From Alphaproteobacteria bacterium (GTDB taxonomy: Bacteria > Pseudomonadota > Alphaproteobacteria > RS24), in NCBI GenBank assembly GCA_022426245.1, contig JAKMDW010000026.1:1-45961 (forward strand): DNA of 45,961 bases. The letters run 5' to 3'. Shown in pieces: positions 1-45,961 of the stretch. The translations under genes and the position numbers were made by a program. Numbering within the stretch: position 1 is the first letter of the stretch; each line of letters begins with the position of its first letter. Under the pieces are notes generated by a model. It did no database searches. It worked only from the letters and a program-made list of their open reading frames with translations, and was not told the DNA's origin.

Positions 1-160
1 TCTCATCACCCTTCGTTGAAGTGCAGTTATTTACACTCGCAAGGGTCATAGATGAAAATCTCTGCGCATTTTCTTGTTCAATCTGTGCGAGTGATGCACA
101 TCCCATTAGTGAAAGTGACAAAACAAAAACAGTAAATCGTGACATTCTATTGAACTCCAT
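1..160 (-). CDS. Partial small lipoprotein, C-terminus off the left window edge
   Basis: My reverse-strand translation gives MEFNRMSRFTVFVLSLSLMGCASLAQIEQENAQRFSSMTLASVNNCTSTKGDE..., with a signal peptide and a lipobox-like LSLMGC. It is not in the ORF track because it runs off the edge. An alternative start is at 145. Confidence 0.6.
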   Translation of the reverse strand, partial: MEFNRMSRFTVFVLSLSLMGCASLAQIEQENAQRFSSMTLASVNNCTSTKGDE

Positions 161-214
161 AAAACACCACTTCAGTTTATTGGTCTCAAACTGGTATTCA
201 AGTCCTATCGGTAA

Positions 215-1453
215 TCAGGTCTCAACAATACCTGTCTTGGTAATGGTGAAGTTCTTCAATGCAGTCTGTCTCCGCATCTCATCAGTGAGGTGTCCATAGT
301 GGTTTTCAATGTGTTGGACACCCGTCCCAGCAAAAGACGCAATGTCAAAGATGGGAACTGATGCACGAAGTCTGCAAGTAATCGCAAAGTGTCTCAAAGA
401 GTAGTAGGACAACTTGCGTTCCTTGTAGTTATCAATACCGATACCCTCCATCAAACGATACCAATGTTGATACAACACTCGTGTTCCCAGTTGGTGTGTC
501 CCTGACTTGTTGGTGAATATAAGGTTGTCCGCTTTAGTGAATGCACTTCGCCCTTTGTGACGCAGAAAGTATTCGCCACCGCGAGAAATAACCCTTCTTT
601 GATTTCGCACTTTGGAAATCTCTGCACGAACATTCAAAGTCACCAAAGTGAGTTTTTGACCACTCTCGTCTGTCTCTTCCGTGAATGACTCAACGTCACC
701 CCACTTCATTTGACGAAGTTCCCCAACTCGCAGTGCGGTATTAGAGAGGATAAGAATGAAGTCCCTGACGATTAGTCGTTCAATGCGTTCATCATCATTA
801 GGACAATCTTTCTTGGAAACATACTGACGCATAAACCCAATGAGACGGTCATACTCTGCATCAGTGAAGTTACTGCGTTTCCCAATCTGTCCTTTAGAAA
901 TAGAAATCTTTCTAAAGTTGAACCGTTGGAAAGGGATGTATTTTTTACGATACGCAAATTGTGCGATGGAGTTGATGGTTGCCTGTTCATTTCTAATGGT
1001 GACCAACGCGATGGAAGGATTGTCACCCTGTCTCATTTGTCTCCAATCATAGAATGAGTTTTCATCTAACTCGTTCATTTTGAGATTGGGAGATTTGGTT
1101 CGCAGTAACGCACGACATTGGGACTGGATGGTTATGAAACGACCTGCGGTTATTCCACCCTCAACATCAATATCGTTTTTGCGATACTCAAGGTATTCTT
1201 CAACCAGTGACCCCAGATTGACACCAAAGAACTTCTTCCCTGCCTCAACACCTGTGAGTGTTTCAAGAATGATTTTCTCACCCCGTTGAACTGCGGTTGT
1301 GTGGTCAGTCGTTTTTAGACTTCTCCGCAAATACCTTTTCTCTTCGTTCAACCAGACACGACACTGATAGACATCACCACTGCGTGACAATCTATAAATC
1401 TCCCCTCTCCCACCGAGGAGTTTCTCAACATCTGTTCTGGTATGACTACTCAA
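215..1453 (-). CDS. int: Tyrosine recombinase / phage-type integrase
   Basis: C-terminal catalytic pattern: NTALRVGELRQMKWGDV, SYYSLRHFAIT, HIENHYGHLT (R...HxxR...Y). Confidence 0.9.
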   Translation of the reverse strand: MSSHTRTDVEKLLGGRGEIYRLSRSGDVYQCRVWLNEEKRYLRRSLKTTDHTTAVQRGEKIILETLTGVEAGKKFFGVNLGSLVEEYLEYRKNDIDVEGGITAGRFITIQSQCRALLRTKSPNLKMNELDENSFYDWRQMRQGDNPSIALVTIRNEQATINSIAQFAYRKKYIPFQRFNFRKISISKGQIGKRSNFTDAEYDRLIGFMRQYVSKKDCPNDDERIERLIVRDFILILSNTALRVGELRQMKWGDVESFTEETDESGQKLTLVTLNVRAEISKVRNQRRVISRGGEYFLRHKGRSAFTKADNLIFTNKSGTHQLGTRVLYQHWYRLMEGIGIDNYKERKLSYYSLRHFAITCRLRASVPIFDIASFAGTGVQHIENHYGHLTDEMRRQTALKNFTITKTGIVET

Positions 1454-1494
1454 ACCTTATGCACTCGTTGTCTATGACACTGTGTAACACACCC

Positions 1495-1579
1495 AAGTGT
1501 GTAACTAACTGTGCAAACGATAAGTTAGATGTCGCAGAAAATCAACGATAAAATGAAAGTGTGCAGAAAGTGTGTAACT
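1495..1579. repeat. 12-bp direct repeat AAGTGTGTAACT (1495-1506 and 1568-1579), plus partial copy TGTGTAAC (1481-1488), between int and guaA
   Basis: Direct reading of the intergenic sequence. Possible arm-type integrase binding sites. Confidence 0.6.
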
Positions 1580-1617
1580 TTTTTATATTATAAAATCAAT
1601 GAGATAAACTATTGACT

Positions 1618-3168
1618 TTACTCCCACTCAATCGTGCCGGGAGGTTTTGAGGTAATATCATAGACCACGCGGTTAATGCCGCGCACTTCATTGATGATGC
1701 GGGTTGAGACGCGGCTCAGGAAGTCATGACTGAACGGATAATAATCCGCCGTCATGCCATCGGTGGAGGTGACCGCACGTAGCGCGCAAACATAATCATA
1801 AGTGCGGCTATCGCCCATCACGCCGACCGTGCGCACCGGCAGCAGCACGGCGAAAGCCTGCCAAATCTCGTCATAAAGACCCTGCGTGCGAATTTCATCG
1901 AGATAGACCGTGTCGGCTTTACGCAGGATTTCCAGCTTTTCGCCGGTAATCTCGCCCGGAATACGAATGGCCAGCCCCGGGCCGGGGAATGGATGCCGCC
2001 CGACAAAAGTCTCGGGCAGGCCAAGCTCTTGACCGAGCGCGCGCACCTCATCCTTGAACAATTCGCGCACCGGCTCAACCAGTTGCATATTCATCCGCTC
2101 AGGCAGACCGCCGACATTATGATGGCTTTTAATAGTTACGCTGGGGCCACCGGTAAAGGAGACGCTTTCAATAACGTCCGGATACAGCGTGCCTTGCGCG
2201 AGGAAATCAGCCCCGCCCACAGCTTTCGCCTCTTCCTCAAACACATCAATAAAGGTGCCGCCGATAATTTTCCGCTTCTGCTCAGGGTCGCTGACGCCGT
2301 CCAGCTTGCCGAGGAATAAATCTGATGCATCCCTATGCACCAGCTTAATATTGAAGTGGTCGCGGAACAGCCCGACCACTTGCTCGCTCTCGCCGGCCCG
2401 CATCATGCCGGTATCGACGTAAACACAGGTCAGTTGTTCGCCAATCGCCTCGTGCAGCAGCACCGCAACGACCGAGCTGTCAACGCCGCCGGACAGGCCG
2501 CAAATCACCCGTCCCGCGCCCACTTGCGCGCGAATATCGGCAATCGCCTTGTCGCGAAACGCCGCCATTGACCAATCGCCCTTGCAGCCTGCAACTTTAT
2601 GCGTAAAGTTTTCGAGCATTTTCGCGCCATCCGGCGTGTGCACCACTTCGGGGTGAAACTGCACGCCATAAATTTTGCGCGTCTCATCGGCAATCGCTGC
2701 ATAGGGTGCGTTTTCGGATGTGCCGATAATGGCGAAACCATCGGGCAGATTATTGACCCTGTCGCCATGGCTCATCCAAACCTGAATTTCACTACCATCA
2801 ATGCCGTCAATCCCATCAAACAGAGGCGAATTGGCTTTAATATCGAGCATGGCGCGACCAAACTCGCGCTCATCTGATTGTTCAACCGATCCGCCAAGCT
2901 GCGCGCATAGCGTTTGTTGCCCATAGCAAATGCCCAAAATGGGAAGGCCTGAGGTCAGAATATTTTCAGGTGCGCGGGGCGTATCAATATCGGCTACTGA
3001 GTTTGGCCCGCCGGATAAAATCACCGCTTTCGGGCTCATCTCGCTAAACGCTTTTTCGGCACTGTTAAACGGCACAATCTCACAATACACGCCACTTTCA
3101 CGAACGCGCCGCGCAATCAGCTGCGTCACTTGCGAGCCGAAATCGACGATCAAAATGCGATCCATCAT
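1618..3168 (-). CDS. guaA: GMP synthase (glutamine-hydrolysing)
   Basis: [37 protein letters not shown], and C-terminal [10 protein letters not shown]. Confidence 0.98.
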
Positions 3169-3644
3169 CAGTCCTTTTTGGGTTCGCGCGCTGTTTCAAT
3201 CAGCTCCGCCAATTCATCCGCCACGATGCAAGGCGCATCGCATACCGTGCGCAAGCGGCTCAGGGCCGTTTCCGCTTCTTCAATTTGGCCAAGACCGGCC
3301 GCATATTCACCTTTAAGCCGCAAGCCCTCTTTATCGCCCGGCTCTATTTCCAGCCCGACCGATACCAACCGCAGGCCCTCATCCTTATTGCCCAGCGCGG
3401 TTTGCGCTTTGCCCTTCAGCAAGAAAGCACGCGCATTGCCCGGGTCAGCCGTCAAAGCAAGGTTCAACAGGCCGTCGGCAGCATCGGCTTTTTGTTGCAG
3501 AAGTTGTTGTTCCGCATCGGTTACAAGCCGCGCCGACAGGTCACGATATTTATCGGAAATCGCCTGCGCCGGACTTGCCAGAAATGCAGTCAAAGCAGCG
3601 ACCGTCAGGCCGAAACGAAATGAATTAATCAAATAAATATGCAT
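3168..3644 (-). CDS. Secreted/periplasmic TPR-repeat protein
   Basis: N-terminal signal peptide ([13 protein letters not shown]) and TPR-like repeats. Abuts guaA. Confidence 0.65.
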
Positions 3645-3675
3645 GGCATCTGTCTCGCAACTTTAAGCGGCAAAA

Positions 3676-4928
3676 TCAAGCCCCGTCACCGCCATCGGCG
3701 CGTTGCATCAGCGCAATGAACAACCCATCAGTCTCGGCATTTAGCGGGTGCAGCATGTGCCGCGTCTGCTTGCCGACGGGCCCATCGCTTTCAATCGGCT
3801 CAAAACCGTCGTTTTGTTCCAGAAATTTATCTATCTGACGGTCGTTTTCAGACGCTAAAAGCGAGCAGGTAATATAAGCGAGCCGTCCATTGGGGCGCAC
3901 CAGCGCCGCTGCTTTTTGTAATATCTCGGCCTGTAATTTGTGCAAATCGGCCAGTGCCTCGGCGGTGAGTCGCCATTTGGTCTCCGGCGCACGACGCCAG
4001 CGCCCCGCCCCACTACATGGCACATCGACCACCACCAAATCGCATTGCGCGTCAAAATCGCGCAAATGCTCCGGCGACACGGTTTCAATAATCTCGGCAC
4101 CGGCCCGCGTCACACGCTCGGGCAAATGGCGCATGCGCGTTTTAATGGCGTCATGCACCAGCAATCGGCCTTTATTGTTCATCTGCGCTGCCAACGCCAA
4201 AGCCTTGCCACCGGCACCGGTGCAAAAATCCATCACTGTTTCAAAAGCCTGCGCGTCACAAATTTGCGCAACCGCTTGCGCGCCGGCATCCTGCACCTCT
4301 ACCAGGCCATCGCGATAAGCCCCGCTCATGGTAATTTGCGCCGTGCCATGCACCCGCAAGGCTGTGCCGATTTTCGCATGCGGCGCGGTTTCAATGTCAT
4401 CATCTTGCAGCTCATCTTGTGCTTTTTGGCGGTCGCCTTGCAACATATTAACCCGCACATCTAACGGCGCGCGGTTCAACATTGCCTGCATCACCGCATC
4501 GGTCTCATCGCCTAATTGCGCGGCAATATCGTCAAGCAACCAAGCCGGGATAGACAGGCTGTCGGCGCGCGCCGTTGGTGGCGTGGTGGCCGCATGCGCC
4601 AGTGTTTTTTCATCAGCAGCAGAAATCGGCGCGGGGCCATATTGACTGCCATCAGCCATGGCGACAATCTCATCGAGTGCAACATCTGTCAGCACATGCG
4701 TTGCCAGCATGGTGACAAGCAGCGGGTCGTCATTGCCCAGCCGCGCGGTCAACGCCCCATAGTGACGCAAAATAGCAAATAGCCTATCGGAAATATCGCG
4801 TCGGTCTTTCGACCCTGCATAACGATTTTGGCGCCCCCATGCCTGCATGATGCGGTCCGCCGGTTGACGGTCCGACAAAGCTTGCGGCAGCAGTTCGGCA
4901 ATGGTTCTGAGGCGAGCGGCGGGGCGCA

Positions 4929-4929
<1 letters not shown>
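3676..4929 (-). CDS. RsmB/NOP family class I SAM-dependent RNA (cytosine-C5) methyltransferase
   Basis: VMDFCTGAGGKALALAAQM, VVVDVPCSGAGRWRRAPETKWR, LAYITCSLLASEN motifs. GTG start overlaps the guaB stop. Confidence 0.9.
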
Positions 4930-6395
<1,466 letters not shown>

Positions 6396-6506
6396 TCAAA
6401 TCCTCTCACTGGGAGCTGCGTTTGACGACTTCCTGTATCACCATTAGTGCCGTTTGGCCAAATATTATATGTCGATTGCGGAAAACTGCTGTTTTTGTCG
6501 CAGTCT

Positions 6507-7220
6507 CTATCCCTTAAAATCGCGCGCAATGACATAAAGCTCGACTGATTCCTTGCGGCTTGATTTCGGCTTCATATGCATGACATTGCCAAAACGGGCT
6601 TTCAGATCATTCAACAGCTCGCCAGATGTGCCGCCCTGAAACACTTTGGCGCAAAACGCCCCACCCGGCTTTAACGCCTCAAATGCAAACCATGCCGCCG
6701 CTTCAGCCAGCGCCATCGTGCGTAAGTGGTCGGTTTGGCGGTGGCCGGTTAACGGTGCGGCCATATCCGACATCACAATATCCGCCCGCCGACCGGCCAG
6801 TTCATGCACTAAGACAGGCGCTTTATCGTCTAGAAAATCGAGTTTCAAAAACGATACACCCGGTATCGGCTCCATATCCTGAATATCGATTGCTGCGACA
6901 AACCCCTTATCTTTGGCTGTGCCGAGACGTTGCGCGGCTATTTGCGCCCAACCGCCCGGCGCACTGCCGAGGTCAATGGCGCAGCCCCCCGGTTTGAAAA
7001 ACTTAAAGCGGTCATCCATTTCAATAATTTTATAGGCAGCGCGCGAGCGATAGCCGTCTTTTTTGGCCGCCGCGACATAAGGGTCGTTTAATTGCCGCTC
7101 CAGCCACCGCGTTGATGAGAGCTTGCGGCCGCGCGCGGTTTTAACACGCTCGCGCATGCGGTCGCCGCGCCGTTGACCATCGCCAAATCCGGGGTCGCCT
7201 TTGGAACCTTTACCGCTCAT
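6507..7220 (-). CDS. rlmE: 23S rRNA (uridine 2'-O) methyltransferase
   Basis: FtsJ/RrmJ motifs: YRSRAAYKIIEMDDRF, AIDLGSAPGGWAQIA, VMSDMAAPLTGHRQTDH. Confidence 0.93.
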   Translation of the reverse strand: MSGKGSKGDPGFGDGQRRGDRMRERVKTARGRKLSSTRWLERQLNDPYVAAAKKDGYRSRAAYKIIEMDDRFKFFKPGGCAIDLGSAPGGWAQIAAQRLGTAKDKGFVAAIDIQDMEPIPGVSFLKLDFLDDKAPVLVHELAGRRADIVMSDMAAPLTGHRQTDHLRTMALAEAAAWFAFEALKPGGAFCAKVFQGGTSGELLNDLKARFGNVMHMKPKSSRKESVELYVIARDFKG

Positions 7221-8416
7221 GCTTCTTGTCCATTATTTTTATCAGACGACGCGAGGCCGCTCCGATTGTTTCGATTGCGGTTGCGGTTACGATTGCGATT
7301 GCGCTGTCGGTTGCGGTTAGAGTTAAATCCACCCCGCCGACCATCACTGCGTATCATGCTTAACAAAAGGCCCTCGCGAAGACCGCGATCTGCAACCGAA
7401 AACTCAACCACTGACCAACGCCGATAAATGGCTTCCAACACCGCGCAACCGGCCAAAACCAAATCGGCGCGCTGACTGCCAATGCACGGATTCTTGGCCA
7501 ACTCATCACGGCTCAAATTGCGTAATTCACCGATCACCCGCGTGATATCTTGCGCCGCAATGGTGCAGCCATCAACAACATTGCGATCATATTTGGCCAG
7601 CCCCAATTGCACGGCGGCCAGCGTCGTTACGGTTCCCGATGTGCCGATAATCTGCAAGCGGCTCATATCGGTAATATCGCTCTGGCGGTTCATGAATTTT
7701 TGCAGGCGTTCTTCAGACTCGCTCAACATGCCTTCATAGCCGTGCTCATATGGCCCTTCACCCGCATGACGTTCTGCCAAACGCACAACCCCCAAAGGCA
7801 GGGAATCGCTATCAACCAGCTTGAAGAAACTGTTTTCCTGTCGGCTCATTCGGCCGACCTCGGTTGAGCCGCCGCCAATATCAAACAAGATAATATCGTC
7901 CATATCGGGGTTGAACAGGGACCCGCAGCCCATTGCTGCCAATTCGGCCTCGGCCTTACCGTCAATAATCTCTAACCGCAAGCCGGTGTCACGCTTCACG
8001 CGCTTGATGAATTCTTCGCCATTATCGGCACCGCGACACGCTTCGGTTGCCACACAACGCATTCGGCTAATACCGGCGCGGCGAATTTTGCTGGCGCAAA
8101 TACGCAAGGCTGCAATGGTGCGCGCCATCGCACCTTCGGACAATCGCCCCGTGCGCTCAAGCCCCTCGCCCAGCCTGACAATGCGCGAAAACCCGTCGCG
8201 CACGCGAAAACCGTCACCGCCATCACGCTCAACAATCAGCAGGCGGCAATTATTCGTTCCCAAATCAAGCGCCGCATAAAGACGTCTGCCATTTCTAGAT
8301 TTATGATTTCTCGATCGGCCTTTTGAGGAATGACGTTTTGGGGCGGTGTCGCCAGCCTCTGCCCTGCTGGCGCGCGAAGGCGTCGAGCTTTTTGGGGCAC
8401 AGGGTTCGTCAGACAT
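7217..8416 (-). CDS. Ppx/GppA family phosphatase with Asn/Arg-repeat C-terminal tail
   Basis: YAALDLGTNNCRLLIVE, ILFDIGGGSTEV, GTSGTVTTLAA. The start is trimmed to MSDEPCAP at 8416 (the track ORF extends to 8452). Confidence 0.9.
   Translation of the reverse strand: MSDEPCAPKSSTPSRASRAEAGDTAPKRHSSKGRSRNHKSRNGRRLYAALDLGTNNCRLLIVERDGGDGFRVRDGFSRIVRLGEGLERTGRLSEGAMARTIAALRICASKIRRAGISRMRCVATEACRGADNGEEFIKRVKRDTGLRLEIIDGKAEAELAAMGCGSLFNPDMDDIILFDIGGGSTEVGRMSRQENSFFKLVDSDSLPLGVVRLAERHAGEGPYEHGYEGMLSESEERLQKFMNRQSDITDMSRLQIIGTSGTVTTLAAVQLGLAKYDRNVVDGCTIAAQDITRVIGELRNLSRDELAKNPCIGSQRADLVLAGCAVLEAIYRRWSVVEFSVADRGLREGLLLSMIRSDGRRGGFNSNRNRQRNRNRNRNRNRNNRSGLASSDKNNGQEA
7260..7325 (-). repeat. Low-complexity repeat encoding an (Asn-Arg)n tract
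   Basis: Translation ...NSNRNRQRNRNRNRNRNRNNRSG. The DNA shows repeated gcggtt/gcgatt hexamers. Confidence 0.85.
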
Positions 8417-8540
8417 ACTCTCTCTCCAGCCGATTAAAAATCGGAGCGGCAAAGGCCGTTACCAAGACCATAGCAATGACGCCACAAAGCGCAAGCCACG
8501 AAAAAATATATGATTTCTCGCATCAGATTTGTTTTAATCA

Positions 8541-8687
8541 TCGGCAATTGAAACGGGGGGTGTTCCGCCATTGTCAGCAGTGGCCGAAATTAGGCACTCG
8601 CGTCGAACCCCCTTTAGGGTTATGAAAGCGGTTCACATCCGCGAAAAGGCATGAGACCGACATAGGGTCGGCACATAGGAGAGTTTA
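8541..8687 (+). promoter_or_regulatory. Candidate structured 5' leader upstream of the metY-like gene
   Basis: Several consecutive potential stems by eye: CCATTG/CAGTGG, AACCC/GGGTT, GCGG/CCGC and CCGAC/GTCGG, followed by an AGGAG ribosome-binding site. No known riboswitch consensus recognised. Confidence 0.3.
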
Positions 8688-9986
8688 ATGTCCGATATGA
8701 AAACCGAAACTTTATTGTTGCACGCAGGTTGGCGCGCTGACGAAACCACCGGTTCAGTCGCCGTGCCCATTCACCAGACGACCAGCTATCAGTTCAATGA
8801 TACTGACCATGCGGCCAGCCTTTTCGCGCTTTCTGAACTTGGAAATATTTATACCCGCATCATGAACCCGACCAATGATGTGCTTGAACAGCGCATTACC
8901 GCATTGGAAGGCGGCGCCGCATCTTTGGCGGTTGCCTCTGGCCAAACGGCATCGACCATGGCCATTCAAAATATCGCGCGCGCCGGAGACAATATTGTGT
9001 CCTCGACCAATCTATATGGCGGCACATGGAATTTGTTTGCCAATACGATGAAGGATATGGGCATTGAAGTGCGCTTTGTTGACCCCGCCGACCCGCAAAA
9101 TTTTGCCAATGCCGTCGATGATAAAACCCGCGCTTTTTATGCTGAGACCCTGCCCAATCCGAAGCTGGAAGTCTTCCCGATTAAAGCCGTGGCTGATATC
9201 GGCCGCCCATTGGGTATTCCGCTGATTATGGATAATACGGCAGCACCGATTTTGTGCCGTCCGTTCGACCATGGCGCGGCGGTGATTGTTTATTCTGCGA
9301 CCAAATATATTGGCGGGCACGGCACATCGGTCGGCGGCCTGATTGTCGATAGCGGCAATTTTGATTGGGAAAGTGCAGGCGTTGACCGCCAGCCAATGCT
9401 CAATTCACCCGACCCGTCTTATCACGGCGCGGTATGGACCGAAGCCGTCAAGCCGCTCGGCCCGATTGCCTATATTCTGAAAGCGCGCACCACATTATTG
9501 CGCGACCTCGGCGGTGCCATGTCGCCAATGAATGCGTTCCAATTCTTGCAAGGCATGGAAACACTGGCGTTGCGTATGCGTGCCCATTGTGAAAACGCCG
9601 ATGCCATTGCCGCTTGGTTGTCCAAGCAGCCGGGTGTCACCAAAGTCATTCACCCATCGCTGATGGACGGCGAAGCGCGCAAACGTGCCGATGCCGTAAT
9701 GAGTGGCGGTTATGGCGCGCTGATGGGCTTTGAGCTTGAAGGCGGCGTTGAGGCCGGCAAGAAGTTTATCGATAATCTGGAATTGCTTTATCACGTCGCC
9801 AATATTGGTGATGCGCGCTCGCTGGCCATTCATCCGGCCAGCACCACGCACAGCCAACTATCCGAAGAAGACCAAGCAGCATCGGGCGTAACCCCCGGTT
9901 ATGTAAGGCTTTCCATCGGTATTGAGCATGTTGACGACATTATTGCAGACATTGATCAGGCGCTTAAAACCCTACAAATGAAATAA
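8688..9986 (+). CDS. metY: O-acetylhomoserine aminocarboxypropyltransferase / sulfhydrylase (Cys/Met metabolism PLP enzyme)
   Basis: ETLLLHAGWRADETTGSVAVPIHQTTSY, YTRIMNPTNDVLE, SATKYIGGHGTSVGG. Confidence 0.92.
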   Translation: MSDMKTETLLLHAGWRADETTGSVAVPIHQTTSYQFNDTDHAASLFALSELGNIYTRIMNPTNDVLEQRITALEGGAASLAVASGQTASTMAIQNIARAGDNIVSSTNLYGGTWNLFANTMKDMGIEVRFVDPADPQNFANAVDDKTRAFYAETLPNPKLEVFPIKAVADIGRPLGIPLIMDNTAAPILCRPFDHGAAVIVYSATKYIGGHGTSVGGLIVDSGNFDWESAGVDRQPMLNSPDPSYHGAVWTEAVKPLGPIAYILKARTTLLRDLGGAMSPMNAFQFLQGMETLALRMRAHCENADAIAAWLSKQPGVTKVIHPSLMDGEARKRADAVMSGGYGALMGFELEGGVEAGKKFIDNLELLYHVANIGDARSLAIHPASTTHSQLSEEDQAASGVTPGYVRLSIGIEHVDDIIADIDQALKTLQMK

Positions 9987-10024
9987 CTTCACATATTGCA
10001 TTATGGCGGCAAAACCCGTAGCCT

Positions 10025-10240
10025 ATGACTATGGGAAAGCTGATCGAGAAACTTCTGAAAATGATGCCGGTATGGTTCGGCATCGGTTTCTTGGGGCCGG
10101 TATTCGCGGAACTGTATTTGCGCACATCTCTGCAAAGCCTGTTTCCGCTGCAAGCCACATCAGTTCAAATTTATGCCGCATGCATGATATTTGGCGGGCT
10201 TTACGGCCTGCTCGCATGGCGGATCGGGAGATGGATATGA
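10025..10240 (+). CDS. Small membrane protein, 71 aa
   Basis: Two hydrophobic segments. Stop overlaps the desaturase start (ATGA at 10237-10240). Competes with the over-extended ORF 10003..11142. Confidence 0.55.
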   Translation: MTMGKLIEKLLKMMPVWFGIGFLGPVFAELYLRTSLQSLFPLQATSVQIYAACMIFGGLYGLLAWRIGRWI

Positions 10241-11142
10241 GCAACGCAATTGCCGATTACAATGTCAGTGGGCTGAGTGAAGCTGAACTTACGCGGATGG
10301 AACGCGAGATTGCCCGCAAATATATGGGCAAGCTGTCAATACCGATGGTGCTGTGGCCGATTGCCAATCTTATTTGCTGGCTATCGCTATGGCCATTGGT
10401 GATGAGCGGCATCATGCCGCTTTGGATGGGCTTTATTATTGCCACGGTTAACATCACCCTGTCCTATTTGCCAAGCCATGAGGCGCAGCACGATATTTAT
10501 GCGCGCCCCGGTGATAAGTTGCGCTGGCTGAATGAGGCTATTGGGCATTTATCGCTTATCCCGCTTGCTTATGGCTATCGCATTTTACGCCTGACGCATT
10601 TGGAGCATCACAAAAACACCAATAAGCCCGAACTCGACCCTGACCACATTTTTAATGAGGGGACGAACCTCTGGCAGGTTATCAAATCCAATATCTCGGC
10701 TTTTCAGCCGTCATCAAAAGGCAGTGACTCTTATGCGGCCTGTTTGGAGCGTTTGGGCACACCCGAGGCCAACCGCGCTTATGTTGAACAAATCAGCATT
10801 TTGCTGGTGCATATGGCAATACTCTTCACCTGCGCTGCCTATGGTTATGCGCTGGAGGCCTTGCTTTTATGGTGGCTACCGCTGAAATTGGGCGTAACGT
10901 ATATTCGTATTTATCTGTCTTGGTTGCCGCATTATCCGGGCCATGAGACGGGCCGTTATCGAGACACGCGCGGCTTTAAAAGCTGGCTGGGTGTTTGGAG
11001 TTCTTTGGCCATGACGGCACATATTGTGCACCATTTGCACCCACGTATTCCGCTTGATAAAACGCCTGCCGCCCTGCGCGAGCTTTATCCGATTTTGGAA
11101 GCTCGAAAATGCGACATACTGGAGCGCGAACACGCCCACTAA
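10237..11142 (+). CDS. Fatty acid desaturase family protein
   Basis: Histidine boxes HEAQHD, HLEHHKN and HIVHHLHP. Start trimmed to MSNAIADYN by ATGA coupling to the upstream small ORF. Confidence 0.8.
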   Translation: MSNAIADYNVSGLSEAELTRMEREIARKYMGKLSIPMVLWPIANLICWLSLWPLVMSGIMPLWMGFIIATVNITLSYLPSHEAQHDIYARPGDKLRWLNEAIGHLSLIPLAYGYRILRLTHLEHHKNTNKPELDPDHIFNEGTNLWQVIKSNISAFQPSSKGSDSYAACLERLGTPEANRAYVEQISILLVHMAILFTCAAYGYALEALLLWWLPLKLGVTYIRIYLSWLPHYPGHETGRYRDTRGFKSWLGVWSSLAMTAHIVHHLHPRIPLDKTPAALRELYPILEARKCDILEREHAH

Positions 11143-11182
11143 TATCGCGTCCACGTTGCTTGCATTGCGGGCTTGATTAGGC

Positions 11183-11202
11183 CTAGAATTTATTGATTCT
11201 AG
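11183..11202. promoter_or_regulatory. Inverted repeat CTAGAA-N8-TTCTAG upstream of the P450
   Basis: Perfect 6-bp arms with an 8-bp spacer, ending 14 nt before the likely P450 start. Possible operator. Confidence 0.3.
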
Positions 11203-11216
11203 CTTGGGAGGGCGTT

Positions 11217-12476
11217 ATGAGCGCGGCAGACAAAATTACCGATATTCCGGCCAATATTCCAGACAATGGCTTCGATATGGCGCGGCCTGAGCTGTATGCC
11301 AGCGTCGATGTGCTGGAGACCTTCAAAACCATGCGCGAACACGACCCAATTCACTTCGCGGAAAATCCCCATTTCGGCCCGATGTGGCACATCACCCGCT
11401 ATAAAGATATTGTTGCAGTTGACACTGACCATAAACGTTTTTCCTCTTCCGACCAATTTGGCGGCATCCAAATTGATGATGCGGTTGTGCGCCCGCCGGT
11501 AGAAGGCGTCGAAATTTCGGCCTTTATTACCAAAGACCAACCCGAACATGCCCCCATTCGCAAATCCGTGCAGCCGATTGCCTCGCCGCCTGCGCTTGAC
11601 GGGTTTCGCGATTTGATTACGCAACGCACGAGCAATGTGCTGGACAGTATTCCGGAAGGCGAAACGATTAATTGGGTTGACCATGTGTCGATTGAATTGA
11701 CCACGCAAATGCTGGCAACGCTGTTCGACTTCCCATTTGAAGACCGCCACCTGCTGACCCTGTGGTCGGACATGACCAATGCGACGGAAGGCTCAGACCA
11801 TTTCCCCGGTCAAGACGTGCGCGTGCAGCATTTGATGGATTGCCTTGACTATTTCACGCGCTTGCGCGAGGTGCGCGCCAATGGCGCCCCCAATTTCGAC
11901 CTGATTTCCATGCTGGCCCGCGATCCGAACACCAAAGATATGGACCCGATGAATTTTCTCGGCAATTTATTGCTGCTGATTGTGGGCGGGAATGACACCA
12001 CGCGCAATTCTATGTCGGCCAGCATTAATGCCCTTAATCTTTTCCCTGATGAGTTTGCCAAACTGCGCGACGACCCGTCATTGATTGATAAAATGGTGGC
12101 TGAAGTTATTCGCTGGCAGACGCCATTATCGCATATGCGCCGCACCGCTCTGGAAGATGTTGAAATGGGCGGCAAGACCATCAAAAAAGGCGACAAGGTT
12201 GTGATGTGGTATTATTCGGGCAATCATGATGAAGACGTTTTTGATGACCCGCGCACAATTAAATTCGACCGCCCCAATGGCAATAATCACCTATCCTTCG
12301 GCTTCGGCATTCACCGTTGTATGGGACTGCGTGTCGCTGAATTGCAGTTGCGTATCCTGTGGCAGCAAATTCTCGAAAAATTTGAAAAAATTGAGTTGGT
12401 TGGAGAGCCTGTGCGCTTGAAATCCAATTTCGTTAACGGCTATACCGACATGAAGGTAAAAGTCACCCGCCGCTAA
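11217..12476 (+). CDS. Cytochrome P450, CYP153-like
   Basis: LLLIVGGNDTTRNSM (I helix), EVIRWQTPLSHMRRTA, FGFGIHRCMGLRVAELQLRILWQQIL (heme Cys loop). Start chosen at MSAADK after GGGAGG. Confidence 0.88.
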   Translation: MSAADKITDIPANIPDNGFDMARPELYASVDVLETFKTMREHDPIHFAENPHFGPMWHITRYKDIVAVDTDHKRFSSSDQFGGIQIDDAVVRPPVEGVEISAFITKDQPEHAPIRKSVQPIASPPALDGFRDLITQRTSNVLDSIPEGETINWVDHVSIELTTQMLATLFDFPFEDRHLLTLWSDMTNATEGSDHFPGQDVRVQHLMDCLDYFTRLREVRANGAPNFDLISMLARDPNTKDMDPMNFLGNLLLLIVGGNDTTRNSMSASINALNLFPDEFAKLRDDPSLIDKMVAEVIRWQTPLSHMRRTALEDVEMGGKTIKKGDKVVMWYYSGNHDEDVFDDPRTIKFDRPNGNNHLSFGFGIHRCMGLRVAELQLRILWQQILEKFEKIELVGEPVRLKSNFVNGYTDMKVKVTRR

Positions 12477-12487
12477 CAGGAGTTAAT

Positions 12488-14467
12488 GTGTCTGATAAAA
12501 TTCGCTGGGGTATCCTCGCCACAGGCAATATCGCTGCCCAATTCGCCACCGATCTGAAGCACAGCCATAGCGGCGTGTTGGCCGCTGCCGCCAGCCGTGA
12601 CCCGGACAAAGCCGAAACGTTTTGCGCCACGCATGGCGGCGACGCGGTGGTCGGCTATGACGCCTTGCTGGCGCGCGACGATATTGACGCCGTTTACATT
12701 GCCACGCCGCATGACAGCCATATTGAGTGGACGCATAAATGCTTGGCCGCCGGCAAGCCGGTTTTATGCGAAAAACCGCTCGGCCTCAATCAAGGCGAAG
12801 TGCTGAACCTCTATGGCGAAGCAGCGCGGCGCAATGTGCTGCTGGTTGAGGCGCTGATGTATCTCATGCACCCGCGCATGTTCCTCGCCAAACAGCTGAT
12901 TGATGATGGCGCAATCGGCAAAGTGACCGGCTTTTCATCCGGCTTTGGGTTTGCCTTTCCATTCACGCCCGAACACCGACTTTATAATATCGACCGCGCC
13001 GGCGGTGGCATTGTCGATATCGGCATTTATCCGCTCACCGCAGCGCGTTATCTGATTGGCGAACCTAATGCACTCGGCGGCGACGCGCGGCTTGCCCCGT
13101 CAGGTGCCGACGCAGAAGCTTGGGCGACCCTTTCTTATGACGGTTTCGACGCACAGTTGCATTGCGCCATCGACACCGAGCTTGAATGGCACATTACGGT
13201 TGAGGGTGACAAAGGCAGTTTGAAAATCAGCCAGCCCTGGCACCCGGGGCCTGAGAATAATCAGATTATCGTGACCGATAAAAGCGGCGCTGAGGCCATT
13301 CATGCCAGCGACGACAAGCGCCCGCTTTACGCCATTGAGGCCGACCATATGGGCGACCTGCTGAAGCGCGATGCGCTCATCTCAGATTTAGTCACGCCCG
13401 ATTTCTCAATCAACACCGCCTATTGGCTCGACCGCTGGCGCGATGCCGGCGGCGTCACATATGCGGCCGACACATTGGGCGCGACCGGCTTTCACGGCGC
13501 AGCCCTAAAACCTGGCGCACATGGCAGCGTGCCCAGCGTGGCACTTGAGGGGTTAGACAAGCCGGTTTCCAAACTCGTGCTCGGCACGGACAACCAAATC
13601 GACGCGCCGACAATGGCCGCCATGGGTGACGCGTTTTTTGAAGGCGGCGGCAATTGTTTTGACACAGCGTTCATTTATTCAGATGGCCGCTCTGAAGCAC
13701 TTCTCGGTGAATGGATGGCCGCGCGCGGCGTGCGCGAAGAGCTTGTTGTGTTGAGCAAGGGCGCGCATCCGCCCGAATGTTCACCGCAAGCCGTTGCGCG
13801 CCAACTCGACCGGTCGCTGGAGCGCTTACAAACCGATTATCTCGACCTTTACTGCCTGCACCGAGACGACCCCGCCATACCAATATCGGAATGGGTCGAT
13901 GCGCTTAACCGCGAAGTCGACAATGGCCGCATTAAATTATTTGGCGGCTCCAACTGGACAGCCAGCCGCGTTGACGAAGCCAATGAATATGCTGCTGCAA
14001 ATGGCCTGCAAGGTTTTTCATTGCTATCGAATAATTTCTCTTTGGCTCGCATGGAAGACCCGGTCTGGCCGGGCTGCCTTGCCAGTTCCACCGATGCGTT
14101 TCGGGATTGGCACACGGCGCAAAACTTTCCGCTGCTCCCTTGGTCAGCGCAAGCACGCGGCTTTTTCCTGAATTGGGAAGCAAGCGGTTTGGCCGCAACG
14201 CGCCACGGCGCAGACCCGACCGATGATGAGATGCAACGGGTTTGGGGTTCTGATGACAACCTTGAGCGACGACGTCGCGCCTTTGAATTGGCCGACAGAC
14301 TTGGGGTCAGCGCCATTCAAATCGCGCTGGCTTATGTCGTCAATCAGCCTTATCCGTGCTGTGCGCTTATCGGCCCCCGCAACCCGATGCAATTACAAGA
14401 CAGCCTTGATGCGGCGCAAATTTCTCTGACGCAAGACCAAGTGAACTGGCTGGATTTGCGCGATTAG
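12488..14467 (+). CDS. Fusion protein: Gfo/Idh/MocA (dihydrodiol dehydrogenase-like) oxidoreductase + aldo/keto reductase
   Basis: N-terminal RWGILATGNIAAQFA...GKPVLCEKPL. C-terminal TIM-barrel AKR: FDTAFIYSDGRSEALLGEW, SLERLQTDYLDLYCLHRDD, ALIGPRNPMQLQDSL. Continuous 659-aa frame. Confidence 0.88.
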   Translation: MSDKIRWGILATGNIAAQFATDLKHSHSGVLAAAASRDPDKAETFCATHGGDAVVGYDALLARDDIDAVYIATPHDSHIEWTHKCLAAGKPVLCEKPLGLNQGEVLNLYGEAARRNVLLVEALMYLMHPRMFLAKQLIDDGAIGKVTGFSSGFGFAFPFTPEHRLYNIDRAGGGIVDIGIYPLTAARYLIGEPNALGGDARLAPSGADAEAWATLSYDGFDAQLHCAIDTELEWHITVEGDKGSLKISQPWHPGPENNQIIVTDKSGAEAIHASDDKRPLYAIEADHMGDLLKRDALISDLVTPDFSINTAYWLDRWRDAGGVTYAADTLGATGFHGAALKPGAHGSVPSVALEGLDKPVSKLVLGTDNQIDAPTMAAMGDAFFEGGGNCFDTAFIYSDGRSEALLGEWMAARGVREELVVLSKGAHPPECSPQAVARQLDRSLERLQTDYLDLYCLHRDDPAIPISEWVDALNREVDNGRIKLFGGSNWTASRVDEANEYAAANGLQGFSLLSNNFSLARMEDPVWPGCLASSTDAFRDWHTAQNFPLLPWSAQARGFFLNWEASGLAATRHGADPTDDEMQRVWGSDDNLERRRRAFELADRLGVSAIQIALAYVVNQPYPCCALIGPRNPMQLQDSLDAAQISLTQDQVNWLDLRD

Positions 14468-16866
14468 GAGCGCACCAGCCGCGCCAAAAAACGCAGCCAG
14501 CGATTGTTCAACGCCAGTAAAAGCAGGTCGAAAAGCTTGGGCGACAACGCACCGCCCGACATGATTTGCACAGTCTTCAAACGCAGCGACATAACCATCT
14601 CCTCGCGCATTTTCATCGCAACCGGCGTTTCTTGGCGCTTGCCCATGGTCTTCGCCGCCATCTCTAGCGCCGCATTGGCAACCCGTTTACCGACCCAATG
14701 ATGACGAATATCAGCCAGCGTCGTATTGGCATGATAGGGTTTAATGCTCTCAGCCGGTGGTACGCGTAAGCCCAAAGCCGCCAGTTGAGCGTCTTGCATA
14801 ATGACATAAGGTGCTTCAACCAGAGGTTGTGAGTTGTGGCCACTGCCCGCGGGCAATTCAACCGATAGGGTTTCGCGAATATCGGCACTTGAGGCAGCAA
14901 ACAGAATTTCAAACACGCCCGGCTCCACGTCCCAATCGTCCAGCGTCACATTAAAATAGGCGAAAGCGCGCTTATCCAACACGAAGCGAATTTCCTTTGC
15001 TTCATCCGGTTGCAGCATGATTTTTTGAAATGCCTTTAACTCGCGCTCGGGACGATAAGCAGCGCTTTCGACGTCGCGCACATAGAGTTGGATGATTTCC
15101 GCACCGGCGCAAGAGCCGGTGTTTTTGACAGTCACCGCCACTTCCATAGTTTCATTATCGGCTGACCAATCAGCGACCAGTGTGGCATCAGAATAGGTGA
15201 ATTTTGTGTAGCTTAGGCCATGACCAAAGGCAAACAGCGTCGGCACATTATGCGTGATGAAATGGCGATAACCGATATTCAGCCCCTCGCGATAAACCAA
15301 TTGGCGTTTGTGATTGGCAAAATTTTCCTGCGCCGGACAGTCGTCCAAACGCAGCGGAAAACTTTCAGCCAACTTGCCGCTCGGGCAAATATCGCCATAG
15401 ATCAAATCAACCAATGCGTGTGCACCGGCTTGCCCCGACAAATAGGTTTCTAAAACCGCAGACACGTTTTCCAGCCACGGCATTTCAATCGGCGCGCCAT
15501 TGGACAGCACGACAATGCAATTGGCATTGGCGGCAGCAACCGCGGTAATCAATTTTTCAATCTGCGCGGGCTGGCGCAAATGCGTGCGGTCAAAGCCTTC
15601 TGCCTCAAATAGGGGCGGCAGTCCGGCCATGATAATCGCAATATCAGCCGCTTGCGCCGCAGCGACAGCCTCGGCAATCAGCGCCGCATCATCGGCCGCC
15701 ATTTCCGCATCAAAGCCCGCCGCATAAGCAATCTTATCCGCCCCCAGTCGCGCCGTAAAAGCGTCTAACGGACGGTCTATCTTGGTCGCATTCACTTGCG
15801 ATGACCCGGCACCCTGAATGCGCGGCGTCTCGGCAAAAGCACCGATAAGCGCGACAGATTTATCGGCTGAGAGCGGCAGAATATCGGCGTTTTTTAGAAG
15901 AACCGCCCCATCAGCCGCGGCCTTGCGCGCCAACGCATGATGCGCGTCGAAATCGACTTTTCGGGGCGCCAGATTAGCCTTTGAGGCCATTATCAGTTGC
16001 GTCACCCGACCCGCAGCGCGGTCGAGATGCGCTTCATCAAAGGTGCCGTCTTTTACCTGCACCGCAACCAGCCGATCATTGACCCCACCACTGCTCGGCA
16101 TCTCCAATTCCAATCCGGCAGCAATGCCCCGTGGGCGATTATTTACCGCGCCCCAATCGGTGACCACCAAACCTCTAAAGCCCCAACGGTCGCGCAAAAT
16201 GGAGGTCAGCAAGTCCTCATGCTCGGAACAATAAATGCCGTTAAAACGATTATAGGCGCACATCACGGTCCACGGTTGGGCTTGCGATACAGCCGCTTCA
16301 AAAGCCGGAAGATAAATCTCAAACAGGGTGCGCCGATCAACCAGCGTATCTACAACCATTCGCTGCGCTTCCTGATTATTGACCGCGAAATGCTTTAAGC
16401 TGGTGCCCGTGCCGGTCGATTGCACGCCCTGCACGAAGCTCACTGCCATTTCCCCGGCCATGAACGGGTCTTCGGAATAATACTCAAAATTGCGCCCGCA
16501 AAGGGGACTGCGTTTAATATTCACGCCCGGCGCGAGTAGAACCGACACGCCCTCAGCCTGACATTCGCGCCCAATCGCCGCCCCGACTTGATGAATAAGC
16601 GCCTTGTCCCAAGATGAAGCCAGCGTCACAGCGGTTGGAAAGCAGGTCGCCGGAACAGATGCGGTTAGCCCCATATGGTCGGCTTGATTGCCCTGTTTGC
16701 GCAATCCATGCGGCCCGTCCGACACCATAATCGGCGGCAGGTCATATTGCGCCAATGGCTGCAAATGCCAAAAGCTGGAGCCCGACATAAGAGAGGCTTT
16801 TTCATCGACCGACATGCGGGCCACCAGTGCCGTGGCTTCGTTCTCAAAATCATATGGCTGCTTCAT
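14464..16866 (-). CDS. Glycoside hydrolase family 3 (beta-glucosidase-like)
   Basis: PPIMVSDGPHGLR, LLAPGVNIKRSPLCGRNFEYYSEDP, GLVVTDWGAVNN, C-terminal fibronectin III-like region. Start set at MKQPYDFEN. Confidence 0.92.
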   Translation of the reverse strand: MKQPYDFENEATALVARMSVDEKASLMSGSSFWHLQPLAQYDLPPIMVSDGPHGLRKQGNQADHMGLTASVPATCFPTAVTLASSWDKALIHQVGAAIGRECQAEGVSVLLAPGVNIKRSPLCGRNFEYYSEDPFMAGEMAVSFVQGVQSTGTGTSLKHFAVNNQEAQRMVVDTLVDRRTLFEIYLPAFEAAVSQAQPWTVMCAYNRFNGIYCSEHEDLLTSILRDRWGFRGLVVTDWGAVNNRPRGIAAGLELEMPSSGGVNDRLVAVQVKDGTFDEAHLDRAAGRVTQLIMASKANLAPRKVDFDAHHALARKAAADGAVLLKNADILPLSADKSVALIGAFAETPRIQGAGSSQVNATKIDRPLDAFTARLGADKIAYAAGFDAEMAADDAALIAEAVAAAQAADIAIIMAGLPPLFEAEGFDRTHLRQPAQIEKLITAVAAANANCIVVLSNGAPIEMPWLENVSAVLETYLSGQAGAHALVDLIYGDICPSGKLAESFPLRLDDCPAQENFANHKRQLVYREGLNIGYRHFITHNVPTLFAFGHGLSYTKFTYSDATLVADWSADNETMEVAVTVKNTGSCAGAEIIQLYVRDVESAAYRPERELKAFQKIMLQPDEAKEIRFVLDKRAFAYFNVTLDDWDVEPGVFEILFAASSADIRETLSVELPAGSGHNSQPLVEAPYVIMQDAQLAALGLRVPPAESIKPYHANTTLADIRHHWVGKRVANAALEMAAKTMGKRQETPVAMKMREEMVMSLRLKTVQIMSGGALSPKLFDLLLLALNNRWLRFLARLVRS

Positions 16867-16958
16867 TGCTCGCTCCCCTTGCCGCATTTGCAAAATGGCA
16901 CAATTATGACACTCTAAGCGGTCAATTACACGGCGACAAGCGGGCGGAGCATATTGTG

Positions 16959-18284
16959 GTGAAAATCGCTATTATCGGTGCAGGAAGCACGGTTTTCATG
17001 AAGAATATCGTGACAGATATTGTGCTTGAACCGGGCTTGGATAGCGCCCATATCGCGCTGCATGATATTGACGCCGAGCGCTTGGCGGTCTCAGAGAAAG
17101 TGGCGCATCGCATCTGCGAAGCAACCAACACCACCCCCACAATATCGGCCTACCTTGATCGGCGCGAGGCGCTGCAAGATGCTGATTTTGTTATTACCAT
17201 GATTCAAGTCGGTGGCTATCAGCCCGCTACGCTTACCGATTTTGAAATTCCAAAAAAATACGGCCTGCGCCAGACCATTGGGGACACTTTGGGCGTTGGC
17301 GGCATTATGCGCGGGCTCCGCACAGTGCCGGTGCTGCAAGCCATCGCTCATGATATGGCTGATTGCTGCCCCGAAGCCCTGTTGCTGCAATATGTAAACC
17401 CGATGGCAATAAATTGCCTCGCACTTTCCAAACTCGCGCCCCAGTTGAAATATGTTGGCCTGTGTCATTCAGTGCAGGGCACGGCAATTGACTTGGCGCG
17501 CGACCTTGGCGAAAAGCCCGAAGCGATTGACTATGACTGCGCGGGTATCAATCATGTCGCTTTCTATACGCGTTTTGAAAAGCGTCATGCCGATGGCCGT
17601 ATGGAAGACCTTTATCCGCGCCTCAAGCTATTGGCACAATCGCGTGACTATGGGCGTGGCTGGGAGGATTGCGCCAATCATGTGCGTTATGACATGCTCA
17701 CACGGCTTGGCTATTTCGTTACCGAAAGCTCGGAACATTTTGCTGAATACACGCCCTATTTCATCAAGGGAAACCAACCGCAACTCATTGATAAATATGA
17801 GATACCTCTCGATGAATATCCGCGCCGCTGCGAAGCGCAAATTGCCGAATGGGAAGCGCAAGCCGCGGCGCTGACCGGCGGTGGCGAGATGTTATGCGAG
17901 AAATCGGTTGAATATGCCGCCCGCATCATCGGTGCGATGGTTTCGGGAACGGGCGATAAGGTTCATGGCAATGTCGCCAATCGGGGGCTGATTGATAATC
18001 TGCCGGAGAATGCCTGTGTCGAAGTGCCGTGTCTGATTGATGGCAATGGCCTCGCGCCGCAAAAAGTCGGTGCACTGCCACCGCATCTGGCGGCGCTGAT
18101 GCAAACCAATATTAACGTGCAACAACTGACGGTTGAGGCGCTGGTGACCGGCAAGCGCGAGCATGTTTACCACGCCGCCATGCTCGATCCACATACGGCG
18201 GCTGAATTAAACCTTGATCAGATTTGGGGCTTGGTTAATGAGCTGTTGGAAGCGCATGGCGCGGCCATTCCCGAATTGCGATAA
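16959..18284 (+). CDS. Glycoside hydrolase family 4 (NAD-dependent alpha-glycosidase, MelA/AglA-like)
   Basis: KIAIIGAGSTVFMKNIVTDI, GDTLGVGGIMRGLRTVPV, VGLCHSVQGT, AGINHVAFYTRFE. GTG start at 16959. Confidence 0.88.
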   Translation: MKIAIIGAGSTVFMKNIVTDIVLEPGLDSAHIALHDIDAERLAVSEKVAHRICEATNTTPTISAYLDRREALQDADFVITMIQVGGYQPATLTDFEIPKKYGLRQTIGDTLGVGGIMRGLRTVPVLQAIAHDMADCCPEALLLQYVNPMAINCLALSKLAPQLKYVGLCHSVQGTAIDLARDLGEKPEAIDYDCAGINHVAFYTRFEKRHADGRMEDLYPRLKLLAQSRDYGRGWEDCANHVRYDMLTRLGYFVTESSEHFAEYTPYFIKGNQPQLIDKYEIPLDEYPRRCEAQIAEWEAQAAALTGGGEMLCEKSVEYAARIIGAMVSGTGDKVHGNVANRGLIDNLPENACVEVPCLIDGNGLAPQKVGALPPHLAALMQTNINVQQLTVEALVTGKREHVYHAAMLDPHTAAELNLDQIWGLVNELLEAHGAAIPELR

Positions 18285-18315
18285 TTCTGCTATCCCTACG
18301 CGCGAGGAGATGTTC

Positions 18316-18933
18316 ATGCGTGACGTTTTTCAAGTTTATTTCAAGCATGGCACGGTGCAATTTTTATTCGCCGCGCTGTTTATTTGTGCCTATGCGGTCG
18401 AGGGATTAGCACTCTGGCAAAGCTGGCCGTGGATGCTGCTGGTCATCGCCAGCGCGCCGTTTTTTGAATGGGTGACGCATAAATATACGCTGCACCGCCC
18501 GCTCACCGATAAGCCGGGCTTTTGGCGTGATTATCAAATTCGACTGCATCATGGCCATCATCTGCATCCCGAGCGGCGCGACCTGCAATTTGCGCCGGTA
18601 AGCGGCATTATTATTATGTTCATTCAGCTTTATCTCAGCTATGCGCTGTTTACATGGTCGTGGAGCACGGCGCTTGTGCCGCTGCTCGCCTCAATAGCCT
18701 ATTATCTGATTTATGAATGGATACATTTGGCTCACCATACGCAAAGTTATAAGCCGATTTTCGGGTGGGGGCGAAGCTTGCGCGACGCGCATATGCGCCA
18801 TCATTTTCACAATGAAAATTATAATTGGGGCATCACAAACGGCTTTGGTGATGTTTTGCTCGGCACTTGGAAAAGCACTAGCGATGTCGATAAAAGCCCG
18901 ACGGCGAAAAAACTGTCCGGATATGAGGGCTAA
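18316..18933 (+). CDS. Fatty acid hydroxylase / sterol desaturase superfamily membrane protein
   Basis: HKYTLHRPL, LHHGHHLHPERR, HLAHHTQSY and HMRHHFHNENYNWG His clusters. Start after GAGGAG at 18316. Confidence 0.78.
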   Translation: MRDVFQVYFKHGTVQFLFAALFICAYAVEGLALWQSWPWMLLVIASAPFFEWVTHKYTLHRPLTDKPGFWRDYQIRLHHGHHLHPERRDLQFAPVSGIIIMFIQLYLSYALFTWSWSTALVPLLASIAYYLIYEWIHLAHHTQSYKPIFGWGRSLRDAHMRHHFHNENYNWGITNGFGDVLLGTWKSTSDVDKSPTAKKLSGYEG

Positions 18934-19998
18934 ATGAACGAGATTTCAATCGGTATTATTGGCGCCGGTATGATGGGCCAAGAGCATATTCAAAACTTCA
19001 ATCTGCTTGAGGGCGCACAAGTGACCGCGCTGGCCGATACGGATGCCGCGATGTTGGCAAAAGCCGCCGAGATGACAAACGGCACGCCGATGCAAAGCGA
19101 TGATTTCGAGACTTTACTGGGCGATAACGGACCCGATGTGCTGGTTATTTCCACTCCGAATTTCCATCACATAGATGTGCTGGAAACCGCGCTGGAAGCC
19201 GGTAAGCCGATTTTATGCGAAAAACCGCTATGCACGACGCTGGAGGATACGCAAAAAGTCATGCGCCGCGTCGGGCATCTTGATTTGATTTTTCAGGTTG
19301 GCATGGAATATCGCTTCAAGCCCGCACTGAACGAGATGATTAACCGCGTGCGGCGCGGCGATATCGGCCAAATTCAAATGCTATCGATTCGCGAACACCG
19401 TTTTCCTTTCTTACCCAAAGTCGGGGATTGGAACCGCTTTAACCGAAATACGGGCGGCACTTTGGTTGAAAAATGCTGTCACTTTTTCGACCTGATGCGT
19501 TTTATCATCGGCAGTGAACCGACCGGCGTTATTGCCTCAGCCGGGCAAAACGTCAATCACCTTGACGAAACCTATGGTGGCCAGACGCCTGATATTTGGG
19601 ACAATGGCTATGTTGTGTTTGATTTCGCCAATGGCGCCCGCGCCATGCTGGATTTATGCATGTTTGCCGAAGGCTCGCGCCATAGCGAAGAGCTCGCCGC
19701 GATTGGCGACAAAGCCAAAGTGGAATGCCTCTTGCCGCAAAATATTGTCACCCATGGCAACCGCGAAAACTGGCATGTGACCCAAGATGATATTCACGTG
19801 CCTGACGAGATTTTGAACGCCGGTTATCATTCGGGCGCGACCTATTACCAAAACAAGGCCTTTCTCGATGCCGTGCGCGGTGCGGCCGAGGTGCCGGTGA
19901 CCGCACTTGATGGTCACCGCGCCGTAGCGATGGGCGTGGCAGCGCAAATGGCCGCGGCAGAGAAACGCCGCATAGATATGACAGAGGTGGGGCTATGA
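18934..19998 (+). CDS. Gfo/Idh/MocA family NAD-dependent protein (candidate GH188-type)
   Basis: IGIIGAGMMGQEHIQNF, GKPILCEKPLCTT, NTGGTLVEKCCHFFDLMRF. Confidence 0.85.
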   Translation: MNEISIGIIGAGMMGQEHIQNFNLLEGAQVTALADTDAAMLAKAAEMTNGTPMQSDDFETLLGDNGPDVLVISTPNFHHIDVLETALEAGKPILCEKPLCTTLEDTQKVMRRVGHLDLIFQVGMEYRFKPALNEMINRVRRGDIGQIQMLSIREHRFPFLPKVGDWNRFNRNTGGTLVEKCCHFFDLMRFIIGSEPTGVIASAGQNVNHLDETYGGQTPDIWDNGYVVFDFANGARAMLDLCMFAEGSRHSEELAAIGDKAKVECLLPQNIVTHGNRENWHVTQDDIHVPDEILNAGYHSGATYYQNKAFLDAVRGAAEVPVTALDGHRAVAMGVAAQMAAAEKRRIDMTEVGL

Positions 19999-20909
19999 GT
20001 TTCGGAGACAGCGAAAATCTGGTCGACGGCAATGCCCGCAAAATCGGTGGCAAGGAAGTCGGCGCATTGGCATTTGGCTGCTGGCGCTTGGTTGGTGACG
20101 ATGTTGCAGACGCCACAGCGCGCATAGAGGTCGCGCTGGATAACGGATTAAACCTCATCGACAATGCCGATGTTTATGGCCTCGACTGGGGTGGGCAAGC
20201 ATTTGGCGAAAGTGAAACCCTACTCGGCAAAGTGCTCGCCGCCGCGCCGGCTTTGCGCGACCGTATGGTGCTGGCCAGCAAGGGCAGCATTATTCCCGGC
20301 ATTCCTTACGTCGCCAGTGCCGATTATCTGAACGCCGCAGTGGATGCCTCACTGACACGCCTGCAAAGCGAGCATATCGACCTATACCAAATCCACCGCC
20401 CCGACATGTTTACCCATCCCGCCGAAACAGCCGCCGCGCTGGACGGCTTGGTGCAGGCAGGTAAAATTGGCATGGTCGGGATATCAAATTACACACAAGC
20501 GCAAGAAGATGCGCTGCGCCAATTTATGAAAGCGCCGCTCGTCTCGTTGCAATCTGAATACTCACTGGCAGCACTCAACGTATTGCGCGACGGCACGCTC
20601 GATCGCTGCATGGCCGGCGACACGGCGTTTCTCGCCTGGTCACCGCTGGCCGGTGGCCGCTTGGTCAGCGGCGAGGGTTTGCGCCCCGAATTGATGCACA
20701 CAATCGATAGATTGGCAGCACGCGAGAATACCGACCGCGCAGGCATTGGGCTGGCCTTTGTGCTGGCGCACCCATCGCGTCCCATCGCCATTATCGGTTC
20801 GCAAAATGCCGCCCGCATTGAAACCGCAACCGAGGCACTATCCATGTCCTTGACGCGCCAAGACGTCTATGCGCTGATCGAGGCCGCCGAAGGCGTGCCC
20901 CTGCCCTAG
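19995..20909 (+). CDS. Aldo/keto reductase (YdhF/SmoB-like subgroup)
   Basis: FGCWRLVGDDVAD, LIDNADVYG, HIDLYQIHRPD, VGISNYTQAQ, AWSPLAGGRL. ATGA overlap with the upstream gene. Confidence 0.88.
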   Translation: MSFGDSENLVDGNARKIGGKEVGALAFGCWRLVGDDVADATARIEVALDNGLNLIDNADVYGLDWGGQAFGESETLLGKVLAAAPALRDRMVLASKGSIIPGIPYVASADYLNAAVDASLTRLQSEHIDLYQIHRPDMFTHPAETAAALDGLVQAGKIGMVGISNYTQAQEDALRQFMKAPLVSLQSEYSLAALNVLRDGTLDRCMAGDTAFLAWSPLAGGRLVSGEGLRPELMHTIDRLAARENTDRAGIGLAFVLAHPSRPIAIIGSQNAARIETATEALSMSLTRQDVYALIEAAEGVPLP

Positions 20910-20920
20910 AAAGAATAATT

Positions 20921-22000
20921 ATGAGCCAATATCCAAAAGCCGAAATCAGCTGGTTTTCAGCCCTTTGCGACGATGATTATCAGTTTCTCGGCGTCGAGGA
21001 CCCCAGCCTGAAAGCCAGTTGGCCGCATTGCCGCGATATCGCGCTAACGGCTGAGAAGAACGGCTTCGATAATATCCTGCTCCCCTCCGGTTATACGCTG
21101 GGTATGGACTCGATTGGTTTTGCCGGTGGCATTGCCCCGCTGCTGGAGAAGATGCGGCTGCTGGTGGCTGTGCGCTGCGGCGAAATGTGGGTGCCGCAAC
21201 TGGCGCGCCAACTGGCAACACTTGACCAGATGTTGGGCGGCCGCCTGACCATTAATATTATTTCTTCTGACCTGCCCGGCCAAACGCTTGACGGCGCACC
21301 GCGCTATCAGCGCACACGTGAGATAATGCAGTCACTGCGCAAATTCTTGAATGGCGAGGCGGTGCAGCTTGATGGCGAGCATATCCGCTTGGATTTAGAG
21401 GCGCCGCGCATGCAAACCGTATCGGGCAAATGCCCGCCTTTTTATTTTGGTGGCCTGTCACCTGCGGCGCGTGATGTGGCGGCTGAGGAGGCCGATGTCT
21501 TTCTCATGTGGCCGGACACGATGGATAAGGTCAGCGATATTTTGGACGATATGCGGCAACGGGCGGCAGGCTATAATCGCACATTGAAATTCGGTTATCG
21601 CGCGCATGTGATTGTTCGCGAAACCGAAGAAGAGGCGCGCGCCGCCGCCGACAAGCTCATCAGCAGGCTTGATGATGGGGTTGGCGAAGCGATACGCAAT
21701 CGCTCGCTCGATAGCGCATCCTATGGGGTTCGACGACAGGCCGAAATGCGAGACGCGGCCAATGCTGCCGGTTCGGGCGACTATGTCGAGGATAATTTAT
21801 GGACCGGTGTAGGGCGTGCACGCTCAGGCTGCGGGGCGGCAATCGTCGGCGACCCGACCCAAGTTTTAGCCAAACTCAACGCCTATCGCGACCTCGGCAT
21901 CGAAGCCTTTATCCTGTCCGGTTATCCGCACACGGACGAGTGCGATTTATTCGGCAAATATGTGCTGCCAAAACTTGACCACGGGCCGTTGGAAATCTGA
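20921..22000 (+). CDS. LLM-class flavin-dependent monooxygenase (alkanesulfonate/sulfoquinovose monooxygenase-like)
   Basis: GGRLTINIISSDLPGQT, SGKCPPFYFGGLSPAARDVAAEEADVFLMW, GCGAAIVGDPTQVLAKL, IEAFILSGYPH. Confidence 0.87.
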   Translation: MSQYPKAEISWFSALCDDDYQFLGVEDPSLKASWPHCRDIALTAEKNGFDNILLPSGYTLGMDSIGFAGGIAPLLEKMRLLVAVRCGEMWVPQLARQLATLDQMLGGRLTINIISSDLPGQTLDGAPRYQRTREIMQSLRKFLNGEAVQLDGEHIRLDLEAPRMQTVSGKCPPFYFGGLSPAARDVAAEEADVFLMWPDTMDKVSDILDDMRQRAAGYNRTLKFGYRAHVIVRETEEEARAAADKLISRLDDGVGEAIRNRSLDSASYGVRRQAEMRDAANAAGSGDYVEDNLWTGVGRARSGCGAAIVGDPTQVLAKLNAYRDLGIEAFILSGYPHTDECDLFGKYVLPKLDHGPLEI

Positions 22001-22890
22001 TGCGCTTTGGCCTCGACCTCGGCGGCACCAAAATGGAAGCCGCTTTGCTTGATGATGCAGGCGCAATTATCTGGCGCGAGCGTCGCCCGACACCGGCTGA
22101 AAATTATGATGCCATTCTTGATGTCATTGCGGGGCTGGTTGCCAAAGCACAAGATGAAACCGGTGACACGCCCTCTATCGGTATCGCTATGCCCGGTTCG
22201 CTGTCACCGAAAACCGGATTGGTTCGCAACTCCAACACGCAATGCCTGAATGGCCAGCCGATGAAACAGGATTTGGAAACCAAGCTCGGTCGCGAGGTGC
22301 GGCTCGCCAATGATGCAAATTGTTTTGCTTTATCTGAGGCCGTCGACGGCGCCGGTGCCGGCGCGCAATCGGTTTTTGGCGTGATTTTCGGCACAGGTTG
22401 CGGCGGTGGCTTGGTGTTTGACGGCCAATTACAAAACGGCGCAAACGGCATTGGCGGCGAATGGGGGCACAACCCGTTGGCCGCAATGCGGCCCGATGAA
22501 GTGCCCGGTCCAGATTGTTATTGCGGCCGACAAGGCTGCAATGAGACTTGGATTTCCGGCTCAGGATTTGCCCGCGACCATGAATATGTGACCGGCGAAA
22601 AACGGACGGCAGAGGAAATTATTGCCAGCGATAGCGATGCCGCCAAAGCGAGCTTTGAGCGCTTATGTGACCGCATGGCGCGCGCGCTTGGCGCGGTCAT
22701 CAATCTGGTTGATCCGGAAGTGATTGTGCTGGGCGGCGGCCTGTCTAATGTCGACGCACTTTACACGCGCATCCCCGACATATGGAACGCTTATATTTTC
22801 TCGGACATTATTGAGACCCAATTACTGCCCAATAAACATGGCGACGCCAGCGGTGTGCGCGGCGCCGCTTGGTTATGGCCGGTCAAATAG
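22000..22890 (+). CDS. ROK family sugar kinase (fructokinase/glucokinase-like)
   Basis: FGLDLGGTKMEAALLD, ANDANCFALSEA, GTGCGGGLV, zinc motif CYCGRQGCNETWISG. Start overlaps the upstream stop (TGATG). Confidence 0.9.
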   Translation: MRFGLDLGGTKMEAALLDDAGAIIWRERRPTPAENYDAILDVIAGLVAKAQDETGDTPSIGIAMPGSLSPKTGLVRNSNTQCLNGQPMKQDLETKLGREVRLANDANCFALSEAVDGAGAGAQSVFGVIFGTGCGGGLVFDGQLQNGANGIGGEWGHNPLAAMRPDEVPGPDCYCGRQGCNETWISGSGFARDHEYVTGEKRTAEEIIASDSDAAKASFERLCDRMARALGAVINLVDPEVIVLGGGLSNVDALYTRIPDIWNAYIFSDIIETQLLPNKHGDASGVRGAAWLWPVK

Positions 22891-22900
22891 AGCCTAAAGG

Positions 22901-24727
22901 CTAGAGCCGCACATCATTATTGTCGATTTTGACCTGCACTTCAGCGGTTATCGGCTCAACGTCATCAGCACCACGCGCCAGTAAATAAAGCGGGTCATCA
23001 ACCTCATCGACTTTATAGGCTGCATTTTTCAACTTCGTTTTCTGAAACTTAAATGTGCCGGTCACATCAACTTTTTGGCCAATGCGGATAAAGCGGGGCA
23101 CGGCATAGCCCGGCAGATTGTCGCGCATATGCGCCGCCAAACCACCTAAATCAAGCTTGCCGGCTTCTTTCTGCGTTAAATATAACATGCCGCAGCGGCC
23201 ATCGCGGCCCGGCACGGTAACACCATAAACAACCGCATCTTCAATTTCAGGCCATTTCATAATCACGCTCTCGACCTCGGTCGTCGCAACGTTTTCACCC
23301 TGCCAGCGGAATGTATCGCCAATGCGGTCACCAAATTGAATATGACCGTGTTTTTGCAAAATGACGAGATCCCCTGAATTGAACCAGGCATCGCCTTTTT
23401 CAAACACATCGCGCAGGATTTTCTTTTCACTGGATTGTGCGTCCGTATAGCCGTCAAATGGGTTTTGCTCGGTAATGCGCATAATCAGCAATCCGGTTCC
23501 ACCAACCGACATGCTTTTCATGAAATCGCCTTCGCCGCGCACCGGTTCGTCTTCATCGACATCATATTGAATGACGTCCCACGCACTGCCATATTGCGGC
23601 GACCAGCCGACGGTTTTGTCGAAATTAAAGATATTCACGAAACCGGTATTACCCTCAGATGCGCCATAAAACTCATGCACGCGACCAATGCCAAAACGGT
23701 TTTTGAACTCCATCCAAATATCCGGGCGTAGGCCATTGCCCAAAACGCGGGTTACATTATGCGCCTTATCGCTTTCGCGTTCCGGTTGAGCCAACAAATA
23801 ACGCAGTAACTCACCGATATAAATCGCTGCCGTCGCCTCAAATTTAATGCAATCTTCCCAGAACTGACTGGCCGAGAATTTGCGGCGCAGCGCCAATGTC
23901 GCGCCGCTGGACAAACATGAGCCGAGGCCGACGACCAGCGCATTTGAGTGATAAAGCGGCAGCGCACAATAATATGTATCCTCCGGTTTCAGCGTCATCA
24001 CATTGACACCGAACTGGGTTCCGGCGCGGAACACTTTCATATGCGTTGTGATACTGGCTTTCGGCAAACCGGTTGTGCCCGACGTAAAGATGTAAAAAAT
24101 CGGTGTGCCCAATTTCAACGGTTGTTCCGGCAAAATATTGTTATCAGCTTGCCCGGCAATTTCTGCCATCAGGTTTTTATAATCACCCGGTGCTGATGGG
24201 TTATCGCCATCCGCAATAAAGAGCAGCTTGTCGCTGTGCTGCTCGTCAACCACATCGGCAACGGTTTCCATATTACTGAGACATTCCGCACCAACGACAA
24301 TTAAAGTCGGCTCAATGAGGCGAAGGCTATGGGCCAAAGCCTCATTGGTCTGACCCGTATTGACCATGCCGGCCACGGCACCGATTTTTAGACACCCAGC
24401 CGTCGCAAATAAAAGCTCAGGGCGGTTTTCAATATTCAGCGCAATTTTGTCGCCAAATTTGACCCCGCGAGCCCGAAAATAATGCGCCATTTGATTGGCT
24501 TTTCGGTTGAATTCCACCCAGCTGATCTGTTGGTCTTCAAACTTAATGGCAATCGCGTCCGGACGCTCCGAGGCATGACGCTCGAGGAAATCAATAATCG
24601 ATACCTCATCCTCCATGCGCGAGTTCAGCAAGGATTTCAAATTGCCGATTGAACCCGGCCGCGCCAGAAACTTCAGGAAGCGGAACAGGTATTTCCCGGT
24701 GGTGATTTTTTGCTCTTGAAACGCCAT
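22901..24727 (-). CDS. Long-chain acyl-CoA synthetase (FadD6/FATP-like)
   Basis: YIFTSGTTGLPKASITTH, YGASEGNTGFVN, GDRIGDTFRWQGENVATTEVE. Confidence 0.88.
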   Translation of the reverse strand: MAFQEQKITTGKYLFRFLKFLARPGSIGNLKSLLNSRMEDEVSIIDFLERHASERPDAIAIKFEDQQISWVEFNRKANQMAHYFRARGVKFGDKIALNIENRPELLFATAGCLKIGAVAGMVNTGQTNEALAHSLRLIEPTLIVVGAECLSNMETVADVVDEQHSDKLLFIADGDNPSAPGDYKNLMAEIAGQADNNILPEQPLKLGTPIFYIFTSGTTGLPKASITTHMKVFRAGTQFGVNVMTLKPEDTYYCALPLYHSNALVVGLGSCLSSGATLALRRKFSASQFWEDCIKFEATAAIYIGELLRYLLAQPERESDKAHNVTRVLGNGLRPDIWMEFKNRFGIGRVHEFYGASEGNTGFVNIFNFDKTVGWSPQYGSAWDVIQYDVDEDEPVRGEGDFMKSMSVGGTGLLIMRITEQNPFDGYTDAQSSEKKILRDVFEKGDAWFNSGDLVILQKHGHIQFGDRIGDTFRWQGENVATTEVESVIMKWPEIEDAVVYGVTVPGRDGRCGMLYLTQKEAGKLDLGGLAAHMRDNLPGYAVPRFIRIGQKVDVTGTFKFQKTKLKNAAYKVDEVDDPLYLLARGADDVEPITAEVQVKIDNNDVRL

Positions 24728-24755
24728 AAACGGTAAAGCCTTTTCTTGTCGTCAG

Positions 24756-25373
24756 TTAAACAGTGTCAAATGAGAAGGCTTTTTGCAAAGCCGGTCGTGC
24801 TTTCAGCCGCTCAATATACGCCATCAGATTGGGGTGGTCTTCGTTTACAATGCCCATGCGCTGCGACATCATAATGGCATGACCTATCATGGTGTCGGCA
24901 GCGGTGAAATCACCGGCCACATAATCTTTGCCGGCCATATCATCTTCCAATGGTTGCACAGCCCGCGCCAGCAAGCGCTGCGCTTGGCCCAATGCCGTTT
25001 CGTCGCGGCGCTCCGGCGGCAGCAAAATCGTATGCACGACGATTGTGTTAATTGGTGGCATAATCATGCCCTCGCAATAATGGAACCATTGCAGATATTT
25101 CGGATAATTCGGCGCATCGGGTGACGGCTTCAGACCACCGTTTTTGTGACGCTCCAAAATATATTCGGCAATCGCACCGGATTCCCAAATCGTGATATCG
25201 TCATCTTCCAACACCGGAATGCGACCCAAGGGATGGCGCGCGCGATGCGCGTCTGATTTCAGATCCTTCGGATGAAAATCCATCCGATTTAATTCATATT
25301 CCAGCCCTAATTCTTCAAGCAGCCATAATGTTCGCACAGCGCGCGAATTTGGGGCAAAGTGTAATGTCAGCAT
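24756..25373 (-). CDS. Glutathione S-transferase family protein
   Basis: LHFAPNSRAVRTLWLLEELGLEYE, PLGRIPVLEDDDITIWESGAIAEYI. Confidence 0.88.
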   Translation of the reverse strand: MLTLHFAPNSRAVRTLWLLEELGLEYELNRMDFHPKDLKSDAHRARHPLGRIPVLEDDDITIWESGAIAEYILERHKNGGLKPSPDAPNYPKYLQWFHYCEGMIMPPINTIVVHTILLPPERRDETALGQAQRLLARAVQPLEDDMAGKDYVAGDFTAADTMIGHAIMMSQRMGIVNEDHPNLMAYIERLKARPALQKAFSFDTV

Positions 25374-25439
25374 GGTTTAAACTCCCTAATTTGGCCGAAT
25401 TTTGACAGTATCGGTGCCACAAGTCCAGTAAAACAGAAG

Positions 25440-26039
25440 CTATTCGGAAATTGTTCTAAAGGTCAGATTAATGCGCGCGCCGGTCGCGCGCTTCATCACC
25501 GGCAGGCTATGTTCCCAATGGGTTTGGGTCGCGCCACGCATGACCAACAGGCTGCCATGCGCCAGCAAAACCTCTGCTTTCTCCTTATCGGCCTTATGGC
25601 GGAAAACGAAACGCCGTGCTTCGCCCAAACTCACAGAGGCAATCGCCCCATTGGGAAGCAATTCTTTTTCATCATCGGCGTGCCAGGCCATGCCCTCCTC
25701 GCCCGAATGATAAAGATTGAGCAAACAGCAATTAAAACTATCGCCGCTCTCAGCCTCCACCATTGCTTTCAATTTCTGCAGTGATGGCGTCCAAGGCAGG
25801 GCCGTTTTGGTGTTGCGCGAATAGGTATATTGGAACGGCTTATCGCCATGCCACGCCACTTCGCGGTGGGTAATAATTTCGCGGCCATATAATGTCACGC
25901 GGTCATGCTGCCACGCCACCTCATCCATCAGCGCAGCGAACAGCCTGTCGGCTTCCTCAACCGAACACAGCGCGCCAAAATAAACCGCCTCGCCATCGCG
26001 CGGCAGAAGATTTCGGCTTTGCGGGTTGAATAAGTCCAT
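25440..26039 (-). CDS. AlkB-like 2OG-Fe(II) dioxygenase
   Basis: NLYHSGEEGMAWHADDEKEL, ASVSLGEARRFVFRHK, GATQTHWEHSLP, RINLTFR. Confidence 0.9.
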   Translation of the reverse strand: MDLFNPQSRNLLPRDGEAVYFGALCSVEEADRLFAALMDEVAWQHDRVTLYGREIITHREVAWHGDKPFQYTYSRNTKTALPWTPSLQKLKAMVEAESGDSFNCCLLNLYHSGEEGMAWHADDEKELLPNGAIASVSLGEARRFVFRHKADKEKAEVLLAHGSLLVMRGATQTHWEHSLPVMKRATGARINLTFRTISE

Positions 26040-26470
26040 TACTCAGATTTGGCGCGCGCCCCGTAAATGGCAATCACGCAGAGCACCAGTAAAATCATCG
26101 CGCCATAAAAGCCCAGCGGCATGTGTTCGGCACCGGTCGGTTTAATCGCCCGGCCCAGCAGAAGAAGGCCTTTTTCGACAATCGCCAGACACAGAAAAAG
26201 CAGGGTAAAATTGCGGTGACGCAAAACAATGAGCGCCAAAACCAAACCCCAAACCATCTGTGTCGCACCGAGCCGAGCCGCCATGGCAATCATTTGCAGA
26301 CCGCCATCATGCGCCAGGTCGAGGCCGGCAATGCTTATCAGCCCGCTATCGGGCAGCAGCACATGCAATGTGCCGCCGATGAGCGTTTGCAAAGCGACCA
26401 GCGCCAAAGGGATAACCGCCCAAACGGCACCCTGATATTGGTCATTGGTCGGGGGCGGCAAAATTTTCAT
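26039..26470 (-). CDS. Hypothetical integral membrane protein
   Basis: Four apparent hydrophobic segments. Abuts the alkB-like gene. Confidence 0.6.
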   Translation of the reverse strand: MKILPPPTNDQYQGAVWAVIPLALVALQTLIGGTLHVLLPDSGLISIAGLDLAHDGGLQMIAMAARLGATQMVWGLVLALIVLRHRNFTLLFLCLAIVEKGLLLLGRAIKPTGAEHMPLGFYGAMILLVLCVIAIYGARAKSE

Positions 26471-26496
26471 GCATGAAGCCTAGCTGCATGGCACAG

Positions 26497-27774
26497 TCAA
26501 CGCAAACGGCGAATGGTCGAATTTGGCGAAAACGGCGCGGCGTCGATTTCCGGCGTCCGACCGGTCATTTGGTCGGCCAATAAGCGCGCCGAGCCAACGG
26601 CCATCGTCCAGCCGAGGTGACCGTGCCCGCAATTCAACCAAAGGCCATCGACATTACTGGCCCCGATAAATGGTCTGCCATCGGCACTCATCGGGCGCAA
26701 ACCGGCCCAACCCTGCGCGCGCGCCCAATCAAGCTTTTGTGCCGTGTCGGGCAGCAGGGTCTCAAAGAAACCACGCAACTGTGTGAGGCGCCGCTGCTGA
26801 ATCCGCTTATCATTGCCGACAAATTCGGCCATGCCCAAAATTCGCAACCGGTCACCTAAGGGCGTGATGGCAATGTGCTGCATCGGATCAACCAGCAAGT
26901 GACGCGGTCGTTCTTTGCTCAAATGCCCTGCATCTAAGGTCAGCGAATAACCTTTGGCCGGACGAATAGGCAGACGCATGCCAAGCGGCCGCGCCAAATC
27001 AGATGCCGCCACACCTGCCGCCACCACCACACGCCCCCTTAATTCTGTGTCGCGCAATCTCACACCGACCACCGCGCCGCCCTCGATAAGCAGGTTTTCA
27101 ACTTTCGTGTTGAGGCGCATCTCGCCGCCATTTTTCAGAGCCACCGCCGCAAGCCCCTGGCAAAAACGCCGGGCATCGCCAATGCCATCATCCGGAAAGC
27201 GTAACGCCCCGACCAAGCCCTGCGCCGCTGCCAAAGACGGTTCACACGCCAGTAAATCCGCGCGGTTGAGCGCTTCGTAGCGCAAGCCTTTTGCCGCCAG
27301 CATATCCGCCAATCGCAAGGCCTCGTCGCGCTCGGCCTGTGTGCGCATCAGCTTTAACGTGCCCGGCGCAGCGCTGTCATAATCGAGATTGAGGAATTGT
27401 TGCAACGCCTCGGTTTGCCGTGTTGAATATTCCGCCAGATCAAAATTGGCGCGCGCAATCGCATCGTAATTTTTGCGTGCAGAATGACGCAGAAAGGCCA
27501 TCCCCCATCCTGCCAATCTGGGGATCTGCGCCAGATGCAACTTCATCGCCGCATCGCGCTGAAACAATGACGCCAATAAATGCCGCCCAATACCAGGGTT
27601 ATTCCATGGGTCAGGCAAGCTCGGGTGCAGCCCGCCACCATTGGCGAAACTTGCGCCACGCGCGACATCGGCTTCTGCATCTATCAGCAGGCATGGCAGG
27701 CCACGCGCCGTCAGCTCGTAAAAGCTGGTCACACCGGCCAAACCGCCGCCAATAATAATGGTTAAATCTGTCAT
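26497..27774 (-). CDS. FAD-dependent D-amino acid dehydrogenase-like (DadA family)
   Basis: TIIIGGGLAGVTSFYELTARGLPCLLID, GLRPMSADGRPFIG, GHGHLGWTMAVGSARLLADQM. Start set at MTDLTIII. Confidence 0.87.
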   Translation of the reverse strand: MTDLTIIIGGGLAGVTSFYELTARGLPCLLIDAEADVARGASFANGGGLHPSLPDPWNNPGIGRHLLASLFQRDAAMKLHLAQIPRLAGWGMAFLRHSARKNYDAIARANFDLAEYSTRQTEALQQFLNLDYDSAAPGTLKLMRTQAERDEALRLADMLAAKGLRYEALNRADLLACEPSLAAAQGLVGALRFPDDGIGDARRFCQGLAAVALKNGGEMRLNTKVENLLIEGGAVVGVRLRDTELRGRVVVAAGVAASDLARPLGMRLPIRPAKGYSLTLDAGHLSKERPRHLLVDPMQHIAITPLGDRLRILGMAEFVGNDKRIQQRRLTQLRGFFETLLPDTAQKLDWARAQGWAGLRPMSADGRPFIGASNVDGLWLNCGHGHLGWTMAVGSARLLADQMTGRTPEIDAAPFSPNSTIRRLR

Positions 27775-27893
27775 ACTCTGTGTCGCAAAATAGCAGCAAT
27801 CCATGCGGTTTACGAAAGCAAAATGGCGCGCCGCAATGGCTGGACAATTGGCACTATAAACGCCAATATTAAAAAAATTTAAGGAGATTTGTA

Positions 27894-28934
27894 ATGGCTG
27901 TTCAGCTAATGGGCGCTCCCGGCTCACCCTATACTCGCAAAATGTTGGCGCTGATGCGCTATCGCCGCATCCCCTATCAAGTGCGCTGGCAAAGCGTCAA
28001 CATTGGAAATCTTGACGATAGCGAAAATTTTCCAAAGCCGAAAGTGCCGCTACTGCCGACCTATTATCTGCCCGATGAGACTGGCGAGATACAGGCGGTG
28101 ACCGATAGCTCCCCAATTTTGCGCCGTTTTGAGACTGAATTTGAAGGCCGTAGTGTTATCCCAAGCGATCCGGTGCTGGCTTTCTTCAACTGGCTGCTGG
28201 AAGATTACGGCGATGAATGGCTGACCAAAGCGATGTTTCACTATCGCTGGCATTATCAGGCGGATATTGCCAAAGCCGGTTCCATTTTGCCGCGCTGGAG
28301 CCATTTGACCGCCGGCGATGAAGATGTCGCGCCCCTATCCAAATATATTAGCGAGCGGCAAATATCCCGCTTGTCCTATGTCGGCTCAAATGAGGTGACG
28401 AAGGAAACCATTGAGGGCAGCTTTAAACGCTTCCTCAAAATGCTGAATGACCATTTTCAGTCGTCGCCTTATTTATTCGGCAACCGCCCCTCATCGGCTG
28501 ATTTTGCCATTTATGGCCAGCTTACCCAGCTTGCTGTTTTCGACCCGACATCCAGCGCCATTGTGACGCAACAGTTTCCGCGCATCTATGCATGGACCGA
28601 GCTATTGGAGGATTTATCGGGCTTGGAAGTTGCCGATGATGACAGCGATTGGCTCGATGCATCCGCCGGTTTGCCCGACACGCTGCTGGCTTTGATGAGC
28701 GAGATGGCCTCGCTTTATATTCCCTATCTCAAGGTCAATGCAGAAGCGGTGATGAGCGGGGCGCAGATGGTCGATGCCGAGGTTGACGGCAGACCCTATC
28801 AGCAAAACCCGTTCACCTATCAAGCCAAATGCCTACAATGGATTGGCGAGCAATATGTCGCCCTATCGAGTGATGAGAAAACGCGGCTGGCCGAACTGAC
28901 GCATGGCACAGGTCTTACTGAGGCGCTGACCTAG
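27894..28934 (+). CDS. Glutathione S-transferase-like protein, 346 aa
   Basis: N-terminal thioredoxin-fold LMGAPGSPYTRKMLALMRYRRIPYQVRW, and a GST-C-like FGNRPSSADFAIYGQL. Confidence 0.75.
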   Translation: MAVQLMGAPGSPYTRKMLALMRYRRIPYQVRWQSVNIGNLDDSENFPKPKVPLLPTYYLPDETGEIQAVTDSSPILRRFETEFEGRSVIPSDPVLAFFNWLLEDYGDEWLTKAMFHYRWHYQADIAKAGSILPRWSHLTAGDEDVAPLSKYISERQISRLSYVGSNEVTKETIEGSFKRFLKMLNDHFQSSPYLFGNRPSSADFAIYGQLTQLAVFDPTSSAIVTQQFPRIYAWTELLEDLSGLEVADDDSDWLDASAGLPDTLLALMSEMASLYIPYLKVNAEAVMSGAQMVDAEVDGRPYQQNPFTYQAKCLQWIGEQYVALSSDEKTRLAELTHGTGLTEALT

Positions 28935-29669
28935 TTACAGGGAAAGCCCGCCATCTGCGACAATGGTTTGGCCTTGCACATAAGCCGCCAAGGGTGAGGC
29001 AAGAAACAAAGCGACGCCCGCCATATCGGCCGGCGTGCCGGCGCGCCGTAACGGTATGGCACGCAAGGCACCCTGCATGCGTTTTTCATTTTCGGTTGTC
29101 ACAGCCGTCAGTTTGGTCGGCACCAGACCGGGAGCCAAGCCATTGACGCGGATGCCATCACGCGCCCATGCCTGCCCCAATGTTTTGGTCAGGCTGATGG
29201 CGGCGGCTTTCGACGCGGCATAGGCCGGATTGCCGATATTGCCCTGCATGCCGGAAATTGAACTGACAATAATCAGCGCCCCATTGGCCGCGGCCAAAAG
29301 CCGATGATACTTGCTGGCACAGGCCATGACGCTGTCAATATTGACGCCCATCACATAATCCCAGCCCGGTTTTTCGAACTCTTCTTGGCGATAGCGCACA
29401 ACGCCCTGGCTCAACACCAGCACATCGAGACTGTCAAATGACGCTTGATGCGCGGCGATGGCATCGCTGTCGGACACATCAACGCAATTATAGGTGAGGC
29501 CGCTTAAATCGGAGCCATCAGCCGCGTCATAATCTTCAACTGAGGCGCGCGTGCCCCACACATGCACATCAGCGCCGCGGCTTAAAAACCCATGCGCAAT
29601 ACCATTGCCGATACCGCTAGAGCCACCGACAACCAGAACAGTCTTGCCGCTAAAATCAAGTTCGCTCAT
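28935..29669 (-). CDS. SDR family oxidoreductase
   Basis: VLVVGGSSGIGNGIA, YAASKAAAISLTKTL, YVQGQTIVADGGLSL. Confidence 0.92.
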   Translation of the reverse strand: MSELDFSGKTVLVVGGSSGIGNGIAHGFLSRGADVHVWGTRASVEDYDAADGSDLSGLTYNCVDVSDSDAIAAHQASFDSLDVLVLSQGVVRYRQEEFEKPGWDYVMGVNIDSVMACASKYHRLLAAANGALIIVSSISGMQGNIGNPAYAASKAAAISLTKTLGQAWARDGIRVNGLAPGLVPTKLTAVTTENEKRMQGALRAIPLRRAGTPADMAGVALFLASPLAAYVQGQTIVADGGLSL

Positions 29670-29706
29670 AAAATTCTCCCTGCCCTATTTGGCAAGGAAA
29701 ACGTTT

Positions 29707-30477
29707 TTATTGCAAGGCTTCCGGGCCAAAATCATAATCGAAAAGCTCAATGGCAACCTGCATGCTGGTGCGATTTAACGAGGTCACGGAACCGGATTTC
29801 AGGTTTTCCATCACCGAGTTCAACAGCACAGGCACACCGTCCACATTCTCAAAATCAATATTTGTCAAACGCTTCAGCGCTTGGCCTTTGCGATTGTAAA
29901 AGGTGATTTCGCGAATGGTGTTGTCTGATTTGGCGACCTTATAGTCGAGCTTCGAATAGACGTCATTCTTGTTTTTGGGGGCGCTTGTAATGTTGTAGTA
30001 AACCGCGTCCTCGCTCACCAATTTGTGCGAATCTTGCGCCGCGTCGCGACCCATTAAATCGCTATATGAAAAGTCGGAGCCGAAAAAACTCTCATGTTGC
30101 TGGCCACCTTTCAGCTCGCGCACGCGCCCCAGAGACGGCAGATAGACCCAGCTTTTGCGCTTATCCGTTGCAACATCCAATTCAGTTGAAAACCCGACGC
30201 CGCGCACCGCAGCAGGTTCGCGGAATGTCGCGATAAGCTGACGGCGACCGTCACCTTGCTTGCTGACCAGACGCAGCAGGCGCTCACGCTTTTTACCACC
30301 CTTGCCGGTCGTCAAATTAACTTCCGCCACGGCAGATGGGAAAAAACCCATCACAGCATTGGCTTGCTTCATAATTTCTTCACCGCTCTGCGCTTGCGCC
30401 GGTGATACCGCCATAAAAGCAAATGCAACAGCACCGATAACGGCCATATGAATTGACAACATATTTACTCGCAACAT
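29707..30477 (-). CDS. Outer membrane lipoprotein-sorting (LolA-like superfamily) protein
   Basis: Signal peptide ending SPAQAQS, VYLPSLGRVRELKGGQQHESFFGSDFSYSDL, and ITFYNRKGQALKRLT. Confidence 0.75.
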   Translation of the reverse strand: MLRVNMLSIHMAVIGAVAFAFMAVSPAQAQSGEEIMKQANAVMGFFPSAVAEVNLTTGKGGKKRERLLRLVSKQGDGRRQLIATFREPAAVRGVGFSTELDVATDKRKSWVYLPSLGRVRELKGGQQHESFFGSDFSYSDLMGRDAAQDSHKLVSEDAVYYNITSAPKNKNDVYSKLDYKVAKSDNTIREITFYNRKGQALKRLTNIDFENVDGVPVLLNSVMENLKSGSVTSLNRTSMQVAIELFDYDFGPEALQ

Positions 30478-30601
30478 TACTATTCCTCCGAACACTAACA
30501 TATTTAGCCGCAAAACACGGCCTCATGTCTAGGTTTTTCGCACCTCATTGCGGTTAACCCGATTTGGGGGTTATATAAACCATGTTTGAAGGAAACGTAA
30601 G

Positions 30602-30940
30602 ATGCGCCCAAATTTTCTGACCGATGACTTTGCTGTTCATGAACAAATGGACGCCGCCGACATTGAGGCCGCCCTCGTTGCCGGTTTCAAGACGATTATC
30701 TGCAATCGTCCGGATAGCGAAGATGGCGCTGTGCCGTTTGACAGCCTGAAGCCGATTGCCGAGGCGCATAATGTGCCGATTGTTTATCAGCCTGTCGTCA
30801 GCGGCGCGTTGAGCGATGACGATGCCCGCCAGTTCGCTGAAATTCTCGACAGCGCTGAGAAACCCGTGCTGGCTTATTGCCGCTCAGGCGCGCGCTGCAC
30901 CGTGCTATTTGATATGGCGCGGGCTTATCTCAGCGACTAA
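30602..30940 (+). CDS. DUF442/TIGR01244-family phosphatase/sulfurtransferase-like protein
   Basis: GFKTIICNRPDSED, catalytic-loop LAYCRSGARCTVLF. Confidence 0.82.
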   Translation: MRPNFLTDDFAVHEQMDAADIEAALVAGFKTIICNRPDSEDGAVPFDSLKPIAEAHNVPIVYQPVVSGALSDDDARQFAEILDSAEKPVLAYCRSGARCTVLFDMARAYLSD

Positions 30941-32454
30941 AAGTTTTTCGCTGAAACTGCCGGCCAGCGTCCGGCCCAAGGCCGCGCTTCCTCTAACTCA
31001 TAGGCCAGATGCAATAATGTCGCCTCGCCACCATGCGCGGCGGCAAATTGCGTGCCTATCGGCAAGCCATTGCGGGCCGTGAAAAGCGGCAAGCTGATGG
31101 CCGGATTGCCCGACGCATTATATTGTGCCGTATAGGCCACATAGTCGACAACCGAGTCATACACTTCTTCATAACTCTTATGGCCGTCTTGCTCACCGAT
31201 CAATAATGGTGGGCTGAACAGAACCGGCGAAAGAATAATATCGTAAGCCTCAAAGAAAGCGCGATAGTCCGCCTCAACCGAACGCACATAAGCCAGCGCC
31301 TTTGCATCAAGGTCAGGGTCTTTGGCCTTGCGACCGCCATATAATTTGGCCAACCCGTGGGTAAATGGCTCCAGCACCTCCTCAGGGTCAACCCAACGCC
31401 CCTGCATCAGACCGATAAGGCGCGCGTTTTTAACCAACTCATAGGCGCTCGATGACCAGACATTCATAAACTGATCGAGGAAATTACCATCAACAACCAA
31501 TGCGGCATCAACAGCCTCGACATTATGCCCCAAATTTTCGCACATTTTGGCTGCGCGCTCGGTTGCCTGCTTCACATCGGGGTGCGGCTCTCGCCCATCA
31601 AATGTCTTGGTATGGAAAGCAATTTTGAGGCGCTTCTTCGACTGCCCTTCAACAAAACCGGTAGGCTTGTAATCTGCGCCGGCGCCTTTTTTCTCGGCCA
31701 CATTTAGAATTTGCGCCGTATCGCGCACCGAGCGGGAAACCGCCAAACGCACGCTAATGTCGGCATCGGTAAACGGCGCCGTGTTCATAAACAGGCGTTG
31801 GCGTGTCGGTTTCAGTCCGACCAGACCATTGACCGACGCCGGAATACGAATGGAGCCACCGCCGTCAGAGGCATGGGCGAACGGCACCATGCCCGACGCA
31901 ACTGCCGCACCCGCACCCCCCGAACTGCCGCCCGTATGATAAGCCGCATTATATGGATTACGCGCCGCGCCCAGCAATCGGCCTTCAGTCGTCGAGACAA
32001 AGCCGAATTCCGGCGTATTGGTTTTGCCGATAATCACCAAGCCGGCATTTTTAGCACTGACCACACTGCCGACATCGGAGTCGGCAATATTATGTTCAAA
32101 CAATTTCGACCCTAGCGTCAGCGGTGCGCCTTCAAGATCGGCCAAATCTTTGATCAAATAGGGCACACCCTTAAACGGCCCATCGGGCAGTGGCCCTTGC
32201 GCCGCCGCGCGGCCATCATCATATAATTTATGAACCACCGCATTGAGCGCCGGATTGAGTTTTTCAATGCGCTTAATGGCAGCCTCGACAAGCTCTAGAG
32301 ACGAAACCTGTCCGCTGCGGACAAGCGCGGCCTGCCCCATGCCATCATAGGCATAAAATTCGTCCATCGCGGCAGCGACGGGTTTAATGGCAGATGAGAG
32401 CGCCACTGCGCTGGCACCGGCGAGAAACATTCTTCTTTTCATTATTCCTCCCAA
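30937..32454 (-). CDS. Amidase signature family protein with N-terminal signal
   Basis: YLIKDLADLEGAPLTLGS, GKTNTPEFG, HTGGSSGGAGAAVASGMVPFAHASDGGGSIRIPAS. Confidence 0.92.
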   Translation of the reverse strand: MGGIMKRRMFLAGASAVALSSAIKPVAAAMDEFYAYDGMGQAALVRSGQVSSLELVEAAIKRIEKLNPALNAVVHKLYDDGRAAAQGPLPDGPFKGVPYLIKDLADLEGAPLTLGSKLFEHNIADSDVGSVVSAKNAGLVIIGKTNTPEFGFVSTTEGRLLGAARNPYNAAYHTGGSSGGAGAAVASGMVPFAHASDGGGSIRIPASVNGLVGLKPTRQRLFMNTAPFTDADISVRLAVSRSVRDTAQILNVAEKKGAGADYKPTGFVEGQSKKRLKIAFHTKTFDGREPHPDVKQATERAAKMCENLGHNVEAVDAALVVDGNFLDQFMNVWSSSAYELVKNARLIGLMQGRWVDPEEVLEPFTHGLAKLYGGRKAKDPDLDAKALAYVRSVEADYRAFFEAYDIILSPVLFSPPLLIGEQDGHKSYEEVYDSVVDYVAYTAQYNASGNPAISLPLFTARNGLPIGTQFAAAHGGEATLLHLAYELEEARPWAGRWPAVSAKNF

Positions 32455-32523
32455 AGATAAATCCTGTAATGAGAATAATGTCGCTGAAACCCCTTGCCTG
32501 TCAATCAGGAGGGACTGCCAACC

Positions 32524-32560
32524 AAAAAGGGCGCCGCAAAGAAACCCGCAACGCCCTTTT
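32524..32560 (-). terminator. Rho-independent terminator downstream of the aldehyde dehydrogenase gene
   Basis: Inverted repeat AAAAGGGCG ... CGCCCTTTT. Followed by a T-run on the minus strand. Confidence 0.7.
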
Positions 32561-32587
32561 CAGTTTTCAAATCTCGGTCGAGACAGT

Positions 32588-34015
32588 TCAGCCTTTAGCG
32601 ACGTTAATCACTTTGCGTTGGGTGAACTCGTTCAAACCTTCTGCGCCAAGCTCCGTGCCAATGCCCGATGTCTTAATGCCGCCAAACGGCACATGGGGTT
32701 GCAGGTCAGCATGCTTATTGACCCAAATCGTGCCGCTATCGACTTTCTTGGCGACTTCATAGGCACGGTCAACATCAGATGCCCAAACCGAACCGCCGAG
32801 GCCATAATCAGAATTATTAGCGCGCTCAATAACGTCGTCAATATCGTCATATTTGATAACCGGCAAAACCGGGCCGAATTGCTCTTCACTGACCAGACGG
32901 CTGTCATCATCAATATCGCGCACAATGGTCGGTGGAATGAAATAGCCCTTGCCTTCCGGCACGTCGCCACCGGCGACAATCGTGCCATTGGCACGACCAT
33001 CTTCGATATAGTCTTTGACCTTGTCGAACTGCATTTTGTTTTGCAGCGGGCCTAGCTGAGTGCCCTGCTCCAAGCCATTGCCGACAATGGCTTCGTCAGC
33101 CAGTTTGGCAAGTTGCTCGACCAGCCTGTCATAAATCGACTCATGCGCGTAAACGCGCTTCATGGCGATGCAAATCTGGCCATTATTGCCAAACGCGCCC
33201 TGGAAGATTTGCGGGGCAACTTTTTCAACATCGACATCATCCATGATAATGCCGGCATCATTGCCGCCCAGTTCAAGCGTGATGCGCTTCAACGTGCTGG
33301 CCGCGGAAGCCATGACCCGCGCACCCGTTGCCGTTGAACCGGTGAAGGAAATTTTGTTAATGCCCTTATGCGTGGTGATTTTATCACCGAGGTCATTATT
33401 GTCAGCAATCACATTTACCACACCGGCGGGCAGGACATCAGCAATCAAGCGGCCAAGATGTAGCGCTGAAAGCGGCGTTGTCGGTGCCGGTTTAATGATG
33501 ATGGAATTGCCCCCCAATAAAGCGGCAGGCAGCTTGAACGCCAGCAAAATCACCGGGAAATTCCACGGGATAATCGCACCGACGACGCCCAGCGGATTGC
33601 GATGAATTTCAACGCGTTGGGTGTCGCTGTCTTCCAACACCTCAACCGGCAGGTCGAGCGATTGGAAATAACGGAAGAACATGGATGCGCCCATAATTTC
33701 GCCCATCGCATCTTCCAGCGGCTTGCCCTGCTCTTGGGTTAGAATGCGCGCCAATTCCTCGCTATTGGCTTCGATAATATCGGCAATCTCACCCAATTTG
33801 GCACGACGCTCTTCAATCGGCGTATTTTTCCAAATCTGGAAACCGGCCTGTGCCGCTTCAACCGCTTCGTTCAATTGCGCTTCCGAAGCGGTCGGGCAAT
33901 CAGCCAGAACCTCCTCCGTCGCCGGATTGAGTACCGGCATAGTTGCAGCGCCGTCTACCAGCGCCCCATTTATCAGTAATTTATAATCCATTATAGCCTC
34001 CCCAGAATGAGACAT
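32588..34015 (-). CDS. NAD(P)-dependent aldehyde dehydrogenase
   Basis: VVGAIIPWNFPVILLAFKLPAAL, KISFTGSTATGARV, ITLELGGNDAGIIMDDVD, GQICIAMKRVY, FGGIKTSGIGTE. Confidence 0.95.
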   Translation of the reverse strand: MSHSGEAIMDYKLLINGALVDGAATMPVLNPATEEVLADCPTASEAQLNEAVEAAQAGFQIWKNTPIEERRAKLGEIADIIEANSEELARILTQEQGKPLEDAMGEIMGASMFFRYFQSLDLPVEVLEDSDTQRVEIHRNPLGVVGAIIPWNFPVILLAFKLPAALLGGNSIIIKPAPTTPLSALHLGRLIADVLPAGVVNVIADNNDLGDKITTHKGINKISFTGSTATGARVMASAASTLKRITLELGGNDAGIIMDDVDVEKVAPQIFQGAFGNNGQICIAMKRVYAHESIYDRLVEQLAKLADEAIVGNGLEQGTQLGPLQNKMQFDKVKDYIEDGRANGTIVAGGDVPEGKGYFIPPTIVRDIDDDSRLVSEEQFGPVLPVIKYDDIDDVIERANNSDYGLGGSVWASDVDRAYEVAKKVDSGTIWVNKHADLQPHVPFGGIKTSGIGTELGAEGLNEFTQRKVINVAKG

Positions 34016-34058
34016 TTAGTTAAGCCCAGCAATTTATGCAGCGCAAGCCAAACAGACA

Positions 34059-35258
34059 TCATGCATTTTCAAACCGTGGCAAAGTAAGGGAAATCACCAC
34101 CACCGGAATCATTAACGCTGCTGCAATCATCAAGGCGAGGTCATAATTTCCCGTCACATCCCAAATATAGCCGGTGTAAAGCGGGGAAATCGCCGCGCCG
34201 AAAATGAAGACGGAATAGAGCAGGCCGTAAATCGCGCCATAGTGCTGCAAGCCGAAATAGCGCGCGGTGAAATAGCCGATAAGGTCAACCTCCGCGCCAA
34301 CGGCAAAGCCCAGCGCAATCGCCGCAAAAATTGCATAATCAACGCCGCCAAGGCCCAACGCCAAACAGCCCAACGCCACCAGCGTAAAAGCCATCGCCGT
34401 AACATAAGGAGCAAAAATCCGGTCGATGATAAAGCCGATAAGTAAGCGACCTACCATGACCGACAACCCCATAATCGCGGCAAGACCGCCTGCCTCCGCA
34501 GCGGTTAGACCGGCATCCTGCAATAGCGGAATAAAAGCCGGTATCAGCCCCAATACGGCTGATGAAATAAACAGAAATATCGCCGCGACTTTCCAAAAAG
34601 TGACGGTGCGAATGGCCGCCGAAAAAGTGGTGCCGCTTTTGGTTTGCGCGGCGGCGGCGTCTTCACTGTTGTCGGTTTCCGGCTCGTCGCGCAGCAGAAA
34701 ATAAACCAGCGGCGTAGAAACCAAGACGATGAGAAACATCACCACATATCCGGCACGCCAGCCATTTTCTGCCACGAATGGCGTCATAAAGCGCGGAATG
34801 GCATAAGCCATCACCCCGCCCGATGTCAGAGCAATGCCCAGAGCCAGCCCGCGGTTTTTGACAAAAAATGCGTTAACGGCGCGGGTGAAGGCCAAGCCTG
34901 TCGTGCCCATGCCGAATATCGCATAGCCGAAGCTGAGCGCGTAAAGCATACTCAGTGAGCCGTCCATAAACGGAAACAACAATAAAAAGGCGGCATAGCC
35001 GAGCAGCGATATGGCGGTAACGGGCCTGATGCCATAACGGTCAATCAGCCGACCGACGACGGGGGCCATTAATATCATCACCAAAACCGTGATGGTTTGC
35101 TGGAAACCGATTTCAGCCCGCGTCCAGCCAAATTCCTCTTGCCATGGGCGTATCCAAATGCCGGTCGAATAGTAAACCATTGAAGCCAAGCCGACCCCAA
35201 GCCCGATAAATGAGCCGAGCAGAACCGCCCAGCCACGTTTGAACTCATTTTGCTGCAC
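34059..35258 (-). CDS. MFS transporter (monocarboxylate/OFA-like)
   Basis: About 12 hydrophobic segments. VVGRLIDRYGIRPV and VGRLLIGFIIDRIFAPYV. Confidence 0.87.
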   Translation of the reverse strand: MQQNEFKRGWAVLLGSFIGLGVGLASMVYYSTGIWIRPWQEEFGWTRAEIGFQQTITVLVMILMAPVVGRLIDRYGIRPVTAISLLGYAAFLLLFPFMDGSLSMLYALSFGYAIFGMGTTGLAFTRAVNAFFVKNRGLALGIALTSGGVMAYAIPRFMTPFVAENGWRAGYVVMFLIVLVSTPLVYFLLRDEPETDNSEDAAAAQTKSGTTFSAAIRTVTFWKVAAIFLFISSAVLGLIPAFIPLLQDAGLTAAEAGGLAAIMGLSVMVGRLLIGFIIDRIFAPYVTAMAFTLVALGCLALGLGGVDYAIFAAIALGFAVGAEVDLIGYFTARYFGLQHYGAIYGLLYSVFIFGAAISPLYTGYIWDVTGNYDLALMIAAALMIPVVVISLTLPRFENA

Positions 35259-35377
35259 GGCTAATGCCTCCTCTTATCCAATCTTGACAGTCGACAGATT
35301 AGACACGCCTCGCGTGATATACTAGCCCCGTAAGTCACCCGTCGAAAAGCGATTGCCTTTTCTGCCGTTCATCTGAC

Positions 35378-35427
35378 AAACTCAAAAAATCGGGAGTTAG
35401 AAAAACTCAAAAAACCGGGAGTTAGAA
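35378..35427 (+). repeat. Two tandem 25-bp units immediately upstream of a P450, each containing GGGAG
   Basis: AAACTCAAAAAATCGGGAGTTAGAA / AAACTCAAAAAACCGGGAGTTAGAA. 24/25 identical. Confidence 0.9.
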
Positions 35428-35429
35428 AA

Positions 35430-36701
35430 TTGGAAATGAAGCAAGAGCTGGCCGAAGCGCTGGTGGACCCTAAAAGTTATAAGGATTTCGATCATATACA
35501 CGCCGTCTTTACCGAGCTGCGCCAAACCGCGCCGGTGGCCTTGGCCAAGCCGAAGGGCTTTGATCCATTTTGGTTTATTTCCAAATTTGAAGATGTGCAG
35601 GCGGTGGAAGCAGATAATGAAACTTTCCATGCCGGTGACTTGCCGACTGTGCTGGTCGACACTGAAACCAATCGACTGACGATTGAAGAGATTGGATCAC
35701 CGCATCGATTTTTAACGCTGGTGCAAATGGACGGTGAGAAACATAAAGCCTATCGCGACCTGACCGCCTCTTGGTTCGGCCCGCGCTCTCTGCGCAATCT
35801 TGAGCCGCGCATTCGCAAGCGCATGCAACAAACACTCGACCGGCTGATAGAAACCGATGGCGCTTGTGACTTCGCCCGCGACATTGCCCTGCTCTACCCG
35901 TTACGGGTAATCATGGATGTGCTGGGCGTCGAAGATGCGGCCGAGGAAATGATGCTACGGCTGACACAAGAGACATTTGGCTCAGGCGACCCTGAGGCCA
36001 ATGCAACCGGGCGCATTTATACCTCACCCGAAGAGCAGCAGCAGGCCATCTCTGAGATTGCTATGGAGGCGTTTGGATATTTCTCGGCCATGACCGAAGA
36101 CCGTCGCAAAAACCCGACAGACGATTTGGCAACGCTTTTGTCAAACGGCACGATTAATGGCGAGCCTTTGGGCGAAGTTGAAACATTCGGTTATTATGTT
36201 ATCACCGCCACGGCAGGCCATGACACCACCTCCAATTCCACCTCAGCCGGCATGATTGCGCTATGCGAACAGCCTGACCTGTTGACGAAACTGCAAGACG
36301 AGCCGTCTCTGATACCGGGGTTGGTGGAGGAAAGCATTCGCTGGGAAAGCCCGGTGAAGCACTTTATGCGCAGCGCCACGCGCGATGTCCAACTTCGCGG
36401 AATTGATATCAAAAAAGGTGAATGGATGATGTCGAATTTCGCCAGTGCCAGCCGCGACGAAGACGCTTATGACAACCCATTTGAGTTCGACATTACCCGC
36501 AAACCAAATCGCCACATGGCATTGGGGTATGGCCCGCATGTCTGCCTCGGCCAACATTTGGCGCGACTGGAAATGCGGATTTTTTGGGAAGAATTGCTGC
36601 CCCGCCTGAAATCGGTCGAATTGACCGGACCGGTGAAACGCGTCGGCGCAAGTTTTGTATCGGGCCCGTTCAGTGTGCCGATTAAATTCGAGTTGGCATA
36701 A
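35430..36701 (+). CDS. Cytochrome P450
   Basis: TATAGHDTTSNSTSAGM, EESIRWESPVKHFMRSATRDV, MALGYGPHVCLGQHLARLEMRIFWEELL. Starts at TTG 35430, or alternatively ATG 35436. Confidence 0.92.
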   Translation: MEMKQELAEALVDPKSYKDFDHIHAVFTELRQTAPVALAKPKGFDPFWFISKFEDVQAVEADNETFHAGDLPTVLVDTETNRLTIEEIGSPHRFLTLVQMDGEKHKAYRDLTASWFGPRSLRNLEPRIRKRMQQTLDRLIETDGACDFARDIALLYPLRVIMDVLGVEDAAEEMMLRLTQETFGSGDPEANATGRIYTSPEEQQQAISEIAMEAFGYFSAMTEDRRKNPTDDLATLLSNGTINGEPLGEVETFGYYVITATAGHDTTSNSTSAGMIALCEQPDLLTKLQDEPSLIPGLVEESIRWESPVKHFMRSATRDVQLRGIDIKKGEWMMSNFASASRDEDAYDNPFEFDITRKPNRHMALGYGPHVCLGQHLARLEMRIFWEELLPRLKSVELTGPVKRVGASFVSGPFSVPIKFELA

Positions 36702-36796
36702 ACAAGGCTTTAAAGCGCGAGATGCCGTTGGAGGTGGACCGCACTTTGGCGGTGGCCTGCAATCAGGCAGGGCTGCTGCCCCGCCCGCTTCAAGCT

Positions 36797-37984
36797 CTAC
36801 TGCAAGTCAATGCGGTCAGCCACGCCGCGCAATTTACCATCACGCACAATATCCAGATTAACACCGTCACTGCCCGAATGGTCGGTTCTGGTGAAGGTGT
36901 GCAGCGGCGTGCCCAGCCTATCGTCAAAATCTTTCACTGTTTCCAGCGCCGCGACCAGCCCATCGACCGTCAGGTCACGCCCAGCTTTCTCCAACGCGTC
37001 GAGCAAAACGAGGGTTGGCAAATACGCATAAAGCGTGCCGACGCCCGGGTTCTCTCCATAGCGCGCCTTATATTTTTTCATAAAAGCAAGCTGCGCCGGT
37101 GTCGCCGTATCTTCATACATGGCGCGGGTTGATGCGGCGACATAATAGCCCTCAGTCGCGCCGCCCTTGGCCGCAGCGACAACATTATCGTTGGAGGCTT
37201 GCGAGCCGACAATATCGGCGGTGATGCCCAGCTTGCGCGCCGTCGCATAGCCGATCATCGTGTCCTGGATAATCGTGCCGAAAACAATCAAATCGCAATT
37301 CGCATTTTTCAGCGAGGTCATGGCACCGACAAATTCATTCTCAGTCGATTTATGTTTGGTTTCGGCAACCAGCTTTAGATCGAGTGCTGCAATTTCCTGA
37401 GTAATGGCATCTTTGATTTCTTGGCCGTAATCCGTGTCCTGATAAAAAGCGCAAATCCGCTCATGGCCTTTGTTCTTATGAAAATAACGAATGGCTGCTC
37501 GGGTTTGCTGATTATAGGTTGAGAGCGCCTGAAACTTCAGCTTGTGATGCGGCTCGGTCATCGACACGGCACCGGTCAACGGAAACAGATTCGGAATGCC
37601 CGCCGCAAGCTGGCGGCGCATCACGGCATTATTATGCGGCGTGCCGAGCGCCATATGAATGGCAAACACTTTGTCGCGATTGGTCAATTTATTCATCGCC
37701 TTCACGGCCAGCGGCACTTGATATTGGTGATCCTCAACAATGAATTTTATTTTGCGACCATGAATACCGCCATTTGCATTCACTTCGTCAAATAATAGCC
37801 GCGCCGTATTGATGGAGGACACGCCCCAAATCGCCGCCGGGCCACTTAAGGCCGAATGCGAGCCGATGATAATCGCATCATCAGTGACGCCGCGCTCAGC
37901 CGCCGCTTGGGTGGCGGGCGCGAGGGCGAAAAGCGCCGCGATAACGGCTAACGCCCATGTTTTGCTTGTTTTTACGAGAGTCAT
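36797..37984 (-). CDS. Branched-chain amino acid-type ABC transporter substrate-binding protein (LivK-like)
   Basis: Signal peptide, then GVTDDAIIIGSHSALSGPAAIWG, GRKIKFIVEDHQYQ, AFYQDTDYGQEIK. Confidence 0.88.
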   Translation of the reverse strand: MTLVKTSKTWALAVIAALFALAPATQAAAERGVTDDAIIIGSHSALSGPAAIWGVSSINTARLLFDEVNANGGIHGRKIKFIVEDHQYQVPLAVKAMNKLTNRDKVFAIHMALGTPHNNAVMRRQLAAGIPNLFPLTGAVSMTEPHHKLKFQALSTYNQQTRAAIRYFHKNKGHERICAFYQDTDYGQEIKDAITQEIAALDLKLVAETKHKSTENEFVGAMTSLKNANCDLIVFGTIIQDTMIGYATARKLGITADIVGSQASNDNVVAAAKGGATEGYYVAASTRAMYEDTATPAQLAFMKKYKARYGENPGVGTLYAYLPTLVLLDALEKAGRDLTVDGLVAALETVKDFDDRLGTPLHTFTRTDHSGSDGVNLDIVRDGKLRGVADRIDLQ

Positions 37985-38003
37985 AATATCCTCCACATGC
38001 TGA

Positions 38004-39836
38004 TTATGCATACATTGCGTCAATCAGATTCTTATAAGTTTCGGCCACTTTCGACCGTTTCAATTTCATCGTTGCCGTCAATTCTTCATCATCGGCGGTT
38101 AATTCTTTGTCGATTATGGTGAACTTTTTCACGGTTTCAACCCGTGCGAAGTTTTGGTTCACTTTCTCAACCTCTTGATTGACCAAATCAATCACCTCTT
38201 CGCGTGCGCACAGGCTGGCGTAATCGGTAAAGGGGACGTTCAAATCCTGCGCATATTGCAGCACATTCTCATGGTCGATCATCACCAGACAGGTGAGGAA
38301 TTTGCGCTTATCACCGATAACCACCGCATCGGAAATATAGGGCGAGAACTTCAACTGGTTTTCAATCTCACTCGGCGTAATGTTTTTCCCGCCCGCCGTA
38401 ATGATAATGTCTTTCTTGCGGTCGGTAATTTTGAAGTAACCCTCATTATCCACCGCGCCGACATCGCCCGAATGCAGCCAGCCATCAATCACCGTCTCGG
38501 CGGTCTTTTGCGGCTGGTTAAGATAGCCTTTGAAAATATGCGGGCCGCGATAGAGGATTTCGCCATCCTCGGCAATCTTCATTTCGACATGCGGCACAGC
38601 CTGCCCGATAGAGCCGAGGCGGTTCGCGCCATCGCGGTTTGAAGAGGTGATGCCGGAACATTCCGTTTGACCATAAAGCTCGTATAAATCGAGACCTATG
38701 GCCCGATACCAACGAATAAGGTCGGGTGATACGGGCGCCGCGCCGGTGAACATGATGCGCGCACGGTCCAGTCCCAGCATCACTTTCAGATTGTGAAAGA
38801 CCAGCTTCTCGGCCAGCCAACGCTGCGCGCGCAAAAGCACGGATGGGGTGCCACCCTCCTCGCGCATTTCCTCATAACGCTCGCCCACACCGAGCGACCA
38901 TTCATAAGCAAAACGCCCGAGCCAAATCGCTTCCTTGATTTTAATCACCACGCCGGAATACATTTTTTCCCACATACGCGGCACGCCGAAAAAGACTGTC
39001 GGTGAAACTTCCATCGTGTTTTCAAAACTCGTATCGGGCGCTTCGACAAAATTCACCACCCAACGATAATGCAGCGCCAAGAAAACCGAGAAAGTGCGTT
39101 CGGCAATATGGCAGAGCGGCAAGATGGACATAATCTCTTCGTCCCAGCAATCGCCAATCCAGACGCCGGCATTCTTGGTTTGAAACAACACATTGGCATG
39201 CGAAATCATCGCCCCTTTGGGCGCGCCTGTTGTGCCGGAAGTGTAAACCAAAAGAGCCGTATCATCGGGCCGCACAGCGTCAATGCGCGTCTCCCATTCG
39301 GCAGAAAATTCGCTGAGATGCGCGCGCCCCAATTCATAAACCTCATCAATGAACATCACCTTATCATCGTTAAAGGTTTTCAGCCCCTCATCTTCGAGCA
39401 CGATAACCTTCTCGACCATCGGCAGCGCGTCACGCACTTCGAGATATTTATCTAACTGCTCCTCGTCTTCCACAACGAGGAAGCGGGTCGCGCTATCAAC
39501 ACAAATATGTTGGACCTGCGTCGGCGCATCAGTGGTGTAAACGCCATTGGTCACGCCGCCGCTGCACATAATCGCCATGTCGAAAAACAGCCATTCCTTG
39601 CGGTTTTCGGCAATAATCGACACCACATCGCCGGGTTGCAGACCCATATGCATCATCGCCGCGCCCAATTCGCGCGCCCGCTCATAATAATCGCCCCAGC
39701 TGAATTTGTTCCAAATGCCGAACTCTTTTTCGCGCATGGCGAGCCCCCCGCCCAGCTCTGTGCAGCGTTTGCGAAAGAGTTGCGGTAGGCTTTGACAGCC
39801 TTCGACAATGGTCAGGGGTTCATTCATATCACTCAT
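38004..39836 (-). CDS. AMP-dependent long-chain acyl-CoA synthetase/ligase
   Basis: LLVYTSGTTGAPKGAMISHANV, LYELYGQTECSGITS, GWLHSGDVGAVDNEGYFKITDRKKDIIITAGGKNI. Start trimmed to MSDMNEPLT. Confidence 0.93.
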   Translation of the reverse strand: MSDMNEPLTIVEGCQSLPQLFRKRCTELGGGLAMREKEFGIWNKFSWGDYYERARELGAAMMHMGLQPGDVVSIIAENRKEWLFFDMAIMCSGGVTNGVYTTDAPTQVQHICVDSATRFLVVEDEEQLDKYLEVRDALPMVEKVIVLEDEGLKTFNDDKVMFIDEVYELGRAHLSEFSAEWETRIDAVRPDDTALLVYTSGTTGAPKGAMISHANVLFQTKNAGVWIGDCWDEEIMSILPLCHIAERTFSVFLALHYRWVVNFVEAPDTSFENTMEVSPTVFFGVPRMWEKMYSGVVIKIKEAIWLGRFAYEWSLGVGERYEEMREEGGTPSVLLRAQRWLAEKLVFHNLKVMLGLDRARIMFTGAAPVSPDLIRWYRAIGLDLYELYGQTECSGITSSNRDGANRLGSIGQAVPHVEMKIAEDGEILYRGPHIFKGYLNQPQKTAETVIDGWLHSGDVGAVDNEGYFKITDRKKDIIITAGGKNITPSEIENQLKFSPYISDAVVIGDKRKFLTCLVMIDHENVLQYAQDLNVPFTDYASLCAREEVIDLVNQEVEKVNQNFARVETVKKFTIIDKELTADDEELTATMKLKRSKVAETYKNLIDAMYA

Positions 39837-39849
39837 GCCGTTCGTCCCT

Positions 39850-40623
39850 TTATCGCCACGTCTTGCGCTGCTTCCAACGGCGTTTGCCGCGCGCGCTTTC
39901 TTCTTTTTTGCCGAGGTAAAATTCCTGAATATCGCGGCTGTCGAGTAAGCGTTGTCGGTCGCCCTCCATGACCACGCGCCCGACTTCCAGCACATAGCCG
40001 AAATCGGCAAGCTGCAGTGCCATATGGGCGTTTTGTTCGACCAACAAAATCGTCATCTTCTGTTCTTCATTCAGACGTTTGATAATGTCGAAAATCTCCC
40101 CAACAAGCTTTGGTGACAGGCCGAGCGAGGGTTCATCCAAAAGCATCATGCGCGGGCGCATCATCAGCGCCCGGCCAATGGCCAACATTTGCTGCTGCCC
40201 ACCCGACAAATAAGCCGCTTCATTTTTCGCCCGCTCACGCAATATCGGGAAGTAATTAAACACTGTCTCCAGATCTTGCTCGATGGCATCTTTATCGCTG
40301 CGACGGAACGCACCCATTTCGAGGTTTTCCTGCACCGACAGAAACGGGAATACCTCGCGCCCCTCCGGCACATGGCCGATACCCTTATTCGCCACGCGGT
40401 CGGGCTCCATACCGGCAATATTCTCGCCGTGAAAACTAATCGTGCCCTTTTGCGGTTCCATCGCGCCGCTAATGGTTTTCAGCACCGTTGTCTTTCCGGC
40501 GCCGTTTGAGCCAAGCACAGCAACAATTTTACCCTCTTCAACATCAAGGCTGACGCCACGAATGGCCATAACAGGCCCGTAAAACGTTTCGAGATTGCGC
40601 ACTTGCAGAACATTGTTACTCAT
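39850..40623 (-). CDS. ABC transporter ATP-binding protein, LivF type
   Basis: VLGSNGAGKTTVLKTISG, YLSGGQQQMLAIGRALMMRPRMMLLDEPSLGLSP. Confidence 0.94.
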   Translation of the reverse strand: MSNNVLQVRNLETFYGPVMAIRGVSLDVEEGKIVAVLGSNGAGKTTVLKTISGAMEPQKGTISFHGENIAGMEPDRVANKGIGHVPEGREVFPFLSVQENLEMGAFRRSDKDAIEQDLETVFNYFPILRERAKNEAAYLSGGQQQMLAIGRALMMRPRMMLLDEPSLGLSPKLVGEIFDIIKRLNEEQKMTILLVEQNAHMALQLADFGYVLEVGRVVMEGDRQRLLDSRDIQEFYLGKKEESARGKRRWKQRKTWR

Positions 40624-41384
40624 GCCGCGCCCCCAAGATAGGCCGCCACGACATCAGGATGATTTTGCACCTCCTGCGCGCTGCCCTCAGCGATAACGCG
40701 GCCATTATTCAGCGCCATCACGCGGTCGGATACCTCATTAACCAGGCTCATATCGTGCTCAATCATCAATACGCTAATGCCCAAATCATTTTTTATGTCG
40801 TCAATCCAGAAGCCCATATCCTCGGTTTCCTCCGGGTTCAAACCAGAGGCCGGTTCGTCGAGCAACAGCAATTCCGGTTCGACGCAAAGCGCGCGTCCCA
40901 ATTCAATTTTTTTGCGCACGCCATAAGGCAAATTGGCAATGCGCTCATCGCGATAATGGGCCAGCTCCAAAAAGTCGATAACATCCTCGACCTTGCGGCG
41001 ATGCGCCAATTCAGCCCGGCGCATACCGGGGTCAAAAATTAACTGCCGCAGCACCGGCACATGATTGTGGATTTCACGGCCGATAAGCAGGTTTTGCAGC
41101 ACCGTCGAATGTTCAAATAATTCGATATTCTGAAAAGTGCGGGCAATGCCGATACGGGCAATCTCATCGGCGCGCGCCGCGGTAATATCCGCGCCCTTAA
41201 AGCGAATTGTGCCATGGCTCGGCGCGTAGAAAGACGAAATCATATTGAAGATGGTTGATTTACCCGCGCCGTTTGGCCCGACAATGGTAAACACCTCACC
41301 CTTTTCCATGGCGAAACTGGCGTCATCAACCGCTTTCACGCCGCCAAAGCTGAGGCTCAAATTTTCAATCTCAAAGAAACTCAT
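40620..41384 (-). CDS. ABC transporter ATP-binding protein, LivG type
   Basis: IVGPNGAGKSTIFNMISSFY, IARTFQNIELF, LLLLDEPASGLNPEE. Confidence 0.94.
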   Translation of the reverse strand: MSFFEIENLSLSFGGVKAVDDASFAMEKGEVFTIVGPNGAGKSTIFNMISSFYAPSHGTIRFKGADITAARADEIARIGIARTFQNIELFEHSTVLQNLLIGREIHNHVPVLRQLIFDPGMRRAELAHRRKVEDVIDFLELAHYRDERIANLPYGVRKKIELGRALCVEPELLLLDEPASGLNPEETEDMGFWIDDIKNDLGISVLMIEHDMSLVNEVSDRVMALNNGRVIAEGSAQEVQNHPDVVAAYLGGAA

Positions 41385-42457
41385 CGCATGCGCTCCGTCT
41401 TCAGATAGCTGCGTTGGCGCTTAAACGTATTGCGGCGATAAAACGGAAAGCTCTCCAGGAAAGTGCGGAATTTGACCCAACGACCATAAACCCCTTCCGG
41501 CTCGAAAATAATAAACAACACCAGAATAAGGCCGAACAGCCCAGGCTCCAGCCCGGGTTGCGTGCCGATAGCCGGCGGCAGCAAGTCTTTCAGGATTGAA
41601 ATCAACGCCTCCAGCAATCCGATAAGAAAAGCACCGAAAATCGCGCCATGCACTGTGCCCAGCCCGCCGACCACAATCATCAGCAAAAGCTGTATCGACA
41701 ATAAAATGCCAAAGGTTTCAGGCGACAGAAATTGAATGAAGTGCGCGAACAAGCCGCCCGCCAAACCGGTGAGCATGGCCGAGAGGAGGAACGCCAACAC
41801 TTTGGTGCGGGCCACACGAATGCCGAGGCTTTGGGCTGAAATTTCGCTATCGCGCACGGCCAACATGGAACGCCCAAGCGGCGAACGCAGAATATTGAGC
41901 ACCAGCGCGATGGATATAATCAGCAGCACCAGAACGACATAGTAATATTCCCATGCCTCAAAAATCTCATAACCGAAAAGAGCCGGTGGATCGACAACCA
42001 TGCCGCGATTGCCGCCGGTCACGCTTTCCCAATGAATAACCAGATCCTCCACCACAATGGCGAAAGCCAGCGACGCAATGGTTAGGTAAAGTCCGGTCAT
42101 GCGACTGGCCGGAATGGCAATCATCAAACCGACAATGCCGGAGGTCAGCGCCGCAATCGGTAGCGAGAAGATGAACGGCACGCCTTGCGTCAATAAGAAG
42201 GCATGCGTATAGGCCCCAATCGCCATAAACGCTGCATGACCCAGCGACACTTGGCCGGTAAAGCCGGTCACCACCATCAAGCCCAATCCGGCAAGCGCGT
42301 AAATCAGCACGCGGGTCAGCTCATTTATCCAATAAGTATCAAGCGCAACCGGCGCGAGAAACACCGCCGCCAGCAGCAGCGCATACCAAAATACATAGCC
42401 ACTATGTTTGGCGAATTTGACGTCCTGATTGTAATCGGTTTTGAAAAGAACGCGCAT
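41381..42457 (-). CDS. ABC transporter permease, LivM type
   Basis: Polytopic. GLMVVTGFTGQVSLGHAAFMAIGAYTHA, VVGGLGTVHGAIFGAFLI. Start trimmed to MRVLFKTDYN. Confidence 0.9.
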   Translation of the reverse strand: MRVLFKTDYNQDVKFAKHSGYVFWYALLLAAVFLAPVALDTYWINELTRVLIYALAGLGLMVVTGFTGQVSLGHAAFMAIGAYTHAFLLTQGVPFIFSLPIAALTSGIVGLMIAIPASRMTGLYLTIASLAFAIVVEDLVIHWESVTGGNRGMVVDPPALFGYEIFEAWEYYYVVLVLLIISIALVLNILRSPLGRSMLAVRDSEISAQSLGIRVARTKVLAFLLSAMLTGLAGGLFAHFIQFLSPETFGILLSIQLLLMIVVGGLGTVHGAIFGAFLIGLLEALISILKDLLPPAIGTQPGLEPGLFGLILVLFIIFEPEGVYGRWVKFRTFLESFPFYRRNTFKRQRSYLKTERMR

Positions 42458-42461
42458 CTGC

Positions 42462-43328
42462 TTACACCTTCTTCTGATAAATGGTTGCAAACAGTCCTTC
42501 GGGGCGCAGCATCAGCACGGCGAACATAATCAGATAGCCGATAATGTTTTTGACCTCCGGCAGATAGGCCGCCGCGAAAGGTTCGGCAATGCCGATAATC
42601 AAGCCACCAATGAGCGCGCCGGGCAAGGAGCCAAAGCCGCCAATCACCGCAGCCGCGAAAGCTTTAATGCCGAGAAAACCATTGAGCGGGCCAATGAGGG
42701 TAATCGGTGCCAACAGCACACCGGCGACGCAGCTTATCGCCGCTGCCAGCCCCCAAACGCCGGAATAAACCAGCTTGACCGGAATGCCGACATAAAACGC
42801 CGCCAGCTGATTTTGTGACGCTGCCTGCATGGCGATGCCCCAACGGCTATAGCGCAAAAACAAAAAGATGAGCGTCACCACAACCACCGTGCCGCCCATA
42901 ATGGCGAGACGGTCATGGCCGATAACCACACCGCCCATATTGGAGGTGCCGATAAATGGCGTATCGAGGCTGAGCGGCGCTTGCCCCCAAATCATACCGG
43001 CGACGGCGCGAAAAATAAAACCGAGGCTGATGGTTAGAATGACGATGGAAAATTGCGGCTGACCGATAATGCGGCGGACAACAATGGCATCAACGAGGAA
43101 ACCGAACACCGCCATCACCGCCATGGCTGCCAGCAGGCCGAGCCAGAAATTAAAACCCCAGGTCACGATAAAGGTGAAAGCGACAAAAGTGCCGACCATC
43201 ATAATATCGCCTTGCGCGAAATTGACCATTTCGGTGGCTTTGTAAATCATTACGAAGCCCATTGCGATAAGGCCGTAAACACAGCCTTGCGACAGTCCGA
43301 TAATCAGCAGTTGGAAAAACTCTGCCAT
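42462..43328 (-). CDS. ABC transporter permease, LivH type
   Basis: GLSQGCVYGLIAMGFVMIYKATEMVNFAQGDIMMVG, AAVIGGFGSLPGALIGGLIIG. Confidence 0.93.
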   Translation of the reverse strand: MAEFFQLLIIGLSQGCVYGLIAMGFVMIYKATEMVNFAQGDIMMVGTFVAFTFIVTWGFNFWLGLLAAMAVMAVFGFLVDAIVVRRIIGQPQFSIVILTISLGFIFRAVAGMIWGQAPLSLDTPFIGTSNMGGVVIGHDRLAIMGGTVVVVTLIFLFLRYSRWGIAMQAASQNQLAAFYVGIPVKLVYSGVWGLAAAISCVAGVLLAPITLIGPLNGFLGIKAFAAAVIGGFGSLPGALIGGLIIGIAEPFAAAYLPEVKNIIGYLIMFAVLMLRPEGLFATIYQKKV

Positions 43329-43464
43329 AACACCCTATTTATCCCCCCACCTTATAACTAAGGTTTGTATGACTTTAGCAGGAAAACTGCCGAAAATTGA
43401 AGTGCTTCACGTGGTTAGACTATGACCCATAAAATATGCAAGTAAACGAGACTACTAATGCCCG

Positions 43465-44241
43465 TCACAATGGAGACGCCAGGCTTTTATTCATTTCCTG
43501 TTTAAGCGGCGCCGACACTAGGCGACCGACAAAATCGCTATAGACTGAGAGGCCTTCGGCGCTGTCATTGAGTTGACCGCAAACATCTTCGACAATCGCG
43601 CCCAATGCCTCTTTCAACGCCATGGTCGGGCAGATAAAAGCCTTTTTGCCATCGCGGCGTTTCACAAAATAACCGGCATCTATCATGACATTGATAAACA
43701 GACGAAGGCTTTCATGATCGATGGGGAAGTTATGACGCAAACGCGTTAATTCGACACCGCCATAGACATCTCGGTCGAGGACAAAAAATGAAATGCCGCG
43801 CTTTAGTGGGCTTTTCAGAATAAAAGGAAGCAGTTTTCTAAAACGTGCATAAATGTCGAAGGCCTGCGTGATTATATAAACGTCGCGGATGGAAGGTCGC
43901 TCGGGCATTAAACGACGCTGATTGCGGATCAGCCATTTTTGACTGACATTATGAACTTCCCAAAGCAACCTTTTACGCGGCACAATCTCATAGTCGGGGC
44001 GTCCACACGCAGTCACAAATCCGCCCTTTTCAGCATTGCGAAGCACCAGGCGTAAACTTTCAGCACTGCAGCCTATAAGATTAACGAGATCGCGCGGCAC
44101 GACGCTGCGGCCTTCTTCGAACATAACCAAAATATGGCCGAAAATCAGCTCTTGATTACTGGGCCGTTTATCAAACTCAAGACCTTCAGCAATCTGGTCG
44201 CACGCAAGAACCTTTCGCATACAGTTTACAGTAAAACGCAT
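43465..44241 (-). CDS. Uncharacterised protein, possible winged-helix DNA-binding regulator
   Basis: Helix-turn-helix-like VPRDLVNLIGCSAESLRLVLRNAEKGGFVTA. Divergent from the next gene. Start uncertain: the track ORF extends to 44355, and MRFTVNCMRK at 44241 is more natural. Confidence 0.5.
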   Translation of the reverse strand: MRFTVNCMRKVLACDQIAEGLEFDKRPSNQELIFGHILVMFEEGRSVVPRDLVNLIGCSAESLRLVLRNAEKGGFVTACGRPDYEIVPRKRLLWEVHNVSQKWLIRNQRRLMPERPSIRDVYIITQAFDIYARFRKLLPFILKSPLKRGISFFVLDRDVYGGVELTRLRHNFPIDHESLRLFINVMIDAGYFVKRRDGKKAFICPTMALKEALGAIVEDVCGQLNDSAEGLSVYSDFVGRLVSAPLKQEMNKSLASPL

Positions 44242-44371
44242 TACTGACGCCTCCTGCGAAAATGGAAGCAAATCCGAAGCGGCGAAGCAAGCAAAAATCA
44301 AACAGCTTTTTTGGGTTGAGAGCGTGGCATTAACTCTCAAAGATAAAAAACCCAAACAGGAGGGGGGAAAT

Positions 44372-44791
44372 ATGACTGAACTGGAACTTTGGAATCTGGC
44401 CGTTGAAAACCGCCAGGTTTATGGACTTTATAATCTTGGATACGGCATGCTGAGCTTGGTGATTATCGTTATCGCTTATCTGGTGCGCCATCAGCCAATG
44501 TGGTTTCGCGGCATTTCAGCCGCGGTCGCCGTATTCTTTATTTTCAATACATTCACAATGATTGCCGCAAGCCAAAGCGGCTTCTTCGGCTTGGCCAGCA
44601 CAATGAGCTCAATGGCCGCTGAAGGCAATGCGCCGTTGATGAAAGCCTTTATGACGGCCAATGGCATGACCATCGGCGCGCCGGTATCCCCACCGGCTTG
44701 GCAAGTGCTTGGCCCGCTGGCCATGTTGGCGCATGCCGGTCTGTCGGTTTATCTGTTCGTCGCCGCCAAATGGGACGGTGCGAACGCTTAA
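44372..44791 (+). CDS. Hypothetical membrane protein, 139 aa
   Basis: Start MTELELWNLAVENRQVYG after an AGGAGGGGG ribosome-binding site. About four transmembrane segments. Confidence 0.7.
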   Translation: MTELELWNLAVENRQVYGLYNLGYGMLSLVIIVIAYLVRHQPMWFRGISAAVAVFFIFNTFTMIAASQSGFFGLASTMSSMAAEGNAPLMKAFMTANGMTIGAPVSPPAWQVLGPLAMLAHAGLSVYLFVAAKWDGANA

Positions 44792-44812
44792 TTAAGCTTA
44801 AGGAGTAAAATC

Positions 44813-45532
44813 ATGTTGTTTAGAGTAATGATTGTTCTGCTTGCGATGACCGGCTTTGCCCGGGCGCAAGCCGTATGGGTCGATTATGCTTGGGCCGTTG
44901 AACCGGCCAAAGAAAATCGCTTTTTCGCGGCCGTTGATAAATTCACGAGCTCCGATGCGTTCAAAGATTTTGAAGGCCGGATGCTGATCAACGCCCACGC
45001 CGCCAATGGCGCTCAACCGCAAAACTTCTCATTCGCCGTTATCTATGAAGATTTGGCGACATTTGAAGCGCGCCAAGCGCAACTGAACGGAACAGCCGAT
45101 TGGGATCGTTTCCGCAAAGCCTTGGCTGCCAATGGCGCTTTGGTCAACGAAACGGTTTACACCCATGTCAAAGGCTGGGGCGAAATCAACAATGAGAGCT
45201 TTGCTTGGGAAGGTGCCGCCGCGCGCGTGACTAACCCGCAAAACTATGTTGCCCGCCTAAGCCGCTTGATGGATTCAAACATCATGGCCGATGCGCCATT
45301 ATCCATCGACGTATGGCGTGTAACAGCCGGCGGCGCGCCGGGCGTTAGCCATATTGTCGTCTTTGGCGGCAATAGCTGGTCGGAAATCGAAAACTTCCGC
45401 GCCGAGTCGGCAAAGAATCCGGATTTCGTCGCGGCGATTGCCGGTATGGCGAAGGTTCGCACTCTGCTGGGTGCGCTTTGGACTCGCACGGCAGCGAGCT
45501 ATGGCCCGCTTGATTTGAACAGTCTGCGTTAA
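44813..45532 (+). CDS. Secreted hypothetical protein with apparent internal duplication
   Basis: Signal peptide MLFRVMIVLLAMTGFARAQA. Two related segments: NFSFAVIYEDLATFEARQAQLN...DWDRFRKAL and VSHIVVFGGNSWSEIENFRAES...DFVAAIAGM. Confidence 0.7.
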   Translation: MLFRVMIVLLAMTGFARAQAVWVDYAWAVEPAKENRFFAAVDKFTSSDAFKDFEGRMLINAHAANGAQPQNFSFAVIYEDLATFEARQAQLNGTADWDRFRKALAANGALVNETVYTHVKGWGEINNESFAWEGAAARVTNPQNYVARLSRLMDSNIMADAPLSIDVWRVTAGGAPGVSHIVVFGGNSWSEIENFRAESAKNPDFVAAIAGMAKVRTLLGALWTRTAASYGPLDLNSLR

Positions 45533-45547
45533 ACCAAAACCACAAAA

Positions 45548-45588
45548 AAATGAAACGGGCGCGTGATGACCATGCGCCCGTTTTTTGT
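45548..45588. terminator. Rho-independent terminator, likely bidirectional, between convergent genes
   Basis: AAACGGGCGC ... GCGCCCGTTT stem. A-run on one side and T-run on the other. Confidence 0.85.
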
Positions 45589-45607
45589 TTCATAGCTTGC
45601 GGGCGGT

Positions 45608-45955
45608 TCAGTCGCCCCACGCTCCGTGAAACTCAAACACGACAGCTTCTTCATCACCGACAACCCAGCCATCATGACCCGGCGCGATAGAATAGGCATC
45701 GCCTTCCGAATAGGTCATTTCCGTGCCGTCATCGTGACGCGCCGCGACCGTGCCTTTAACAACGACGCCCAAATGTTTTGCCTGACAGCTGTCTGTGCCA
45801 ACGGTCGGCTTAATATCTTCCGACCATTTCCAGCCCGGCTTTAGGGTCAACTTCATCACACGCTGCCCGCCAATATTCAGCGTCTCAACGCGCGCATTAT
45901 TCGGCTCATTCACGTCACCGTCAGTGGCAAAGTTTTTTACTTCAATAGAATCCAT
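45608..45955 (-). CDS. Cupin-domain protein
   Basis: LKPGWKWSEDIKPTVGTDSCQAKHLGVVVKGTVAARHDDGTEMTYSEGDAYSIAPGHDGWVVGDEEAVVFEFHG. Confidence 0.85.
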   Translation of the reverse strand: MDSIEVKNFATDGDVNEPNNARVETLNIGGQRVMKLTLKPGWKWSEDIKPTVGTDSCQAKHLGVVVKGTVAARHDDGTEMTYSEGDAYSIAPGHDGWVVGDEEAVVFEFHGAWGD

Positions 45956-45961
45956 AACATT

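Follow-up and report, generated by a model that had tools for sequence, protein, structure and literature searches.

A gene cluster in a marine alphaproteobacterium very probably encodes sulfoquinovose (SQ) catabolism by the GH188-type SQ monooxygenase route (sulfo-SMO/sulfo-ASMO). This reading, also put forward in an earlier note on the same DNA, draws on the observed protein families, clades and residues, on the order of the genes and on co-distribution, from which the catalytic steps are predicted. The SmoC clade of the monooxygenase, the binding-site residues of the GH188 glycosidase, the adjacency of smoB and smoC and the co-distribution of a ROK kinase with smoC all agree with it. The window, i.e. 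the whole stretch of 45,961 nucleotides that was analysed, is a complete contig of a 1.8 Mb genome (133 contigs, ~90% complete). Among named records, metagenome genomes of the PS1 clade and of 'Rhodobiaceae' are the closest, and the host is an uncultured PS1-clade marine alphaproteobacterium.

Organisation of the locus

The following features are referred to below.

16956..18284, + strand: GH4 NAD-dependent glycosidase of the alpha-galactosidase (MelA) type (Pfam Glyco_hydro_4/4C; NCBIfam PRK15076)
~18316..18933, + strand: FA_hydroxylase-family (di-iron membrane hydroxylase-like) protein (Pfam PF04116)
18934..19998, + strand: sqgA-like, putative GH188 NAD-dependent sulfoquinovosidase, 354 aa (Pfam GFO_IDH_MocA; nearest structures; contact residues)
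19995..20909, + strand: smoB/squF-like aldo/keto reductase, predicted 6-dehydroglucose reductase, 304 aa (Pfam PF00248; PDB matches; synteny)
20921..22000, + strand: smoC/squD-like, predicted flavin-dependent SQ monooxygenase, 359 aa (Pfam Bac_luciferase; identity; tree; diagnostic columns)
22000..22890, + strand: ROK sugar kinase, proposed pathway glucokinase, 296 aa (Pfam ROK; presence pattern)

The earlier note described the last four genes as a tight operon. They are indeed consecutive on the + strand, with reading frames open over the full lengths listed and Pfam scores (GFO_IDH_MocA, Aldo_ket_red, Bac_luciferase and ROK) far over the cut-offs, and the junctions are as claimed: an ATGA overlap at 19995-19998, an 11-nt gap and TGATG at 21998-22002 (1-nt overlap). 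The extent of four genes did not stand, as two co-directional genes upstream had been overlooked. The transcription unit probably starts further upstream, with the hydroxylase-like gene and the GH4 gene ahead of the GH188 gene. Promoter and terminator scans performed no better than on shuffled sequences. The order GH188-SmoB-SmoC is conserved in other genera of the PS1 family, with ROK included in one of them, and the arrangement is therefore not due to chance. In genus g4 (L028:5194-12929), an LptD-like gene is followed by the hydroxylase-GH188-SmoB-SmoC block and then by a carboxyltransferase gene, with ROK located elsewhere.

The hydroxylase-like gene, for which the start codon was picked by eye from an upstream GAGGAG, has its last base immediately before the GH188 ATG; in three PS1 genera it adjoins the GH188 gene with a small gap or none. 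Its product shows a weak match to the yeast ceramide fatty acid hydroxylase Scs7. A role as an enzyme of the SQ pathway is not supported: adjacency is the one argument for it, and in the smoC-lacking genome G013 the gene is found elsewhere in an unrelated context. The GH4 gene, also co-directional with the operon, ends 31 nt before the hydroxylase-like gene; its start is approximate, the list of open reading frames placing it at 16827. The GH4 protein reaches 635 bits with the NCBIfam alpha-galactosidase model PRK15076, which is over the cut-off. The gene is limited to one subset of the genus and is missing at the equivalent place in L024, L025 and L030. A GH3 gene lies beside the operon on the minus strand (within 14464-18284), the closest model being exo-alpha-L-arabinopyranosidase with a score below its cut-off. 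Positions 12488-14467 encode a 659-aa fusion of Gfo/Idh/MocA and aldo/keto reductase domains (GFO-AKR), which is conserved as a neighbour of the SQ operon in two genera. It was considered as a fused GH188-SmoB and discarded, with 24% identity to GH188, 30% to SmoB and all three sulfonate-binding residues missing.

The GH3 and GH4 proteins are possibly galactolipid head-group enzymes. The locus could be read more widely as serving plastid glycolipid head groups, with GH4 acting on alpha-galactosyl groups, GH3 on beta-linked sugars, GH188 on SQ and the hydroxylase and an acyl-CoA synthetase on the acyl parts. This would include the SQ pathway and not exclude it. We consider the wider reading rather unlikely: the GH4 score above the alpha-galactosidase cut-off is consistent with it, but the gene is confined to part of one genus, and while GH3, GFO-AKR, P450 and long-chain acyl-CoA synthetase genes flank the operon in two genera, the flanks in a third are entirely different. 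Moreover, the hydroxylase gene stands apart from SQ genes in a smoC-lacking relative, and the fusion protein has no sulfonate site. That the FA_hydroxylase-like protein together with GH4 and GH3 belongs to a PS1-clade locus which dismantles plastid glycolipids, from SQ and galactosyl head groups to the acyl parts, without a dedicated ABC importer appears quite unlikely; if true, a streamlined ocean bacterium would import the head groups by another route than such an importer.

The putative sulfoquinovosidase

The assignment of the Gfo/Idh/MocA protein to GH188, as first suggested in the earlier note, is supported by its nearest solved structures as well as by published contact residues. The top PDB matches, 8zn9, 8qc3 and 8qc2, score 291-310 bits, compared to 91 for the next Gfo/Idh/MocA entry. 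Identity to GH188 sulfoquinovosidases is 43%, including ArSqgA and FlSqgA (8qc3, 8qc2). K97, Y126, E154, R156, L160, K162, E179, H183 and H299 match the contact residues of ArSqgA listed in PMC10755693. Within this set, the sulfonate-binding triad Arg166, Leu170 and Lys172 of ArSqgA corresponds to R156, L160 and K162, and the catalytic and sugar contacts Lys107, Tyr136, Glu189, His193 and His321 to K97, Y126, E179, H183 and H299. Glu163 of PMC10755693 is one off in the alignment numbering used here, in which the Glu at 164 is conserved. In the same alignment, the inositol dehydrogenase 4hkt has neither the Tyr nor the Leu nor Lys172. Rare GH188 members carry Tyr at the Leu170 position (PMC11465081); the window protein has Leu, like ArSqgA and FlSqgA, and differs from these two in being somewhat shorter ahead of the His321 region.

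These contacts also bear on the substrate. The same set of enzymes might act on a related sulfosugar or glycoside, e.g. sulfofucose or a differently linked sulfoquinovoside, instead of SQ from sulfolipid. Further sulfosugar pathways are known (PMC12421959), and 48-51% identity of the monooxygenase to characterised SmoC allows for altered specificity. Still, we regard this as very unlikely, since the Glu that contacts C4-OH in the SQ-complexed GH188 structures is conserved, as is every sulfonate contact, and the route of the product to the ROK kinase fits glucose.

The monooxygenase and the aldo/keto reductase

The protein encoded at 20921..22000 is closest to the solved structures 7olf (378 bits, 51% identity) and 7oh2 (358 bits, 48% identity), which carry generic PDB labels and which we take to be SmoC structures from the Agrobacterium/Rhizobium sulfo-SMO work. 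SsuD entries score 244 and 212 bits, with identities of 40% and 35% to two SsuD proteins. A tree of 59 rows unites all SmoC-type proteins, among them the window protein, 7oh2 and 7olf, in one clade (support 100/99) with SsuD outside; the exact root of this tree is unsure because its deepest forks join long branches. Within the clade, the window protein belongs to a subclade of sphingomonads, PS1 and actinobacteria (support 83/77) and not to the rhizobial one. We further found 38 columns that are at least 97% constant in the SmoC-type rows (window protein and both crystal structures included) and at which both SsuD sequences differ. The position of SsuD Cys54 is occupied by Leu or Val in 83 of 83 SmoC-type rows.

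The earlier note favoured SmoC over SsuD, and a sequence test set beforehand came out in its favour: the protein groups with the SmoC-type SQ monooxygenases, lies outside the SsuD clade and stays under the NCBIfam equivalog cut-off for SsuD. Generic SsuD-type scavenging of alkanesulfonate sulfur beside unrelated sugar oxidoreductases is thus very improbable, as its supporting features, namely the fold and the conserved R226, H228, R297, Y331 and H333 (presumably the SsuD catalytic residues), are common to SsuD and SmoC, and alkanesulfonate monooxygenase as best named NCBIfam family is reached at half the cut-off (260 versus 518 bits), whereas clade, diagnostic columns, the Cys54 position and the full SQ-binding site of the adjoining GH188 protein all argue against it.

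For the aldo/keto reductase (19995..20909), the top PDB matches are 7bby and 7bbz (147 bits; 34.5% identity to 7bby), presumably SmoB structures, followed by the YdhF family with 123 bits. Judged by sequence, the support for SmoB is modest. The SmoB role proposed in the earlier note fits the context: the gene is adjacent to smoC in the window, and in nearly all of the 80 related loci a homologue immediately precedes smoC.

Flavin reductase and importer

Neither a flavin reductase (SmoA), a usual and not obligatory part of sulfo-SMO clusters, nor an ABC importer was found in the cluster, which is in line with the earlier note. When PF01613-type homologues were sought within ~10 kb of smoC, none was present in 80 related loci, some of them incomplete, and no SsuE-type PF03358 reductase was found in six family genomes. 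Some sulfo-SMO clusters are described to be without a flavin reductase (review PMC9594981). Together with the 0/80 loci, this means that the missing reductase does not exclude membership of the sulfo-SMO type.

The genome contains one PF01613 flavin reductase, on contig C74. Its homologues are found at a separate conserved site beside transporter genes, also in the smoC-lacking genome G021, which makes it a candidate partner and not a proven one. A block made up of a TRAP transporter, a DASS-type transporter and the single PF01613 reductase is conserved across three genera (L102:3800-10159). A dedication of this reductase to SQ is not supported, as homologues with at least 45% identity occur in three smoC-lacking genomes (G009, G012 and G021) and the neighbourhood is conserved in G021. 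For an Agrobacterium-type ABC binding protein, the search gave no more than one SBP_bac_8 protein in each genome, and this protein is present in smoC-lacking relatives too.

The ROK kinase

The closest NCBIfam family of the ROK protein is fructokinase (Mak, PRK09557) with 383 bits. This is below the equivalog cut-off of 443 and leaves the substrate open between glucose, fructose and mannose, with glucose favoured by the context. ROK and smoC have the same presence pattern in 28 of 28 family genomes (18 with both, 10 with neither; Fisher p = 7.6e-8, a value that ignores relatedness). Where the two lie side by side, as in two genera, the absence of one contig takes away both. The co-distribution is informative in genus g4, where ROK is on another contig than smoC and G021 has neither gene, and in genus g3, in which six genomes lack both. 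No separate PF02685 glucokinase was found in G005, G010 and G014, and ROK is consequently the only recognised glucokinase candidate there. A separate PF02685 glucokinase is, however, encoded in the genome to which the window belongs, so ROK need not be the sole glucose kinase there. Context and co-distribution fit the phosphorylation step assigned to ROK in the earlier note, and it is most likely the glucokinase of the pathway.

Directly 3' of ROK, some PS1 genomes carry a small rhodanese-domain gene (L024:12040-12444) that is absent from the window. It could be linked to the handling of sulfite or sulfane sulfur.

Proposed pathway and comparison with known systems

In the proposed pathway, SqgA (18934-19998) would release SQ from sulfoquinovosyl glycerol with NAD+. 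SmoC/SquD (20921-22000) would then convert SQ and O2 to sulfite and 6-dehydroglucose, with a reductase from outside the cluster supplying the reduced flavin; the single PF01613 protein on contig C74 is the putative trans-acting enzyme. SmoB/SquF (19995-20909) would reduce 6-dehydroglucose to glucose, which after phosphorylation by the ROK kinase (22000-22890) would enter central metabolism.

The Agrobacterium tumefaciens sulfo-SMO system (SmoC 7oh2, SmoB 7bby/7bbz) likewise has SmoC and SmoB types encoded side by side, with C-S cleavage predicted to precede reduction to glucose. Apart from the identities given above, the window differs from it by a GH188 in place of the GH31 sulfoquinovosidase, by the lack of the ABC SQGro importer and the flavin reductase in the cluster, and by the additional ROK kinase. 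Sphingomonad SmoC proteins are among the nearest outside the PS1 family (at most 71% identity). The sulfo-ASMO cluster of Novosphingobium aromaticivorans (SquD/SquF) and related sphingomonad clusters share smoB directly upstream of smoC, but most sphingomonad loci have no GH188 match, and none has ROK near smoC. The N. aromaticivorans cluster is also without a flavin reductase and was, unlike what is seen in the window, discovered via its YihQ-type sulfoquinovosidase (PMC9594981). The presence of GH188 within sulfo-SMO clusters is described as nearly universal in the Roseobacter clade (PMC10755693). These marine bacteria share GH188 and the sulfo-SMO gene set with the window but belong to another family, and the ROK-linked operon was met here in the PS1 family only. 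Under the working definition of PMC13372026 (SmoB and SmoC within ten ORFs), the spacing of the two genes would make the window genome sulfo-SMO-positive. The earlier note had called the cluster rearranged and non-canonical. The missing reductase is real, but the label is overstated given published GH188-SMO and reductase-less clusters (PMC10755693, PMC9594981).

Significance

The locus is an example of a known pathway and not a new one, since GH188 and SmoB/SmoC are published and common. New here are the host group, the linkage and co-distribution of ROK, and the PS1-specific upstream gene. The find provides comparative evidence on the step after SmoB, in that ROK tracks smoC, and it points to a missing importer. 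A limited literature search returned no paper linking the PS1 clade to SQ, of which ~10 billion tons are produced a year (PMC10755693). On the sequence evidence, this uncultured ocean bacterium probably frees SQ, a sulfur-containing sugar of plants and algae, from its glycoside, desulfurises it and turns the remainder into glucose-phosphate. With smoC in 18 of the 28 family genomes, the PS1 clade of small-genome marine Alphaproteobacteria joins the likely SQ mineralisers.
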